A stretch of DNA of 64,000 bases from Candidatus Jettenia sp. Lineage in GTDB: Bacteria > Planctomycetota > Brocadiia > Brocadiales > Brocadiaceae. The notes beneath the pieces were generated by a model. The model was given only the letters and a program-made list of their open reading frames with translations, made no database searches and had not been told where the DNA came from. Below, piece by piece: positions 1 through 64,000 of this stretch; within the stretch, counting starts at the first letter, position 1; the number at the start of each line of letters is the position of its first letter. The position numbers and the translations under genes are program-made. The stretch lies in assembly GCA_021650895.1 (NCBI GenBank), contig CP091278.1, positions 1,703,659 through 1,767,658 on the forward strand, written 5' to 3'.

Positions 1-483
1 TTGTGTCCACTCCAAAAGTTTGCCAATTCCAACCTTAAACCAAAGAAAGCTCTCTAATTCAAACCAACCGTATCCGTTAGGAACCGTGACAAGTAATTTG
101 CCCCTGGGTATAAGTTTATTGTAAATTTTAGTAAGAGTAATACCCAAATCCTTATCTGGCATATGCTCGAATACTTCGGAAGCAATAATAATATCTGGAT
201 TAATGTCCAGCTTCTCTATGTTTGAAACTTTTAGTATCTCGGGACTGGTTCCTTCCTGGCTAAAAACCCTTTGTCCAAATTCAATACTCGATTTATCCGT
301 ATCAATACCAATGATAGAATAATCTAACTTCGCCAGAGGAAGAGTGATCATACACCCGGTTCCGCAGCCCAACTCGATGATTGTATCATTTTTTTTGATG
401 TTTGAAAGAATCCATAACAGACGTTTGGTATGCCCATAAATATTTTCTTTAGGTATAATATTTGTAAGTTTTGCATCTTTCAC
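1..483 (-). CDS. Class I SAM-dependent methyltransferase, C-terminus cut by window edge
   Basis: The reverse strand reads from a GTG at 483 off the left edge, giving 161 codons without a stop. The product shows the SAM-binding motif I IIELGCGTG near residue 36, an acidic strand-2 end (IGIDTD) and the later motif ASEVFEHMPD, as in Methyltransf_11/23-type enzymes. The GTG shares a GTGA overlap with the stop codon of the upstream methyltransferase, so the two are translationally coupled. The context is a surface-polysaccharide cluster, so a sugar or lipid-linked acceptor is plausible, but the substrate cannot be read from the sequence. The C-terminal end lies outside the window. Confidence 0.8.
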   Translation of the reverse strand, partial: MKDAKLTNIIPKENIYGHTKRLLWILSNIKKNDTIIELGCGTGCMITLPLAKLDYSIIGIDTDKSSIEFGQRVFSQEGTSPEILKVSNIEKLDINPDIIIASEVFEHMPDKDLGITLTKIYNKLIPRGKLLVTVPNGYGWFELESFLWFKVGIGKLLEWTQ

Positions 484-1301
484 TTAACTGCCTCAATAAT
501 TACATACCAGCCAAACTTTTTTGCTAATCTTTCGAGTATCTTCCTGGGTATATATTTACCCAGGGAAGCAATATCGTCAGCAATTAAATGATTTATTGAT
601 GATTGAATTTTGTGAAAACCGGCAATAGAGAACATAGCAGCAAATTTTTTCCTTGTATAAAGATGGACTACTATATTCGGGTTGTCATTTGGATACTCAA
701 TTCTGCTCAGTCGTCCCTTTAAGCTTTCACGCCGAAACCCTCCTTTAAAAACCCAGTCTATCAGAAATACAGACCACCAGAAAAAGATTGAATTTTTATG
801 ATAAACCGTTATCCAGCATTTGCCGCCTGGTTTTAATACCCGATGTATTTCAGAAATTATTCGTTGTATATCTGGTGAATGATGAATAACTCCAAACGAA
901 TATACAACGTCGAACAAATTATCATCATAGGGTAAATTTTCAGCATCACTAACAAGAAGTTCTGATTTGAGACCATATATCTCAAACCTTTTCCTGATAA
1001 TTTCAAGATTTCGTGGAGTTAAGTCAACTCCGTGCATAATACCACCTTGTTTTGCTAAGGAAAGGTGGTCGGTTCCCATACCAAAACCAATCTCCAACAC
1101 TTTTTTACCTTTCAGATCGAATCTTTTTATATTCTCAAGTATCCATGGATGAGTACAGTAACGATGCCTTTCGACTTCCTCAAAAAATTCATTAGACATC
1201 AATTCCTTAGCAGAATAGTTAGAACCACATGGAGCAGACATCCAATGTTTCTGTGCCTGTTTTTTGTATTCTTCTGGATCATGAAAAGTTCTCGTATCCA
1301 T
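480..1301 (-). CDS. Class I SAM-dependent methyltransferase (UbiE/Methyltransf_11 type)
   Basis: The 273-residue protein has the glycine-rich SAM-binding motif VLEIGFGMGTDHLSLA, the acidic motif II region HGVDLTP, the SDAENLPYDDNLFDVVYSFG segment and the motif III region HRVLKPGGK. This is a typical Rossmann-fold methyltransferase core with a C-terminal tail of about 90 residues. I chose the ATG at 1301 because GAGAG lies about five bases upstream; an ATG at 1346 in the same frame lacks such a site. It probably methylates a small molecule or glycan during surface polysaccharide synthesis, judged only from its neighbours. The stop overlaps the GTG of the next methyltransferase by four bases. 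Confidence 0.85.
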   Translation of the reverse strand: MDTRTFHDPEEYKKQAQKHWMSAPCGSNYSAKELMSNEFFEEVERHRYCTHPWILENIKRFDLKGKKVLEIGFGMGTDHLSLAKQGGIMHGVDLTPRNLEIIRKRFEIYGLKSELLVSDAENLPYDDNLFDVVYSFGVIHHSPDIQRIISEIHRVLKPGGKCWITVYHKNSIFFWWSVFLIDWVFKGGFRRESLKGRLSRIEYPNDNPNIVVHLYTRKKFAAMFSIAGFHKIQSSINHLIADDIASLGKYIPRKILERLAKKFGWYVIIEAVK

Positions 1302-1368
1302 TATTCTCTCTACAAGATTTTTGCTAATGGCAATAAAATCAAACAACCTCTACTACAACCAGATTTCA

Positions 1369-1560
1369 CTACTACACTGTCAACTTAATTTATCATAATA
1401 GACTCTCTCGTATTTGTCATTGCGAGGGGTATTTTCCCGAAGCAATCTCTTTTAAAATATCCAGGAGATTGCTTCGGACAATACCCTCGCAATGACACAG
1501 CCCCATGCAGTTGAACCGATACAAACCATATTATCATGAATTATATTGACAGTGTACTAC
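1369..1560. repeat. MITE-like element with imperfect 30-bp terminal inverted repeats
   Basis: Bases 1369-1398 and 1531-1560 are inverted copies of each other, matching at 24 of 30 positions. The shared core reads TACACTGTCAA in one orientation. The arms enclose a second long hairpin at 1416-1496. The total length of about 190 bp, the lack of coding potential and the terminal inverted repeats fit a miniature inverted-repeat element. No clear target-site duplication is visible. Confidence 0.5.
1416..1496. repeat. Long palindromic repeat of the GTCATTGCGAGG type
   Basis: The sequence starts GTCATTGCGAGGG and ends CCCTCGCAATGAC. Internal arms GAAGCAATCTC and GAGATTGCTTC surround a short AT-rich loop. 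This forms one long imperfect hairpin. Very similar GTCATTGCGAGG/GAAGCAATCTC palindromes are dispersed through the genomes of many unrelated bacteria, where they behave as non-coding intergenic repeats. Confidence 0.7.
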
Positions 1561-1644
1561 CATGCCTTTTTGTTGATGGACGTTAATACCTGGCGCAACC
1601 ATTTGAGACTGCCAAATGCGTTTTCTTTGATTTTATCCACAATA

Positions 1645-2478
1645 TTATGATTTCGTATATTGTTGACAAACGATTGCTAAAACTTCTCTTGTATCAGGTA
1701 TAGCAAATTGTATTAAAGTTTCCAGAGGCTGAGCAATAAATCGCCGGAAAAAATTGTTTTGCGCAGAGTAATTGAAATATAATTCTTGAACAATAGCAAG
1801 TTTTGATAGTTTTGCCAAATCTCTTAATTCTCCAATGGTAAATTCGTGATGATGACCAATAAAAGGAACTTTTGATTTATAAATTTCCTGGAGTTGCACA
1901 AGAGGTGTTCGTCCAAAAAGTAAGCTTATTCTTTTTGGCCAATAAGCGATATTGGGAACCTCAATATACAATATCCCTTTAGAATTTAGCATAGAAGTAA
2001 TATTGTCCATAAAAGTCTTTAAAGAGTGAGGGTAGTGTTCCAAAACTGCCATAATTGTAATCACATCGAAACAACCAGGAACAATTGCTCCTACCTGAAA
2101 AGGATCATAGCTTACGACTGTTACTCCCCAATCGGCAGCATGTTTAAATAAATTGTTAAATGAATTACTATAGTATTGCAAAGATTCAGTCATTGTTACT
2201 GCAAATCCTAATTTTCTCAGCGTTATTGGGAAGACGCTCCAAAATCCTCCAATATCACAGATTGTCTGTTCACATCCGTTTTCAGCAAATGTTGAATAAG
2301 CTTTGTAAAAGCGGATTGCCGAAGCCTGTAAGTAACCTTGAAAATCGAAAACATTTGGACTCCAACTATAGCAGTGGGTTGCAATTTCCATCTGCATTTG
2401 CGGTGTCCAATACTTAAAAACAGTGCGAACAGACTCCTGATATATTTCATTAAACTCTTGGAAGGTCACTAATCTCAT
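1645..2478 (-). CDS. SAM-dependent methyltransferase-like protein (Methyltransf_23 type)
   Basis: The 277-residue product carries a degenerate SAM motif (ICDIGGFWSVFPITL) and the segment DVITIMAVLEHYPHSLKTF. The latter is typical of the Methyltransf_23 proteins found in glycan clusters. A glycine-poor motif I (GGFW instead of GxGxG) makes it divergent, but the fold prediction stays the same. The ATG at 2478 overlaps the TGA of the upstream flippase gene by four bases (ATGA), so it belongs to the asnB-flippase operon. It probably modifies a surface glycan or its lipid carrier; the acceptor is unknown. Confidence 0.75.
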   Translation of the reverse strand: MRLVTFQEFNEIYQESVRTVFKYWTPQMQMEIATHCYSWSPNVFDFQGYLQASAIRFYKAYSTFAENGCEQTICDIGGFWSVFPITLRKLGFAVTMTESLQYYSNSFNNLFKHAADWGVTVVSYDPFQVGAIVPGCFDVITIMAVLEHYPHSLKTFMDNITSMLNSKGILYIEVPNIAYWPKRISLLFGRTPLVQLQEIYKSKVPFIGHHHEFTIGELRDLAKLSKLAIVQELYFNYSAQNNFFRRFIAQPLETLIQFAIPDTREVLAIVCQQYTKS

Positions 2479-3788
2479 GATAATACATTTCTTCTGGCAT
2501 AAAAAATATATACAATACTTGCAATAAGCATAAATCCATATGATACTGTAGATGCGATTGATGCCCCAACAACGCCAAATATGGGTATTATCTTTAAGTT
2601 GAGTAGAATATTAAATATTGCTGCTATAGCAGGAGAGTATACCGTAATAAGAGGCATCCCCATAGACGCAAAGTAGTTCATGTAAATTGAATTGATAGAT
2701 AACATAACAATACCTGGCAGCAAACAAATAAAAGGTATCACTACAGGCAAAAAAGCCATACCAAATAACAGTCGCACAAGTGGCGCTGCTAACAATGCAG
2801 CTAATCCCGCTATAACAACCATCATGACACCCACAAGCAGTGCTACTTTTTTTGCGAGAACCCATTTGTCTAGTTCAGTTGATAGAGATGACAACTTTGG
2901 AAATAAAATAGTTCCGATTGCAACAGGCAACATAAATAACATATTAGTCATGGTTACGGCAATAGAATAGTATCCAGCCGGCTGTGCCCCTAAAATATGT
3001 TTTACCATCAACAAATCTACACGCAACACTAAGAAGGCAAAAAAAGCACCCAAATAGGCTTTCAGCCCATAAAAAATGTTTTCTTTGAAGACCGTAAATG
3101 ATGGGAAAGGGAAAGATACGATATAGGGTTTTAAACACCATAACATCCAGGGTAAAGTAAAAAAAAAGGTAATAAATCCAGCAAGAAATATTTTCTCTAC
3201 CGTTACATTACCAGACATAACTATTAATCCAATCAAGGTAATTCCTAAAATTTTTGTTACTATCTCACTTATATTAAAAGCACGCACTTTATGAATACCA
3301 AGAAGGAGATTTTGCATTAACATGTAAGCAAGACCAAAAGGAATCCAAGCCAATGCCATTATAAGTAACAAACCATGCACAGGTTGAGTTGTTGGCCATA
3401 GAGAAAATATCAGCCACGTCAGACCTATCACAAAACTGCCGAATACAAAGCTAACTGCTATTGTATTGCCTAATAGTGAAGGAAGGAGTTCACGGTTTTT
3501 GGCAACATAATACGTATTCGAAGCATGCAAACCCAAATTGCCAAACTGCACACCCATAGCACTTATGGCCGACGCTACAGCGTAAAGCCCCCTTCCTTCA
3601 GGCCCGAGAGCCCTAGCCACAAGTACAGTAGTAAGTAAACTAATACATACTTGTACCACCTGAGTTGCAAAGGTTTCCATCACTTTTCGGATAAAATCGG
3701 AAGCAATAGACCTCCTGTAAAGATCAAACAATGTTTGACGGAAGGAGCCGTTCTGCACAGTTAATAAGGCATATATCTTAGTCCTCAT
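2475..3788 (-). CDS. Wzx-like oligosaccharide flippase (MOP/polysaccharide biosynthesis superfamily)
   Basis: The 437-residue integral membrane protein has about twelve to fourteen hydrophobic segments and the N-terminal signature VARALGPEGRGLYAVA, seen in polysaccharide biosynthesis/MATE-like lipid-linked oligosaccharide translocases. It would flip undecaprenyl-linked repeat units across the inner membrane. I chose the ATG at 3788: it overlaps the asnB stop as ATGA and has GGAAGGA upstream. A GTG at 3809 is a possible alternative. The order asnB, flippase, methyltransferase with successive 4-bp overlaps indicates one transcript for surface polysaccharide assembly. Confidence 0.88.
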   Translation of the reverse strand: MRTKIYALLTVQNGSFRQTLFDLYRRSIASDFIRKVMETFATQVVQVCISLLTTVLVARALGPEGRGLYAVASAISAMGVQFGNLGLHASNTYYVAKNRELLPSLLGNTIAVSFVFGSFVIGLTWLIFSLWPTTQPVHGLLLIMALAWIPFGLAYMLMQNLLLGIHKVRAFNISEIVTKILGITLIGLIVMSGNVTVEKIFLAGFITFFFTLPWMLWCLKPYIVSFPFPSFTVFKENIFYGLKAYLGAFFAFLVLRVDLLMVKHILGAQPAGYYSIAVTMTNMLFMLPVAIGTILFPKLSSLSTELDKWVLAKKVALLVGVMMVVIAGLAALLAAPLVRLLFGMAFLPVVIPFICLLPGIVMLSINSIYMNYFASMGMPLITVYSPAIAAIFNILLNLKIIPIFGVVGASIASTVSYGFMLIASIVYIFYARRNVLS

Positions 3789-5683
3789 ACAATGTATTCC
3801 TTCCACCACAATGCAAGATTAAACAAATACCACACCTGAGGGCCATTACCCTGATCAATCATGCGCATTACCTCGACACGGTCAAGAAAGTCGGTCTGAT
3901 CGCAAAAATCGCTTAGTTCTCTGCGAATTTGTTCTCCCAACTTATCAAAAAACCATTCATACACCGGCACACCGAATCCCTGCTTTTTACGGTCAATGAG
4001 TTCATCAGGAATGAGGCCGCGCACAGCTTTCTTGAGTATATATTTTAAGGTACCGTTTTTTGTCTTTATTGCCTCAGGGATGCCCATAGCTAGTTCTACA
4101 AACTTATGGTCCAGGAAAGGGACCCGCCCCTCAAGACTTACCCCCATAGTCATCTTATCCACCCGCATCAATAGCAGCTCAGGAAGGCGCAGATTTAGAT
4201 CAAGATATGTCATCCAGTTGAGATGCGATTTCTCCCATGCTTTTTCTTCAAAACGGCGTCTGATTGGTTTCAAGGCTTCCCATGAGGAAAAGTTTATAAA
4301 TTTTTTGCGTAGCCGGGGAGAAAGCAGTCGCCTTTTCTGTGTTTCGGTAAATGCCTCCGCTCCACCCCAGAAGATAGGCTCCCCTTTTGCACCCCGACGC
4401 AACCATTCATAATAGGAAGTCATATCCTTACCTAGCAAGCGCAAGTATGAAAGTCCTATTTTCTTAAACAATCGTGGCACTGGCAGGTCATCAAGACGCT
4501 GCAGCTTGAGTGCCGTCATCCAACCGTAGTAACCACAAAAAAGTTCATCAGCCCCTTCTCCAACCTGACAAACGATGATGCCATTGTCACGTGCTAGTTT
4601 TGATACGTAATAAACCGGCACACAAACCGGATCAGCAATTGGCTCATCCTGCAGATAAACCATCTCTGGCAGAAAGTTCATAAGGTCATCAACATTCAGT
4701 AAGCGCTCATGGTACTCTGCTTTTACCTCATCGGCCATCCGGCGGGCATAATTGAGTTCATTTTGATACGTCTGATATTCCCCCTCATAGCCGATGGTAA
4801 AGGTCTTTACCGTCCTTTCCTCTCCTTCAGAAAACAGAGCGGCATTGGTACTGGAGTCTATACCACCGGAGAGAAAGATACCTACCGGCACATCACTGAC
4901 TTTGCGCAACTTTACTGCAGTACGAAGCTCGGAGAGGCTCATACCAGCTATCTCATCTTCAGAGATGTTCGTTAGGGGTTTCGTATAATCCCATACATCC
5001 CAATAGCGTTGTTCCTGGATCCGGCCGTCTTCACTTACCTTTAACCATGTACCGCCAGACAATTTCTTAATTCCATCAAACAAGGTCTGGGGAGAAGGAG
5101 TAGTTAAAAAAGAGAGGTAATGATAGAAGGATTCCTCATGTACTGCACGCTTCTGATCAGGGTCTTCTAATAATGACTTGATCTCGGAGGCAAAGGTAAT
5201 ACGGTTATTGTGAACACTGTAATATAACGGTTTAATACCGATGCGGTCGCGAATTAGCCATAATTCCCGATTCTTTGCATCCCATAGGGCAATGGCAAAC
5301 ATACCACGAAATTTATGTAAACAGTTGATACCCCATTGCTCAAAGGCATGAAGTATCACCTCGGTATCAGAATGATCTGTCTTCCAATAATGGCCACCGA
5401 TTGCTTTTAATTCAGAACGTATCTCTGCATGATTATATATCTCACCATTAAAAGATACCCACAGGGTACCGTTTTCATTGCACATAGGTTGAGCAGCAGC
5501 CTGGGATAAATCAATGATAGAAAGACGCCGATGCCCCAGTCCTACCTTGCGGTCTTCAGAAATCCATATACCCGCACCGTCAGGTCCCCTGTGTACCATA
5601 GTATCCCGCATACGGATGACATACGGCTCTGTAATAATAAAGTCGCTATTTCGAAATACGAAAGATCCTACTATTCCACACAT
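3785..5683 (-). CDS. asnB: Asparagine synthase (glutamine-hydrolysing)-like amidotransferase
   Basis: The 632-residue protein begins MCGIVGSF, leaving Cys2 as the N-terminal nucleophile of a class II glutamine amidotransferase domain (about 1-210, with HRGPDG, HRRLSI and FNGEIYN). A C-terminal synthetase domain has the PP-loop SGGIDSS at about 272-278 and the DGGDELF-like segment VGEGADELFCGY. Length and domain order match AsnB. In exopolysaccharide clusters such enzymes often amidate sugar acids rather than make asparagine, so the substrate here is open. No strong Shine-Dalgarno sequence precedes the ATG. It overlaps the flippase gene by four bases. Confidence 0.9.
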   Translation of the reverse strand: MCGIVGSFVFRNSDFIITEPYVIRMRDTMVHRGPDGAGIWISEDRKVGLGHRRLSIIDLSQAAAQPMCNENGTLWVSFNGEIYNHAEIRSELKAIGGHYWKTDHSDTEVILHAFEQWGINCLHKFRGMFAIALWDAKNRELWLIRDRIGIKPLYYSVHNNRITFASEIKSLLEDPDQKRAVHEESFYHYLSFLTTPSPQTLFDGIKKLSGGTWLKVSEDGRIQEQRYWDVWDYTKPLTNISEDEIAGMSLSELRTAVKLRKVSDVPVGIFLSGGIDSSTNAALFSEGEERTVKTFTIGYEGEYQTYQNELNYARRMADEVKAEYHERLLNVDDLMNFLPEMVYLQDEPIADPVCVPVYYVSKLARDNGIIVCQVGEGADELFCGYYGWMTALKLQRLDDLPVPRLFKKIGLSYLRLLGKDMTSYYEWLRRGAKGEPIFWGGAEAFTETQKRRLLSPRLRKKFINFSSWEALKPIRRRFEEKAWEKSHLNWMTYLDLNLRLPELLLMRVDKMTMGVSLEGRVPFLDHKFVELAMGIPEAIKTKNGTLKYILKKAVRGLIPDELIDRKKQGFGVPVYEWFFDKLGEQIRRELSDFCDQTDFLDRVEVMRMIDQGNGPQVWYLFNLALWWKEYIV

Positions 5684-5721
5684 TTATAGAGAAACAGATA
5701 TAGTATAATTAACATGAAACA

Positions 5722-5750
5722 GTAGGGGCAGGTTTCAAACCTGCCCCTAC
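5722..5750. repeat. Perfect hairpin repeat GTAGGGGCAGG...CCTGCCCCTAC
   Basis: Arms GTAGGGGCAGGTTT and AAACCTGCCCCTAC form a nearly loop-free palindrome between asnB and the dehydrogenase gene. It belongs to the GTAGGGC/GCCCTAC hairpin family seen at several other places in this window. It may also act as a transcription terminator or mRNA stabiliser between the two genes. Confidence 0.75.
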
Positions 5751-5772
5751 ACATGAAAAAAACGGTATCGAC

Positions 5773-5795
5773 GTAGGGCAAGGCTTTAGCCTTGC
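5773..5795. repeat. GTAGGGCAAGGCTTTAGCC-type hairpin overlapping a gene end
   Basis: GCAAGG-CTTTAG-CCTTGC hairpin with the family's GTAGGGC head. It is a single half of the bipartite repeat found complete at 53111 and 59036. Bases 5786-5788 of the hairpin are the TAA stop codon of the dehydrogenase gene read on the minus strand. Confidence 0.75.
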
Positions 5796-7945
5796 AGAAG
5801 GCAACTTCCAATCTCATCTTCTACCAAAAAGGCTATGTTTGTTGCCTGCACCTGCTGCCAGAGAGGAATAGGCCATTCTCCTCCTTTTTGAATAGCAAGG
5901 GCAAAGGCCTCAAGCTCATCTTTCTGTCCCTTATCGATTCTTTTGGTTTCAGTTCCTTTCACTTTAGAGCCAGTTATTGTAAGTTCCTTGTAATCATTGA
6001 GAGATAAAACTTTTCCATCAACAAAAATATCAAGCTGTTCTTTCGGATATTCTTTGCTTCCAAGAGCTGTATAGGTAAGTGTAGCAACAGAACCTTCTTC
6101 AAAGGTTATTGTTGCAATAAAATTATCCTTACAACGGTAATAATTATGGGCAGGCTTGATGGCTTTTGCACTCACTGATGTAACTTTGCTTTCTGTTAAA
6201 TAGGTAAAAAGATCATAAATATGGCAAGCCTCACCTAAATTACGGCCACCACCCTCTTCCGTATGAACCCAGTGATTAAAAGGAATATACCCTGCATTCA
6301 TCCGGTAATTCAATATCATCGGATTGCTCCGGTTTTTGATTACTTCATAGATGCGGCGGATATGGCAGGAAAAACGGCGATTAAAACCCGTCATTAAAAC
6401 CGGTAGAGAATGCCCGGTAGATGACAAATAGAAATTTTCAATTTCTTTTAGCTCTTCCCTGGTGAGCGCCAATGGCTTCTCCAACAGCACATGCTTACCT
6501 GACTGGATTGCCTTCAAAGCCATTGTGGCATGGAGGTTATGCCGGGTAGCAATTAAAACAGCATCAATCTCCGGATCATCAAGAATCTGTTGATAATCCG
6601 TGGTAGCATAGTTGACATTAAACTGTTTTGCAGTAGCGACTGCGTTATGGCCTGTCCGGCTCATAATTGCCTGTATATGGTAAGAACCTGATAGCGCCTG
6701 GAGATTGGGAAGATGCATACCTCTGGCAAAATCACCGGCCCCTGCAATTGCTATCCGGATCTGATGAGATCCCGCAGGAGTTGCTGTTGGATTTGAAACA
6801 GTACGGATGGAAATAGTATCTTCTTTTGATTTTGGATAGGAAAGCAGTATCATAAGGGGCTTTGCCCCTTCAGCTTTTAGAGATCCATAAGCTTCTCCAG
6901 CCTGTTCTATAGAATAAGTAGCAGCAATGAGAGGATCTACCTTGACTTTTCTATCAGAAATCAACCTGAGATACTCCGACATATTGCGATTCTCAGTCCA
7001 GCGTACATAAGGCACAGGATAGTCTAAACCCTTTTCCTCATAGAGAAAATCATAGCGACCCGGCCCATAGGAAGTTGAGATGAAAAAATCTAGTTCTTTT
7101 TGATAAAAATCAGCCCGATTAAGGTTTAGTCCTACATCACCAACTAATACAACGCGTCCCTTTTTACGGCACATCTGAAAAGCCGTTGAAATTACTTTAT
7201 CGGAAGGTGTGGAGGCCGCTATAATCACACCATCAGAGCCGATACCATCAGTGAAACGCGCAACCGCTTCAATATCATTGCCTTCGTCAGGATGAATCCC
7301 CATATCCATACCAAGCTTATTAGCCAGATTAATACGTTCCCTATCGAGATCAGTTCCTATAACCCTGCAACCATTGGCCTTGAGCAACTGAACAATAAGT
7401 TGCCCCAAAATACCTAAACCAATAACAACGAATGTTTCACCTAATGTCGGACTGGCACGGCGTACTCCTTGAAGGGCTATAGCTCCCAAGGTAACAGTAC
7501 TCGCTAAAGCAAGATCTACATTTTCCGGTACAGGAACTGTCAAATTTCCCGGAACACGGATGAACTCCGCATGATGGGCACACTGAGCCCCTGCACATGC
7601 AACCCGGTCACCCGGCCGCAAATCATCAATTCCATTGCCTACTTCCACTACAATACCGGAAGCAGAATACCCTGTCGGCTGGCCTGCAGAGAGTTTACTA
7701 TCAACCAGGTTACGGGTATGGGCAAGCCCCTGTGTTACAACCATCTGCAATACTTTTTTTACATTTTCAGGTTGTTTGAGCGCCTTCTTCCAGAGTGGCA
7801 GACCACTTGCTTTGATGCCACTCATTTCAGTGCCGATAGAGATACAGGAATAATTCACCTGTACAAGTACAGTTCCAGACCCAACTTGTGGTACCGGAAT
7901 CTCTTCCACTACAACCTGTCCCTGCCTGATTAATACTTGTTTCAT
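5786..7945 (-). CDS. Two-domain oxidoreductase: zinc-type alcohol dehydrogenase fused to Gfo/Idh/MocA dehydrogenase
   Basis: The 719-residue protein has an N-terminal medium-chain dehydrogenase part (about 1-370): a GroES-like fold with GIVVEVGNGIDDLRPGDRVA and a Rossmann motif VVIGLGILGQLIVQ. From about residue 390 a second dinucleotide-binding domain starts (IAIAGAGDFARGMHLPNL), followed by the Gfo/Idh/MocA signature LLEKPLALT and HIYDLFTYL. Such bi-domain oxidoreductases are common in surface polysaccharide clusters and probably act on a nucleotide-activated sugar; the substrate is not known. The last residues and the stop codon are encoded by a dispersed hairpin repeat, so its C-terminus may have been reshaped by a repeat insertion. 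Confidence 0.85.
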   Translation of the reverse strand: MKQVLIRQGQVVVEEIPVPQVGSGTVLVQVNYSCISIGTEMSGIKASGLPLWKKALKQPENVKKVLQMVVTQGLAHTRNLVDSKLSAGQPTGYSASGIVVEVGNGIDDLRPGDRVACAGAQCAHHAEFIRVPGNLTVPVPENVDLALASTVTLGAIALQGVRRASPTLGETFVVIGLGILGQLIVQLLKANGCRVIGTDLDRERINLANKLGMDMGIHPDEGNDIEAVARFTDGIGSDGVIIAASTPSDKVISTAFQMCRKKGRVVLVGDVGLNLNRADFYQKELDFFISTSYGPGRYDFLYEEKGLDYPVPYVRWTENRNMSEYLRLISDRKVKVDPLIAATYSIEQAGEAYGSLKAEGAKPLMILLSYPKSKEDTISIRTVSNPTATPAGSHQIRIAIAGAGDFARGMHLPNLQALSGSYHIQAIMSRTGHNAVATAKQFNVNYATTDYQQILDDPEIDAVLIATRHNLHATMALKAIQSGKHVLLEKPLALTREELKEIENFYLSSTGHSLPVLMTGFNRRFSCHIRRIYEVIKNRSNPMILNYRMNAGYIPFNHWVHTEEGGGRNLGEACHIYDLFTYLTESKVTSVSAKAIKPAHNYYRCKDNFIATITFEEGSVATLTYTALGSKEYPKEQLDIFVDGKVLSLNDYKELTITGSKVKGTETKRIDKGQKDELEAFALAIQKGGEWPIPLWQQVQATNIAFLVEDEIGSCLLQG

Positions 7946-8255
7946 TTCCAGATTTTCCGTGTATCAATCATGATCTTTCTCTTTATTGCCTTTTATTATT
8001 ATATTAATAGGACGTTTTACGTTTGTTTGAACGGATTAAAGTATTTCCAAAATCAACATGTATTTATATTCGAATTCTTACTGGGTATGTTCAAATTATG
8101 TAGGTGCAAATACTAACAGACATCTAACCCTTTGTCAATAAGGGAAAAAGCATAGTTGTTGTAATATCATAAAAGTAGGCGCCTGTAATTGCACATGAGT
8201 TGCGCATAAACATAAAACGGTTTTTGGATTTGTATAATCTACGGTGGTTCTTCCT

Positions 8256-8322
8256 GTCATTCCCGAACGTCTTTATCGGGAATCCAGCATAGGGAAGAAA
8301 ACAGCAAAGGAAACTGGATTCC
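8256..8322. repeat. Palindromic repeat ATTCCCGA...TCGGGAAT with outer CCAG/CTGG arms
   Basis: The core 8259-8283 pairs ATTCCCGA with TCGGGAAT around ACGTCTTTA. Just to its right, AATCCAG (8281-8287) pairs with CTGGATT (8314-8320). The GTCATTCCCGAA...CTTTATCGGGAATCCAG pattern is a dispersed intergenic repeat type seen in many bacterial genomes. Confidence 0.6.
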
Positions 8323-8333
8323 CACTCTCCACT

Positions 8334-8400
8334 CCCCATTTTCATGAGGACAAGTTATGTGAGGACAAGCCCCTATTTTCACGAGGACAGGCTGTGTGGG
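8334..8400. repeat. Two imperfect direct repeats, 36-bp period
   Basis: CCCCATTTTCATGAGGACAA (from 8334) and CCCCTATTTTCACGAGGACA (from 8370) are tandem imperfect copies that continue into TATGTGAGG and TGTGTGGGA. GAGGACA occurs three times in the stretch. No function is evident. Confidence 0.5.
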
Positions 8401-8458
8401 AATGGCAAAAAACACATGGGGATGGCAGGGAAAGCAAATGGGGATGATACCCATGGGC

Positions 8459-8483
8459 GGGTTCAGGTTTATAATCTGAACCC
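8459..8483. repeat. Hairpin GGGTTCAGGTTT/AATCTGAACCC
   Basis: GGGTTCAG and CTGAACCC form the stem of a 25-base inverted repeat. It resembles the hairpin at 8554 and the CAGGTTT-type hairpin at 5722. Confidence 0.6.
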
Positions 8484-8553
8484 TCAATTTGAAATATTTC
8501 TCTCTGTGTTTAACCATGAAAACGCGATGAGCTATCGACCATGCAAAATATAG

Positions 8554-8578
8554 GGGTTCAATTTACAAAATTGAACCC
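8554..8578. repeat. Hairpin GGGTTCAAT/ATTGAACCC
   Basis: GGGTTCAAT (8554-8562) pairs perfectly with ATTGAACCC (8570-8578). It is a second copy of the GGGTTCA hairpin type at 8459, with the inner bases changed on both sides so that pairing is kept. Confidence 0.6.
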
Positions 8579-8694
8579 GCAAGGAAAACATGGGGATGAT
8601 ACTATGTATGGATAAACTATCCCTGTTCAAGACATACGGGGATAAGGTTTGCCCGTGCCACCACCCTATCTTTATAGGAAATTCAAACAACTAC

Positions 8695-8722
8695 GTAGGG
8701 GCAAGGCGTGCCTTGCCACTAC
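8695..8722. repeat. Single GTAGGGGCAAGGC hairpin
   Basis: GGCAAGGC and GCCTTGCC pair around GT, flanked by GTAG and CTAC. It is a half-element of the GTAGGGC/GCCCTAC hairpin family. Confidence 0.65.
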
Positions 8723-8811
8723 AGGCCGCTAAAGTCAATGAAGGCCTATTTTAGATTGTATAGAAATTTTCATTTTTTAAATACTATAAATAGAACATTA
8801 CCATACAATTA

Positions 8812-8915
8812 AATCCCGAAGGGATGACATCTCAACGCAGATATCCCATGTCACCCCTTTGGGGTTGAAGGGCTTTTTTCTGCTTTTTCTATAATCATGA
8901 CATCCCTACGGGATT
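8812..8915. repeat. Inverted repeat AATCCCGAAGGGATGACAT...ATGACATCCCTACGGGATT
   Basis: Terminal arms of 19 bases at 8812-8830 and 8897-8915 match at 16 of 19 positions in inverted orientation. The inner part again contains GATGACAT and ATGTCACCCC. The element is about 104 bp and non-coding. CCCGAAGGGATGACA-type palindromes are common dispersed repeats in several phyla. Confidence 0.6.
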
Positions 8916-8920
8916 AGGGA

Positions 8921-8942
8921 GAGACGCAACATCTTGCGTCTC
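8921..8942. repeat. GAGACGCAA/TTGCGTCTC hairpin
   Basis: GAGACGCAA and TTGCGTCTC flank a CATC loop in a perfect 9-bp stem. A decayed relative, GAGACGCAAAATCTTTCGCTC, is present near 39935 downstream of the Xer recombinase gene. Confidence 0.6.
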
Positions 8943-8997
8943 CAAAATCCTGCATCTGTACCATTGCAACATCGTGTATCTCTGCATTTAACGTTGA

Positions 8998-9060
8998 GAA
9001 ATTTCAATTCCGTAGAGCAACCCTTTAGGGTTGTCTGGCGAGGCTAAAGCCTCGCCCTAC
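8998..9060 (-). repeat. Bipartite hairpin repeat, compact copy
   Basis: Two adjacent hairpins (GCAACCC-TTT-AGGGTTG and GGCGAGGC-TAAA-GCCTCGCC) are bounded by CGTAG at 9011 and CCCTAC at 9055-9060. The flank AATTTCAATTCCGTAG is the reverse complement of the CTACAGAATTGAATT flank of the copies at 59036 and 63423. This identifies the same element in opposite orientation. Confidence 0.7.
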
Positions 9061-9130
9061 ATCGAATCTGTGAGTGTTTCCATAGTAAATATTGATCACT
9101 ATAGGTGCACCTTAATCTAACCTACTTGTC

Positions 9131-9514
9131 TTATTTACTCTTCTTATACCATTTCCCGTTTGCATCCTGAAGCCACTCTCCAGATGCAGCTTTACCTGCA
9201 ATCTGCTCAGCTCTCCGTTTCCCAACAACTTCAGCGTCTGCTCCCTGTTGTGCCGCAATTGCTGCATAGATTTCTCTTCGATCGCTATTTTCGTCATTCA
9301 CAACATTTTCCTCTTTCCTTACATCTCCCACAAACTCTAAATATCCCTTATTATTTTCCCCTACTATGCCTTTTGCTTTTAACTCCTTAATGAGGGGAAG
9401 CCGCGACTGCATTCTGGCTTTAATGTCTTCCGCATAGGTTTTACCGGTGAAGATACATGTTGCAAACATAAAAAGAGTCATCACTATCGTGAAAAATTTA
9501 GCTTTGTTCATCAT
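9131..9514 (-). CDS. ydbL: YdbL family periplasmic protein (DUF1318)
   Basis: The 127-residue protein has a signal peptide ending TYA-ED near residue 29. It then carries the family features ARMQSRLPLIKELKAKGIVGENNKG, GADAEVVGKRRAEQIA and the C-terminal GEWLQDANGKWYKK, which are diagnostic of YdbL/DUF1318. In E. coli, YdbL works with the AsmA-like YdbH and the lipoprotein YnbE in phospholipid transport between inner and outer membrane. The same three genes lie in the same order here. AGGAG stands 5 bases before the first of two adjacent ATGs. The gap to ynbE is 53 bases. Confidence 0.88.
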   Translation of the reverse strand: MMNKAKFFTIVMTLFMFATCIFTGKTYAEDIKARMQSRLPLIKELKAKGIVGENNKGYLEFVGDVRKEENVVNDENSDRREIYAAIAAQQGADAEVVGKRRAEQIAGKAASGEWLQDANGKWYKKSK

Positions 9515-9567
9515 AAATCTCCTTTTTCATTACAATTTACTATTTACAATGTGCTTTAACGTATACT

Positions 9568-9789
9568 CTATTTTGTATTAACAGTATCTGTTCCGGTCTT
9601 ATTTTCCATCTTATCAAGATCGCCAAAAAAATCATCAAGGGCCTTATCAACTTTAACATTTACATCGATGGTAATGTGAATCGGTTTTATTTCAACGGGT
9701 GCCACATCAACTTCATGTTTTGTCTGAATACATCCCTGCAGAAACAGATAACATACTATTCCATAAAAAAGGTTACGCCTTTTTCCCAT
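9568..9789 (-). CDS. ynbE: YnbE-like outer-membrane lipoprotein
   Basis: The 73-residue product starts MGKRRNLFYG with a hydrophobic stretch and a lipobox LFLQGC, so Cys19 would be lipidated. The mature part has the short alternating beta-strand pattern KPIHITIDVNVKVDKALDDFF, typical of YnbE. E. coli YnbE is thought to stack into a beta-structured bridge with YdbH. AAGGAGAT precedes the ATG, and part of it overlaps the end of ydbH 14 bases upstream. The family-name call rests on the lipobox, the IHITIDVNVKVD motif and its place between ydbH and ydbL. Confidence 0.85.
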   Translation of the reverse strand: MGKRRNLFYGIVCYLFLQGCIQTKHEVDVAPVEIKPIHITIDVNVKVDKALDDFFGDLDKMENKTGTDTVNTK

Positions 9790-9803
9790 ATTTAGTATCT
9801 CCT

Positions 9804-12578
9804 TTAGTATTGTAGCATACTCATGATATCGTTAACATTTTTGCCGTAGTACATAATCTTATTGAGCGGAAGACGAAAATTAATATCAAGATGGATTGGA
9901 TTATAGATTCCTCCTTTACTTGCTGCTTCAATTTTAGAAAAAGACCCAAGCTTTCTATTGTAAGTGAAGGGTAAAGGGTTTATGGGTTTTCCATCAAGAC
10001 TCATCTGTAATAATAAATCTTCTTCTTTTGTTGTTAACAAAATTTTTACCCAATTATAATGAAAATCCTTCAACACCGCATTGACAAAATTAATTTGTGA
10101 ATACTGAGGCGTATTCTGAGGAATACCGATGTCTAAAATACTCATCCCTGTTACATGAATTATCCCTCCATCCCCTGGCGCAGAATACAAGAAACCGTTA
10201 TCAAAGCTTACATTCCCGCTCTCATATCTCACAGGCAACCGCCCACTCACGGTACCAATTCCTTCTGCCTTTGCAATACCAAACTGGTCAAACAATGCCG
10301 CAAGATTCAAACGATCACAAATGAGGGCAATGTTGTAATCTGTCTTATCGAGAGAGAGTTGCATTGCATGGGTAAAAACGCGTCCATTACACCATGTAAA
10401 TTCACAATTTTCTACAAAAAAAGATTCTGGCGATTCTATCTGAAACTCAACTCTGCCATTATAAAAAGCCAACTCTCCAATGGATAATTTCTCAAATTGG
10501 AACTGCTGATGTGGAGCGCTCCGCATTTCTAAAAGATCAGGAAATGACAGAACTTGATTCATTCCCTCGATAGTAATCCCTTTCTCTTTGAGATCTAATC
10601 TTGAATTTCTCAGAGATACTTTTGTTGAAGCTCCCATATTTACAGCATTAACGAACAAATTACCATCAAGTTCAAGCTCTCCCCCAAATGAGACCCCTTT
10701 TGCCGAAGCTAATAAATTACCAAAATCAATTGAATCAGATTGAAATTGAGGAATCTTAAAATCAAGGTTCAATTCATAGCCATTTTCTGAAAATAAATCA
10801 AATGTGCCGTGAGAATTGAGAGTTAACCCGGCTATAAGAGCGCTCATATGCTCAGCCTCAAAAACTATCCCAAATCCTTTTTGATGTATCGTTCCGGAGG
10901 CAGTTCCAAGATTTACTGCATTCAAATAAACGGCTTCTGCTGATACTTTTCCCTTTTCCCCTAATTCCTCACAAGGCCATTGAAGAGGCAATTCCCCACG
11001 AATTCCTGTTGTTTTCGTGTTGTACCATACATCTAAAACTTCTGCATTTTCAAATTTTGTAATGGTATTCACGTGAAAAGAACTGTCTTGCAGGTAATGC
11101 CCCTCTCCCTGAAGAGAAAACTCAGGTATCTTTATTGCTACAGGCTCTGTTACTATTTCCAGGTTAGGGGTTTTTACTTCAAAGGCAGTAATCCCTGTCA
11201 TTCCTTCCGTAAAGTTGCCATCGATCCTGGTATTACCGATGAGAGAGACCAAGGGCATCCTCATAGTTGCATACTGATCATATATATGAACATCAACATC
11301 ATGCAATTGTACTGCATAGTTTACGGTTCCTTTTGTTTTTTCACCTTTTCCGGAAACAGTAATGTCAGGCATGCTTGAGGCAATATCTAGTGGCTCATAC
11401 CTAACCTCGCAACGATTTACAGGAGAATTTGGTTGTTGAGAAAGTGCAAATTCCCATTCGCCTGTCTTTGCAAATTTTGCAGAAAAACTGCCCCGGGTAT
11501 GGAGAGGTTTTGCAAATTGTATGGGAGCTTGCTGGTTTCTATCAGAGCGATCCAGTACAACAGTAAAATAGCCGGAACTTTCAATAGATTTCTGAGAAGA
11601 TTGGATATTACAAGTTGCATCAGATATTTGTACCGGCAATGGATAAGGAGAAAAAATATTAGTTGCATTAACCTGCCACAGCCCTTCTTCTGCATTGATG
11701 TTAATACAAAGAGGCAATTTGCCACGTTCAGAGCTTTGTGAGTCTAATACAGTCATCTTTCTGTAATCAATCCGAGTGTTATGGAACTCGCAGAGTATCG
11801 CAGACCGGGAAATTTGAAAAGGGTTTAACTGGATTTCAGAGGTCCCGTTAATATTCATAAGGCCGGATAGAACAAGCTCTGGAATAAACTGCGCGATATC
11901 CGGAAATTTATCGAGCTGAAAAGAATGAGAATGGAATTTTAATGACGCTTTGTTTGCATGTAGATCTATGTATGAAGAGATGGTTAATTCCTGATCGCGG
12001 GGATATAATCTCAGGATACATTCAAAGGTATTCAGATTTCCTTCTTTTGTAAACAGAGAGATATCAAACGGCAGGCGATAGTTTTGTCCATGATAACGGC
12101 ATACCAGAACCGCATTGCAAATCTTAAGGCTTCCTATGGTCAACGGAATATTCTGGTCCTCGGCGGACTCTTTTGAAGTATCATGAGTTGTTTCTCCAGG
12201 AAAGGCCTTTTGCCAATCAAAACCAGGAATGATAAAATTCCCATCTACCATCTCACAATTCAATTCAAGCCCGCCAATAATAATACTATCGATATGCTTT
12301 TTGAATAATCTTAATGGCGAATAATCTAATTGAATCGAATTAATGGAGATAGGGATCTTATCCGAATCACCAAGGCGTAAACTTCCCAAGTCCATACCAG
12401 TAAAACCTATTCTGCGGACTTTACACCCTACCGGTATTCCTGTTTTTTTAAAAATTTGAGGTAAAATGTTAGATTCAATATATCGTGGCAGGCAGAAATA
12501 AAGGAAAGCGGAGGCAATAAAAAAAAGAAGAAATAAACCTAAAATACCAGGAAGAATTATGTTACGTTTTAGTAACAT
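9804..12578 (-). CDS. ydbH: YdbH-like AsmA-family intermembrane lipid transport protein
   Basis: The 924-residue protein has one N-terminal membrane anchor (about residues 8-30, IILPGILGLFLLFFIASAFL). A long beta-rich periplasmic region follows that lacks other membrane segments. The C-terminal part (GIGTVSGRLPVRYESGNVSFDNGFLYSAPGDGGIIHV) matches the conserved YdbH end. E. coli YdbH is one of three redundant AsmA-like proteins (with TamB and YhdP) that shuttle phospholipids to the outer membrane. Being followed by ynbE and ydbL supports the assignment more than overall sequence, which is poorly conserved. GAAGGGA lies about 14 bases before the ATG. Confidence 0.82.
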   Translation of the reverse strand: MLLKRNIILPGILGLFLLFFIASAFLYFCLPRYIESNILPQIFKKTGIPVGCKVRRIGFTGMDLGSLRLGDSDKIPISINSIQLDYSPLRLFKKHIDSIIIGGLELNCEMVDGNFIIPGFDWQKAFPGETTHDTSKESAEDQNIPLTIGSLKICNAVLVCRYHGQNYRLPFDISLFTKEGNLNTFECILRLYPRDQELTISSYIDLHANKASLKFHSHSFQLDKFPDIAQFIPELVLSGLMNINGTSEIQLNPFQISRSAILCEFHNTRIDYRKMTVLDSQSSERGKLPLCININAEEGLWQVNATNIFSPYPLPVQISDATCNIQSSQKSIESSGYFTVVLDRSDRNQQAPIQFAKPLHTRGSFSAKFAKTGEWEFALSQQPNSPVNRCEVRYEPLDIASSMPDITVSGKGEKTKGTVNYAVQLHDVDVHIYDQYATMRMPLVSLIGNTRIDGNFTEGMTGITAFEVKTPNLEIVTEPVAIKIPEFSLQGEGHYLQDSSFHVNTITKFENAEVLDVWYNTKTTGIRGELPLQWPCEELGEKGKVSAEAVYLNAVNLGTASGTIHQKGFGIVFEAEHMSALIAGLTLNSHGTFDLFSENGYELNLDFKIPQFQSDSIDFGNLLASAKGVSFGGELELDGNLFVNAVNMGASTKVSLRNSRLDLKEKGITIEGMNQVLSFPDLLEMRSAPHQQFQFEKLSIGELAFYNGRVEFQIESPESFFVENCEFTWCNGRVFTHAMQLSLDKTDYNIALICDRLNLAALFDQFGIAKAEGIGTVSGRLPVRYESGNVSFDNGFLYSAPGDGGIIHVTGMSILDIGIPQNTPQYSQINFVNAVLKDFHYNWVKILLTTKEEDLLLQMSLDGKPINPLPFTYNRKLGSFSKIEAASKGGIYNPIHLDINFRLPLNKIMYYGKNVNDIMSMLQY

Positions 12579-12638
12579 CGCTGAACAGAAATCCCTTCAA
12601 CCAATAATTATTTTATGGAATAATTTAGTCTTTAAATA

Positions 12639-12652
12639 ACCCCTATAGGGGT
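12639..12652. promoter_or_regulatory. 14-bp perfect palindrome upstream of ydbH
   Basis: ACCCCTATAGGGGT is fully self-complementary and sits 61 bases upstream of the ydbH start codon, in an AT-rich stretch. It could be an operator or chance; no partner copy was seen in the window. Confidence 0.3.
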
Positions 12653-12708
12653 ATAGTACTAGCTAAAAGCGTTAAACCGATAAAAAGCTTTGGAAGAGCG
12701 GCTCCTCT

Positions 12709-13470
12709 CTATTTTCCCAATGCCGATACGTGGAGAATCCAATGTGCGAATATCCCTAAAAAAATTGCTATCGAGAAGCTAATCATTGTACCTATTAAGA
12801 TATATTCTGTCTCTTTTCTGCGGTTTGGATCTTTAATCTCACCAAAACGAAAAATTGATTTTGCAGCAACCAAAAAGCCAATAACCTCGTAGTGTTTTAG
12901 CAGCACAAACGTTAGTATTAAAATACGTTCCAGGCGTCCAATCCATAGCCCGGCTTTCTCCAAACCCTGGGAAGAAGGTCCTTCTATTTCCTTTCTCCAA
13001 GGCTTTGTAACCTTACCGATCCAGATACCTGCCGGCCAAATTACTACTATATAGGACAAAACCAAAACCCATATTTTTACCTTTGATATCTCTGAAGACA
13101 GAGCTTTAACAATTTCTGATATATTGCCCTGTATCAGCAAGACCCAGCATCCAAGAATAACAATCATGTGTGCCAGTTGATCCAGGAGAAAAGATCGGGC
13201 TGTGTCTTCTCCTCTGGATTTCAAACCATCGCATACTATATGTGAAATAAAAATAACGAAAGGAAGCCAAATTACATCCCAGGCACCTGTTAAAATATAC
13301 GCAAATATGCCTGCTAATGCTCCGTGCACATAGAGCCAACAAGAGACCCATTTTTTCTTGAACCGATGTTCCACCAAAGAACGCGTCTGAAATATAAAGT
13401 CTACAATCAAGTGAGCTACGATAAGGCGGAGAAGCAAGGCCAAATCATTTTGAACAATGAGTCTTATCAT
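12709..13470 (-). CDS. DUF3307 family membrane protein
   Basis: The 253-residue protein has about six hydrophobic segments. Its N-terminal signature LIVAHLIVDFIFQTRSLVEHRF, followed by HGALAGIFAYIL and FISHIVCDGLKS, marks the DUF3307 family; His and Asp residues within helices are conserved there. Function is unknown. It follows the SatD-like gene with a 27-base gap, a pairing that recurs in other bacteria and suggests that the regulator and membrane protein act together. An AGGT lies about 8 bases before the ATG. Confidence 0.82.
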   Translation of the reverse strand: MIRLIVQNDLALLLRLIVAHLIVDFIFQTRSLVEHRFKKKWVSCWLYVHGALAGIFAYILTGAWDVIWLPFVIFISHIVCDGLKSRGEDTARSFLLDQLAHMIVILGCWVLLIQGNISEIVKALSSEISKVKIWVLVLSYIVVIWPAGIWIGKVTKPWRKEIEGPSSQGLEKAGLWIGRLERILILTFVLLKHYEVIGFLVAAKSIFRFGEIKDPNRRKETEYILIGTMISFSIAIFLGIFAHWILHVSALGK

Positions 13471-13497
13471 ATAACTACCTGGCGTTATTTTACTACA

Positions 13498-14178
13498 TTA
13501 ATAAGCCCTTGTGCTTCTTGCCTCAAGGATTAACTGCTCATATCGCCGGCATAACTCTTCAATTGCCCATCCACCCGCAGCATTTAAACGCTGGCGAACG
13601 GCTGGTTGTGAGATACCAAATTCCTTTGCAATCCTCTCTTGAGTTAGACCCCGGATTTGACCCAGTATCGCTTGTGCCTGCTCGGCTGACCATCTGTTTA
13701 TAAGGGCATCAAGCAAGGCACATTCTATATCAAGTTCTGTATTCACATCCTGCCACGGACTTCGCACCAACAACCGCCTGTTCCCTTTCATCGTATCCAC
13801 TGTTGGTCCAGAAAGGCGAAATGCTTCACCATCTCCTTCGGCCCCCCGGCCACCAGGAAGAAAATCAATCGCCCCGATTCCCACAGCAACACGTGCATCT
13901 ACCGCATAGCGACGCTGTTTTACCTCAAAGCCACAACGTAAACTGACACGAATAACAATAGCTGCACGGAGAGCAACCTCTGGCTGAGATAATACCCCCT
14001 GAAAACTATCCCCTCGATGTATTTCAAAAGGTGCATGCACTGCTTCGGGTAAAATTTTTCCGATAGTTCTGAAAGAAGATTTAAGAATTGCTAATAAATG
14101 GTTACGCTGATTAGCTTGCAGCTTCGATGACCCAACTATGTCGCCGGTTATAACTGCATAAAGCTGAGAATCTTTCAC
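13498..14178 (-). CDS. SatD-like regulatory protein with C-terminal helix-turn-helix
   Basis: The 226-residue protein has a nucleotide-cyclase-like N-terminal region beginning YAVITGDIVGSSKL (about residues 8-21). DARVAVGIGAIDFL and GEAFRLSGP follow, as in SatD-family proteins. Residues about 178-202 (LTQERIAKEFGISQPAVRQRL) form a sigma-70 region 4-like HTH. Start is a GTG with GAAGAGG five bases upstream. SatD was named from an acid-tolerance locus in Streptococcus; its biochemical role is unclear. It is probably co-transcribed with the DUF3307 gene. Two 21-bp direct repeats upstream could be its own operators. Confidence 0.8.
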   Translation of the reverse strand: MKDSQLYAVITGDIVGSSKLQANQRNHLLAILKSSFRTIGKILPEAVHAPFEIHRGDSFQGVLSQPEVALRAAIVIRVSLRCGFEVKQRRYAVDARVAVGIGAIDFLPGGRGAEGDGEAFRLSGPTVDTMKGNRRLLVRSPWQDVNTELDIECALLDALINRWSAEQAQAILGQIRGLTQERIAKEFGISQPAVRQRLNAAGGWAIEELCRRYEQLILEARSTRAY

Positions 14179-14205
14179 ACAGGCCTCTTCAAAGCATCCT
14201 CATTA

Positions 14206-14255
14206 ATATAAGCTTCCAGACTTATAATTTCACAATATAAGCTCCTGTACTTATA
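14206..14255. promoter_or_regulatory. Tandem 21-bp direct repeats upstream of the SatD-like gene
   Basis: ATATAAGCTTCCAGACTTATA (14206-14226) and ATATAAGCTCCTGTACTTATA (14235-14255) match at most positions, and each is an imperfect dyad (TATAAG...CTTATA). Their centres are 29 bases apart, nearly three helical turns. They lie 28 to 77 bases upstream of the GTG start. They are candidate binding sites, possibly for the HTH of the encoded protein itself. Confidence 0.45.
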
Positions 14256-14287
14256 TATCAAATAAAACTGATCAATCTGCATATTCT

Positions 14288-14314
14288 GTAAGAATTTTCT
14301 TACAAACGTAAGAA
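14288..14314. promoter_or_regulatory. Triple alternating GTAAGAA motif
   Basis: GTAAGAA (14288-14294), TTCTTAC (14297-14303) and GTAAGAA (14308-14314) form two overlapping perfect 7-bp inverted repeats with 2- and 4-base spacers. This arrangement resembles an operator array in the divergent promoter region. Confidence 0.4.
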
Positions 14315-14456
14315 GTTTACCAAAGTAGAGAGAAAAAATCATGAGAAAAATTATCTTAGTCTTTTGAATAAATTTGGGAACATAAATCAGATTATATTTG
14401 TTCTATGTAAGTTGATAAGTTTCACATAGTATATTTTTAGAAAAAGAAGATATATT

Positions 14457-14522
14457 ATGGTTAAGAAGAAAAAGGTAACATCAAAACAAATTCCTATAAA
14501 ACGAAACAAACCACCCCCCTAA
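14457..14522 (+). CDS. Possible 21-residue Lys/Pro-rich leader peptide
   Basis: ATG to TAA encodes MVKKKKVTSKQIPIKRNKPPP. A weak AGAAG lies about 8 bases upstream. The stop is followed directly by a 10-bp hairpin and a T-containing run. The arrangement could be a small basic protein gene with its own terminator, or a leader with an attenuator ahead of the ABC operon. The evidence is position and composition only. Confidence 0.3.
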   Translation: MVKKKKVTSKQIPIKRNKPPP

Positions 14523-14527
14523 AGGCA

Positions 14528-14560
14528 AGTACTCTGTAAAGAGTTAAAATCAGGGTACTT
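14528..14560 (+). terminator. Hairpin with terminator-like tail ahead of the ABC operon
   Basis: AAGTACTCTG (14528-14537) pairs with CAGGGTACTT (14551-14560), including one G-T pair, around a 13-base AT-rich loop. TTTGCCCCTTTTCT follows. It could end a short upstream transcript or serve as an attenuator; the T-run is interrupted, so efficiency is uncertain. Confidence 0.45.
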
Positions 14561-14687
14561 GTTTGCCCCTTTTCTAAGATTGAATTCAAAATTAAAGATA
14601 TGTTTCAAACCTATCTCTTGATATTGATATCTTAAATCTCACGATAATTAAAAAATACATTTACAGATAAACCTTAAGGAGAATGCT

Positions 14688-15632
14688 ATGATTGAAGTGC
14701 AAGGACTTTGTATGCATTATGGTCCGACGGTAGCGTTAGATAATGTCTCCTTTACCGTAGGAAGGGGAGAAATAGTAGGGCTTCTGGGACCAAATGGTGC
14801 AGGTAAGACAACAACCATGAGAATTCTTGCCACACATATCATGCCGGTTAGTGGTTCAGCAAAAATCGGTGAATTTGATGTATTGAAAAATCCTATGAAA
14901 GTACGCAGCATCCTGGGATATTTGCCTGAGAATGCACCCTTATATCCTGAAATGGAGGTTGCTGAATATCTCAATTTTGTCTCACAGGCAAGAAACCTTA
15001 CCGGGAAAATGAAAAAGGATCGCATAGATTGGGTTCTGATACACTGTAATATTAAAAACGTTTATTACCGCCCCATAGGCGAATTGTCTAAGGGATACAG
15101 ACAAAGAGTGGGTCTGGCACAGGCATTAATACATGATCCTAAAGTGTTGATTCTGGATGAACCGACCTCTGGGCTTGATCCTGTGCAGATTATGAGTATT
15201 AGAAGACTCATTCGTGAACTGGCCAAGGAAAAAACGATTATCCTGAGTACACATGTCCTGCAGGAAGCCGCATCCGTCAGCGATAAACTCGTTATTATTG
15301 ATCGCGGCCGTATTGTAGGCAAGGGTACTGTAGATGAGTTAGCTCAATCCATGCAATCGCGTTCTTCTTTACACTTTACCGTAAGGGCACCTGCTCATGA
15401 AGTAAGGAAATCTTTATCTGTAATGCCCAAAATTACGAGAGTAGATGTTGTAAGTGAAAAAGAGGGTATTGTGGATACCCTGGTAGAAAGTAATACAAAG
15501 GATGGTATCTGGGAAGAGCTCTCTGCTATTGCGCGTATGAATGGTTGGAGTATCAAAGAGATACGTGAGTGTTCCCTTTCTCTTGAAGATGTATTTCTAT
15601 CGCTCGTCGATAAAGAAAAAATAGAAGGATAA
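14688..15632 (+). CDS. ABC transporter ATP-binding protein, GldA/CcmA-like
   Basis: The 314-residue ATPase has Walker A GPNGAGKT (34-41), the ABC signature region ELSKGYRQRVGLAQAL, Walker B VLILDEPTSGLD and the switch histidine STHVLQEA. A C-terminal extension of about 90 residues is typical of single-domain ABC-2 exporter ATPases such as GldA. AAGGAG precedes the ATG by about six bases. The permease gene follows after 9 bases. It would energise the fused permease; the transported substrate of such Gld-like systems is unknown, and gliding itself is not implied. Confidence 0.9.
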   Translation: MIEVQGLCMHYGPTVALDNVSFTVGRGEIVGLLGPNGAGKTTTMRILATHIMPVSGSAKIGEFDVLKNPMKVRSILGYLPENAPLYPEMEVAEYLNFVSQARNLTGKMKKDRIDWVLIHCNIKNVYYRPIGELSKGYRQRVGLAQALIHDPKVLILDEPTSGLDPVQIMSIRRLIRELAKEKTIILSTHVLQEAASVSDKLVIIDRGRIVGKGTVDELAQSMQSRSSLHFTVRAPAHEVRKSLSVMPKITRVDVVSEKEGIVDTLVESNTKDGIWEELSAIARMNGWSIKEIRECSLSLEDVFLSLVDKEKIEG

Positions 15633-15641
15633 GGAGGAAGC

Positions 15642-18191
15642 ATGAGAAATTTATTCACTATTTTTCGTAAGGAGTTTGCAGGTTATTTCATATCTCCTAT
15701 TGCATATATCTTTATTATCGTTTTTCTGGTAATAAGCTGTGGTCTCTTTATGACAGGTTTTTTCCTCATGGGCATCGCCGAAATGCGGGCATATTTTACT
15801 ATGCTACCATGGGTATTGATCATCTTTATTCCTGCTATTTCCATGCGATTGTGGTCCGAAGAACGCAAGTCTGGCACGCTAGCCTTACTGCAAAGCCTGC
15901 CTATTTCAAGCTCGCAACTCGTACTGGGAAAATTCTTCGCCAGCCTCGTTTTCTATATTACAGCATTGGCAGGAACGTTTCCTATTCCGTTAATGCTGTC
16001 GGTTATCGGCACACCAGATTGGGGACCTATTTTTGGTGGATATGTGGGTGCTATCTTTCTGGGTGGCTTTTACCTTGCTAATGGTATTTTCATCAGTGCA
16101 TTTTTTAAGGATCAGATCGTATCCTTCATCCTCGCTATGGTGCAATGTTTTATTTTTTATATGCTCGGAACTGATTTTATTGCAACATTTATTGATAGCT
16201 GGATTCCGCAACTTGGATCGTTCCTCAGTTCAACACTAGGATTAGCCTCTCACTTCTCTGCCATTGAGCGCGGCGTTATTGACATCAAAGACATTGTATA
16301 CTTTCTCTCCTTTACCATTGCATTTCTTATCCTTAACATGTACACCCTTGAAAGCAGTATCAAACTTCACTCGCGGGGTAAGTTTGCAATAAACTGTTTT
16401 ATTATCATAGGTATTGCAACTATGATTAATATAATTATTAATCCATTACATCTCGGACGTTTCGATCTGACGAAGAATAATATTTATACGGTAAGTGAAT
16501 CCTCCCGAAAGGTATTGAGCCGTCTCAAGGATGTACCGATTGAAATCACCTACTACGTAACCCCAAAGTCCAAGATGCCAACGGCAATGAAGACACTCGA
16601 ACAGGACGTAGCAGATAAGTTAAAAGAATTCCAAAATCTCAACAAAAATATTAAGGTTAACGTTGTAGATCCTACCAAGGGTATTGAAGATGTAGGAATA
16701 AATGAAAAGGATACAACAGAGTTAGCACAAAAAATCCAGGAGAAAGTTGAAGTACTTCAGAATAAAGGAATCGTTCCTTTCAATGCACAGAGTATCGAAC
16801 GGGATTCCTTTAATATCAAACGTATATATAGTGCAATCAGCATATCATACCTTGATAAGAAAGAAGAAGTTATACCTCAAGTGGTACCACAGAATTTAAA
16901 CACTCTGGAATACGAGTTAGTATCCAGAATATACCGTATGACCCTGAACGAAAAACCCAAGGTAGCACTCTTTTCTCCGGTGGAATACCCAGATCCACGC
17001 TTAAAAGATCCTGCTATGAGAAAAATTATCATGCAGATGGGTCAGCAACTTCCTCCTCCCCACGATAATTATTCAATGATCGCAACCTCCCTCCGACAAC
17101 AGGGGTATGACGTCAGGAAAGTAGAACTAACCGAGGATTCATCTATTCCAGATGGAACAAAAACCCTGATAATACTAAAACCGGATAATCTTAATGAACG
17201 ACAGCGTTATGAGGTGAATAAGGCCCTGGCATCAGGAACAAATCTTCTCATAGCAGTACAGACGTATAATTACACCTATACTCCTGACCACAGACGTGGT
17301 GTTCAGGTAACTCCAATTAAGATTGAATCAGGTGTTAATCCGTTACTTTCATCATTTGGAATTACCGTAAGCGATCAGATTCTTATGGATGCTAACCATG
17401 AGACCCTGGCAATTCCCAGTAGAGAAGAAGTTGGCATATTCTCTGTTATTCAGAATCAACCAGTTAGGCTGCCAATGCATATACGTGTACTGGATAAAAA
17501 CATGAATAAAGAGGTCTCCATTACCGATCAATTGGATGCGCTTTTCTATCTGTGGGGAACAGCGCTGGATGTAGATTCAAAGAAGATACAGGATCTTCAA
17601 TTACAATCTAAAACTCTTGCATACTCGGGAAATACAACATGGACAATTCCTGGTAAGACAGAAACAATTACAAAAACAGACATTACTTCTGATCTTCATG
17701 ACATAAAGCCAAATTTGCCGCTGGCAGTCCTTATAGAAGGGAAATTTCCTTTTGTCTACAAGGGTAAAGATATACCTAAATGGGAGGAACAATCATCTTC
17801 TAAAAACCCAATACCCGATACATCGGAAGAGAAAGAGGAGAAGAATACGGAAGGGCTGGCACCTGAGATAGAAAATATGCCTGCCAAGGCAATAATCATA
17901 GGTTGCGCTGAGATGTTCAATGATCATGTAATTACCGCTGCAGGTAACCCACTATTTTTCCTGAATGCCATAGATGCCCTTACTTTAGGAGAGGAGCTTA
18001 TCGATATCAGATCAAAAGGTAAGGGTGCTGAATATATTGATGAATTATCATCTGGTACAAAATTGTTTTACAAGTGTTTCACGGTTATTTTTATACCGCT
18101 AGTCTGGATTATTGTTGGTATTGTCCGTACCTATATAAGAAGACGAAGACGTGTTGTTTATCAAAAAATGATTATCGCTTCTATAAGGTAA
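15642..18191 (+). CDS. ABC-2 permease (GldF-like) fused to GldG-like auxiliary domain
   Basis: The 849-residue protein starts with a six-helix ABC-2 permease part (about 1-245; FRKEFAGYFISPIAYIF, MRLWSEERKSGTLALLQSLP). A further membrane helix (about 248-268) leads into a large extracytoplasmic GldG/ABC_transp_aux region (FDLTKNNIYTVSESSRKVLS onward). A C-terminal helix and an RRRRR tail end it. Bacteroidetes GldF and GldG are separate proteins; here they are one chain, as in many planctomycetes and proteobacteria. It sits between the ATPase and a DUF4340 gene, the usual three-gene arrangement. GGAGG precedes the ATG. Confidence 0.88.
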   Translation: MRNLFTIFRKEFAGYFISPIAYIFIIVFLVISCGLFMTGFFLMGIAEMRAYFTMLPWVLIIFIPAISMRLWSEERKSGTLALLQSLPISSSQLVLGKFFASLVFYITALAGTFPIPLMLSVIGTPDWGPIFGGYVGAIFLGGFYLANGIFISAFFKDQIVSFILAMVQCFIFYMLGTDFIATFIDSWIPQLGSFLSSTLGLASHFSAIERGVIDIKDIVYFLSFTIAFLILNMYTLESSIKLHSRGKFAINCFIIIGIATMINIIINPLHLGRFDLTKNNIYTVSESSRKVLSRLKDVPIEITYYVTPKSKMPTAMKTLEQDVADKLKEFQNLNKNIKVNVVDPTKGIEDVGINEKDTTELAQKIQEKVEVLQNKGIVPFNAQSIERDSFNIKRIYSAISISYLDKKEEVIPQVVPQNLNTLEYELVSRIYRMTLNEKPKVALFSPVEYPDPRLKDPAMRKIIMQMGQQLPPPHDNYSMIATSLRQQGYDVRKVELTEDSSIPDGTKTLIILKPDNLNERQRYEVNKALASGTNLLIAVQTYNYTYTPDHRRGVQVTPIKIESGVNPLLSSFGITVSDQILMDANHETLAIPSREEVGIFSVIQNQPVRLPMHIRVLDKNMNKEVSITDQLDALFYLWGTALDVDSKKIQDLQLQSKTLAYSGNTTWTIPGKTETITKTDITSDLHDIKPNLPLAVLIEGKFPFVYKGKDIPKWEEQSSSKNPIPDTSEEKEEKNTEGLAPEIENMPAKAIIIGCAEMFNDHVITAAGNPLFFLNAIDALTLGEELIDIRSKGKGAEYIDELSSGTKLFYKCFTVIFIPLVWIIVGIVRTYIRRRRRVVYQKMIIASIR

Positions 18192-18325
18192 TTGTTGAAA
18201 GAGAGAAGATAAACCACTGAGATCGAGGAGAAAAACTTCATATTTCAAATTCTTAAAAAAATTTCTTATCTCTCTATCTTCTATAGTTAAGTTTTTACAA
18301 TAAGATATAAAAAGAGGAGGTTATC

Positions 18326-19573
18326 GTGAAGAACAAACAGATACTTATTGCGATACTGATATTTCTTGGATTAATTGCGATTTATTTTACTACAAGACAG
18401 GGATCTGAGAGGTCTTCGGTAATTGTTGGCTACCAGCCCGTGAGCGAGGGATTCTCTACCATAAACGTTAAAAAGATTGAATTATATAAGGGTAGCGATA
18501 GCAAGCATGCCGTGACTCTCAACAGAGTCACCAATGGATGGGAAGTAGAAAGTAGTTTTAAAGTACCTGGGAACAATGATAAGATTCAAGGCATCCTAAA
18601 TACAATCGCAGGCATTGAAGGTAAACAACGAGCTACAGGGAAAGATTTTTTCGAAGATTTTCATCTCACTGATGATAAAGCCCTCCATTTAGTCTTTACC
18701 GGTGAAGAATCACTACCACATTTATTGGTTGGCAAAAGAGGAGATGATGGCAGAAGCACGTTTATCAGATTGGCAGATAAAGATGCTATCTTAATTGTTG
18801 ATAAGGACATACATAATGAAATAGGTATATGGGGAGATGGTAATCCAAAATCTGAAGACTGGATTGAAAAGCAATTTTTAAAACTCGACGAGAAGCAGAT
18901 ACAAGAGATTGCTTACCATCTTAATGGGAAAGACTTTTTGTTCAAGAGGCAAGAGAAAAAGACAGAGAAGTCAAAAGATAATCATGAAGATAATCATGAA
19001 GATAATAAAAATACTGAAAACAAAGATAAAGAATATGAGTGGAAGCTTGTTTCGTGGGACAAGATTTTTAATGTTAAGGAGTCAAAAATACAGGATATAG
19101 CTTCTGCGGCCTCTTCCCTGTGGATTGAAGATGCCGTTGATCCTGCAGTTTATAATAATGATCTTTTTAAACATACAAATACCAGGATAACCATTTCTAC
19201 AGGAGATAACGAAACATATGTCATACACCTTGCCTGTAAAGATGATAATGCATACATTAAAAAAGAGGGTTCATCTGCCGTTTATAAAATAGCATTACAT
19301 GAAAAGAAAAGAATATTCCCCGATGCAGGCAGGTTTCTCAAGATAGACCTCCCTAAAATTAAAGAACTAGAAGGATATGAGGTTTCTGATTACCGTATTG
19401 ATGCCGATTGGGCAGGAAAACATAAAACTGTTAAGGAATCGAATGATGGCGATAAAACTGTTAAAGTCGTTTATGCCCTCGAGGGCGATACAACCTGGGT
19501 ATGCTTTAACAACGATAATACAGTTTTTGCCTTTCATAAAGGTTTGTATGAAAAATTAAAAAGTAAAGAATAA
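18326..19573 (+). CDS. DUF4340 domain-containing membrane-anchored protein
   Basis: The 415-residue protein has one N-terminal membrane helix (about 5-22, ILIAILIFLGLIAIYF) and a long extracytoplasmic part. That part includes the DUF4340 pattern (GWEVESSFKVPGNNDKIQGIL; LLVGKRGDDGRSTFIRL). A Lys/Glu/Asp/Asn-rich linker with a repeated DNHEDNHEDN stretch lies near residue 215. DUF4340 proteins regularly follow Gld-like ABC genes and are thought to be substrate-handling partners in the periplasm. GAGGAGG precedes the ATG. The last codons run into a 7-bp tandem repeat. Confidence 0.85.
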   Translation: MKNKQILIAILIFLGLIAIYFTTRQGSERSSVIVGYQPVSEGFSTINVKKIELYKGSDSKHAVTLNRVTNGWEVESSFKVPGNNDKIQGILNTIAGIEGKQRATGKDFFEDFHLTDDKALHLVFTGEESLPHLLVGKRGDDGRSTFIRLADKDAILIVDKDIHNEIGIWGDGNPKSEDWIEKQFLKLDEKQIQEIAYHLNGKDFLFKRQEKKTEKSKDNHEDNHEDNKNTENKDKEYEWKLVSWDKIFNVKESKIQDIASAASSLWIEDAVDPAVYNNDLFKHTNTRITISTGDNETYVIHLACKDDNAYIKKEGSSAVYKIALHEKKRIFPDAGRFLKIDLPKIKELEGYEVSDYRIDADWAGKHKTVKESNDGDKTVKVVYALEGDTTWVCFNNDNTVFAFHKGLYEKLKSKE

Positions 19574-19598
19574 AGAGTAAAGAGTAAAGAGTAAAGAG
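19563..19598 (+). repeat. Five tandem copies of 7-bp unit GTAAAGA
   Basis: The unit GTAAAGA is repeated five times with one change (ATAAAGA). The array starts inside the last codons of the DUF4340 gene and contains its TAA stop. Unit slippage here could move the stop codon. Confidence 0.7.
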
Positions 19599-19695
19599 AA
19601 AAAAAGACTTAAATAGATATTTTCTAAAGGCTTCAATTGATGTATAGTAAATTAACCGCAGGTGAATACGGATAAATGCACATACTATAAATCCG

Positions 19696-20964
19696 TTACT
19701 CTTCACTTTTCAACATTGCACCTACTGATATAGCCTTAGTCATGATTAAATCAGTTTCTGCTTTTATCATACGAATAACGCTTGCCCATGTGCTGTCCTC
19801 AGTATTGCGATACGTGTAACCTTTATCAATAACAGCTTTATATATACTTAATACATGTTCAGCACATCGGTCTATCGAGAAACATCGTGCAATCTCCCGT
19901 GCCGCATTTTTTAAATTTTCTTTCTCCTGAGCAGACAAACTGGCAACCCATTGCAAAGCAGAAGCAAACTCCTCCTCATTATCAGAAAACAAGAGACGAC
20001 CATTCATACGATCATTCAGAACCTCACGTACTCCGGGGGCATCTAATGCCACTACAGGTATACCAGCAGCCATGGCCTCAGTTAATACTAATCCTTGTGT
20101 CTCAGTTTGAGACGCGAAGGCGAAAACATCCATTGCATGGTATGCGTTTACCAGTTCTCTATTTTCTAAAGCGCCGGGATGACGGAAACGATGCTCTAGT
20201 TTATTTCGCCTAAAGAAGTCCCTGATCTCATTCTCCAAGGGTCCTTTGCCAATAGCAAGAAAATAAGTGTTCTTTTCCTTTTTAAGAAATATGGCTACTG
20301 CCTGGGCTAAAAACATAATATTCTTTTCAGGAGCAATTCTGCTTACAAACCCCACAACAAATGCATCTTGAGGGATTCCTAATGATCTCCGAAACTCCAT
20401 ACCATATCCCTTTGCAAACTTTTTAACATAAATACCGGTAGGAACTATATCAATACGTGTTTCCACCCCGCGCTGACGCAATAAATCGGCAATACTCTGA
20501 CTTGGCGCAAAAACACGATCACAGAGATTTGCATACCCTGCAGACAAGGCTACTACAAACCGCTTTAAGGCCGGAGAATCACCTGGCACATAGTGTGTGT
20601 ATCGCTCATACAGGGTATGAAAGGTAAAAATTAAAGGCACTTTGTATTTGGCAGCTACTCTGAGAGCTGAGTCACCAATTAAGTATGGATGATGCGAATG
20701 TACTATATCAGGTTGAAATGCCTTCAATTGCTCGGAAAAGATTCCAGGAATAGGCAATTGCACAGAAAAATCAGTTTCGTTAAAATTCTGGATAGCCGGG
20801 ACACGAATTACATCTTTTTCTTCTCTCGGCATATTCCTGAACGTAGGAGCAACTATCACCACTCTATGACCGCGTTTACGGTATTCGTTGGTAAACATCT
20901 CTACCGATCGTTCCACGCCACCTATAAAGGGCTTGTAGGTATTTGTCATCATGAGAATATTCAT
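19696..20964 (-). CDS. GT4 family glycosyltransferase
   Basis: The 422-residue protein has a GT-B fold. The N-terminal start MNILMMTNTYKPFIGGVERSV holds the GG-V acceptor loop, HSHHPYLIGD and HTLYERYTHYVPGD follow, and the C-terminal donor part carries GFVSRIAPEKN and the EX7E motif ETQGLVLTE. The closest known style is the diacylglycerol or phosphatidylinositol glycosyltransferase group of GT4, so a membrane lipid acceptor is plausible but not shown. GGAG of the preceding gene's last codons serves as ribosome-binding site, and only three bases separate the two genes, so they are coupled. Confidence 0.88.
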   Translation of the reverse strand: MNILMMTNTYKPFIGGVERSVEMFTNEYRKRGHRVVIVAPTFRNMPREEKDVIRVPAIQNFNETDFSVQLPIPGIFSEQLKAFQPDIVHSHHPYLIGDSALRVAAKYKVPLIFTFHTLYERYTHYVPGDSPALKRFVVALSAGYANLCDRVFAPSQSIADLLRQRGVETRIDIVPTGIYVKKFAKGYGMEFRRSLGIPQDAFVVGFVSRIAPEKNIMFLAQAVAIFLKKEKNTYFLAIGKGPLENEIRDFFRRNKLEHRFRHPGALENRELVNAYHAMDVFAFASQTETQGLVLTEAMAAGIPVVALDAPGVREVLNDRMNGRLLFSDNEEEFASALQWVASLSAQEKENLKNAAREIARCFSIDRCAEHVLSIYKAVIDKGYTYRNTEDSTWASVIRMIKAETDLIMTKAISVGAMLKSEE

Positions 20965-20967
20965 ACA

Positions 20968-23229
20968 TTACTCCATGGGTATTAATTCTACAGATCTCAT
21001 TCCAGATTGAGAGGCTATTGGCCGATACCCAGCAAGCCGGATTTCAACGACAGGCTCTTCTTTATGCCAGACTCCATCCCAATTAACGGTGGCTTTTCTT
21101 TGATCGCAATGAATCAAAATCGAGATACTACCGAAAGAAGTTGGGGCAGGGCCAAAAGAAAGGGATGTCTGTTGATTGGACCACTGCCGGGGGATACCAG
21201 AACAAAGAATGAGTCGTTTTTCTCCTTCCTCCCGCACAAAACAATTCCTTACCATAAGTATCCATTCAGCGGCAGCCCAAACATGTTGTCCATCGCCCAT
21301 ACATCCTCCACGGGTACGGGGATGAATTGCCTCAGGCCATTGACCAGTTGATGTTGCCAAGGCTGCTATCGTGCTCATTAAATGAAAAAAACGGTAGTCA
21401 TCAGCTCGCAATAGTACTTGGGCAATATGTAACGTAAGATAAGGATTAATGCCAGAGTGGATCATGTCATGGAAAAAGCCGCCGTCAACAAGACATTCTC
21501 TGATAAGATATTCTACGGTATTTAATAAACGGGAATCATGTGGTTCCCATAGCTGCAGTGGATATCCGACAGCTAATGAACCGATTGATCCGCTGTCCAT
21601 CCGCCGGTATGGAGAGGCTGGCATTGAAGAACAACCTATACGTTTGGCTGCAATTTGTAAACTACGTTCAATAGAACTCAGCAAAGAATCAGCCTCCTGA
21701 CGAAATTCTTCGGCAACCTTATACTCATGAAAGGAATCCATCAAATGTGCGGCTGCTCTTAGCCCTGAAACACTCCAGAAATCGTCCCAATAATAGTAAT
21801 CACTAGGACCAAGATGCTCAGCACTAAAACCCGGTGGAAGTAATCCTGCATGGGGAGCGTTTATATGTACAGAAAGACGTTTCCTGTGAATCCACCTGCC
21901 TGCATGCCGGATAGCATTTTGCCATGTTGATTTAGGCTTTTTGCCGGTCAACTCACAAAACCGATGCATAACCCATAAAACCTGACCATTGGAATCCCAT
22001 TCCCCTTCCTGAGACCGAAAATATCCCAGAGTAGTCTGATAAGAAGGAAACAGATCAAGAATCTTCTCTGCACGATCCGTTAACCCGGTACACAGCATTG
22101 CATGTAAAATAAAAGCTGCATCCCGAAACCAGAAACGTTTATACGTATATGGTCCTGCATAGACGGTATCAGGTGAATGAAGAATAAGTGTCCTTAAAGC
22201 AGACTGATAAAGAAACTGGAATCTTTTATCAGGAATACAAAGTCCACAAGCTTCCTGAATATTTTGCTTCCAATGTGTAAAATGAGGTGATTTTGTTGGC
22301 GCAAATAAATGCTTTTTTTCTATTTTCAGTGGTACATCAACCGTAATCCTTCTTGTGCCGCCTGATTGAATTTTAAAAAGCGCTGCTGCTGTGGCCATAC
22401 CAACATCACACGTCACTTCATGCCTCTTGTCCTCAGACAAAATATTTTGGTAAACATCACCCGTACGATAATGAGAAAACGCCCATCGGTCAGGAAGAAT
22501 GCCAAAAAAGACATTATGCTCACGGTTAATCCTCCAACCCTTTTTATCGGGAAGGATAACAACATCATGAATAAAGCTTATTCCTTCTGGGTTATATGGA
22601 CGCAAGGAGACAACAATCCATCCTTGAGAATCTGCATAACCAGTAAGGGAGATCCGGCATACTGGAACTTCAGTATCTGAAATAACCTCGACTTTTGATT
22701 CAAGGGTTATCTTCCCTAAAGCAGTATTTGTTACTACAACAAGATTTCCTTCAAACAGTAAATCCTGGGATCCAGAGGGTAAACGCGATGGTAAAAGAGC
22801 CTGTTTATCCTCTGTGACTATCCAACTATCCAATGACCATCCGTCAAAAAATGGTGTAACCAGCCCACGAGGATCAATAATCGGTATTTCAGGAAAATCA
22901 GGTATGCCTACTGCGGTCCAATTCCTATGAGTGAGATTGATATGAGTAAAAGAAAATGCCCTGGGGATGAAGGATTCATTTTTGGGATCAAACTGCTGCT
23001 CTACCCAGTAAGGCCAAATCCAATCGAGATTATGCTGTATTGCCTGACTGTTTATCAAGCCTCGTGCATGCAATACTGCACCTGCACGCAAAAGCTCCAC
23101 GGGAACCGTGACTTCGGAAGGCTGAGCAAAAAGACTGAGACGGGAAAGTATCAAAAGCGGATCCAGGAAGCCTTGCGATTGCGCCCAATGTTTTATGATA
23201 AATCTCCACGGTAACCACTTCAGCCACAT
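20968..23229 (-). CDS. Six-hairpin (alpha/alpha) glycosidase-like protein
   Basis: The 753-residue protein has a beta-rich N-terminal half (to about 330) and a helical C-terminal half. Signatures of (alpha/alpha)6-barrel glycosidases occur there: YKRFWFRDAAF (about 363-373), DSNGQVLWVMHRF (about 412-424), YYYWDDFW (478-485) and GGCMGDGQHVWAAAEW. Acidic residues in RDA, DSNGQ and WDD are candidate catalytic residues, resembling GH15 and amylo-alpha-1,6-glucosidase types. No signal peptide is obvious, so it is probably cytoplasmic. It is coupled to a GT4 enzyme, suggesting a role in making or trimming the same glycan or glycolipid. Confidence 0.7.
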   Translation of the reverse strand: MWLKWLPWRFIIKHWAQSQGFLDPLLILSRLSLFAQPSEVTVPVELLRAGAVLHARGLINSQAIQHNLDWIWPYWVEQQFDPKNESFIPRAFSFTHINLTHRNWTAVGIPDFPEIPIIDPRGLVTPFFDGWSLDSWIVTEDKQALLPSRLPSGSQDLLFEGNLVVVTNTALGKITLESKVEVISDTEVPVCRISLTGYADSQGWIVVSLRPYNPEGISFIHDVVILPDKKGWRINREHNVFFGILPDRWAFSHYRTGDVYQNILSEDKRHEVTCDVGMATAAALFKIQSGGTRRITVDVPLKIEKKHLFAPTKSPHFTHWKQNIQEACGLCIPDKRFQFLYQSALRTLILHSPDTVYAGPYTYKRFWFRDAAFILHAMLCTGLTDRAEKILDLFPSYQTTLGYFRSQEGEWDSNGQVLWVMHRFCELTGKKPKSTWQNAIRHAGRWIHRKRLSVHINAPHAGLLPPGFSAEHLGPSDYYYWDDFWSVSGLRAAAHLMDSFHEYKVAEEFRQEADSLLSSIERSLQIAAKRIGCSSMPASPYRRMDSGSIGSLAVGYPLQLWEPHDSRLLNTVEYLIRECLVDGGFFHDMIHSGINPYLTLHIAQVLLRADDYRFFHLMSTIAALATSTGQWPEAIHPRTRGGCMGDGQHVWAAAEWILMVRNCFVREEGEKRLILCSGIPRQWSNQQTSLSFGPAPTSFGSISILIHCDQRKATVNWDGVWHKEEPVVEIRLAGYRPIASQSGMRSVELIPME

Positions 23230-23368
23230 ATTTTCTTGCGTTCCTCATATCTTTTCCGTACTTCTTATGATAAACTTCTATTCAGGTAAACTGATACACT
23301 TGAAATAAAAATATCACAAATTACAACAACATTTCTATAAAACATGAGAGCTTTACTCCTTAGTATTC

Positions 23369-23397
23369 ATTTAACATGCAGAATATTTTTAAGTCAA
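23369..23397 (-). promoter_or_regulatory. Possible promoter for the glycosidase-GT4 pair
   Basis: On the minus strand, TTGACT (23397-23392) and TTAAAT (23374-23369) are separated by 17 bases. The -35 is good and the -10 weak. It would give a leader of about 135 bases before the ATG at 23229. Confidence 0.35.
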
Positions 23398-23419
23398 GCA
23401 ATTAATATAAAATACCCCC

Positions 23420-23992
23420 TTAAAAGCACAAACAAATTAAGGGTTTAACCGTCGACTGGGAATAAGTTTGTTCTGAAACAGTAGAGGAAAAAAACGGTGA
23501 GAAAAACGTATCAAGGCAGATAAGGAATTCATGAAGGTTAATCCCCATATACATACCTTTTGGATCACTTATACTTTTTAATACCTGGCGTAATTTATCA
23601 CGCCCGGTTGTGGAAAGATGTCTAAGTCCTGGGAGTTTCTGGAGATGATGCTTAAGGACGGAGATTGAGATTTGAATCAACCCTTGTAAAAATAGTTTAC
23701 AATCTCCTTCTGCTCTCTTCCATAATCCTTCCCATACCTCACCAGCTTCCCACCAATATGAAAAATTATAAAGATCAACACCGTAAAGGTAATCCTCCGC
23801 CTTACGCCATGTTTCCGGGAGTTGAATATTTATCCTGGTATCTTCTTGCAAACCGTAACTATGGCCACGAGGGTCATAGAATGGATGTGGAGTAATTCCC
23901 GGTATATGCCGATAGGCAGGAAAGGAACGTTGCGGACAATAGCGCACGCAAGCAGGATCAAATGGTTGAGGTTGTCTTATACTATATTTCAT
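23420..23992 (-). CDS. DUF309 domain-containing protein
   Basis: The 190-residue protein has the DUF309 helical pair: YLYGVDLYNFSYWWEAGEVWEGLWKRAEGD (about 69-98) followed by LFLQGLIQISISVLKHHLQK. The conserved acidic and tryptophan residues fit the WEAHEVLEELW-like signature of the family. The N-terminal 65 residues are Pro-rich, longer than in small DUF309 proteins. Function is unknown. It lies upstream of the glycosidase and GT4 genes on the same strand but 190 bases away, so co-transcription is uncertain. Confidence 0.7.
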   Translation of the reverse strand: MKYSIRQPQPFDPACVRYCPQRSFPAYRHIPGITPHPFYDPRGHSYGLQEDTRINIQLPETWRKAEDYLYGVDLYNFSYWWEAGEVWEGLWKRAEGDCKLFLQGLIQISISVLKHHLQKLPGLRHLSTTGRDKLRQVLKSISDPKGMYMGINLHEFLICLDTFFSPFFSSTVSEQTYSQSTVKPLICLCF

Positions 23993-24205
23993 CGCAGAAC
24001 CTGTGGTGTGTGGTAGATGCTATGGCGGATTCGCTATCGCTTAATCAGCCCTACCGCAAACCCGCTTGCTTTTTGTAAATCTTATTGAATCTATCCAAAT
24101 AAGGACAAAGCTGCCCTTTCTACTGCAACGCAGCAAACACATAAATTTGTGTGAATTATATAATCATTTACCGCAAAAAGCAATTTTGAATCAGGGGAAG
24201 GGGGA

Positions 24206-25669
24206 TTATTTTAGTATGAGAATGGATTGCTGGGCTATTTCCATAATCTTCGATGGAAAGATACCCAGATGCAGAGTACCGATAACTGATAGAACTATAG
24301 CAACAACAATCAAGGGAGAGAGAGTAAGGGGATTAAAGTCTCTGGTAGGTTCTTTCATATACATAATAACCATAATTCGCAGGTAATAAAAAACGGAAAT
24401 GACAGAGTTTATCACACCAATAACAGCTAGCCCAATATACCCTGATTTTATGGCAGCACTGAAGATATAAAACTTTCCCACAAAGCCAGCAGTAGGTGGA
24501 ATACCTGCCATGGAAAGCATAAAGAGCGACATAGCCACGGCTAAACCAGGGTGTTTGAATCCTAATCCTGCAAAATCATGAATCTGTAGAAACTCATCAC
24601 CTTTTTGACTTACTATAATGACAACAGCAAGCGCCCCAATGTTCATAAACGTGTAAGCCAGGATATAGAACAATACACTAGACACACCCATATCGTTTGC
24701 AGCTACAAGTGCAATGAGAAGATAGCCTGCATGGGCAATACTGGAATACGCCAGCATACGTTTCAAGTTTGTTTGGGCAATAGCAACAACATTGCCGACA
24801 GTCATAGTCAACAATGCAAGGACATAAATAATCTTTTGCCATTCATAATGAGTAGATCCAAAAGCTGTCATAAGGATGCGTAAAAAGGCAGCGAAGGCAG
24901 CAGCCTTCGGTCCTACGGACATAAAGGCTGTTATGGTTGTAGGCGCACCCTCATAAACATCAGGCACCCATGCGTGAAACGGCACAGAAGCAACTTTGAA
25001 CCCAAGCCCAATGATTATTAATGCCATTCCCATAAGCAGCAAAGGATTTGAAATACTACCTTTATCTGCAATGAAGCCGGCGATTTGTTTCAGGTTAATA
25101 GCGCCTGTGGAACCATAAACAAGAGAAATACCGTACAACAAAAAGCCTGTGGCAAAGGCACCCAGTAAGAAATATTTTAAAGATGCCTCATTTGAAATGA
25201 GCTTTGAGCGTTTAAACCCTGTCAGGATATAAATACTAATAGACATGACCTCAAGTCCGATATAGATATTTAACAGGTCTGCACCGGATGCCATGAGCAT
25301 CATGCCTATTGTTGAGAATAAGATTAATGCATAATATTCTCCATGGTTAATCTCTTCGCGTTTTATGTAACTGTGCGAGATTAAGATAACAAGTCCTGTG
25401 CTAAGGAGAAAGATGAAGTTAAAAAATAGAGAATAATTATCGATTACAAAAGATTCATTAAATGAAAATAAAGTCGTTCCGGTAGAATTTCTCGCTAAGA
25501 TAGCTGCTACGATAATCCCCATGAGGGATAGATAAGCCAAAAGATTTTTTTCTCCCAATTTCCTTGAGGATAATATATCCACAATGAGAACAATCATGCC
25601 GAAACCTGCCAAAGTCAGGATTGGTAGAATACTGAGAATATTGAACGTCATTATCGAGACATTTGCCAT
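24206..25669 (-). CDS. nuoN: NADH-quinone oxidoreductase subunit N
   Basis: The 487-residue membrane protein has about 14 helices and is related to Mrp antiporters. It carries the conserved GLEVMSISIYILTGF segment with the key glutamate of helix 5, and VPFHAWVPDVYEGAPTTITAFM with the proton-channel lysine region following. NuoN is one of three proton-pumping subunits of complex I. It ends the nuo operon, 100 bases after nuoM. AAAGGT lies before the ATG; an internal ATG at 25651 is a weaker alternative. Confidence 0.95.
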   Translation of the reverse strand: MANVSIMTFNILSILPILTLAGFGMIVLIVDILSSRKLGEKNLLAYLSLMGIIVAAILARNSTGTTLFSFNESFVIDNYSLFFNFIFLLSTGLVILISHSYIKREEINHGEYYALILFSTIGMMLMASGADLLNIYIGLEVMSISIYILTGFKRSKLISNEASLKYFLLGAFATGFLLYGISLVYGSTGAINLKQIAGFIADKGSISNPLLLMGMALIIIGLGFKVASVPFHAWVPDVYEGAPTTITAFMSVGPKAAAFAAFLRILMTAFGSTHYEWQKIIYVLALLTMTVGNVVAIAQTNLKRMLAYSSIAHAGYLLIALVAANDMGVSSVLFYILAYTFMNIGALAVVIIVSQKGDEFLQIHDFAGLGFKHPGLAVAMSLFMLSMAGIPPTAGFVGKFYIFSAAIKSGYIGLAVIGVINSVISVFYYLRIMVIMYMKEPTRDFNPLTLSPLIVVAIVLSVIGTLHLGIFPSKIMEIAQQSILILK

Positions 25670-25769
25670 ATACCTTTACCTTATATAAGCCCTTTTATAT
25701 CTGGGTCTTTACCATAGCGAGAAACTTACATAGAAACCACAAAAGAATAAAGAACACAAAGAAATCAGT

Positions 25770-27353
25770 CTACCATTCTGTTTTGGTTTCAGAAATTATA
25801 TCAATCTTTGGCACAATATTTTGCTGTAATTGTTCAACTCTTTTCTGTCTTTGAGTATTAGACACAACGTTTGCCTTCTCTCCTACCTGTTTTAAAAGAT
25901 GATTTACGGATGCATCCATCTTTCTCAAGAAAGAATTAGGATAGATACCAATCCAAAAAATCAGGAAGACAATGGGAAGCAGGATAGCAAATTCACGCTT
26001 ATTCATATCTTTTAGTGTCTTGTTCTCTTCGTGGGTTATTTCATGAAACATAACCCTTTGAAACATCCAGAGCATATAAACGGCAGCAAGAATAATCCCC
26101 GATGCCGCAATAGATGCATACAGAATACGGGACTTAAACGTGCCCATCAGGATAAGAAACTCTCCTACAAAACCGTTTAATCCGGGTAATCCAATAGAGG
26201 ATAGGGTAACAACCAGAAAGAAAATAGCAAAGATGGGGATCTGTTTCGTCAAACCTCCAAAATCGGCAATCATCCGTGTGTGCCTTCTCTCGTAGAGCAT
26301 CCCAACTACAAGAAAAAGCGCCCCTGTACTGAGACCATGGTTAATCATTTGAGTAATACCACCCTCAATACCCTGGATATTAAAGGCAAAGATTCCGAGC
26401 ATAACAAAACCTAAATGGCTTACACTAGAGTAAGCAACGAGTTTTTTCAGATCATCTTGAACCATAGAAACCAAGGCACCATAGATAATGCCAACAATAG
26501 CCATCCATGATATCACAGGAATAAAAGCATGGCTTACCTCAGGGAATAAAGGTAAACAGAACCGTATAAAACCATATGTTCCCATTTTTAAGAGAACGCC
26601 TGCCAGGATTACACTTCCTGCCGTGGGCGCCTCCACATGGGCATCCGGTAACCATGTATGAAATGGAAACATGGGAACCTTGATAGCAAAAGCAAAGGAG
26701 AAAGCTATGAATAGCCAGAATTGGACGGCGAAGGAAATATCGAGCTTATATAATTCTAATAGATTAAAGGTATATTCGCCCGTTGCCCGGTAATTTAAAA
26801 AATAAAGGGCAATGATAGCCAAGAACATAAATACACTACCTGCTGTTGTGTAAATAAAGAACTTTACCGCGGCATAAATCCTTCTAGAACCTCCCCAGAT
26901 GCCGATGAGAAGATACATCGGAATCAGCATGAGCTCCCAGAATACAAAGAATAAAAATAGATCCAATGAGATAAACACACCTACCATAGCTGTCTCAAGG
27001 ATCAACATAGAAATCATGTATTCCTTTACATTCTTGGTAATATACCATGAAGCAAGAATGGAAATTGGTGTAAGAAAAGTTGTCAAAAGTATCAGAAAGA
27101 GGCTAATTCCATCTACTCCAACGTGATATTTGATTCCGAAGGAAGGTATCCACCGCAGTTTCTCAACAAACTGCATTTCATAGGTACGTGCATCGAAGTT
27201 AAAGTAGAGGGGAAGGGAAATCAAAAAAACCATTATCGCAACAAGCAGTGCTGTAAATCTGATAAGCTCCCGATTCTTTGAATCAATCGAAATGATAAAA
27301 AATACTCCTATAATCGGAAGAAAAGTGATTAATGAAAGAATCGGTACGGACAT
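25770..27353 (-). CDS. nuoM: NADH-quinone oxidoreductase subunit M
   Basis: The 527-residue antiporter-like subunit has about 14 helices. Diagnostic stretches are [35 protein letters not shown] (helix 5 glutamate) and [19 protein letters not shown]. It forms part of the membrane arm of complex I, next to NuoN and NuoL. A C-terminal hydrophilic tail of about 45 residues ([20 protein letters not shown]) is longer than in many homologues. GGAG lies 8 bases before the ATG. Confidence 0.95.
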
Positions 27354-27398
27354 CCCATCGCTCCAGAATTACAATTTTTGTAAGAAAAGAATACTATG

Positions 27399-29324
27399 CT
27401 ACTTACCTAATGCAGTAAGTACAATAACGAAGATACAGCCAAGCACGATGTAAAAGGCATAATTGCGTACATATCCTGTTTGTAAGAAACGCAGGATATC
27501 ACCAAACCGTCCGATAAGGCGAGCAACACCATTTACAGAACCATCAATTATTTGAGCATCTACACGCTTCCATAACATAACTGAAATTTTCTTAAGGGAT
27601 TTCACAAAAAGGATATCATACATTTCGTCCACATAATATTTATTGAGCAGAAGTTTGTAAATAAAACGAAACTGTTCTGCTAATCTTTTGGGCAATTCAG
27701 GTCTTTTTACATACAAATGATATGCTATAAATATACCCAGGATAGCAATGGCTGTTGAAATAATCATCATAAGATAAGGATGTCCTTCACTATGATGGAC
27801 ACCTGCTTCTAGTCCGGAAATCTCTGTATGTCCCTGTTCTCCAAAAACCGGCGCTAAAAAGTGACTCATGATATTCGCACCGGGGATGCCTAAAAATCCT
27901 CCAAGGGAGGAAAGCCCTGCTAGAACCATTAACGGGAACGTCATACTCTTTGGAGATTCATGGAGATGTTCCATGACATGGTGGTCTGCTCTTGATTTTC
28001 CGTGAAATGTTATAAACAGTAAGCGGAACATATAAAAAGCCGTAAAGAGGGATGTTACGCTTGCTATTGACCAATAGAAGAAATTCCCACGGGTAAGCGA
28101 TTCCAATACAATTTCATCCTTGCTGAAGAATCCTGCAAATGGCGGAATTCCTGCAATAGCAATAGTGCCAATCAAAAAGGTCTTATAGGTAATAGGAATA
28201 TGATGCCTGAGTCCACCCATCTTTCTCATATCTTGTTCCCCAGACATGGCATGAATAACACTGCCGGAGCCAAGAAATAGCAAAGCTTTAAAAAAGGCAT
28301 GCGTCATCAGATGAAAGATGCCTGCCGTAAATGCACCTACACCGCAAGCCAGAAACATATACCCAAGTTGACTAATCGTAGAATAGGCCAGCACACGCTT
28401 AATATCGTTCTGTACCAACCCTACGGATGCTGCAAAGAGCGCTGTAACTGCCCCTATACTGGCTACTATGGTCATGGTAAATGGAGATAACATATAGAGA
28501 ATATTGCATCGGGCAATCATGTAAACACCGGCAGTTACCATAGTTGCTGCGTGGATTAATGCGCTGACCGGCGTGGGGCCTTCCATAGCATCCGGCAGCC
28601 ATGTATACAGAGGTATTTGAGCTGACTTACCGGTTGCACCCATAAACAAAAGAAGGGTAATTATGGTTAAGGCGAAGCTACCGATTGCAAAGGTACCTTG
28701 CGATGCTGCATGAAATACCTCAGTAAAATCGATACTGCGGAAAGTGAGGAAGATGAGCATAATACCGAGGATAAATCCAAAATCACCTACTCGGTTAACA
28801 ATAAAGGCCTTCTTCGCTGCATTTGATGCTGACTTCTTATTATACCAGAACCCAATAAGCAGATATGAGCATAACCCGACTGCCTCCCAGCCAATAAACA
28901 TGAGAAGAAAATTGTTACCCAAAACAAGCAACAACATGGAAAAGGTAAATAAATTCAAATAGCAAAAATAGCGATGGTATCCCTTATCTTCATGCATATA
29001 GCCAATAGAATAGATGTGGATAAGGAATCCAACCCCGGTAACAATAAGGATCATGATTCCGGATAATGGATCCACCTGTAAACCTGCTGCTGCTTTGAAT
29101 GAACCGGATTCAATCCAGCTAAACAATTCTTTTTCGAATAACCGTTCATGGGGAGGAAGCAAAAGGAGTCCGCAAAACACAAGTATCGAAACAAGAAATG
29201 ATAAACCGATTGCCCCACAGGCAATATAGCCTACTGTTTCTTTCTTCAGCCTTTTACCAACAAGTCCGTTAATGGCTGTACCAATTAAAGGGAATAGCAA
29301 GATCAGTGCAACAAGGTTAAGCAT
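27399..29324 (-). CDS. nuoL: NADH-quinone oxidoreductase subunit L
   Basis: The 641-residue distal proton-pumping subunit of complex I has about 16 helices. It shows GWEAVGLCSYLLIGFW, TWLPDAMEGPTPVSALIHAATMVTAGVY and a long C-terminal region that would form the lateral helix along the membrane arm. I prefer the ATG at 29324, which has a GGTAGGT site upstream and aligns with the usual MLNLVALILLFPLIG start. An in-frame ATG at 29339 overlaps the nuoK stop. Confidence 0.95.
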   Translation of the reverse strand: MLNLVALILLFPLIGTAINGLVGKRLKKETVGYIACGAIGLSFLVSILVFCGLLLLPPHERLFEKELFSWIESGSFKAAAGLQVDPLSGIMILIVTGVGFLIHIYSIGYMHEDKGYHRYFCYLNLFTFSMLLLVLGNNFLLMFIGWEAVGLCSYLLIGFWYNKKSASNAAKKAFIVNRVGDFGFILGIMLIFLTFRSIDFTEVFHAASQGTFAIGSFALTIITLLLFMGATGKSAQIPLYTWLPDAMEGPTPVSALIHAATMVTAGVYMIARCNILYMLSPFTMTIVASIGAVTALFAASVGLVQNDIKRVLAYSTISQLGYMFLACGVGAFTAGIFHLMTHAFFKALLFLGSGSVIHAMSGEQDMRKMGGLRHHIPITYKTFLIGTIAIAGIPPFAGFFSKDEIVLESLTRGNFFYWSIASVTSLFTAFYMFRLLFITFHGKSRADHHVMEHLHESPKSMTFPLMVLAGLSSLGGFLGIPGANIMSHFLAPVFGEQGHTEISGLEAGVHHSEGHPYLMMIISTAIAILGIFIAYHLYVKRPELPKRLAEQFRFIYKLLLNKYYVDEMYDILFVKSLKKISVMLWKRVDAQIIDGSVNGVARLIGRFGDILRFLQTGYVRNYAFYIVLGCIFVIVLTALGK

Positions 29325-29332
29325 GCTGTTAC

Positions 29333-29635
29333 CTACCATTTCATGATGTTTATATCGTCAATATTTACCGTTTCTTTATTCCTGAATACAGCCACGATGA
29401 TTGCCAAACCGACTGCAGCCTCGGCTGCCGCAACTGTCATGGTAAAAAAAACAAATAGTTGGCCCTGCATAGAATTGAGGTAATGTGCACACGCAACAAA
29501 CGATATATTAACAGCATTCAGCATGAGTTCTATGCACATAAATATGATAATAGCATTCCTTCGTATTAACACACCAATGACACCTAACGTAAACAAGATC
29601 GCACTCAGTACCAGATAATGCGTTAATGTAATCAT
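29333..29635 (-). CDS. nuoK: NADH-quinone oxidoreductase subunit K
   Basis: The 100-residue protein has three helices ([55 protein letters not shown]). The two conserved membrane glutamates are in MCIELM and AAAEAAVGL. It belongs to the proton-translocation path at the root of the membrane arm. The gene directly follows nuoJ without a spacer and uses GAGG in the nuoJ end as ribosome-binding site. Confidence 0.96.
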
Positions 29636-30145
29636 TTATAATTTCCTCTTAGCTAACATAATTGCCCCAATAGCTGCCACAAAGAGCAAAATTGAAGTTA
29701 TTTCAAAGGGAAGGAGATAATCGGTGAATAACAAATTACCAATGAGTTTTGTGTTTCCGACACTAGTAACATAGGCGCTGGTATATTCACCTTGTTTTCC
29801 TTGCAGGAGTTTTGACTTTAAAATTATGCAGAGAACAGAAAAGAGTAAAATACCCATAAACAATGCAGGTATTTTTTGAAATGGTATTGCGTCTTTCAAT
29901 TCCTCTTTTACATTCAAACTTAACAACATTATCACGAAGAGGAAAAGAACCATAATAGCGCCTGCATACACAATAATCTGAACTGCAGCAATAAATTGTG
30001 CTTCGAGTAATATATAGAGTGCTGCAATGCTTACGAGTGTTAGTATAAGATACAAAGCACTGTAAACAGGATTCTTCTCGAAGATAAGATACACGGCTGC
30101 GGTCACAGAGACTGCAGCCATAATATAAAATATGTATGCTTCCAT
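29636..30145 (-). CDS. nuoJ: NADH-quinone oxidoreductase subunit J
   Basis: The 169-residue protein has five helices, including FIAAVQIIVYAGAIMVLFLFVIMLL with the conserved Tyr-Ala-Gly motif of helix 3. This motif is linked to conformational coupling in complex I. Length and helix pattern match NuoJ. It ends directly at the nuoK start and is preceded by nuoI with a 65-base gap. Confidence 0.95.
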   Translation of the reverse strand: MEAYIFYIMAAVSVTAAVYLIFEKNPVYSALYLILTLVSIAALYILLEAQFIAAVQIIVYAGAIMVLFLFVIMLLSLNVKEELKDAIPFQKIPALFMGILLFSVLCIILKSKLLQGKQGEYTSAYVTSVGNTKLIGNLLFTDYLLPFEITSILLFVAAIGAIMLAKRKL

Positions 30146-30210
30146 AATTATTTAGATATAAGTCAGGATAGAAAAGCTTCTCAATATTTTACCTTCACTA
30201 TCATGGCAGG

Positions 30211-30639
30211 TTAAAAACTTATTTTTCTTTTTTTCGTAAGATCTAATAATTGTTTTTTATCAAAAATATCCTTGTTTTGATATGTCGATAGTTCAAAGGT
30301 ATCTCTCAATATCACAGCCCTTACCGGGCATGCCTCTTCGCAAAACCCACAAAAAATACATCGGAAGGCATCTAACTCATACACTTCCGGATATCTTCTT
30401 TGTGTTGTTTTATCTGTTGCTCCTTCAACGGTAATGCATTTCGAGGGGCAAACTTTTGCACAAAGCCCGCATGCGATGCACCTTTCCCTGCCGTCTTTTC
30501 CTATCTGTAATTCCGGCAATCCCCGAAATCTTGAAGGAAGTTTCGGTCGTTCCTCCGGATACTGTTGAGTAACAACAGCATTTGGATTAAAAAACCGCTT
30601 GATAATAAGAATGAGGCCTTTTAGTAATGGTAAAATCAT
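30211..30639 (-). CDS. nuoI: NADH-quinone oxidoreductase subunit I (2x[4Fe-4S])
   Basis: The 142-residue ferredoxin-like subunit has the two cluster motifs CIACGLCAKVCPSKC (about 55-69) and CIFCGFCEEACPVRA (about 94-108) of clusters N6a and N6b. These pass electrons toward N2 in the hydrophilic arm. The N-terminal amphipathic segment would lie on the membrane against NuoH. AAAGGA within the end of nuoH precedes the ATG, and the genes are two bases apart. Confidence 0.95.
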   Translation of the reverse strand: MILPLLKGLILIIKRFFNPNAVVTQQYPEERPKLPSRFRGLPELQIGKDGRERCIACGLCAKVCPSKCITVEGATDKTTQRRYPEVYELDAFRCIFCGFCEEACPVRAVILRDTFELSTYQNKDIFDKKQLLDLTKKRKISF

Positions 30640-30641
30640 AA

Positions 30642-31637
30642 TTATCCTTTAATCACCATAACAAGGCCGGTAATAAGTATATTGAATAGCGAAAGAGGTA
30701 ATAAGAATTTCCAGCCAAAATGCATAAGTTGATCGTACCTGAGCCTTGGATACGTTGACCTTATCCAGATAAAGAAGAACAAACAACCTGATAGCTTCAA
30801 CATAAACCATACAACCGGCGGTAAAAACGGCCCCTGCCATCCGCCAAGGAAAAAAGTCACTGCAATGGCAGACACAGTGATCATATTGGCATATTCAGCC
30901 ATAAAAAACATAGCAAATTTCATACTGCTGTACTCTGTATGATAACCTGCCACAAGTTCTGATTCCGCCTCCGGAAGATCAAATGGGGTACGATTTACCT
31001 CTGCAAAAGCGCTCGTAACATAAATAAAAAACCCTATGGGCTGTAATATGATATTCCATATTTTTGCCTGAGCATTCACAATATCCACAAGGCTTAATGA
31101 ACCTGTTAACATAACAACTCCAATAAGAGATAAGCCGAGTGTCAACTCATAACTAATCATCTGGGCTGAAGACCGTATTCCACCCAGTAATGAATATTTA
31201 TTGTTCGATGCCCAACCAGCCATAACAACACCATAAACTCCCAGGGAAGAGACAGCAAAGATATAAAGAAATCCAACGTTGATGTCGGTGATGACAAGGT
31301 CTATGCTATATCCAAAAATTTTTATTTTATCCCCAAAAGGAATGACTGCAAAGGTGATTAAGGCGGGAACCAGAGTCATAATAGGCGCTAGCACAAAAAG
31401 AAATTTATTCGCTCTCTCTGGAATAATATCCTCTTTAAAGAGAAGTTTTATACCATCAGCAATTGGCTGTAATAATCCATGCGGCCCAACACGCATCGGC
31501 CCAAGACGGACCTGCATATGCGCCATAATCTTCCTCTCAAACCAGATCATGGAGATAACCATAAACTGGATCATGCCAAATACAATAAAGATCTTAATAC
31601 AGGTAATGGTAAGATAAATAAGGAGCTCTTTATTCAT
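30642..31637 (-). CDS. nuoH: NADH-quinone oxidoreductase subunit H
   Basis: The 331-residue membrane subunit is the anchor of the quinone chamber. Signatures include HMQVRLGPMRVGPHGLLQPIADGIKLLFKED, AEVNRTPFDLPEAESELVAGYHTEYS and PRLRYDQLMHFGWKFLLPLS. I chose the ATG at 31637, which gives the usual start MNKELLIYL and overlaps the end of the preceding desulforedoxin gene by eight bases. A longer in-frame start at 31676 adds an unusual KECIVKRPLII segment. Confidence 0.95.
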   Translation of the reverse strand: MNKELLIYLTITCIKIFIVFGMIQFMVISMIWFERKIMAHMQVRLGPMRVGPHGLLQPIADGIKLLFKEDIIPERANKFLFVLAPIMTLVPALITFAVIPFGDKIKIFGYSIDLVITDINVGFLYIFAVSSLGVYGVVMAGWASNNKYSLLGGIRSSAQMISYELTLGLSLIGVVMLTGSLSLVDIVNAQAKIWNIILQPIGFFIYVTSAFAEVNRTPFDLPEAESELVAGYHTEYSSMKFAMFFMAEYANMITVSAIAVTFFLGGWQGPFLPPVVWFMLKLSGCLFFFIWIRSTYPRLRYDQLMHFGWKFLLPLSLFNILITGLVMVIKG

Positions 31638-31917
31638 TATAATCAGGGGCCTCTTCACGATGCATTCTTTGACCACAGCATTCTAATATACCTGTTGTCT
31701 CTTCAATAACCTTTATCTTCTGTTTACATACGTTGCATACAAAAGTTACTCCGTTTGCCGGTTTATGATGCGCTGCTGTCCAGGTTGCCATCATTCCTTT
31801 GACCCCTACAAGATTCATTTCTTTACCACAACATACCAGCACGCCAAAACCCTCTTCGATAACAACGACTTTTTGTCTGCAAATTTCGCAAAAATATGTT
31901 TGTTCTTTTTTTGCCAT
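31630..31917 (-). CDS. Tandem desulforedoxin protein inside the complex I operon
   Basis: The 95-residue protein consists of two copies of the desulforedoxin motif C-x2-C-x15-C-C: Cys10, 13, 29, 30 and Cys61, 64, 80, 81. A linker containing His50-His51 joins them. D. gigas desulforedoxin is a 36-residue homodimer with one Fe(SCys)4 site per chain; here two modules are joined covalently. Each should bind iron (or zinc). I take MAKKEQ as the start; a TTG further upstream would add a hydrophobic ILFILISGCC stretch. It lies between nuoG and nuoH and overlaps nuoH by eight bases, so it is translated with complex I. It is not a standard subunit; redox, iron-donor or assembly roles are possible. Confidence 0.85.
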   Translation of the reverse strand: MAKKEQTYFCEICRQKVVVIEEGFGVLVCCGKEMNLVGVKGMMATWTAAHHKPANGVTFVCNVCKQKIKVIEETTGILECCGQRMHREEAPDYNE

Positions 31918-32021
31918 ACAGCAACCACTGATCAATATAAATAAAATCAACTGAGAAGACGTCCCGGTGGAGCGTCTTTACCATAATAATATTATTCTCT
32001 TGCGATCTCTATTTTAGGGAA

Positions 32022-34673
32022 TTATATCTGTCCGGTTTCTTTATAAATTTTGACAGGAGTATATACTCCTGTACGCACAAGATTGATCGGTATCCACTCG
32101 TAATCCTCAGAGACAAAAACTATGCCTTCGGGCGATTTATCGGCAACCTTTGCCTTGAGTGTTATCTTATTCTTGCTTGATTCAATAACTACCGCATCCC
32201 CATCATGAATATTCATTTTCTGGGCATCTTTTCTATTCATTTCTGCAAAACATTCAGGAGAAACCGATACAAGGGCATTTGAGTACCTGGAGAAGGTTCC
32301 TTGATGATTCAAACTCACACCTGTCAATAACACAAAAGGAAAATCTTTATTCTGTTTTATCTCCAAAGATTCAGGCTGAACAATGTTTAAGAGGCATTTT
32401 ACTGATTTATTTCTACTACCAGATACGGAAGATGCCCAATAAAATTCTTTTCTCTTCAAACGATCGTAATTAATACCCGAATAGATAGGAACCACACTTT
32501 CTATTTCACTCAGAATATCTTTTGGAGATACATATGAATACGAATACCCCATCTTTTTGGCAAGTTCACAAATGATTTGCCAATCTGGTTTGGCATCCAC
32601 TCCGGAAGGCTGTATGACCTTATTCAGCCGCTGCACCGTCATCCCCATATTAGTAAACGTGCCTTCCTTTTCAGCAAAGGTAACCGTAGGAAGAACGACA
32701 TCTGCCAATTGCGCAGTTTCTGTTAGAAACACATCCTGAACAACAGTAAAACCCGTCTTTTGGAATGCTTCGAGTACTTCCTTACCATTTGGATAACTTA
32801 CCAGGGGATTTTCTCCCATGATATAGAGGCCTTTTAATGCACCATTCCGCGCAAGTTCAAAAATATTCTTAGACTCTCTCATGAAGATATCGTCGGAAAA
32901 TTTTACTCCCCATAGCTTCTCTATGTTCTCTCTATTGGACACATCGCTGGTAGTACTATATCCTGGGAAAAATTCCGGCACTACCCCCATATCATTTACA
33001 CCCTGGGAGTTATTATGGGAACGCGAGAATAAAAGTGAAGCCTTGCTGTGATCCGTATCCGGGTTAGATGTATTCATCAATACACAAAGGTTCATCAAGG
33101 CTTTTATGGTATCACGATTCAAAGGATCTTCTTCCACGTCTCTCCCGCAGACAATACAACAATTCCCCGATTTTGTTAGTAATCGCGCTGTAGTCCTCAT
33201 CATCTCTTCAGAAATACCGGTTACTTGAGAAGCTTCCTTTACGCTGAACGTATCGAATGCCAAATGTAATTCATGGAAATTGCTTATCGATGATTCTGCC
33301 TTTTTTAAATCAATAAGTTTTTCATCAAAAATGATCTTAATCAGGGCATGAATGAATAGTATTTGACTACCGAAGGAATAGGTCAAACGAATATCATTTT
33401 TAGCAGTACCACTAAATGAAATATTTCGTATATTAGCGATAATAAGATTGGCATTGTTCATCCTCATAGCTTTTCTGGCCATAGTTCCGGCCACAGGATG
33501 AGCCTCTGTCATATCTGTGCCAAAAAAGAATAATGTATTCGCATGTTCTATCTCTTTCAATGATGTTGACGCAATTCCGCGAATAACAGATTCATATATG
33601 AGACTATTTAGGGAGGGTGATCTTAAATTGGATAGATTATCTACGATATTCGTCCTTAATACAGACCTGCAGAATTTCTGGAAAAGATAATTATCCTCAT
33701 TCGTGCATTTTTCAGAACCAATACCTCCGATAGCCTTTCCTCCGTGTTCATTTATAATTTGTTGGAATCTCTTTGAGATATATTCAAGTGCCTCGTCCCA
33801 GGAGGACGGATGGAATGCACCATCTTTCTTTATTAAAGGAGTTTTTAAACGTTCTGCTGAGTGTATGAATTCATGGCCGAACCTGCCTTTTATGCAAAGG
33901 TTACCTTCGTTTATCCCTATGTGATCGTCCGATGTTACCCGTCTCACGCTTCCACTTTTCGTATTTAAAACGACCGTACATCCAACCGCACAGTAAGGAC
34001 ATATCGTCTGAGTCTTTTTGAATTCCCATGGTCTTCCCCTGAATTCGAGCGTTCTATCTTGCCAGGATCCCGTTGGGCATACCGCTAAACAACCACCGCA
34101 AAAGCTACAATCCAATGGCTTGTCAAAAGCAGTGCCGATATATGTCTTGATGCCACGTTTTTGGAAATCAATAGCACCGACCCCTTCTATCTCTTTACAG
34201 GCACTCACACATCGCCCGCACAAAACACAACGATTTCGATTTAATTCTAAAATTGGATTATCACGAACGACAGGGGCATTCATCCTTACCGCATTAAACC
34301 GGCTGGGAGATAGCGTTAACTCATGAGTAATATCCTGCAGACTACATTCACCTGCTTTATCGCACGTCGGACAGGAAAGCTCATGATGGGCTAATAAATA
34401 CTCCATAACTGACCTTCGATACCGAACTACTTTTGGCGTATTTACTTTTACAATCATCCCTTCAGAAACAGGATGGGCACACGCAAATCGATGCGCTGTC
34501 CTTCTCTCGGTAACTTCTACCATACAGAGCCTGCAGCCACCAAATTGTGAAAGTTTCGGATGATAGCACAAGCCAGGGATATAAATACCGTTATCCAGCG
34601 ATGCCTGAAATATATTAGTACCTTCAGGAACAGTAATTGTTTTATCGTCTACAATAAGATTAATCATCTTCAT
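32022..34673 (-). CDS. nuoG: NADH-quinone oxidoreductase subunit G, formate dehydrogenase-like
   Basis: The 883-residue protein binds many Fe-S clusters. The [2Fe-2S] cluster N1b uses Cys36/47/50/65 and the His-Cys3 cluster uses the HHELSCPTCDKAGEC region (about 96-110). A ferredoxin-like pair follows (Cys149/152/155/159 and Cys189/192/195/199), then a further [4Fe-4S] site CPYCAVGC (225-232) with Cys260. The molybdopterin-type domain follows and closes with a C-terminal beta-barrel. At the place where formate dehydrogenases carry the Cys or Sec metal ligand the sequence reads NLRSPSLNSL (about 349-358), so it should not bind molybdenum catalytically. It overlaps nuoF by four bases. Confidence 0.93.
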   Translation of the reverse strand: MKMINLIVDDKTITVPEGTNIFQASLDNGIYIPGLCYHPKLSQFGGCRLCMVEVTERRTAHRFACAHPVSEGMIVKVNTPKVVRYRRSVMEYLLAHHELSCPTCDKAGECSLQDITHELTLSPSRFNAVRMNAPVVRDNPILELNRNRCVLCGRCVSACKEIEGVGAIDFQKRGIKTYIGTAFDKPLDCSFCGGCLAVCPTGSWQDRTLEFRGRPWEFKKTQTICPYCAVGCTVVLNTKSGSVRRVTSDDHIGINEGNLCIKGRFGHEFIHSAERLKTPLIKKDGAFHPSSWDEALEYISKRFQQIINEHGGKAIGGIGSEKCTNEDNYLFQKFCRSVLRTNIVDNLSNLRSPSLNSLIYESVIRGIASTSLKEIEHANTLFFFGTDMTEAHPVAGTMARKAMRMNNANLIIANIRNISFSGTAKNDIRLTYSFGSQILFIHALIKIIFDEKLIDLKKAESSISNFHELHLAFDTFSVKEASQVTGISEEMMRTTARLLTKSGNCCIVCGRDVEEDPLNRDTIKALMNLCVLMNTSNPDTDHSKASLLFSRSHNNSQGVNDMGVVPEFFPGYSTTSDVSNRENIEKLWGVKFSDDIFMRESKNIFELARNGALKGLYIMGENPLVSYPNGKEVLEAFQKTGFTVVQDVFLTETAQLADVVLPTVTFAEKEGTFTNMGMTVQRLNKVIQPSGVDAKPDWQIICELAKKMGYSYSYVSPKDILSEIESVVPIYSGINYDRLKRKEFYWASSVSGSRNKSVKCLLNIVQPESLEIKQNKDFPFVLLTGVSLNHQGTFSRYSNALVSVSPECFAEMNRKDAQKMNIHDGDAVVIESSKNKITLKAKVADKSPEGIVFVSEDYEWIPINLVRTGVYTPVKIYKETGQI

Positions 34674-36520
34674 TTGATTGCCATGAAATTACATTTTTCG
34701 TAACATAAATTACACTTAATACATTTTTCCTGGTGAATAAAAGCAACTTCCTTTGTATTACCGCTGATTGCCTTTACAGGACAATTACGAATACATGCCT
34801 GGCATTTTGTGCACTTTTCCGGAATAACCTCATACTTATGAAGGCCAACACAGGTAGCGGTAGGACATATTCTATCGCGAATATGAGCAATGTATTCATC
34901 CTTAAAATACCGGAGTGTCGATTTAACAGGATTAGGGGCAGATTGTCCAAGACCGCACAGTGACATTGTCCTGATCTCATCGCACATCTGCTCTAATACC
35001 TCCAGGTCTTTTTCTTCCCCTCTTCCTTGTGTAATACGGGTAAGGATATCCAACATAAGGGTTGTACCAATCCTGCAAGGTGGACATTTTCCACAAGATT
35101 CGCTTGCACAAAAATTCATAAAGAATCGGGCCATCTCGACCATACATGTAGTTTCATCAACGACTACAAAACTGCCAGAACCCATCATCGCACCTGCCCC
35201 AACTAACGATTCGTAATCTATAGGCGAATCCAATAAAGACTCGGGTAAGCATCCACCGGATGGACCTCCAATCTGCACAGCTTTAAACCGTTTCTTTTTA
35301 GGAATTCCACCACCCATATCAAACACAATCTGCCGAACGGTAGTGCCCATAGGAACCTCAACAAGGCCTGCATTTTTTATTTTTCCTGTCAGAGAAAAGA
35401 TTTTCGTTCCTTTACTTTTTTCTGTACCGATCTTCGAGTACCAGTCAGCGCCCTGATTAATAATAAACGGTACATTGGCAAAGGTCTCCACATTATTTAA
35501 CACCGTGGGCTTATCCCATAAGCCTGCCTCCACGGATTGCGGAGGTCTCGTGCGTGGCATACCTCGTTTACCCTCAATAGAGTTCTGCAGTGAAGTCGAT
35601 TCGCCGCAAACAAAAGCACCAGCGCCCTCTTTTATATAAATATCTAAACTATACCCACTGTTTAATATATTCTTTCCCAGGAAACCATACTTCTGTGCTT
35701 GTTCAATAGTATGTTTTAATCTTCTCACAGCCAAAGGATATTCAGCACGAACGTAAATATAGCCACCCGTAGCATTAATTGTATATCCGGCAATGATCAT
35801 ACCCTCTAAAACAGCATGGGGATCTCCCTCAAGAAGACTCCTATCCATAAAAGCACCCGGGTCACCTTCGTCGGCATTACAAAGGACAAACTTTTCATCC
35901 GCAGAATATTTAGCACAAGATGCCCATTTTTCCCCTGTAGGGAAGCCGCCACCTCCCCGACCCCTAAGACCTGATTTGCTTATTTCATTGATTACGTCCT
36001 TGGGGGTCATTGTTTTCAGTATCTTTTTAAGCGCTGTATATCCTCCGGTTGCGATATATTCCTCAATACTGTCCGGGTCGATATACCCACAATTTCTGAG
36101 GATGAATTTTCTCTGGCCTTTATTTATTTCAAGATCTTCAAAGAATGGTAAGCCGTCGTAAGGAATATCGATTTTATCGTTTAAATACATCTGTGATAAA
36201 ACGAATTTTTTTACTGCTTCTCCCTTTCCTACGTGTTCCTCTATAATCTGCGGAACCATAGTATTTTTTACACTTCCATAGGTAACACGCGTACGGCTCG
36301 GAAAAATTACATCCACGAGCACTTCATGGGTACACATACCAATACAACCTGTACGTATAATTTCTGCTTGTAACTTCTGCTTCTCTAACTCTTGTTCAAT
36401 ACGAGCAAGTACACCTTTTGCACCAGCGCCTAAACCACAGGTAGCCATACCAATGAATATTTTTGGCTTCTGCGTATTCCCTTTTTTTTGTAAAATATCT
36501 TTTACTTCTTCACTAGCCAT
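34670..36520 (-). CDS. nuoF: NADH-quinone oxidoreductase subunit F with extra ferredoxin domains
   Basis: The 616-residue flavoprotein has an N-terminal thioredoxin-like [2Fe-2S]-type domain (CGLGAGAKGV, GCIGMC), where only three of the usual four cysteines are clear. The FMN/NADH core follows (GRGGGGFPTGEKW; CNADEGDPGAFMDRSLLEGD). The N3 cluster motif is ESCGKCPPCRIGT, and a C-terminal two-cluster ferredoxin (CTKCQACIRNCPVKAI, CIKCNLCYEKCNFMAI) ends the protein. This architecture, longer than E. coli NuoF, resembles HydB/NADH-dependent hydrogenase or formate dehydrogenase flavoproteins. It oxidises NADH at the tip of complex I, and the extra clusters might accept electrons from ferredoxin. 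Confidence 0.93.
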   Translation of the reverse strand: MASEEVKDILQKKGNTQKPKIFIGMATCGLGAGAKGVLARIEQELEKQKLQAEIIRTGCIGMCTHEVLVDVIFPSRTRVTYGSVKNTMVPQIIEEHVGKGEAVKKFVLSQMYLNDKIDIPYDGLPFFEDLEINKGQRKFILRNCGYIDPDSIEEYIATGGYTALKKILKTMTPKDVINEISKSGLRGRGGGGFPTGEKWASCAKYSADEKFVLCNADEGDPGAFMDRSLLEGDPHAVLEGMIIAGYTINATGGYIYVRAEYPLAVRRLKHTIEQAQKYGFLGKNILNSGYSLDIYIKEGAGAFVCGESTSLQNSIEGKRGMPRTRPPQSVEAGLWDKPTVLNNVETFANVPFIINQGADWYSKIGTEKSKGTKIFSLTGKIKNAGLVEVPMGTTVRQIVFDMGGGIPKKKRFKAVQIGGPSGGCLPESLLDSPIDYESLVGAGAMMGSGSFVVVDETTCMVEMARFFMNFCASESCGKCPPCRIGTTLMLDILTRITQGRGEEKDLEVLEQMCDEIRTMSLCGLGQSAPNPVKSTLRYFKDEYIAHIRDRICPTATCVGLHKYEVIPEKCTKCQACIRNCPVKAISGNTKEVAFIHQEKCIKCNLCYEKCNFMAIK

Positions 36521-36522
36521 GA

Positions 36523-37032
36523 TTATTGAGAAAATCCTGATTCCTTTATTTCTTTTATAACATTAGCAACCGTATCCGAGGCTAACTTTCCATGAACATT
36601 CTCGTCTACCATCATAACAGGCGCTAATGAGCATGCCCCCAGACACGCCACTTCTTCAAGAGTAAACACCTTATCCTTCGTAGTCATACCAAGCGAGACA
36701 TCCAATGTTTCACTAAGTTTTTCTGCGATCTTTTTAGCCCCTTTCACATGACAGGCAGTTCCACAACAAACCTTTATGATATGCTGCCCACGTGGTATCA
36801 GGTGAAATTGGGCATAAAAGGTAGCAACTCCGACTATTTCGCTTGCGCTGATATTCAACCTTTCTGAGATAAGGTCGATAGCAGGAGCAGGTAAATAACC
36901 AAATTCTGTCTGTACCATTTGCAAAATCGGGATTAAAGCACCTTTCACGTTCTTGTATTTCTCTACTGCCTTTTCGACTTTCGAAAGATCTATTGCTTCT
37001 CCCTGTATAGATTTTTCGTTTGTTGTATTCAT
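36523..37032 (-). CDS. nuoE: NADH-quinone oxidoreductase subunit E ([2Fe-2S])
   Basis: The 169-residue thioredoxin-like subunit has the N1a cluster ligands in KVCCGTACHVKGA and ACLGACSLAPVM. The helical N-terminal part GALIPILQMVQTEFGYLP is typical. It pairs with NuoF at the NADH end of the enzyme. nuoF follows after two bases. No clear Shine-Dalgarno sequence precedes the ATG. Confidence 0.95.
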   Translation of the reverse strand: MNTTNEKSIQGEAIDLSKVEKAVEKYKNVKGALIPILQMVQTEFGYLPAPAIDLISERLNISASEIVGVATFYAQFHLIPRGQHIIKVCCGTACHVKGAKKIAEKLSETLDVSLGMTTKDKVFTLEEVACLGACSLAPVMMVDENVHGKLASDTVANVIKEIKESGFSQ

Positions 37033-37097
37033 TGAGTATTTTATTGTATCGAAATTTAAATAATTTGTAAAATAATTCTAGTGTTTAGTTCCGGTTT

Positions 37098-38282
37098 TCA
37101 GCGATCGATTTCTCCCAATACAATATCTAAACTTCCGATTGTAGCAACAACATCCGGAAGTAATCTGCCCTCCACCATTTTCGGCAACGCTTCAAGATTA
37201 ACGAAAGACGGCGGACGGATTTTTAGACGATAAGGATTGCTGGAACCATCACTGATAATATAAAAACCTAGCTCACCTTTTGGGGCTTCAATACTGGCAT
37301 ATACCTCTCCCTTCGGAGGACGGATACCTTGAATGATTAATTTAAAATGATGAATCATGGCCTCCATCTTTGTTTCTACATCCTCTTTCGGAGGCAAGGT
37401 AACATTGGGTATACTCGCCATAATATCTCCCTTAGGAAGGATATTGATAGCCTGATGAACGATGCTGTTACTCTGCCGCATCTCTTCGATGCGTACACGA
37501 TACCGATCATAGACATCTCCGTTTTCACCCAGAGGAACCGCAAAATGATATTTATCATAGCGGGAATAGGGATCTGTCTTTCTGATATCCCAGTTAACTC
37601 CCGATCCTCTTAAACTTGGACCACTGAGTCCATAATCGATAGCATCTTCAGCAGAAATAATACCGACACCAACTGTGCGCTTTTTCCATATAGGATTATC
37701 GGTAAGAAGTGTCTCATACTCCTTAAGCCGAGAGGGAAATTCAGCAACAAATTTTCGGGTCTTTTCCAGAAATCCACCAGGTAGCTCCTTCGCTACACCT
37801 CCTATCCGTATATATGAAAGATGAAGCCGGGCACCTGAAACCATTTCAAAGATATCGTAGATTGCCTCACGCTCCCTAAAGCAATAGAAGAATACAGTCA
37901 TAGCACCGATATCCAACGCATGGGTTGCCAGCCATAAGAGATGAGAAGCAATCCGGGTAAGTTCACAGAGAAGTACACGGATATGCTGAGCCCTTTCCGG
38001 AATATCAATACCAAGCAATTTCTCAACAGCAAGGGCATACGCTAAATTATTTGAAAAAGGAGCTACATAATCCAACCTATCGGTAAGAGGAATGCATTGA
38101 TGATAAGTTCGATACTCAGCAAGTTTCTCCACACCTCGGTGAAGAAATCCAATATGAGGCGTAGCTTTTATAATCATTTCACCATCAAGCTCCAGCAATA
38201 ATCTTAATACACCATGAGTGCTGGGGTGTTGAGGACCCATATTGATGGTCATCAGATGTGTTGTTGTAGCAGAACTTTCCAT
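37098..38282 (-). CDS. nuoD: NADH-quinone oxidoreductase subunit D (49 kDa-type)
   Basis: The 394-residue protein is related to the large subunit of NiFe hydrogenases. It shows INMGPQHPSTHGVLRLLLELDGE (the HP-STHG quinone-site loop), FLHRGVEKL, LTRIASHLLWL and APKGELGFYIISDGS. The metal-ligating cysteines of hydrogenases are absent, as expected. The preferred ATG at 38282 shares TGATG with the nuoC stop; a GTG at 38285 is in frame too. NuoD and NuoC are separate proteins here, unlike the fused E. coli NuoCD. Confidence 0.95.
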   Translation of the reverse strand: MESSATTTHLMTINMGPQHPSTHGVLRLLLELDGEMIIKATPHIGFLHRGVEKLAEYRTYHQCIPLTDRLDYVAPFSNNLAYALAVEKLLGIDIPERAQHIRVLLCELTRIASHLLWLATHALDIGAMTVFFYCFREREAIYDIFEMVSGARLHLSYIRIGGVAKELPGGFLEKTRKFVAEFPSRLKEYETLLTDNPIWKKRTVGVGIISAEDAIDYGLSGPSLRGSGVNWDIRKTDPYSRYDKYHFAVPLGENGDVYDRYRVRIEEMRQSNSIVHQAINILPKGDIMASIPNVTLPPKEDVETKMEAMIHHFKLIIQGIRPPKGEVYASIEAPKGELGFYIISDGSSNPYRLKIRPPSFVNLEALPKMVEGRLLPDVVATIGSLDIVLGEIDR

Positions 38283-38782
38283 CACTCTTTACCCTTTCGG
38301 TAGGTATCATAGAGTGCGGGGGGCTGCCTCCCATCGATGGGGTAATCCTTTCTTAAGGGATATCCCTCAAAATCTTCGGGCGTAAGGATCTTTCTCAGGT
38401 CAGGGTGACCGGTAAATTTAATCCCAAACATATCGTACGTTTCTCGCTCATGCCAATTGGCCGTCTTCCAGACATTTGTTACCGTTGGTATGGACAGTTC
38501 ATTTGATGGAATTGGCACTTTGAGACGTACACGATGATTTTTATCTATCGAATAGAGATGGTAAACTACCTCAAAAATACCGTCTGTCTCAACTCGGTCA
38601 ACACCGCACAAATCCGATAAAAAATTAAAATGAAGTTCTTTATCTTCTTTAAGAAACCTTGCGACCTGGACAATAAATTCCTTTTTTATAGTAAGGGTTA
38701 ACTCATTACGAAATGTGCTTGAATCTATAATCGCCTGGGGAAAATTCGATTTTATCGCTGTAGCTATAAACTCAGTATCCAT
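38282..38782 (-). CDS. nuoC: NADH-quinone oxidoreductase subunit C (30 kDa-type)
   Basis: The 166-residue protein has the family signature NWHERETYDMFGIKFTGHPDLRKILTPEDFEGYPLRKDYP near the C-terminus. It belongs to the quinone-reducing module of the peripheral arm. GAGGAAA precedes the ATG. A 109-base gap separates it from nuoB, the longest gap in the operon together with that before nuoG's downstream neighbour; no promoter is obvious there. Confidence 0.95.
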   Translation of the reverse strand: MDTEFIATAIKSNFPQAIIDSSTFRNELTLTIKKEFIVQVARFLKEDKELHFNFLSDLCGVDRVETDGIFEVVYHLYSIDKNHRVRLKVPIPSNELSIPTVTNVWKTANWHERETYDMFGIKFTGHPDLRKILTPEDFEGYPLRKDYPIDGRQPPALYDTYRKGKE

Positions 38783-38891
38783 GTTTCCTCGTCGTAAATC
38801 TTTTGATCCATCGATGCTATCCTACATAAACTAAATTCTATAGCTAAGCAAATTCTTAATACTCTATTTACAGGATTCATTGTATCCTGGC

Positions 38892-39359
38892 TCATAACGA
38901 TTCTTTCTCGATCTTTTTTTGTATTTCCATAATGGCATGGATTAATGCTTCTGGTCTTGGTGGACATCCCGGAAGATACACATCCACAGGTAGAATCTGA
39001 TCTACGCCTTGTACAACACTGTAAGTATTATATACACCTCCCGATACTGCACAGGCACCCATAGCAATAACCCATTTAGGTTCTGGCATCTGATCATAAA
39101 TCTTTCTTGCTACAGATGCCATCTTGTACGTAAGCGTCCCTGCAACAATCATCAAATCTGATTGCCTTGGTGAAAATCTAAATACCTCCGCCCCAAACCG
39201 CGCAAGATCATAACGAGGCGCAACTGCCGCCATCATTTCTAAGGCACAACAAGCTAATCCAAAAGGCATAGGCCAAAGAGAGGATTTACGAGCCCAGTTT
39301 ATCATCGTACTTAAAGTGGTAGTTAGGATGTTATCGCCCAGCTGGCCTTCTATTCCCAT
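38892..39359 (-). CDS. nuoB: NADH-quinone oxidoreductase subunit B (cluster N2)
   Basis: The 155-residue subunit carries the terminal [4Fe-4S] cluster N2. Its ligands are the tandem cysteines in [11 protein letters not shown] plus those in GACAVSGG and [12 protein letters not shown] chose the ATG at 39359, ten bases before the nuoA stop and with GAGGTGGG five bases upstream. An in-frame ATG at 39380 would add seven residues. It docks between NuoD and NuoI. Confidence 0.95.
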
Positions 39360-39703
39360 TCCAACCCACCTCTTTTCCATATATAAAGATAACAGATAAA
39401 TAAAATACCTATAAAGATTACCATTTCAATAAATCCAAACAGCTTCAATGACTGAAACGCTACTGCCCATGGATAGAGAAAAACAACTTCAATATCAAAA
39501 ATAACAAATATCATTGCAATAAGATAAAATTTTACAGAAAAACGCTCGCGAGCGGATCCTACCGGATCAATACCACACTCATACGGTGTGAGTTTTTCTG
39601 CAGTAGGTTTCTGCGTCCCAAAAATAGCAGAAAGCATTACATTCGTAATGGCAAAACCTAAAGCTATTATAAATAATATCAGTATAGGTAAGTACTCTAC
39701 CAT
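39350..39703 (-). CDS. nuoA: NADH-quinone oxidoreductase subunit A
   Basis: The 117-residue three-helix subunit has the conserved loop [20 protein letters not shown] and the second-helix signature [16 protein letters not shown]. It is the first gene of the 14-gene nuo operon. A near-consensus promoter lies so close that the predicted transcript would begin within a few bases of the ATG, and no Shine-Dalgarno sequence is present, so translation may be leaderless. The 3' end overlaps nuoB. Confidence 0.95.
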
Positions 39704-39712
39704 GATGGTGAC

Positions 39713-39740
39713 ATTATAGAATTATTTATAAAAAAGTCAA
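39713..39740 (-). promoter_or_regulatory. Sigma-70-type promoter of the nuo operon
   Basis: On the minus strand TTGACT (39740-39735), a 16-base spacer and TATAAT (39718-39713) form a near-consensus promoter. A start about 6-8 bases after the -10 falls at 39707-39705, while the nuoA ATG begins at 39703. Confidence 0.7.
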
Positions 39741-39959
39741 AGATATTCATCTTAATAGTATGACTGAAATTTAAAAAAATATTTCTCCCACTCTTTATTC
39801 TTGTATGAGAAAAAAGAAGAAGAAATTAGATATGTTACGATACCTACTGTTTACATATTCTACGAGATAATTATTGATAAAGCAAGTATGATACCATCTT
39901 AATATTTTACCAAATAACCTATTCCCTTGTAGAGACGCAAAATCTTTCGCTCTTAATCC

Positions 39960-40847
39960 TTATGCTCGTGGGTGAAATTGCCGGTGAATACTTTTGAGGT
40001 ACTGTTTACTAACGTGGGTATAAATCTGTGTGGTAGAGATATTGACATGTCCCAGCATTTCCTGGACTGAACGCAGATCGGCACCGTTTTCCAACATATG
40101 AGTAGCAAATGAGTGCCTTAATTTATGGGGAGAAATGTGGTCGCGGATACCTGCTCTGTATGCGCAGTTTTTTACAATAACCCATATATTTTCTCTTCGA
40201 AGCTGTTTCCCCGCTTTTGAAAGAAAAAGATAGGCGCTATTCTGACTGTTTTTTATTTTTGGTCTAGCAATTATCAAATAATTCTCAATAGCCCTAATTG
40301 CCTTTGTTCCAAGGGGAACAATGCGTTCCTTTGAGCCCTTTCCCCTACACTTAACGTAGCCATATTCAAGGTTAATCCAATCCATCTGAATTGCAGATAC
40401 TTCAGAAACTCTTGCGCCAGTAGCATACAAAAGTTCAAGGATAGCTTTATTCCTAATCCCTAACTTCGTTTTTACATCAGGGACTAAAAGAAGCTCATCC
40501 ACTTTATGGACAGGGATAACCTCTGGTAATCGTTTCCAAAGCTTTGGCGATTCAATTGAACTGAGAGGGTTCTTTTGCAGCTTTCCTTCTGAAAATAAAA
40601 ATTTGTATAACATACGGATTGATACAACCGTACGAGTTATAGAGTTTATGGAAAGCCCACGCTGTTTTTCAGAGATAATGAAGCTGGTAATCGTATCGGG
40701 ACGAACACTGTGAAAATTCGGTATTTTTTTAGAAAGCAGAAAGGTGGTAAATATTTGCAGGTCATGTCTGTAACTGAGAATGGTATTCCTGGATAAACCA
40801 CATTCGACCATAATATAATTTATAAAAGAGTCAACAAGCTCTTGCAA
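39960..40847 (-). CDS. xerD: Tyrosine site-specific recombinase XerC/XerD
   Basis: The 295-residue recombinase has a SAM-like N-terminal core-binding domain and a C-terminal catalytic domain with all key residues: Arg146 (ATGARVSE), Lys near 170 (GKGSKER), His241 and Arg244 (HKLRHSFATH), His267 (LGHVNIS) and the nucleophile Tyr276 (TQIYTHV). Length and lack of extra domains suit a housekeeping Xer protein for chromosome dimer resolution rather than an integron or phage integrase. Whether it is XerC or XerD cannot be settled here. The start is TTG with GGAG nine bases upstream. Confidence 0.88.
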   Translation of the reverse strand: MQELVDSFINYIMVECGLSRNTILSYRHDLQIFTTFLLSKKIPNFHSVRPDTITSFIISEKQRGLSINSITRTVVSIRMLYKFLFSEGKLQKNPLSSIESPKLWKRLPEVIPVHKVDELLLVPDVKTKLGIRNKAILELLYATGARVSEVSAIQMDWINLEYGYVKCRGKGSKERIVPLGTKAIRAIENYLIIARPKIKNSQNSAYLFLSKAGKQLRRENIWVIVKNCAYRAGIRDHISPHKLRHSFATHMLENGADLRSVQEMLGHVNISTTQIYTHVSKQYLKSIHRQFHPRA

Positions 40848-40904
40848 TGGATTTACTCCACGAATTCAATCTCTGAAGATTTTGAGCGCACTATTCCCGT
40901 TCTT

Positions 40905-42593
40905 TTATAAACGCCCGGATCTAAAAATGCCTACTGCCAACGCCAACCCAAGGATGCCGGCAAAAACAAACCCAAGAATGCCTAACACGGGAAGACCGTA
41001 CATCAAAGGTCCCCTGTTCGACATAATAATAAGTGAAGAGCCAATAATCAAAGCAGAAACGACCATGCTGAATGAGACGCGATTACTTGATTTATCCATC
41101 TCAAATATAAACTTTGAGAGTCCCTGATGCTCAAATTCAATTTTTAATGTCCCCTTTTTTATCTTTTTTACAATTTCATAAGTATCTTTAGGAATCACCT
41201 TGAGAATATCCAATAATTCCGAAGAATAAAATACTGCATCTCTGAGTATGCGTTTTGGATCATGCCGTTCATGTACCAGCCTTTCCACAAATGGTCTGGT
41301 ATAAGCAATGATATTAAATTCTGGGTCCAACTGCCTGGCAATACCATCCATAGTAGCAATAGTCTTGACAAGAATGTGCATTTGTGGTGGTATCTTGAGC
41401 TTATGGCGTATCATCACATCAATAGCTTGTGGAAGCACCATAGAAATTTCTATCTGTTTTAAAGGTATATCATAGTACCATTCTATAAGATCATTGATAT
41501 CATGTTTAAAATCTCGCGCAGATTCCTCATCGACAAAAGAACCTAGCATTTCCAATGCTTTCAAAATACCCTGTATATTTTTCATTGATACAGCAATCAG
41601 GAGGTTCACAATAGCATAACGTGTCTCTTCATCGAGCCTGCCGACAATCCCAAAATCTACAAAAGCAATAGCATTGTTTGGAAGAATGAAGATATTTCCC
41701 GGATGAGGGTCTGCATGAAAAAATCCATCGATAAATATCTGCTGAAGGATGGCATTAGCGCCATTTGCAGCAACAATCTTTTTCTCTTCACACGAACGAT
41801 GGCCGCACAAGTAATGATTGAGTTTAACACCTTTGATTTCTTCTGTGGTAAGCACCCTGGATTTCGTGTAATCCCAAAAAACTTTAGGAATATATGTCGT
41901 GGTGCTATCTTTAAAATTTTTGCAAAACCTGTCAATATTGTGTGCCTCGTACCGAAAATCGATCTCCTTCATAATAATTCTTGAGAACTCATCGACAATG
42001 CTCACGGGGTCAAAAAACCGTACATCTTGCATATACCGATCTGCCAATTGAGCCAGGTTATAGAGAATATCAATATCTGTTTCAATCATTTTGCGGATAT
42101 CTGGTCGCTGCACCTTTACAACTACATTCTCACCCGTCTTGAGTTGTGCCCGGTGTGCTTGCCCCAAAGAGGCAGCTGCAAGGGGAATTGAGTCGAATGA
42201 GGAGAATAATTCTTCAGGATAACTTCGAAAGGATTCCCATATCTGCTTTCTGACCTCTCCATAACTGAACGGAGGAATACGGTCCTGAAGTTTACTTAAT
42301 TCCGTACAAAAGTCTTGTGGAATTAGATCGGGCCGGACACTAAGGATTTGTCCAAATTTTATAAATGTGGGACCAAGTTCTTCCAATACCTTTCTCAGTC
42401 GGACGGCTCGAGACTCTTGCGGCTCTGTGAAACGCCGTAATACACCCGTTTTGATAATACCCCTTCCAATGATATGGTCATTCAAACGAAGCTGTTGGAT
42501 GGCAAAACCAAAACCGTGCTTCGTTAATATTCTTATGATTTGGTTAAAACGGCGAATATCGCGAATCTTTTGACCTATTTTCCCAAACTGCAT
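40905..42593 (-). CDS. ubiB: UbiB/ABC1 (AarF) family atypical kinase
   Basis: The 562-residue protein has the family's KxGQ motif (FIKFGQILSVRPDLIP), the Ala-rich nucleotide loop (PLAAASLGQAHRAQL), VVKVQRP with the ATP-binding lysine, HADPHPGN and FVDFG in the catalytic site. Two C-terminal membrane helices (about 505-555) anchor it. UbiB proteins support synthesis or handling of isoprenoid quinones; complex I, encoded nearby, uses quinone. It may be co-transcribed with the small upstream gene at 42619 (25-base gap). Confidence 0.9.
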   Translation of the reverse strand: MQFGKIGQKIRDIRRFNQIIRILTKHGFGFAIQQLRLNDHIIGRGIIKTGVLRRFTEPQESRAVRLRKVLEELGPTFIKFGQILSVRPDLIPQDFCTELSKLQDRIPPFSYGEVRKQIWESFRSYPEELFSSFDSIPLAAASLGQAHRAQLKTGENVVVKVQRPDIRKMIETDIDILYNLAQLADRYMQDVRFFDPVSIVDEFSRIIMKEIDFRYEAHNIDRFCKNFKDSTTTYIPKVFWDYTKSRVLTTEEIKGVKLNHYLCGHRSCEEKKIVAANGANAILQQIFIDGFFHADPHPGNIFILPNNAIAFVDFGIVGRLDEETRYAIVNLLIAVSMKNIQGILKALEMLGSFVDEESARDFKHDINDLIEWYYDIPLKQIEISMVLPQAIDVMIRHKLKIPPQMHILVKTIATMDGIARQLDPEFNIIAYTRPFVERLVHERHDPKRILRDAVFYSSELLDILKVIPKDTYEIVKKIKKGTLKIEFEHQGLSKFIFEMDKSSNRVSFSMVVSALIIGSSLIIMSNRGPLMYGLPVLGILGFVFAGILGLALAVGIFRSGRL

Positions 42594-42618
42594 GTATCGA
42601 TTATTCCCTTTTCTTCTT

Positions 42619-42924
42619 TTAGATTTTCGATTCCCATTTCTTTATAATTTCTTCGAGCCTTTTCTGCATTTGCTGAAGTTCTTGCCTTGTTGGAATATCC
42701 AGCTTATGAAGTACCTTCTCCACGATGACTTCAGTCCTGGATTCAATTTCCTTTTTACTCGATAGAATTTTTTTCATAATTTCATTCACCTGTGCCTTCG
42801 CCTCTTCCCTCTTGATCTCTCCATTTTTTACCATATCATCGATAAGTTCCTCAACGTTCTCTTTTGTCATAAAAAGCGCCCCGACAGCCAGGTCTATTGC
42901 CTTCTTAATAATACCTGATATCAT
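42619..42924 (-). CDS. Phasin/PhaF-like small helical protein
   Basis: The 101-residue protein begins MISGIIKKAIDLAVGALFMTKENVEELIDDMVKNGEI and ends in a coiled coil (IPTRQELQQMQKRLEEIIKKWE). This pattern is common to proteins annotated as polyhydroxyalkanoate synthesis regulator or phasin-like. They often sit next to UbiB-family kinases, as here. I chose the ATG at 42924, which has AGAGGAAAA just upstream; ATGs further upstream lack a site. No PHA genes are in the window, so a role in polymer granules is not supported. Confidence 0.75.
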   Translation of the reverse strand: MISGIIKKAIDLAVGALFMTKENVEELIDDMVKNGEIKREEAKAQVNEIMKKILSSKKEIESRTEVIVEKVLHKLDIPTRQELQQMQKRLEEIIKKWESKI

Positions 42925-43061
42925 GATTTTTTCCTCTTTCATAAAATGTACTCTACATATCAAAACTGAACCACAGAGAACTCAGGAATCTTTTGAGCTT
43001 TTTCTCCGATATTTATGATGTATCTTCCCGTTTTCTATACCAGTTTTTGATACTATCAGAT

Positions 43062-43628
43062 TTACTCGAGAAGTACTAAGCCATATATATTAACCTCATC
43101 GGCCTTGTTCTTAAGCGTTTCTATTTTTAAATCATGATTTCTTACTGTTTGATACACATCAATACCACATGCTTCCATAGAGGGCCGCGCTTCTGCTGTA
43201 TGAGTACAAGCCGAAGATGTTGCACAACTTTCACATAATTTACAAGGACCGGCGCCGAGGCCGAAAGCTTTATAGAATCCCATAGAAAAGGCTGCTTTTT
43301 CTACTTCGGTAATTATATAACGCATTTGCCAGCTTATATGCCCATGCAAGAGCAACGCCTTATAATATTCTTTAAGAATATCTTTCATATCATCATACGA
43401 TGGGGAGTGAGGAGGGCAGGTTAGTTTTTTCCCATATTCATCACATCCATATTTGCATTTTAATTGAACCCAACGTCCAATAACAATCGTTTTCGTAGGA
43501 ATAATAATAGCCTGTTCACAACCCAGTTCTAAAGATTTTTTCATTAAGGCATTCCACACATCGGCAGAGTCCTGATAAGGTGTATCAGCGCTTTGAACTT
43601 CAGACGTGACTGAATTCTGGATATGCAT
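43062..43628 (-). CDS. DUF2284 predicted metal-binding protein
   Basis: The 188-residue protein has the DUF2284 cysteine pattern: KCKYGCDEYGKKLTCPPHSPS (about 57-77) and CKLCESCATSSACTHTAEARPSMEACGIDV in the C-terminal half. The spacing suggests an Fe-S or zinc site. AGGAG stands 8 bases before the ATG. The molecular function of the family is unknown; similar proteins occur in anaerobes. It is flanked by gene-free gaps on both sides and is probably monocistronic. Confidence 0.82.
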   Translation of the reverse strand: MHIQNSVTSEVQSADTPYQDSADVWNALMKKSLELGCEQAIIIPTKTIVIGRWVQLKCKYGCDEYGKKLTCPPHSPSYDDMKDILKEYYKALLLHGHISWQMRYIITEVEKAAFSMGFYKAFGLGAGPCKLCESCATSSACTHTAEARPSMEACGIDVYQTVRNHDLKIETLKNKADEVNIYGLVLLE

Positions 43629-43917
43629 ATCCGGTTCTCCTAATAGTTAGTCTTATTATGTAATGTACTATAAACGAGGTGAAATATTTAATCAATATTT
43701 TTCCTCTAAGATCAAGATTGTCGGCGACGTTATTTTAACTTTAGTAGCTTAAAATCGAAGGAACCCTTACAATTGGGAAACAGAAATGTATTGGTAAAAT
43801 TGCAAAATTTTAGAAATTAGCGATACTATTCTACAAGCATGCTCTGGCAGGTGTTTAAAAGGATGGGAGGATTATGCTTCAAATTTACCTAATGAAAACG
43901 AAGGACACACGTGATTG

Positions 43918-44604
43918 TTACAACCCTTTCCTCACAATAAAATTGATCGTCTCAAGCATTTTACCAATATCCAGTGCAATAAGACTTGTCAATGTCATGA
44001 ATAGATAAAGAGCATTAAGGTTGGCATCCTTATTTGAGGCATCCCGAAGACGATTCATCAGGCAACTATTGACCGTTTCCAACTGTTTGTAAAGTTCTTC
44101 AACACCCTTCAAACTCCAATCCGGATCAGATTTACCCTCAGAGTATAGTAAATGCTGCTTAATAAGATAACTACCCACCAGATGGTAAACCGTTTCATCC
44201 TGATTAGCAAATGGTAGATGAAAGTATGCTAGTGGTTTAAGTCTGGAGAGAATAGGACAACGACCCGATGCCATAATAAGTCCAAAAAGAGACTTTAAGA
44301 CTTCTTGCACACTGCAGTTTTTAAAGAATGAACGGTCTTTTGTATACACCCATACATCTACCGGTTCAATGGAGATAACATCCCCAAATTTCTTAACAAC
44401 TCCCTCAATATCCAATGCGACAGGACAATACATGCAGTTCGATACGCGAAGTGGGCAATTACTGCATTGGTTGTAATCAAGTTTTGTCCAGAAGGCGTGT
44501 ACCTCATTCTTTGCCATTTCCTTACAATCCTGCCTGTCAATATCAACCTCGAATGTATAATCTTTGCCGCTCTTTAAATGTAAGTTGTAAATAATTTTAT
44601 TCAT
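43918..44604 (-). CDS. Uncharacterised protein with N-terminal Cys cluster
   Basis: I do not recognise this 228-residue protein with certainty. Its N-terminus (MNKIIYNLHLKSGKDYTFEVDIDRQ) looks like a short beta-rich domain. A cysteine cluster CSNCPLRVSNCMYCP follows (about 49-63), possibly an Fe-S or zinc site. A helical C-terminal half ends with the hydrophobic stretch ALYLFMTLTSLIALDIGKML. I prefer the ATG at 44604 because it matches the start of the ordered domain; a longer start at 44640 is possible. No ribosome-binding site is clear for either. Confidence 0.6.
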   Translation of the reverse strand: MNKIIYNLHLKSGKDYTFEVDIDRQDCKEMAKNEVHAFWTKLDYNQCSNCPLRVSNCMYCPVALDIEGVVKKFGDVISIEPVDVWVYTKDRSFFKNCSVQEVLKSLFGLIMASGRCPILSRLKPLAYFHLPFANQDETVYHLVGSYLIKQHLLYSEGKSDPDWSLKGVEELYKQLETVNSCLMNRLRDASNKDANLNALYLFMTLTSLIALDIGKMLETINFIVRKGL

Positions 44605-44912
44605 TACAAAAATACTATCAGTTTTATTTACGTGCGTCAATTAACATCTATCTCTGGTAATAAATCAAATAAGAATATTGATAAGATACCACAAGCAGCA
44701 GTTACAAGTCCTGAGAAAACACAAGGGGATTATATCTTGACAATGAGTTTTGATATGCTTATACTTTTCTTATTCAATTTACACACCTCCAGCAATAGTA
44801 GTAACCCTTTACATTTTAAATTCATTTTATTACTGATCTATCGCTTAAAGTTTTGAAAGATATTTTCTGACAATGGTATTTTGCTTTCGGTAAGGCGAAA
44901 GAGATCTAAAGA
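44605..44912. other. Gap before tRNA-Arg; promoter only
   Basis: No credible gene is seen in these 308 bases. A plus-strand frame at 44632-44856 has no ribosome-binding site and a low-complexity product. A possible tRNA promoter lies at its right end. Confidence 0.5.
44853..44882 (+). promoter_or_regulatory. Possible promoter of tRNA-Arg and tadA
   Basis: TTGAAA (44853-44858) and TATTTT (44877-44882) are 18 bases apart. A start near 44889 would place a small CTTTCG/CGAAAG hairpin at the 5' end of the tRNA precursor. Confidence 0.35.
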
Positions 44913-44986
44913 GCGCCCATAGCTCAATTGGATAGAGTCACGGACTACGAATCCGGAGGTTGGAGGTTCAAATCCTCCTGGGCGCG
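44913..44986 (+). tRNA. tRNA-Arg (anticodon ACG)
   Basis: The acceptor stem is GCGCCCA/TGGGCGC and the D stem GCTC/GAGT. The anticodon loop CTACGAA gives anticodon ACG, and the T arm is GGAGG-TTCAAAT-CCTCC. CCA is not encoded. The A34 of this tRNA is the substrate of TadA, whose gene follows 77 bases downstream. The terminal base pair 27-43 of the anticodon stem is a mismatch. Confidence 0.93.
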
Positions 44987-45063
44987 TTTTTCATTATTAT
45001 AATTATCGGCGAAACATAGGTATGTTGAGTACCTGCGGAAAGTTTGTGCAGCATCTATAAATT

Positions 45064-45534
45064 ATGGAAGATATTACAAGCAAACATGAATATTTTATGA
45101 GGCAGGCCCTTGCCGAGGCGAGAAAGGCTGTAGAAAAAGATGAAGTGCCAATCGGAGCTGTGATTGTTTATGAAAACCACATAATAGCTCGTGCACATAA
45201 TCAGCGAGAAATGCTCAACGATCCTACTGCTCATGCGGAAATGATAGCAATAACTCAAGCTGCCGCATATTTACAAAACTGGCGTTTAACAGGAACAACC
45301 ATCTATGTAACTTTGGAACCTTGTGCAATGTGCGCTGGCGCTTTAGTGCAATCGAGGATTGATACCCTTGTTTATGGAACTACAGATAAAAAGGCCGGGG
45401 CTTGTGCATCGGTTATCAATCTTGTTCAGGAACCGAGGTTTAACCATCGTTTGAATGTTCTGTCAAATGTCCTTGCCGATGAATGTAAACATATATTGCA
45501 AAAATTCTTTTTAGAAAACTGCCGTACGAAATAA
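45064..45534 (+). CDS. tadA: tRNA-specific adenosine deaminase
   Basis: The 156-residue zinc deaminase has the catalytic HAE motif (His57, Glu59 in TAHAEMIAI) and the zinc ligands Cys87 and Cys90 in LEPCAMCAG. NWRLTGTTIYVTLEPC is typical of TadA rather than of guanine or cytosine deaminases. It converts A34 to inosine in tRNA-Arg(ACG), which allows reading of CGU, CGC and CGA codons. That tRNA gene lies just upstream on the same strand. No strong Shine-Dalgarno sequence is seen before the ATG. Confidence 0.93.
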   Translation: MEDITSKHEYFMRQALAEARKAVEKDEVPIGAVIVYENHIIARAHNQREMLNDPTAHAEMIAITQAAAYLQNWRLTGTTIYVTLEPCAMCAGALVQSRIDTLVYGTTDKKAGACASVINLVQEPRFNHRLNVLSNVLADECKHILQKFFLENCRTK

Positions 45535-45554
45535 CGAGGCAATTTTTACCTATA

Positions 45555-45646
45555 GGAGAGGTGCCAGAGTGGTTGATCGGGACGGTCTCGAAAACCGTTT
45601 CCCGCTTAAAAGCGGGACGTGGGTTCGAATCCCACCCTCTCCGCCA
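45555..45646 (+). tRNA. tRNA-Ser (anticodon CGA)
   Basis: The acceptor stem is GGAGAGG/CCTCTCC, followed by G and an encoded CCA. The anticodon stem-loop ACGGT-CTCGAAA-ACCGT gives CGA. A long variable arm (CCCGCTTAAAAGCGGG) marks a class II tRNA, and GGGTTCGAATCCC is the T arm. Confidence 0.95.
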
Positions 45647-45840
45647 GTTAATAATTGAGAATTAAGGAATCATTAATTATAATTAAAAATAACTATTCCT
45701 TACGACACGTTATTGCGGTTCCGCTCTTTTATGAACTATAGCTCTTTGGAGAAGTATGTATGTAAAAAAGTATCACGTACATACGCTGTAAGAAATTTTT
45801 GAAGCCTTGTTTCACGATACTATCATTCATGTGTTGTTTT

Positions 45841-45933
45841 GGAGAGGTGTCAGAGAGGCCGAATGAGCGCGCTTGGAAAGCGCGTATACCGACAAAATCG
45901 GTATCGCGGGTTCGACTCCCGCCCTCTCCGCCA
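45841..45933 (+). tRNA. tRNA-Ser (anticodon GGA)
   Basis: The acceptor stem is GGAGAGG/CCTCTCC with an encoded CCA. The anticodon stem-loop CGCGC-TTGGAAA-GCGCG gives GGA. The long variable arm TACCGACAAAATCGGTA and the T arm GCGGGTTCGACTCCCGC confirm tRNA-Ser. Confidence 0.95.
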
Positions 45934-45947
45934 TATTAATACTAAAA

Positions 45948-46219
45948 GGCCGTGCTAGATGGGGAGCTAGCGGTACCCTGTAACCTGCAACCCGCTATAG
46001 CAGGATCGATCGCTTTTTTGAGGGCTCACAGACTGTTAGCTTTATCAATGTAAGGGGTGTTGAAGGCTGGATCTCATGCAATAAGAGACGCTGCGAACCT
46101 GGTCAGATGCGGAAGCAAGCAGCCATAAGCATTTGTCCTTATGTGCCGTGAGCAAGTCTGGCCTGAGCCTACTGCATTGGTAAACTAATGGAAACGGGAA
46201 CAAAAAAAAGTGCACGGCC
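45948..46219 (+). ncRNA. ffs: Large bacterial SRP RNA (with Alu domain)
   Basis: The ends GGCCGTGC and GCACGGCC pair. The 5' part (GGGGAGCTAGCGGTACCCTGTAACC) carries the Alu-domain loops with the UGUAA motif. The centre of the 3' half, ACCTGGTCAGATGCGGAAGCAAGCAGCC, is the conserved SRP54-binding helix 8 (given here from 46099 on). At about 270 bases it is the long Bacillus-type RNA rather than the 4.5S form. A T-run follows the closing helix. The gene lies directly before dnaX. Confidence 0.92.
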
Positions 46220-46224
46220 TTTTT
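46211..46224 (+). terminator. T-run after the SRP RNA closing helix
   Basis: The 3' strand of the closing stem, GCACGGCC, is followed by TTTTTA. This can act as a factor-independent stop for the SRP RNA transcript, though the paired strand is far away. Confidence 0.45.
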
Positions 46225-46329
46225 ATAGAATTATAGCGATATTCCGAATTTTCATTTCTACAAATCTTTCATAGCACGACATGGTTTCCACGGTTTTCTG
46301 CAGGTTAAGAAACAACAGAATAAAGCATA

Positions 46330-46358
46330 TTGATATGGGTAGAATAACAAAGTATAAT
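46330..46358 (+). promoter_or_regulatory. Sigma-70-type promoter of dnaX
   Basis: TTGATA (46330-46335) and a perfect TATAAT (46353-46358) are 17 bases apart. Transcription would start near 46365, about 30 bases before the dnaX ATG, and could read through ebfC, recR and rpoN. Confidence 0.7.
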
Positions 46359-46395
46359 AAGTTTAACGTTTTGTAACTATTGAGGTAATTAGCGA

Positions 46396-48063
46396 ATGTC
46401 TTATGTCGTATTAGCGCGCCGATATCGCCCTCAAACTTTTGAGGATCTCGTAGGGCAAGAATCGATAGTGACAACTCTTCGGAATGCCATCCGTTTCAAC
46501 AGAGTTGCTCATGCTTATTTGTTGGCAGGACCTCGAGGCGTGGGTAAAACCTCGATGGCACGCATAGTATCCAAGGCATTGAATTGCCAGCATGGTCCTA
46601 CAGATACTCCCTGTAATACCTGTGATATTTGCCGATGCATCTCTGAAGGAAAGGATATTGATGTTCTGGAAATAGATGGTGCCTCGAATCGGGGAATTGA
46701 TGAAGTAAGAAATATACGACAAAATGTAAATTACGCCCCATCACGGGCACGCTATAAAATTTATATTATTGATGAAGTACATATGCTAACACGCGAGGCT
46801 TTTAATGCGCTTCTAAAAACTCTTGAAGAACCGCCGCCACATGTTAAATTTATTTTCGCCACAACGGCGGTTAACCGGTTGCCTGAAACTGTTCAATCAC
46901 GATGTCAGCGGTTCGATTTTAAGCATATTTCTATCCATGATATTGAAAAGCGACTTCTTGATATCTCTAAAGCTGAAGGTGTACACATTGATCCCTTAGC
47001 TCTTCACATGATAGCAAGATATGCTAAGGGCGGATTACGGGATTCCCAATCAGTCCTGGATCAGCTTCTCTCTTTTTGCAAGGATACGGTATCCTTAGAA
47101 GACGTAAATTTTGTTTTGGGCTGCATTGATGAAGATAAACTTCTGGGTATGTTCGATAGCTTCGTAAAAAAAGAGGTATCCTCTGCTCTGAAGATCGTGG
47201 ATACTGTTCTCAACGAAGGAAAAACGTGTGGAGAGTTTATAGATCAGATGCTTTTGTGTATCAGGGAGCTTCTGATTTTTTCTTCTTGTGGACAAGATGC
47301 TAAATGGATAGAGTTTAATACATCTCTTATACAGCGACATGGAAAGTCTTTTTCTGGCGATACTTTACTCTATATGATTCAATTGCTGTCAGAGACAAGG
47401 GTGCGCACTACGGATTCTCTCTTACACCGTATCTTACTTGAAACGGCTATCATTAAATTATGCCGAATGGAATCCATTGGCTCATTGCATGAAATCGCAG
47501 AAAAAATTGCATCTTTGGAAGATAGATTTATAAAATTAGACAGTAAAGACACAGAGAAAAAGCAAGAAATTATACCTGCACAAAAACCTCTTGTTCCGGA
47601 AATGGTATCAGAACCGATATCGGAAGAATATACTACAATAAAAAATGAGAGTAAAAATGTTGAAATGCAACATGATGAAAAAAATCTTTGGGAAAAAATT
47701 CTTTTTACAGTGCAAGGCAAAAAAAAATCTACCTGGTCACTTCTTAAGGAAGGCCGATTGGCAGAAATAAAAGATGGAGATATAACGATCGAGTTTCCAG
47801 GTAATTATAACTTTCACATGCAAAGACTCAGTCAAATAGAAGAAAAAAAACTTATAGAACAGTGTATAAAAGAAGTACTCCAGAGTAGTGTGAAACTAAA
47901 ACTCGCTATAGCAAAAAACATACATCCCGAAAAAAACAAAACAAATTTATCATCAGATCATGGCCCTTCTAATCAAATTGCGGTCAATCCTGTATGCTCT
48001 GAGCCAGTGGTAAATAAGATCGTAGAATTGTTTGATGGTCATGTCATGAAAGTAAATAAATAG
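46396..48063 (+). CDS. dnaX: DNA polymerase III subunit gamma/tau
   Basis: The 555-residue clamp-loader ATPase has Walker [11 protein letters not shown] (about 44-53), the zinc-binding cysteines [16 protein letters not shown], the DEVHML Walker B and the sensor 1 stretch [24 protein letters not shown]. The C-terminal third is variable and Lys/Glu-rich, as in tau. A run of nine A at 47719-47727 (codons 442-444) lies in the tau-specific part. One extra A there leads to a stop six codons later, which would produce a gamma-like form of about 450 residues. GAGGT precedes the ATG. Confidence 0.93.
47719..47727 (+). promoter_or_regulatory. Nine-A slippery run in dnaX
   Basis: Nine consecutive A code for three lysines. 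Insertion of one A puts translation into a frame that stops at TAA after IYLVTS; loss of one A gives a stop 17 codons after the run. The run may set the ratio of long and short clamp-loader subunits. Confidence 0.5.
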
Positions 48064-48077
48064 AGGAGGTCAATACG

Positions 48078-48431
48078 ATGAAGGGTTTTGGCAATATTAC
48101 AGAAATGATGAAACAGGCACAGAAACAGGCTCAAAAGATGCAAAAGCAAATGGAGGATATTCAAAACGATTTGAAAGAGCGAGTCGTAGAGGCAAGCTCC
48201 GGCGGCGGAATGGTTACGGTCCACATGAATGGAAAACAAGAGATCCTCTCAATTAAAATTGATCCGGAGGTTGTAGATCCAAAGGATGTTCAGATGCTTG
48301 AAGACCTTATATTATCAGCAATTTCACAAGCACTGAAAAAATCTCAGGAATTGTATCAATCTGAGATGGGAAAACTTACTGGTGGATTAAATATTCCCGG
48401 ATTACAAGGAATGTTTGGGGGTGGAATGTAA
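48078..48431 (+). CDS. ebfC: YbaB/EbfC family nucleoid-associated protein
   Basis: The 117-residue protein shows the YbaB/EbfC pattern: an N-terminal helix rich in Gln/Lys ([20 protein letters not shown]), [25 protein letters not shown], and a Gly-rich C-terminus ([20 protein letters not shown]). It binds DNA as a dimer. It lies between dnaX and recR, the standard place. A full AGGAGGT precedes the ATG; the gap to dnaX is 14 bases. Confidence 0.93.
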
Positions 48432-48474
48432 CTATGAGAAATTATGAGTAAAAGGTCTTAAGAGGTTCTTTATT

Positions 48475-49083
48475 TTGAATGCATATCCACAATCTATGAT
48501 CAAACTCATGAACGAGTTCGGGAAAATGCCAGGTATAGGGCAAAAGACAGCAGAACGACTCGCATGTTATATCTTAAAACAACCTGTAGAAGAAGCAATG
48601 CAGCTTGCCTATGCCATCCGCGATGTAAAAAAGTTTATTAAAACCTGTTCGATCTGTTTTAATGTATCAGAAAAAGATCCATGCCATATTTGCAGTAATA
48701 CACAAAGGGATAATTCTGTAATCTGTGTAATCGAACAGCTTGCCGACCTTTTAACCATAGAAAAGACCGGTAAGTATAACGGTCTTTATCATGTGCTCCA
48801 GGGGCATATTTCTCCTCTGGATGGCATTAGCCCGGAGTCTCTTACCATTGAAGGACTCTTGCAAAGGGTTAAAAGTAATCATGTAGAAGAAGTTATCCTG
48901 GCAACGAATTTGAATATGGAAGGAGATGCAACCGCTTTGTATATTCATAAACAACTGCATTCTTTAGGAGTGCGGGTTACCAGACTTGCCCGTGGATTAC
49001 CAACAGGAAGCTACCTCGAATATGCAAATACAGCGATTGTTTCTGATGCAATTAGTGGTAGAAACGAAATGAGGTCTTCATAG
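48475..49083 (+). CDS. recR: Recombination mediator protein RecR
   Basis: The 202-residue protein has a helix-hairpin-helix (LMNEFGKMPGIGQKTAERLA), a four-cysteine zinc motif (CSICFNVSEKDPCHIC, about 56-71), a Toprim domain (ICVIEQLADLLTIEKTGKYNGLYHVLQGHISPLDG) and the conserved tail RLARGLPTGSYLEYANTAIVSDAI. It loads RecA at gaps with RecF and RecO. The start is TTG with AGAGG upstream; the length matches the family. Confidence 0.93.
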   Translation: MNAYPQSMIKLMNEFGKMPGIGQKTAERLACYILKQPVEEAMQLAYAIRDVKKFIKTCSICFNVSEKDPCHICSNTQRDNSVICVIEQLADLLTIEKTGKYNGLYHVLQGHISPLDGISPESLTIEGLLQRVKSNHVEEVILATNLNMEGDATALYIHKQLHSLGVRVTRLARGLPTGSYLEYANTAIVSDAISGRNEMRSS

Positions 49084-49112
49084 TTCAAGTTTTTTTTAGA
49101 AGGTGATATTTC

Positions 49113-50543
49113 ATGAAAATGCAATCGTCTTTATTACCTCAACTTCAGCAAAAAATGAAGTTGTCTCCTCAAATTATCCAATCAATTGAGATTTTACAGT
49201 TACCTTTATTGGCTCTTGTTGAACATGTACAGCAAGAGTTAGTAGACAATCCTGTACTTGAAGAGGTACTTGAAGAGAAAAAAGATGAGAACCTCAAGGA
49301 AGGAGATGAAACACCGGCCGATGATGCGAAAAGTGACGAATTTGATAAACTCGGTGAAATGGCTGATGATTGGCGTGATTATTACTCCCAAACTATAGTT
49401 CGGAGAAATAACCTCTCGGAAGAACGCGATCAGAAACAGGAGGCATTAGAGAACACCGCAGCCAAGCCAATGTCTCTCCATGATTATTTGATGGGGCAGC
49501 TCTCATTAATCGATTTCCCCAGCCATCTTGCAGAAGCCGCTGAAAACATTATCTATTCCATTGATAAATCCGGATATTTAGCCAGTCCTCTGGAAGAAAT
49601 TGTGCAATCCCTTGAAAAGCCGCTTCCCGTTGAAGAGGTTAAGGAAGCCTTAAAAGTTGTACAATCGCTTGAACCACCCGGAGTTGGAGCCAGAAATTTG
49701 CAGGAGTGTCTCGTATTACAATTGGATAAACGAGATTCACATTACCAGTTAACGAAGGAATTGCTTCTTAATTATCTGGAAGATATTGAGATGAAAAAAT
49801 ATCCTGCCATAGCAAAAAAAACCGGACAGAGTTTAGACATCATAAAAAGACAGGTTGAATTTATCCGTACCCTAAATCCCAAACCTGGTTCTCTCTTTTG
49901 TGATGAAACTATTCCGTATGTAGTTCCGGAAGTAAAAGTAGAGTATATTGACGGGAAATATGAGGTATTTCTTATCGATAACACGAATTTGCCCCATTTA
50001 CATATCAGTTCTTTTTATAAGAAATTCTTAAGTGAAAATGGCACGGATAATTCTACCTTGCAATATATACAAAAGAAAATTGAATCGGCAAAATGGCTTA
50101 TTGATGCAATCGAACAGAGACGGAGCACGCTATACAAAGTAGCCTGCAAAATAGTAGAGATGCAAAAGGATTTTTTAGATGGGGGAATCCACCGGTTGCA
50201 TACCCTGAAAATGCAGGATATCGCCGATGTTGTAGGAGTACATGTATCAACGGTAAGCCGCGCCATTGCTCATAAATATATTCAAACACCCCAAGGTATA
50301 TTCGAAATGAAGTTTTTCTTTACCGGAGGTTTTCAGAACGTGGACGGATCGATGGAATCATGGGAAGCTATACGGCAAAAACTCTCCGAGATTGTTGCGA
50401 AAGAAAATAAATCAAATCCTTTGAGTGACGAAGAAGTCGCAGAAAAACTCCATGCCTCTGGTATAGCTATCGCCCGAAGAACCGTTACAAAATACCGGAG
50501 AATCATGAAGATACCATCATCAAGACAACGGAAGGAATATTAG
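49113..50543 (+). CDS. rpoN: RNA polymerase sigma-54 factor
   Basis: The 476-residue protein has the glutamine-rich region I (LLPQLQQKMKLSPQIIQSIEILQLPLLALVEHVQQELVDNP), an acidic region II (about 50-85), core-binding region and the C-terminal DNA-binding part. The latter holds the HTH MQDIADVVGVHVSTVSRAIAHKYIQTPQG and the RpoN box ARRTVTKYRR. It would direct enhancer-dependent promoters, commonly for nitrogen metabolism and surface structures. It follows recR after 29 bases with GAAGGTGAT as ribosome-binding site, so it may share the dnaX transcript. Confidence 0.94.
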   Translation: MKMQSSLLPQLQQKMKLSPQIIQSIEILQLPLLALVEHVQQELVDNPVLEEVLEEKKDENLKEGDETPADDAKSDEFDKLGEMADDWRDYYSQTIVRRNNLSEERDQKQEALENTAAKPMSLHDYLMGQLSLIDFPSHLAEAAENIIYSIDKSGYLASPLEEIVQSLEKPLPVEEVKEALKVVQSLEPPGVGARNLQECLVLQLDKRDSHYQLTKELLLNYLEDIEMKKYPAIAKKTGQSLDIIKRQVEFIRTLNPKPGSLFCDETIPYVVPEVKVEYIDGKYEVFLIDNTNLPHLHISSFYKKFLSENGTDNSTLQYIQKKIESAKWLIDAIEQRRSTLYKVACKIVEMQKDFLDGGIHRLHTLKMQDIADVVGVHVSTVSRAIAHKYIQTPQGIFEMKFFFTGGFQNVDGSMESWEAIRQKLSEIVAKENKSNPLSDEEVAEKLHASGIAIARRTVTKYRRIMKIPSSRQRKEY

Positions 50544-50741
50544 ATGAAACGAAAAATTCCCGGAGCAAGTATTATTCTTTCAAGTATATCTCTATCAATG
50601 GTTCTATCCTCTATCGGTTGTACTGCATATCACAGCAAAAAACATCTTGATACCATGAAGAAAGATTTAAATGCTGCACATGAGGATGTTGATACAATAT
50701 TGGGTATAGATGAACCCTCCCCGCTCGTAGAAGAAAAATAG
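50544..50741 (+). CDS. Small putative lipoprotein or secreted peptide
   Basis: The 65-residue product has a basic start (MKRKIPG), a hydrophobic stretch and the lipobox-like LSSIGC at about residues 21-26, then a short charged mature part (HLDTMKKDLNAAHEDVDTILG). The lipobox deviates at position -3 (S instead of L), so lipidation is probable, not certain. The ATG directly follows the rpoN stop codon and uses GGAAGGAA in the rpoN end, so it is translated with rpoN. No family was recognised. Confidence 0.7.
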   Translation: MKRKIPGASIILSSISLSMVLSSIGCTAYHSKKHLDTMKKDLNAAHEDVDTILGIDEPSPLVEEK

Positions 50742-50797
50742 TACCGCAAAATGGTATTCTTCACTCTTAATACATGTATCCATTGAATAGGATAGGA

Positions 50798-52378
50798 ATG
50801 GATTTCGATCTCATAATAAAAAAGGGGACGGTAATCGATGGAACTGGAATGCCAAGAAGTACGATAGATATTGGTATCAAGGACGATAAGATCGTTTCTC
50901 TCGATAAGCATATTCCTGATAGTAATTGCCCTACCATCTGTGCAGAAGAGATGATCGTTACTCCCGGATTTATTGATATTCATTCCCATAGCGATTTCTT
51001 ATGGATTGCTCATCCTGAAAGTACCAGCAAAATACTTGATGGGGTAACTACAGAGATATGCGGAAACTGTGGTTTATCCGCCTTCCCGTTACGAGGAAAA
51101 GTACTGGAAAGGCGGTCACAAGGACTAGCAAAATACGATATCCCAATTACATGGCAGTCCGCCGCAGAATTTTATGCTATGGCAGAAAATATACAAAGTT
51201 CCATAAACAGGGCTTTTCTCGTCGGTCATGGTAATATAAGGGCATGTGCTTTCGAATATGAAGATAGAAGTCCCCATCCACACGAATTCCATGCTATGAG
51301 GAAAGATTTAGAAGAAGCTATGAAGGCCGGGGCTTTCGGTATGTCCAGCGGTCTTATCTATCCCCCCGGTTGTTACTCAACAGAAGATGAATTATCAGAA
51401 TTGTGTAAAGTAGTAGGAGATTACGGTGGTTTGTATGCAACCCATATACGAAATGAAGGAGATACACTTGAAGAAGCCATTGCAGAAGCCATCCGAATAG
51501 CAAACCGCTCAGGGGCTAAATTGCAAATATCACATCTCAAAACCTCCGGAAACCGTAATTGGCATAAGATCAAAAATATAAAAATGATACTTGAACGTGC
51601 CATCGATGAAGGGATCGATGTCACCTGCGACCGTTACCCTTACATCGCCGCTGCTACAGACCTGGATGTCATCTTACCTCATTGGGTCTATGAGGGTGGC
51701 ACAGAAAAACAGATACAGAGATTAAAGAATACACAGGCCAGAAAACAAATCGAGGAAGAACTATCCCATGTGTATGACGATAATTTTTGGAATGGGATCG
51801 TAATCTCGTCTGTCTATTATGATAAAAATAAGTGGATGGAAGGTAAAAGAATCTCAGAAATTGCAATGAACCTCACCACCACTCCTTTCGATGTAGTTTT
51901 TAACTTGCTTATAGAAGAGGATACAAGGGTTGATATTTTTTTATTCAGTATGTGTGAAGAGAATTTAGAGAAGATACTCAGTTGGGATTTTGTCTTTATT
52001 GGTTCTGACAGTTCTGTGCGTGCCGACCATGGAATTTTGAGCGGGGGGAAGCCTCATCCACGCAGCTATGGAACTTTTTCACGTGTTTTGGGAAGATTTT
52101 GCCGGGAAAAGAACCTTCTTTCTGAAGAAAAGGCCATCCGGAAGATGACAGGTCTTCCTGCACAGAAAGTTGGATTGGATAAAAGGGGGTTGATAAAAAA
52201 GGGATATTTTGCGGATATAACTATTTTCGATCCTGCAAGAATTACAGATAAGAGCACCTACACAAAACCTCATCAATACTCTGAAGGCATAACATACGTG
52301 ATAGTAAATGGGCAAGTTATCGTGAGAAATGGCAGACATACGGGTGTAACCAATGGCCGTATATTGCGAAAATCATAG
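50798..52378 (+). CDS. N-acyl-D-amino-acid deacylase (D-aminoacylase) family amidohydrolase
   Basis: The 526-residue metal-dependent hydrolase starts with the small beta-sandwich domain (DLIIKKGTVIDGTGMP). The zinc-binding HxH (His62, His64 in GFIDIHSHSDF), CGNCG with the metal-ligand cysteine seen in D-aminoacylases, THIRNEGDTLEEAI, ISHLK and GSDSSV follow. The C-terminal part returns to the sandwich domain. It would remove acyl groups from N-acyl-D-amino acids, perhaps in cell-wall peptide recycling. I chose the ATG at 50798, preceded by AGGA; a longer start at 50774 is less typical. Confidence 0.88.
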   Translation: MDFDLIIKKGTVIDGTGMPRSTIDIGIKDDKIVSLDKHIPDSNCPTICAEEMIVTPGFIDIHSHSDFLWIAHPESTSKILDGVTTEICGNCGLSAFPLRGKVLERRSQGLAKYDIPITWQSAAEFYAMAENIQSSINRAFLVGHGNIRACAFEYEDRSPHPHEFHAMRKDLEEAMKAGAFGMSSGLIYPPGCYSTEDELSELCKVVGDYGGLYATHIRNEGDTLEEAIAEAIRIANRSGAKLQISHLKTSGNRNWHKIKNIKMILERAIDEGIDVTCDRYPYIAAATDLDVILPHWVYEGGTEKQIQRLKNTQARKQIEEELSHVYDDNFWNGIVISSVYYDKNKWMEGKRISEIAMNLTTTPFDVVFNLLIEEDTRVDIFLFSMCEENLEKILSWDFVFIGSDSSVRADHGILSGGKPHPRSYGTFSRVLGRFCREKNLLSEEKAIRKMTGLPAQKVGLDKRGLIKKGYFADITIFDPARITDKSTYTKPHQYSEGITYVIVNGQVIVRNGRHTGVTNGRILRKS

Positions 52379-52389
52379 AATAAATACCT

Positions 52390-53094
52390 ATGGATTTGGA
52401 TCTGAATGAAAAGGCGGAAATTGAGGCAAAATTTATTTGTCCTCATAGTCTTGATTTGAATGGCCTTATAACGGTAGTAAATGCCTTTGGTTTTCAATAT
52501 ACCAGAAAAACACCGTATTCACAAACTGATATCTATTTTGATACCCCGGCTTACACCCTCTTAAAAACTAACACTGCCCTACGTATACGCCAAAAAGGTG
52601 AGAGCTATACGGGCACCTATAAGATATCGAAAAAACAACACGATGCGATCTTCGAGCGTAGTGAACTTGAGTGGTCACTTTCGGGTAATGAAATCAAGCT
52701 TTGGCATGAGGAAAAAAAGCCAATAATTCCACCAAAAGTTATAGAAAAACTCAATCTCTCGGGAGAAACGTTGAGAAAGGTCTTAATGATAAAGACATAT
52801 CGCCATATCATAACAATACATAAGGATAAGGATAGTGAATTTAAAGCTGAATTATCCCTGGATAAAGTAACGTTTCACGGTCATAATAAGCAAGAAGTTT
52901 ATCGGGAAATCGAAGTAGAACTTTTACATGGACAATTTGAGCATTTCAAACAAGCAATCGATAGGTTACAAAACCAGTTGCGATTACAACCCGCTATCGA
53001 TTCGAAATACAGAAAGGGATTACTGCTTATTGGTAAATATGATAGTAATATCTCGTCTCTCCTTTACGAAACAAATCCCAAGACAGACGACTGA
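52390..53094 (+). CDS. CYTH domain protein (class IV adenylate cyclase/ThTPase-like)
   Basis: The 234-residue protein has the CYTH signature ExExK at its start (Glu10, Glu12, Lys14 in AEIEAKF). It also has QTDIYFDTP, LRIRQKGESYTGTYK, ERSELEW and a C-terminal IEVELLHG. These residues line the triphosphate tunnel. CYTH proteins include CyaB-type adenylate cyclases, thiamine triphosphatases and inorganic triphosphatases; the sequence does not separate these. It follows the deacylase gene after 11 bases and probably ends the transcript. No clear ribosome-binding site. Confidence 0.85.
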   Translation: MDLDLNEKAEIEAKFICPHSLDLNGLITVVNAFGFQYTRKTPYSQTDIYFDTPAYTLLKTNTALRIRQKGESYTGTYKISKKQHDAIFERSELEWSLSGNEIKLWHEEKKPIIPPKVIEKLNLSGETLRKVLMIKTYRHIITIHKDKDSEFKAELSLDKVTFHGHNKQEVYREIEVELLHGQFEHFKQAIDRLQNQLRLQPAIDSKYRKGLLLIGKYDSNISSLLYETNPKTDD

Positions 53095-53530
53095 ATGAAG
53101 CCTTCGGCACCTTTTATCTCTTCGTAAGATGTAGGGCAAGGCTTTAGCCTTGCTGCCCCCCCGCCTGAACACGTACACACAGGAAGCAACCCTAAAGGGT
53201 TGCCCTACAAAATTAAAATTCCTTAACGTCAAATTAGATTTTAGCAACTACAGAAATTATCATATTCTGAAAATTTTTTATCATACTCTGGTTTTTGGAG
53301 GAAATAAGTAATTCCCCTTTTTTAATTTTTCTCTTCTATAAACCAAAGATTTTTATGAGCAAAACTCATAAATATGGGTGAATATTTTATCATTAAAATC
53401 TGAAAATTCAACCACTTATGATCTATTTTCAAAATACATATTTTGTGCAACAATTTTTTTAAAAAATATGTTATAAATAGCGGAATTACCATATTTTATA
53501 AATCTTAATTCAAAGTAGGAAAACCCAAAC
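53095..53530. other. Intergenic region with repeat element and AT-rich rpoD leader
   Basis: No gene is visible. A complete bipartite hairpin repeat occupies 53111-53225. The remaining 300 bases are very AT-rich and should contain the rpoD promoter; TATAAA at about 53473 is one candidate -10 but no well-spaced -35 was found. Confidence 0.5.
53111..53225 (+). repeat. Bipartite hairpin repeat, complete copy 1
   Basis: Two hairpins, GCAAGGC-TTTA-GCCTTGC (from 53136) and GCAACCC-TAA-AGGGTTGC (to about 53203), lie between GTAGGGC and GCCCTAC and are joined by a CGCCTGAACACGTACACAC spacer. The left flank CTTTTATCTCTTCGTAA is identical to that of the copy at 59036, so it belongs to the element. The right flank AAATTAAAATTCC is similar in all complete copies. 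Confidence 0.8.
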
Positions 53531-55012
53531 ATGGACAAATTTGAATATAAAATTAGCTATCTTCCCGATATAAATCCTGAGAATTTTATTGGTGAAGATG
53601 ATTTTAATGATGGGGAAAGCCTTGAGGAAAAGGTAAAATACAAGGACTATGACCCCGTTCGTCTCTATCTGAAAGAGATGTCCCATTTGCCCTTATTATC
53701 CCGTGAAGAAGAATTCCATTTGGCAAAGAAGATAAAGGTTATAAGCCGATTACTTCACAGAAGGGTACTGAATTTTGATTATGCCCTAGAAAAATACTTA
53801 CACATTCTGGAGGAGGTAGAAAGCGAATCGGACCTTGTTCAATTTATCGATACAACGGTAACAAAAGATCAAAGCAAAAACGAGAGGGTTGAACAAATCT
53901 GCACGGTTACAGAAAAAATCAGGGAAATAATTGAAGCAAATCGGAGAGACTATGAAAAGATTAACAAAGGAACCGTTCCGGGATACGTAAAAACCAGAAC
54001 TCTCAGAAATATAGCAGCAAGGAAAAGAAAAGCAACCAGAGAATTAGAGGCTATGCATATTCGTACAGAAACAATATTGCCCGTTATGAGACAATTATTA
54101 GATGTCTTATCTGAACTGGTAAGATTTGAAGAACAATCAAAGGGTTCGCATCGTAAGAGAGAATCTTACAAGAAGCTTCTGTATAGTATTGATGAAATAA
54201 AAACACTTTTAATAATTCCTGTCGAAGAAATAGAGAAAGCTATTCATATGATTCATTCCATTTACCATGCATATGAATCTGCCAGGAAAAGATTCTCTGA
54301 GGGCAATTTAAGGTTAGTGGTAAGTATCGCAAAAAAATACCGGAAACGCGGTCTTGCCTTTCATGATCTTATCCAAGAGGGAAATACGGGTCTTATGAGA
54401 GCTATCGATAAATACGATTACCGTATGGGCTTCAAATTTAGCACATATGCTACCTGGTGGATTAAGCAAGCGATTATCAGGGCAATAGACGATAAAGCAA
54501 GGACAGTACGGATCCCTGTGCATATGACAGAAGTAATCAACAAAACAACGCAGGTGTTAAAAAACACTCATTGGAATCTTGATAGAAAGCCCAAGTTAGA
54601 AAGCATTGCAAAAGAAGCAAACATTCCTCTTGCAGAAGTTTTCAGGGTATTTCGAATTGCATCGAGACCTATCTCATTAGAAAATCCTATTGGGAATGAT
54701 GGTGAAACAATGTTTGAGGATTTTATCCAGGACAAAAAGACGGAATCGCCGGTCTTTTTGGCTCACCAATCTTTGCTTAAGGAACAGTTAGAAAAGGTCC
54801 TCAATACCTTAAGTCACCGGGAACGCGAGGTGATTAAGCTGCGTTTTGGTATCGGTGATGGCTATACACACACCTTGGAAGAAATCGGGAAGAGGTTTAA
54901 TATAACGAGGGAGCGAATTCGCCAAATCGAAGCCATCGCCATTCGTAAACTTCAACATCCGCTACGAAGCAGGAAATTAGAAGGATTCCTCGAAGGAGCA
55001 ATGGCAAATTAA
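53531..55012 (+). CDS. rpoD: RNA polymerase primary-type sigma factor RpoD
   Basis: The 493-residue sigma-70 protein has region 1.2 ([26 protein letters not shown]), a non-conserved insert of about 150 residues, region 2 ([56 protein letters not shown]), region 3 and region 4 ([45 protein letters not shown]). The length and the region 1.2 plus insert suit a housekeeping-type factor. TAGGAAA precedes the ATG. A strong hairpin follows the stop. With rpoN, two sigma genes lie within 5 kb. Confidence 0.93.
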
Positions 55013-55032
55013 TATAGATGTCTTACCTTTTG

Positions 55033-55063
55033 ATAGAGGCTTCATTTTATATGAAGCCTCTAT
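55033..55063. terminator. Bidirectional terminator hairpin after rpoD
   Basis: ATAGAGGCTTCAT and ATGAAGCCTCTAT form a perfect 13-bp stem with a five-base loop, 20 bases after the rpoD stop. It lies between two converging genes (rpoD and the 31-residue protein gene) and could stop transcription from both sides. Confidence 0.75.
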
Positions 55064-55091
55064 ATCTTCTCATATCTCAAATAAAATGTTA

Positions 55092-55187
55092 CTACTTAAC
55101 CTTCTCATGTTTCCTTCGTCGTCGTTTCAGAAGATATTTTTTCCTATTTAATCTATGCTTTTTTTTCCCAGCAAAACCATTTGCCAT
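55092..55187 (-). CDS. 31-residue highly basic protein
   Basis: ATG to TAG encodes MANGFAGKKKHRLNRKKYLLKRRRRKHEKVK (residues stated in two parts: MANGFAGKKKHRLNRK and KYLLKRRRRKHEKVK). AAGAGGA lies six bases before the ATG, one of the best ribosome-binding sites in the window. A perfect terminator hairpin follows 29 bases after the stop. More than half of the residues are Lys, Arg or His. The pattern recalls the very small basic ribosomal proteins, in particular the COX24/AURKAIP1-like group (bS22/mS38), but this is only a resemblance. Confidence 0.6.
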   Translation of the reverse strand: MANGFAGKKKHRLNRKKYLLKRRRRKHEKVK

Positions 55188-55466
55188 ATAAATCCTCTTA
55201 ACAGTTTACTATATAAGATAAAGTATAAAAATAGATAAGTAAAAATCTAAGTGTTATATTTTACCAATAACAAATCCTAGGTTCAATAAAATATTATTGT
55301 CTATGCTGATAAATATTTGCACGATATCATACCAAAATCGATTGAGAAGTTTTTTATAAAAATAATTGTCAAAAAAAAGATTTGCATCTTATTAAATCGT
55401 CTGTTAACATTAGCTTACACTAGAAAGGTATTCATTGGTATTTCATTTTTATGAGGTATAAATATT

Positions 55467-56714
55467 ATGGCAAAGAAAGCCAATACAAATAAAATGGGTT
55501 GCTCGTTTTGTGGTAGGAACTATGAGTCAGTAAGCCGTTTAATTCAAGGCAATACTAATATTTTCATTTGTAATGAATGTGTTGAGGCTTGCCATATACT
55601 TCTTAAGAAAGATCAGAAGCATGTTCCTATTAAGCCTCTGGGGAAAATACCTACTCCCACACAAATAAATGGAATATTAGATGAATATATCATAGGTCAG
55701 GAGAAGGCAAAAAAGACACTCGCTGTTGCCGTTTATAATCACTATAAACGTTTAATTACAAGTTCCAGCAACGAGGGAGTTGAATTAGAAAAGAGTAATA
55801 TATTGCTTATAGGGCCTACTGGCTCTGGTAAGACACTTCTAGCTCGTACCCTTGCTAAGATACTTGACGTGCCCTTTGCAATCGCAGACGCAACAACACT
55901 TACTGAGGCTGGCTATGTAGGGGAGGACGTTGAGAATGTATTATTGGCATTATTAAGAAATGCAGATTTTAACCTCCAAAGAGCTCAACAGGGAATTATC
56001 TACATAGATGAAATTGATAAGGTTGCCAGAAAAAGTCCTAACCCATCTATCACAAGAGACGTCTCTGGTGAAGGGGTTCAACAGGCATTATTAAAAATGC
56101 TTGAAGGTACTGTGGCTAATGTACCTCCTCAAGGTGGAAGAAAACATCCGGAACAGCAGTATATTCAAATGGACACGAAGGATATTCTCTTTATTTGTGG
56201 TGGTACTTTTACCGGTATAGAAGAGATTATCAGAAGAAGAATCGGAAAAAGAAACATTGGGTTTAATGCCAGGAGTATTGATAATGATAATAAGGATGAA
56301 CCCCTGAGTAACCTCCTGAATAAGATAGAAGTTGAAGATATTATTAACTACGGAATGATTGTTGAGTTCGTGGGTCGGCTACCAATCCTCGCCCCTTTAA
56401 TGCCACTTACACAAGATGATCTTATCAAGATCATGACAGAGCCCAAAAATGCCCTGGTAAGGCAATATCAAAAATTCTTTGAGATGGAGCAAGCAAAACT
56501 AGAATTTTCTCATGAGGCATTATTAGAGGTCAGCAAAAAGGCATTTGAAAAGCAGACAGGCGCAAGAGCCTTACGGTCAGTATTTGAGAGTTTTATGCTC
56601 GATGCCATGTATCATCTGCCTTCCCATAAGGAAAATGTTTCATTTCTTGTCACACCTGCCGTTGTTCGTGGTGAAACACCCCTGATGGCACAAAAATATA
56701 GAAAGACTGCATAG
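55467..56714 (+). CDS. clpX: ATP-dependent Clp protease ATP-binding subunit ClpX
   Basis: The 415-residue AAA+ unfoldase has an N-terminal zinc-binding domain (Cys12, Cys15, Cys35, Cys38), Walker A GPTGSGKT (116-123), Walker [10 protein letters not shown], the pore loop region GYVGEDVEN, the RKH loop and the C-terminal sensor 2 [11 protein letters not shown]. It unfolds proteins for ClpP. The usual partner gene clpP is not next to it here; the gene stands alone between rpoD and a Uma2 gene. A GAGGT lies before the ATG. TTGTCA and TATTAA, 18 bases apart at 55366-55395, are a weak promoter candidate. Confidence 0.94.
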
Positions 56715-56835
56715 ATGGTCATTTATACTCAGAATTAAATTAAATGTAAACCACATATGCGGTAAAAACAGAGCATTTTTTCAAGCTATGGCAATTCAAT
56801 CGAGGACGACTGAACCAACGAGAAAGAAGATATGA

Positions 56836-57387
56836 TCAGAATATCTTTTTTAGCTCTATATTTAGCCCCTTGAAATAAGGCGATTGGAGAATATGACCTT
56901 TGTGGTAAGTATTACAAAGTATGAAGTTGTCGTCTTTCAGGGTATAAACTTCAATTAACTCTTCTGCAGGATACACAATCCAAAATTCTTTAACACCAAA
57001 CTTCGCATACAAGTTCTTCTTCTGTACCAGATCCCTGTGAGCGGTATTTTCTGAAATTATCTCAATAACAAGATCGGGTCCCCCCTGAATATTTTTTTCA
57101 CCTATAATATTTAACCTGTCTTTTGAAATAAATAAAATATCGGGTTGAACGACATTGCTGTTATCAAAATAAACATCACACGGAGCGTCAAAGATTTCTC
57201 CCAGATTGTTTGCCCTGACAAACCTTAATAACTCAAATTCAAGTTCTCTTGAAACCGATTGATGTTTTGGAGTTGGTGAAGGTGTCGTGAGCAATACCCC
57301 TTCAATAAGTTCATATCTCGTATCATCAGATGTTTTAAGATAATCCTCATAGGTATATCTTTTCTTTTCAATAGTGGTTTGTGCCAT
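56836..57387 (-). CDS. Uma2 family endonuclease-like protein
   Basis: The 183-residue protein shows the Uma2/DUF820 pattern: YTYEDYLKTSDDTRYELIEGVLL, VVQPDILFISKDRL, GGPDLVIEIISENTAHRDLVQKKNLYAKFGVKEFWIVYP. The D...EII...K arrangement is a PD-(D/E)XK nuclease core. The function of this expanding family is unknown; such genes are common in cyanobacteria and planctomycetes, usually as single genes. AAGGA stands seven bases before the ATG. Confidence 0.85.
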   Translation of the reverse strand: MAQTTIEKKRYTYEDYLKTSDDTRYELIEGVLLTTPSPTPKHQSVSRELEFELLRFVRANNLGEIFDAPCDVYFDNSNVVQPDILFISKDRLNIIGEKNIQGGPDLVIEIISENTAHRDLVQKKNLYAKFGVKEFWIVYPAEELIEVYTLKDDNFILCNTYHKGHILQSPYFKGLNIELKKIF

Positions 57388-57445
57388 AAAAGATTCCTTT
57401 GGGAAATGGAAAATTTTTAAAAATTTTTCTATTCTTACACCTTTC

Positions 57446-59035
57446 TTATTTCGTTACCAGCATAAGTCTTTTTAATTCAATTTCAGCATCCTCTTTTCTC
57501 TTGAGCTTGTTGTAGAGAGATGCAAGATTTTTATGAATAATAGGGTTAAACGGATTAATACTATTGGCTTGTGACAAAATTTTCACAGCGGCATCGTACT
57601 CACCTTTGCGTTGATAAAGTTCACCAAGTGAAATATAGGTAGTAGAATACTCCGGATAATATTCAAGAGCAACCTTTAAGATTTCTTCAGCCTTCGTATA
57701 TTGGGTATCCATTATATAAGACATGGCTAATTTATTCTGAATTTGTGGTGATATATTATTAGCCTTCCTGAACGCCTTCTCATACTCTACAATTGCCGCA
57801 CTATGTAATCCCTCCCGGCGTAGGAGATCACCAAGGATAGCAAATCTCCTGGCATCCTTTACCTCTATTTCGGCAACGCTCTCTATATCATCTACCAATG
57901 ATGATGATTCTTTAAGCCTTGTAGGAAGCACTTGAATACCATGAACTCTCCGGAACTTCTTTTGCTTTAAATCTTGCAACCAATTTTTTTCAAATTCATC
58001 AAATGGAACTCCTATTGCCGATAGTATTGCATCTTCCGTTGATTTTCCCTCTTTAATACTATCCAGAATTGTTATTAATAAAGGATAGCCACCACGATTG
58101 AATAGATAATCAATTACGGTAAATACTTCAGCAAAAGCAAGGGCTGTATCCTCTTTCTTTTTCAATTTTGCAAGGGAAGGGTGCATTTGCTTGAAGGTGA
58201 TAAAATAATCTTTTTCTATCGCTTCGGCCAGTAAACTTTCCAAAGAAACGGGAAGCTTGGGTGATACACCCTCAAACCAACGTTCTTCTTCATATTTGGC
58301 AATACCCTCATGAAGCCAAATAGGCACACGATTATAAGTCTTCTTCATGATTACATAGTGTACGTACTCGTGGGTTAGGGTATCAAGCCATTGATATCCT
58401 CTTGGCTGGAGACGCGGGCTTGTAATAATTACACGGTTAAATAAGCAAATCGCTACGGTGCCGGAGGTTTCTATCTCTTCTTTGGTAAGGGTTGAAATAG
58501 TACAAAAACTTTCTGCATCAGGAAATACTTCAACGAGAATTGGCTCCTTTGGGAAGTACCCAAGATCATTGCCAATAGCGTGATAAGCCTTTTCAAGGGT
58601 TTCTAAAGCATAGTCAGCAAGTATAGCATCCTTGTCTTCATCATATCGAAATAAGAAGTGCTCAGTTTTGATTTCTTTGAACTTGCTCGTTGTTTGATAA
58701 ATCTTATCTACAAGATCATAAAACGCCCGGCCTCTTTGAGCGATCTCAGGTTCTTGTAATGCATCTTTTAAAAATGATAATGCCTCCTGGTAATTCCCCT
58801 CATAGAATCGTACTTCACCTGCAAAAAAGCGCACATAGGGGTTTTCTGGAGCAACCGAAAGCAGATTACTGACAACAGTTGCTGCTTCTCCAATTTGCCA
58901 TGTCTGTAAACATTCCTCTCCGTAGTTTATTTCATCAATAACATCAAAAAATTTTTCTCCCTGAGCAATAGCCTTAAACTCAAATAATATAAGAACTACC
59001 GCGATAGATACGATGGTGATACATATTTTTTTCAT
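57446..59035 (-). CDS. Secreted TPR protein with peptidase MA-like (gluzincin) domain
   Basis: The 529-residue protein has a signal peptide ending near AIA-Q (residue 24), a TPR-like helix pair (about 50-110), and a metallopeptidase-like domain. That domain holds HEYVH at 222-226 and a downstream glutamate in WLHEGIAKY (Glu243), the zinc ligands of gluzincins. At least three C-terminal TPR units follow (ALEYYPEYSTTYISLGELYQ, AVKILSQANSINPFNPIIHK). It should be periplasmic or outer-membrane associated. The ribosome-binding site (GAAGAG) lies inside the repeat element that begins one base upstream of the ATG. Confidence 0.82.
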   Translation of the reverse strand: MKKICITIVSIAVVLILFEFKAIAQGEKFFDVIDEINYGEECLQTWQIGEAATVVSNLLSVAPENPYVRFFAGEVRFYEGNYQEALSFLKDALQEPEIAQRGRAFYDLVDKIYQTTSKFKEIKTEHFLFRYDEDKDAILADYALETLEKAYHAIGNDLGYFPKEPILVEVFPDAESFCTISTLTKEEIETSGTVAICLFNRVIITSPRLQPRGYQWLDTLTHEYVHYVIMKKTYNRVPIWLHEGIAKYEEERWFEGVSPKLPVSLESLLAEAIEKDYFITFKQMHPSLAKLKKKEDTALAFAEVFTVIDYLFNRGGYPLLITILDSIKEGKSTEDAILSAIGVPFDEFEKNWLQDLKQKKFRRVHGIQVLPTRLKESSSLVDDIESVAEIEVKDARRFAILGDLLRREGLHSAAIVEYEKAFRKANNISPQIQNKLAMSYIMDTQYTKAEEILKVALEYYPEYSTTYISLGELYQRKGEYDAAVKILSQANSINPFNPIIHKNLASLYNKLKRKEDAEIELKRLMLVTK

Positions 59036-59150
59036 CTTTTATCTCTTCGTAAAAATGTAGGGCAAGGCTTCAGCCTTGCTTCCCTCGCCTGAATACGTGC
59101 ACACAGGATAGCAACCCTAAAGGGTTGCCCTACAGAATTGAATTTTCTAT
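59036..59150 (+). repeat. Bipartite hairpin repeat, complete copy 2
   Basis: Same architecture as the copy at 53111: left flank CTTTTATCTCTTCGTAA, GTAGGGCAAGG-CTTCAG-CCTTGC, spacer CGCCTGAATACGTGCACAC, GCAACCCTAAAGGGTTGCCC and TACAGAATTGAATT. The left end touches the start codon of the TPR/peptidase gene (59033-59035), and its sequence provides that gene's ribosome-binding site in the opposite reading direction. Confidence 0.8.
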
Positions 59151-59204
59151 ACTATACATGTAATAATGAGGCATTCGGCAAATTTCAATCAGACCTATTA
59201 AATA

Positions 59205-62200
59205 TTAATCAACCAATCGTTGATAATAATCTCTATTGAGATCTTTATATTTTTCTGGTAACCCTTCTTTTAATGCATCCAAAATATCTTGCCGAAACTC
59301 TTTTGGTACCTTGTATGCTTCTTCCGAAGGTATTTCAACTTTTTCTGCAGAAGCGCCAAACTGGCCTTCTTCCATTCGGCCACGGAAAGGTCTTGGCATT
59401 GGCATAGGCAAACCGGCACCCATCATTCCCTTCGAAATACGTTCCTTTGCCATCTCCATACCTTTCTTCGCCTCAGCAAGGCGGTACAGCGATTCTCTTT
59501 CATCAATAACAGAACCTTGCACATCATGTTTTTCTAACTTTTCCTTTGCCTGCCCCATGGATTTCGATGCCATATCAAGCTGTTTGTCTGCATTCTCATC
59601 CATAAATGGATTTTGCTGAGAAAGTTTATCCGCCTTTTCTCTAAGTTCTTCTGTCTCTTCCTGAAGTTCCTGCTGTTTCTTGGCATATTTTTCTAAGGTA
59701 TTCTGGTCTTCTTCTGTCAAACCGGAAAGCTGCTGTTCTTCAAGAGTTTGTATCATAGATTCAAGATCGTTAACGATTTGCTGGTTCAGGTTAGCAGCGT
59801 CGTTAACCTTCTGGGATACCTCAAGATCTTTCTTTGGTATATCCTCTTTCTGGGTGACTTTTTGCCTCAGGATATTTTGCGTACGATTATTCCACTGATT
59901 CAAATTTTGCGATAGTTCCTTTGCCAGATTCAATGATTCCTTTGCATCCCAACCCTTTAGCATCTCTTCTAAATGGGAAATTGTTTCATCTGTTTGCGGC
60001 AGTTCCCGGGACAGTGAAAGAAAATTCCTTAGCAACGGATCTTTGTTAATTTCCCTATTCAGCTCGGCATTTTGCCCAAATAGTTCGGATAATTTTTCAG
60101 ATTCCTCCTGGAATTGATCGATATCGTCATCACTGCCAAATAATTCGCTTAACCGGCTTGCCATCGCATCTCTCTCCTCTGATATACGCTTCAAGTCGCG
60201 ATTTACCCGCAGATATTCCTGCAACAAAGTATTTTTCGCCAGAATATCCCTAGTTTCCATAAGGTCTTTTTTAATCATGCCCAATCTCTTTTCCTGTTTT
60301 TCAAAAAACGAAGGAAAGGTCTCGTTCATCGATTCTGATGCACGTTTCTGGATATCTTTCTTCAAGGTATCAGTATTTTCCGTAAGCTCTCTTTCCTTAC
60401 TTTCTAATTCGGATATTTTATCTGACAGTTGATTGGTCTCCTTCAGCATATCATTATAGGATGAGTCTGCAAAATTTTGCGCAGAAGACTTCATCTGATT
60501 CATCATTTCCTGAATACTGGAAAGGAGTTTTTGCGCAGCTTGCAGGGCTGCATTCAGGTCTCCCTTATTGAACGCATCTTTCATAGCATCCATTTCTTTC
60601 ATAAGATCGTTCTGCTCAATTTTTTTGAGGGCATCTGCATTAAAGAATTCATCCATATGCTCCCCCTGCGCCATCTTCATAAGCTTCTCCATCATTTGCT
60701 GAATAGTTTCCTCAATTCGCTTCAGTTCTGACAATACCTTCTCATCGAGTTTTGCATCTTCTCCCTTACGTAATGTATCGAGCAGTTTTTCAATATTGTT
60801 TTGAGATTGAATAAGGTTCTTTCCCGTGTCTACAACATCCTCAAGCTTTTGCTTTTCTATCATATCGTTCAGGAAGAGAATACTCTGTTCAATCTCTGCC
60901 ACTTCTTCATCCTGGACTTTCTGCAATTCTTGCAACAAGGAAACAGGCATTTGTTTTTCGACTACTTCCCGTATTGACTGAAAAACAGCGGTCTGTTTTT
61001 TATCAGTAACATTCCGGAACTTATTTTTGAGGTTTTCGAGAGAATAATACACACTGTAATTTGCCATAGTATCGTCTTGCATCTTCACTAAAATATCGGT
61101 AAACAACCCTATGATTTTCCTTGCCTGTTCCTGGATACTTTCCTGTATCATCGTTAAATAATCTTTCGATGAGCACTTTTCATCATCGATTCTCTTTGTT
61201 AAATCATCGGATAACATATGCAGCATTTCCTGCAATAATGCTTCCTGCAGTTGAATAAGTTCCTGATGCTTCTTTTTAGAACTGTATATCTCTAAATAAT
61301 ATGTTTTGGAATTGCTAACTTTTGGGCCTGATATCGTATCATTATCTTTTACTTCTACATGGTATGCAATCTTATCGTCCGGCCGCAGACCCAATTCGCT
61401 AAGCGACCATACGTAAGCTCCACTATACTGATTTTGTTTCCTGCGAAAACTGTTGAGTGTTTTTGACTTCCTTTCGTTTTCCTGCTCAAATACAAGGATA
61501 ATTTCATCTATGCCGAAATCATCTTTAGCTGTGTACCTGATATCTACCGTATCTTTTTCATTAACCGTAATATCTTTTCCGGGAGAATTGACAGATACTT
61601 CAGGATACTGATCTGAATCCAGTTGTATGGTATGAGAAGCTGTATCTTTAAAAATCCTGCCGGTTGAGTCAGTAGTCTCAAAAACATATGTCCCACTCTC
61701 AAACAATGATAAAGTACCTCTCATGGTTTTACCATTTTCTATCACCAGGGGAATTCTCGTTGAATCATTAATAACAATCCCTGCAGATACTACAGGCCGA
61801 TCACTGGTTGCGCTAATCTGCACCTCACTCCCCTTTAACGCTTTGATTTCACCACTGGTGTTGTAAAGAGTTTTTGACTGCCATTCTGAGTACAGAGGAT
61901 ATCGATAAACTATTGTGATATCTCCAATAACGGGGCCTGAATACGCAACAGGTCCTTTCTCATCAATATCTCTTCCACTGCCAAGGTAGCTAAAAAGAAG
62001 GGGTATATTTTTATTCAGGTATGAGCGGTTGAATACATACATCGTACCGAAGGCAAGCGCAGAAACAATAAGAACTGCATAGCAAAATCGCGGGAAACCT
62101 TTACTAATCACACGGTTAATATCCAAAGACCTTAACTGATTTGCCGTGTTATCCACAAGCAGAGAGATCATCTGCCCGGAGTATTTCACCGCATTTTTCT

Positions 62201-62651
62201 GTGATGTATCCCTGGTCAATTGAATCGAACTTATGAGGGCATTATTTAAAGAAGGATACTTTTCTTCAATCAGAAGTGCAATTTTCTCTTTGCTGAATAA
62301 GGATAGTAAAGGAAGCAGCAGCACCCTTAAAAAAACAAAGGATAGTATAAAAAGACTCCCCATATAAAAAATAAAAATCCCGTAGGGGAACCATAAAAGG
62401 GCATAAATACTAATTGCGCCTACCATGATGATAAATAGGCATGCAGAAAGCAGAAGAGCTGCTCCGCCGGATACTCTACTTATCATAGCCTTTTTACAAA
62501 CCGCCCGTAAAGATAATCTTATGGTGTTATAGCTATCCTGTGACTTAGCATCTCTAGAGCTGAGAAGGATAATAAAATCAACAAAATCCGTAAGGGTTTG
62601 TTTGTATTTTAAAAATAATTTTTTTATAAATTTGATTATACCCGAAGACAT
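59205..62651 (-). CDS. DUF4175 family large membrane protein with coiled coils
   Basis: The 1148-residue protein has three N-terminal membrane segments (about 65-85, 90-110 and a third near 190-208). A beta-rich region follows (about 225-455, ending in AYHVEVKDNDTISGPKV). A very long, Glu/Lys/Gln-rich coiled-coil part comes next (about 460-1080), and a short Met/Pro/Gly-rich stretch (GLPMPMPRPFRG) precedes the C-terminal LPEKYKDLNRDYYQRLVD. This layout is that of DUF4175 proteins, often found with TPR and ATPase genes; function is unknown. AGGGGG precedes the ATG. It lies upstream of the TPR/peptidase gene on the same strand, 168 bases away. Confidence 0.82.
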   Translation of the reverse strand: MSSGIIKFIKKLFLKYKQTLTDFVDFIILLSSRDAKSQDSYNTIRLSLRAVCKKAMISRVSGGAALLLSACLFIIMVGAISIYALLWFPYGIFIFYMGSLFILSFVFLRVLLLPLLSLFSKEKIALLIEEKYPSLNNALISSIQLTRDTSQKNAVKYSGQMISLLVDNTANQLRSLDINRVISKGFPRFCYAVLIVSALAFGTMYVFNRSYLNKNIPLLFSYLGSGRDIDEKGPVAYSGPVIGDITIVYRYPLYSEWQSKTLYNTSGEIKALKGSEVQISATSDRPVVSAGIVINDSTRIPLVIENGKTMRGTLSLFESGTYVFETTDSTGRIFKDTASHTIQLDSDQYPEVSVNSPGKDITVNEKDTVDIRYTAKDDFGIDEIILVFEQENERKSKTLNSFRRKQNQYSGAYVWSLSELGLRPDDKIAYHVEVKDNDTISGPKVSNSKTYYLEIYSSKKKHQELIQLQEALLQEMLHMLSDDLTKRIDDEKCSSKDYLTMIQESIQEQARKIIGLFTDILVKMQDDTMANYSVYYSLENLKNKFRNVTDKKQTAVFQSIREVVEKQMPVSLLQELQKVQDEEVAEIEQSILFLNDMIEKQKLEDVVDTGKNLIQSQNNIEKLLDTLRKGEDAKLDEKVLSELKRIEETIQQMMEKLMKMAQGEHMDEFFNADALKKIEQNDLMKEMDAMKDAFNKGDLNAALQAAQKLLSSIQEMMNQMKSSAQNFADSSYNDMLKETNQLSDKISELESKERELTENTDTLKKDIQKRASESMNETFPSFFEKQEKRLGMIKKDLMETRDILAKNTLLQEYLRVNRDLKRISEERDAMASRLSELFGSDDDIDQFQEESEKLSELFGQNAELNREINKDPLLRNFLSLSRELPQTDETISHLEEMLKGWDAKESLNLAKELSQNLNQWNNRTQNILRQKVTQKEDIPKKDLEVSQKVNDAANLNQQIVNDLESMIQTLEEQQLSGLTEEDQNTLEKYAKKQQELQEETEELREKADKLSQQNPFMDENADKQLDMASKSMGQAKEKLEKHDVQGSVIDERESLYRLAEAKKGMEMAKERISKGMMGAGLPMPMPRPFRGRMEEGQFGASAEKVEIPSEEAYKVPKEFRQDILDALKEGLPEKYKDLNRDYYQRLVD

Positions 62652-63034
62652 AATAGTACCCCCTTTTCATACAAATTTAAGGTTATGCCTTGAGTGTGCA
62701 TTTGTCAAACAAAATTTTCTTATTTTCATAGCACAGATTTAAAACCTGGGGGTGGCCTTCACCATAGGTAACGTAATCTTCAAGATTGAACCATTCTTGA
62801 GCAGTTATTAGATACTCTAGCCAGGACACGCCAGAAAAGGTGTAGGTGAAGTGAGAACAGACCACCTGTAGGACAAGGCCTTTAGCCTTGCAAAGGCGTA
62901 AACCTAAAGGTTTGCCCTACATAGATATAACTTAAAATATCAATTTTTGTTAATGATAGCTTCCATCTGAAGTTTTAGATTTGCAACCTGAATTGCACTG
63001 AAGCGCAGAGGAGAAGGAATGTATGCAGGGTTTA
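62652..63034. other. Gap between CutA and DUF4175 genes
   Basis: The 383-base gap holds a compact bipartite hairpin repeat (62868-62920). A 60-codon minus-strand frame (62683-62865) lacks a ribosome-binding site and has no recognisable features, so I do not call it. The promoter of the DUF4175 gene must lie here; none is clear. Confidence 0.5.
62868..62920 (+). repeat. Bipartite hairpin repeat, compact copy
   Basis: GTAGGACAAGGCCTTTAGCC and AAACCTAAAGGTTTGCCC form two adjoining hairpins with only a few bases between them, ending in CCCTAC. Base changes are matched on both sides of the second stem (AAACC/GGTTT instead of CAACCC/GGGTTG), so pairing is kept. Confidence 0.7.
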
Positions 63035-63358
63035 CTAGCTGATCCCAGTTTCTTGTACTACCCAATCAAGATAATTCTTTGAGCCATGACTAAGAGGTAT
63101 AGCAATAATTTCTGGAACTTCGTAGCTATGTATTTGTCTGATACGCTTCTCTACGATATCAAATTTGTCATCTTTTGTTTTCAATATCATTAACACTTCA
63201 TGCTCAGCACACAACTTACCTTGCCACTTAAAAATAGATTCAACCGACTGAACAATGTTACAACAAGCAACGTGGCCTTCTTCTACAAGGACGTGGCCAA
63301 TCCTTCTCGCCTCTTCCAGTGATTTTGCTGTCGAAAAAATTATAATGACTTTTGACAT
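63035..63358 (-). CDS. cutA: Divalent-cation tolerance protein CutA
   Basis: The 107-residue trimeric ferredoxin-fold protein has the family stretches STAKSLEEARRIGHVLVEEGHVACCNI, SIFKWQGKLCAEHEVLMILKT and YEVPEIIAIPLSHGSKNYLDWV. CutA is linked to copper tolerance in E. coli, but its general role is debated. I chose the ATG at 63358, which gives the usual length and start MSKVIIIFSTA; an ATG at 63397 would add 13 unrelated residues. Confidence 0.92.
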   Translation of the reverse strand: MSKVIIIFSTAKSLEEARRIGHVLVEEGHVACCNIVQSVESIFKWQGKLCAEHEVLMILKTKDDKFDIVEKRIRQIHSYEVPEIIAIPLSHGSKNYLDWVVQETGIS

Positions 63359-63422
63359 ACCGTTCCAAGTTACCTCAACATTACCATAATTACTCAAAAT
63401 AATGCAGGGTCGATATGTATCG

Positions 63423-63515
63423 ATGAGGGCAAGGCTTTAGCCTTGCTTCCCCGTCTGAATATGTATACGGGGATAGCAAACCTAAAGGTTTGCCCTACAG
63501 AATTGAATTTCCTAT
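63423..63515 (+). repeat. Bipartite hairpin repeat, copy 3
   Basis: GAGGGCAAGGCTTTAGCCTTGC and GCAAACCTAAAGGTTTGCCC form the two stems, with spacer CGTCTGAATATGTATACGG and right flank TACAGAATTGAATTTCCTAT, nearly identical to the flank of the copy at 59036. The left CTTTTATC flank is missing. Confidence 0.75.
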
Positions 63516-63556
63516 GCACTTAATTAGAGCAAACACAAGATCCGTCCCTGCCATAA

Positions 63557-63985
63557 TTACGCATTCCCTCTGCTCAGTTCTCTCTCGACCGTCTGTTTAT
63601 CGCACATACCGCCATGTCTTTTTAAACAGGATTCTATCTCTCTTCCCCCCTCTTCATCACGTGTCACATACACTAACGTACATCGGCATCCATGAGCGCT
63701 TTTGCAACCTGCATGCGGGGGTTTTATCGTATGCAACATCTTATGATTGGGCAGCAGGTATCTCCCGTCTAATGTCATACACACATCACAGGTACCTCCG
63801 TCTTTAACTGCTGAATAGAAGACATAGGCAATTTCTTTCAGCTGTATATCAGCTACTTCTGCCTCTTTATATGTTCTTCTTCTGCGGTCATGATGGATAG
63901 TTCTCGTTGTCCTGCCTTTTAAGCTATTTTTTATGAGATAATATATGACACAGACAATGATAAAAAAAATAATAAAACGCGTCAT
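63557..63985 (-). CDS. Membrane-anchored Cys/His-rich protein (phage head morphogenesis-like zinc motif)
   Basis: The 142-residue protein has one N-terminal membrane helix (about 4-18) and a basic stretch (HHDRRRRTYK). The soluble part has Cys66, Cys69, His91, Cys94, His98, Cys100 and Cys102. The pattern D-x-C-x2-C...DG...PP-H-x2-C...GCRC resembles the C-terminal metal-binding part of phage Mu gpF/SPP1 gp7-type minor head proteins, here on a membrane anchor instead of in a phage. No phage genes are nearby. Function unknown. The start lies close to the window edge and its ribosome-binding region shows no clear site. Confidence 0.65.
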   Translation of the reverse strand: MTRFIIFFIIVCVIYYLIKNSLKGRTTRTIHHDRRRRTYKEAEVADIQLKEIAYVFYSAVKDGGTCDVCMTLDGRYLLPNHKMLHTIKPPHAGCKSAHGCRCTLVYVTRDEEGGREIESCLKRHGGMCDKQTVERELSRGNA

Positions 63986-64000
63986 GTATTATACAGTACC

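Follow-up and report, generated by a model that had tools for sequence, protein, structure and literature searches.

Between nuoG and nuoH, the complex I operon of a Candidatus Jettenia bacterium carries a gene for a tandem desulforedoxin, here called dDSX, which is a double variant within the known desulforedoxin domain family. The gene is an open reading frame of 95 residues on the minus strand at 31630-31917 of the window, the whole 64-kb stretch of DNA that was analysed, with its ATG at 31917 and a TAA stop at 31632-31630. Its assignment is based on the reading frame and its motifs, on two matched stretches each for PF06397 and TIGR00319, and on orthologues. Both cysteine motifs, CEICRQKVVVIEEGFGVLVCC and CNVCKQKIKVIEETTGILECC, follow the pattern C-x2-C-x15-CC exactly, and no further motif of this kind, even singly, was found in any other frame of the 64-kb window. 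The N-terminal module comprises residues 8-34 (31816-31896; C10, C13, C29 and C30), supported by its identity to Desulfovibrio gigas desulforedoxin, and the C-terminal module residues 59-85 (31663-31743; C61, C64, C80 and C81), supported by alignment with 1dxg_A. The linker between them, residues 35-58 (31744-31815), was taken from the alignment of orthologues. All three lie on the minus strand, as does nuoH (30642-31637), which begins with MNKELLIYL at ATG 31637 and overlaps dDSX by 8 nt at 31630-31637; the nuoG stop at 32022 lies 104 nt upstream of dDSX. A preliminary description of this DNA had reported, with no strand given, two exact modules in one 95-residue chain and a position between nuoG and nuoH with an 8-nt overlap. 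The former was borne out by motif search, Pfam and NCBIfam, the latter by the coordinates in the host.

The operon is complete, nuoABCDEFG-dDSX-HIJKLMN, at 24206-39703 on the minus strand, with the reading frames named by homology and NuoE, NuoF and NuoG by Pfam. The scan detected no terminator between nuoG and dDSX, and promoter-like sites in the same interval were not above chance. Upstream lie nuoG (32022-34673, minus strand), a molybdopterin-oxidoreductase-type large subunit (PF00384, PF04879, PF10588, PF22117), and nuoF (34670-36520, minus strand; PF01512, PF10589), with a C-terminal Fer4 dicluster domain at 564-612. Because of this extra dicluster in NuoF and the molybdopterin-oxidoreductase type of NuoG, the NADH arm (32022-36520) resembles bifurcating or formate-dehydrogenase-like enzymes. 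Elsewhere in the window, the plus strand has a cluster of RNA genes at 44913-46217, comprising tRNA-Arg, two copies of tRNA-Ser and a bacterial SRP RNA of the large type. The host genome is a single contig of 3.82 Mb in which dDSX is the sole desulforedoxin-domain gene. It also encodes three rubredoxins and one superoxide reductase, as well as a distant homologue of the rubredoxin-reductase-like flavoprotein described below. The closest public matches came from Candidatus Jettenia ecosi, with whose genome the host is congeneric, and from other Brocadiaceae.

Score, cysteine pattern and fold all place dDSX in the desulforedoxin domain family (PF06397/TIGR00319). It matched Pfam Desulfoferrod_N (PF06397) with 57.8 bits (cut-off 23, E 8e-16) and NCBIfam TIGR00319 with 48.8 bits (cut-off 36.05, E 4e-13), each in two stretches; zinc-binding families were matched in the Pfam scan as well, every one below threshold. 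Among solved structures, desulforedoxin and the desulfoferrodoxin N-terminal domain come nearest. With D. gigas desulforedoxin (1DXG), the C-x2-C-x15-CC spacing is identical, and 17 of 27 residues are shared in the N-terminal and 13 of 27 in the C-terminal module. The D. gigas protein is a homodimer of 36-residue chains with one module each, whereas in dDSX a conserved linker of 24 residues connects two modules. The centre I domain of 2Fe superoxide reductase, or desulfoferrodoxin (1VZG, 2JI1), belongs to the same domain family and was matched by the PDB profile search with an E-value of about 1e-7 at profile positions 1-44. Where desulfoferrodoxin has its PF01880 superoxide reductase domain, dDSX has the second desulforedoxin module. 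The Pfam scan of dDSX gave no match to this catalytic domain with its Fe(His)4Cys site, and TIGR00320 reached only 36.8 bits, far under its cut-off of 146.9; a superoxide reductase was rejected on these grounds.

An AlphaFold2 model computed from 16 sequences had a mean pLDDT of 66 and a pTM of 0.56 and was confident inside the modules only, the linker (pLDDT below 50 at residues 41-48) and the relative placement of the modules being of low confidence. The modelled C-terminal module could be superimposed on 1dxg_A over 35 residues with an rmsd of 1.6 Å and a Z score of 2.8, and no other chain reached a Z score of 2. Foldseek gave a TMt of 0.82 and a probability of 0.98 against desulforedoxin, yet an E-value of 0.5, and structural matches other than desulforedoxin and desulfoferrodoxin were judged not meaningful. 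That dDSX would be a single-chain version of the desulforedoxin dimer, its modules facing each other as in 1DXG, is a fair hypothesis. In another planctomycete, an 86-residue chain (L099:1645-1905) contains two PF06397 stretches, as dDSX does, but differs from it by a short linker, a longer cysteine spacing, a thioredoxin-reductase-like neighbour and a position away from nuo; it is unrelated to dDSX. On that contig (1345-1905), a single and this independent tandem desulforedoxin gene adjoin the thioredoxin-reductase-like gene. No paper pairing desulforedoxin with anammox, or dealing with tandem desulforedoxins, was found in a search of literature available without subscription.

The distribution of dDSX was surveyed in 60 Brocadiales genomes, host included, in which family f1 corresponds to Brocadiaceae, as judged from members with names, and f4 by inference only to Scalinduaceae. 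Full-length dDSX was present in 41 genomes, 29 of f1 and 12 of f4, and in 37 of these it lies within the nuo operon (29/29 in f1, 8/12 in f4), i.e. adjoining nuoG, nuoH or both as far as the contigs reach. The search of related nuo operons for the gene between nuoG and nuoH, which the preliminary description had proposed, found it across Brocadiaceae and in a large part of a second family of anammox bacteria. In f1, dDSX was present at every intact nuoG-nuoH junction that was seen; of the four f1 genomes without the gene, each either lacks a full-length nuoH of this type or has its nuo genes at contig ends only. Strong full-length matches were confined to f1 and f4 among 392 evenly drawn Planctomycetota genomes, and a wide contig search, covering close relatives only, returned Brocadiaceae or planctomycete MAGs. 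Genomes of f2 and f5 (G033, G036, G037, G039, G040, G042, G043 and G049), families without dDSX, encode the hydrazine synthase alpha domain (PF18582), so dDSX was discarded as a marker of all anammox bacteria. In f5, a closely related nuo operon is present and there is no desulforedoxin domain at all. One contig (L003:8507-9562, shared with L020 and L062) contains, downstream of an intact dDSX, a second copy reduced to the C-terminal module, preceded by an inserted frame of 238 residues that is PDZ-like in appearance.

An alignment of 21 sequences shows no variation at any of the eight cysteines, nor at V37, M42, M43, W46, T47, P53 and G56 of the linker. The N-terminal module is the most conserved part, with 16 of 27 invariant columns, compared to 11 of 27 in the C-terminal module and 7 of 24 in the linker. 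Overall, the level of conservation is about that of NuoI. The gene is under purifying selection, with dN/dS values of 0.04-0.12 in comparisons with other genera, and a chance or spurious reading frame is excluded by these values and by the orthologues.

Between lineages, the spacing of dDSX and nuoH varied over a range of -8 to +646 nt. Jettenia, Brocadia, Kuenenia-like genomes and some others have values of -8 to +3; the spacing is 138 in G012 and 56 to 646 in several genomes of genus g9; in f4 it is about 0 to 90, values that are slight overestimates as the alignment starts a few codons inside nuoH. Two contigs contain a PIN-domain-like toxin gene and a likely antitoxin between dDSX and nuoH (L007:5801-6460, L008:10273-10914), and in the Kuenenia-like G011 a HicAB-like pair separates nuoG from dDSX (L047:5238-6521), all named by eye. 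The 8-nt overlap had been taken to imply that dDSX is made in step with complex I. As the essential feature the overlap was not supported, since it is missing from many orthologues and toxin-antitoxin-like genes may intervene. Translational coupling to nuoH was thus dropped as a conserved feature; since the spacing varies, what is conserved is presence in the operon. In Kuenenia transcriptomics, nuo D, E, F, G, L and N correspond to KSMBR1 2471-2474, 2482 and 2485 (PMC7438415). By this numbering, the interval from nuoG to nuoL holds more genes than H, I, J and K account for, a gap that dDSX and the HicAB-like pair would fill.

Four of the 41 genomes, all in f4 (G038, G041, G056 and G058), have dDSX outside nuo. 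There it stands directly behind a flavoprotein similar to NADH:rubredoxin reductase, which combines the domains Pyr_redox_2 and Rubredoxin_C. After dDSX come a fusion of rubredoxin-like and desulforedoxin domains, two rubrerythrins and a one-module desulforedoxin, and a TAT superoxide reductase is encoded upstream of the cluster. All genes of the set were read in G038 and G041, whereas in G056 and G058 the reading covered the motif pattern and the flavoprotein; two overlapping reading frames take the place of the fusion gene in G041. In G038, G041 and G058, nuoG and nuoH are kept, 91-178 nt apart, with no space for dDSX. No nuoH was found in G056, the genome of which is 79% complete, and a full dDSX match is absent from G057 (86% complete). 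Sister genomes of f4 have the cluster of flavoprotein, fusion and rubrerythrins without dDSX, and dDSX in nuo. In the NuoH tree, the four genomes together with G057 form one clade (100/100) inside f4 genomes with nuo-located dDSX, and in the dDSX tree the moved copies are united with a support of 100/99, next to nuo-located copies of congeneric genomes. This amounts to a single move of dDSX, into a pathway of rubredoxin-type carriers. The nuo position is the older and the other derived, because f1 and the early-branching f4 genus g20 share the former. On the stem of the moved clade, the branch length was 0.31 for dDSX and 0.15 for NuoH, about twice, and the corresponding ratios were similar or larger on other branches. 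As the stem ratio is not above that of several other branches, no loss of constraint upon relocation is visible. The fusion gene, which joins a rubredoxin domain of the rubrerythrin type to a desulforedoxin domain, is a conserved downstream neighbour of the flavoprotein in f4 (L102:3216-3458, L106-L112). In L055 (4328-5701), the C-terminal end of the rubredoxin-reductase-like flavoprotein is a zinc-ribbon domain similar to LysW, which scored under the Pfam cut-off.

We tentatively propose, with a likelihood that we place a little short of even, that dDSX would be a cytoplasmic one-electron carrier of the rubredoxin class, with two Fe(Cys)4 sites per chain, which protects against oxygen; the gene, its fold family, the conserved cysteines, the place in the operon and the relocation are established from the sequences, and iron, redox activity, partners and direction of electron flow are inferred. 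The argument for a carrier is that the neighbours of the moved gene form a familiar chain of NADH/rubredoxin type. The match of both modules to the desulforedoxin domain and the independent tandem desulforedoxin next to a thioredoxin-reductase-like gene in another planctomycete also count in its favour. The chain of NADH:rubredoxin oxidoreductase, rubredoxin and flavodiiron protein or superoxide reductase is of the Clostridium acetobutylicum type, and the four genomes place dDSX at a comparable point, between the reductase-like flavoprotein and the rubredoxin-desulforedoxin/rubrerythrin set. Unlike in that chain, the carrier is a double desulforedoxin instead of a rubredoxin, and its gene mostly lies in the complex I operon. 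dDSX would accept single electrons from NADH-oxidising flavoproteins and hand them to iron proteins that reduce oxygen or radicals, i.e. flavodiiron proteins, rubrerythrins and superoxide reductase. This transfer could shield oxygen-sensitive Fe-S enzymes, of which complex I would be the nearest. In most anammox bacteria, dDSX would be made from the complex I operon, its amount thereby tracking the NADH module, and in one lineage the gene has been transferred to the operon of an NADH:rubredoxin reductase. Read parsimoniously, the old nuo position may reflect a partnership with the NADH module. A flow from NADH via Nror and rubredoxin to superoxide reductase or flavodiiron protein has been proposed for anammox bacteria (PMC10156729; PMC13253579). 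Of the functions offered in the preliminary description, electron carrying and oxygen protection gained support, and the evidence spoke neither for nor against Fe-S assembly.

Neighbouring genes are an association and not an interaction, and several points speak against the carrier. The nuo position is conserved in two families, which points to a role bound up with complex I, one that would be superfluous for a general carrier, and related families with hydrazine synthase do without dDSX. As the only rubredoxin-type carrier of the cell, dDSX was rejected in view of the three rubredoxins of the host, which likewise weigh against a general carrier. A strict tie to superoxide reductase was rejected as well, as the Pfam search detected no PF01880 in three genomes that have dDSX, two of Jettenia and one relative (G001, G002 and G012).

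The main rival to the carrier is a bound subunit, i.e. a lineage-specific accessory protein on the peripheral arm of complex I near NuoG/NuoH, serving as an extra redox site or a structural clamp. It would account for the constant place of dDSX between nuoG and nuoH (37 of 41 genomes, with every one of those from Brocadiaceae), for its overlapping or nearly touching nuoH in many lineages and for a conservation like that of NuoI, and the invariant linker motif MM..WT resembles a putative binding surface. We nevertheless consider it unlikely, as three genomes have nuo without dDSX, which is then found among oxygen-defence enzymes, and as f5, with its closely related nuo, lacks desulforedoxins altogether. 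dDSX is thus not always encoded with complex I. It is a long-conserved partner of complex I, yet no obligatory subunit: the four genomes with the moved gene contradict an obligatory tie, and three of them keep the nuo operon without it and have dDSX elsewhere.

Both iron and zinc can be bound by the desulforedoxin fold in vitro, and dDSX could be a zinc protein whose role is structural or regulatory only, as the Pfam matches to zinc-binding families might indicate. Those matches all remain below cut-off, however, compared to 57.8 bits against a cut-off of 23 for the desulforedoxin model, and the relocated gene adjoins rubredoxin and rubrerythrin genes; we hold a zinc protein to be improbable. 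Least probable is a factor for assembly or repair of the Fe-S clusters of complex I, to which it would supply iron or electrons, an option that would suit the iron-type cysteine sites, a position for co-expression within nuo and, as repair of oxidative damage, the move to a rubrerythrin operon, but Fe-S assembly genes were not seen adjoining dDSX in either setting and we know of no desulforedoxin domain that acts as an assembly factor.

Returning to the electron carrier, a bolder version, to which we assign only a small chance, would have anammox complex I carry or dock a two-iron carrier that discharges electrons of the NADH module singly to oxygen- or NO-reducing proteins and that was later re-plumbed to NADH:rubredoxin reductase in one lineage. 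If true, complex I would have a safety outlet built into it. Few bacterial operons are as uniform as those of complex I, and a foreign gene of redox type kept in them across two families is unusual. Its natural relocation offers a ready comparison between lineages. A link between complex I and oxygen defence through dDSX, if real, would be relevant to the oxygen tolerance of some anammox bacteria and to the handling of NADH in anammox energetics.
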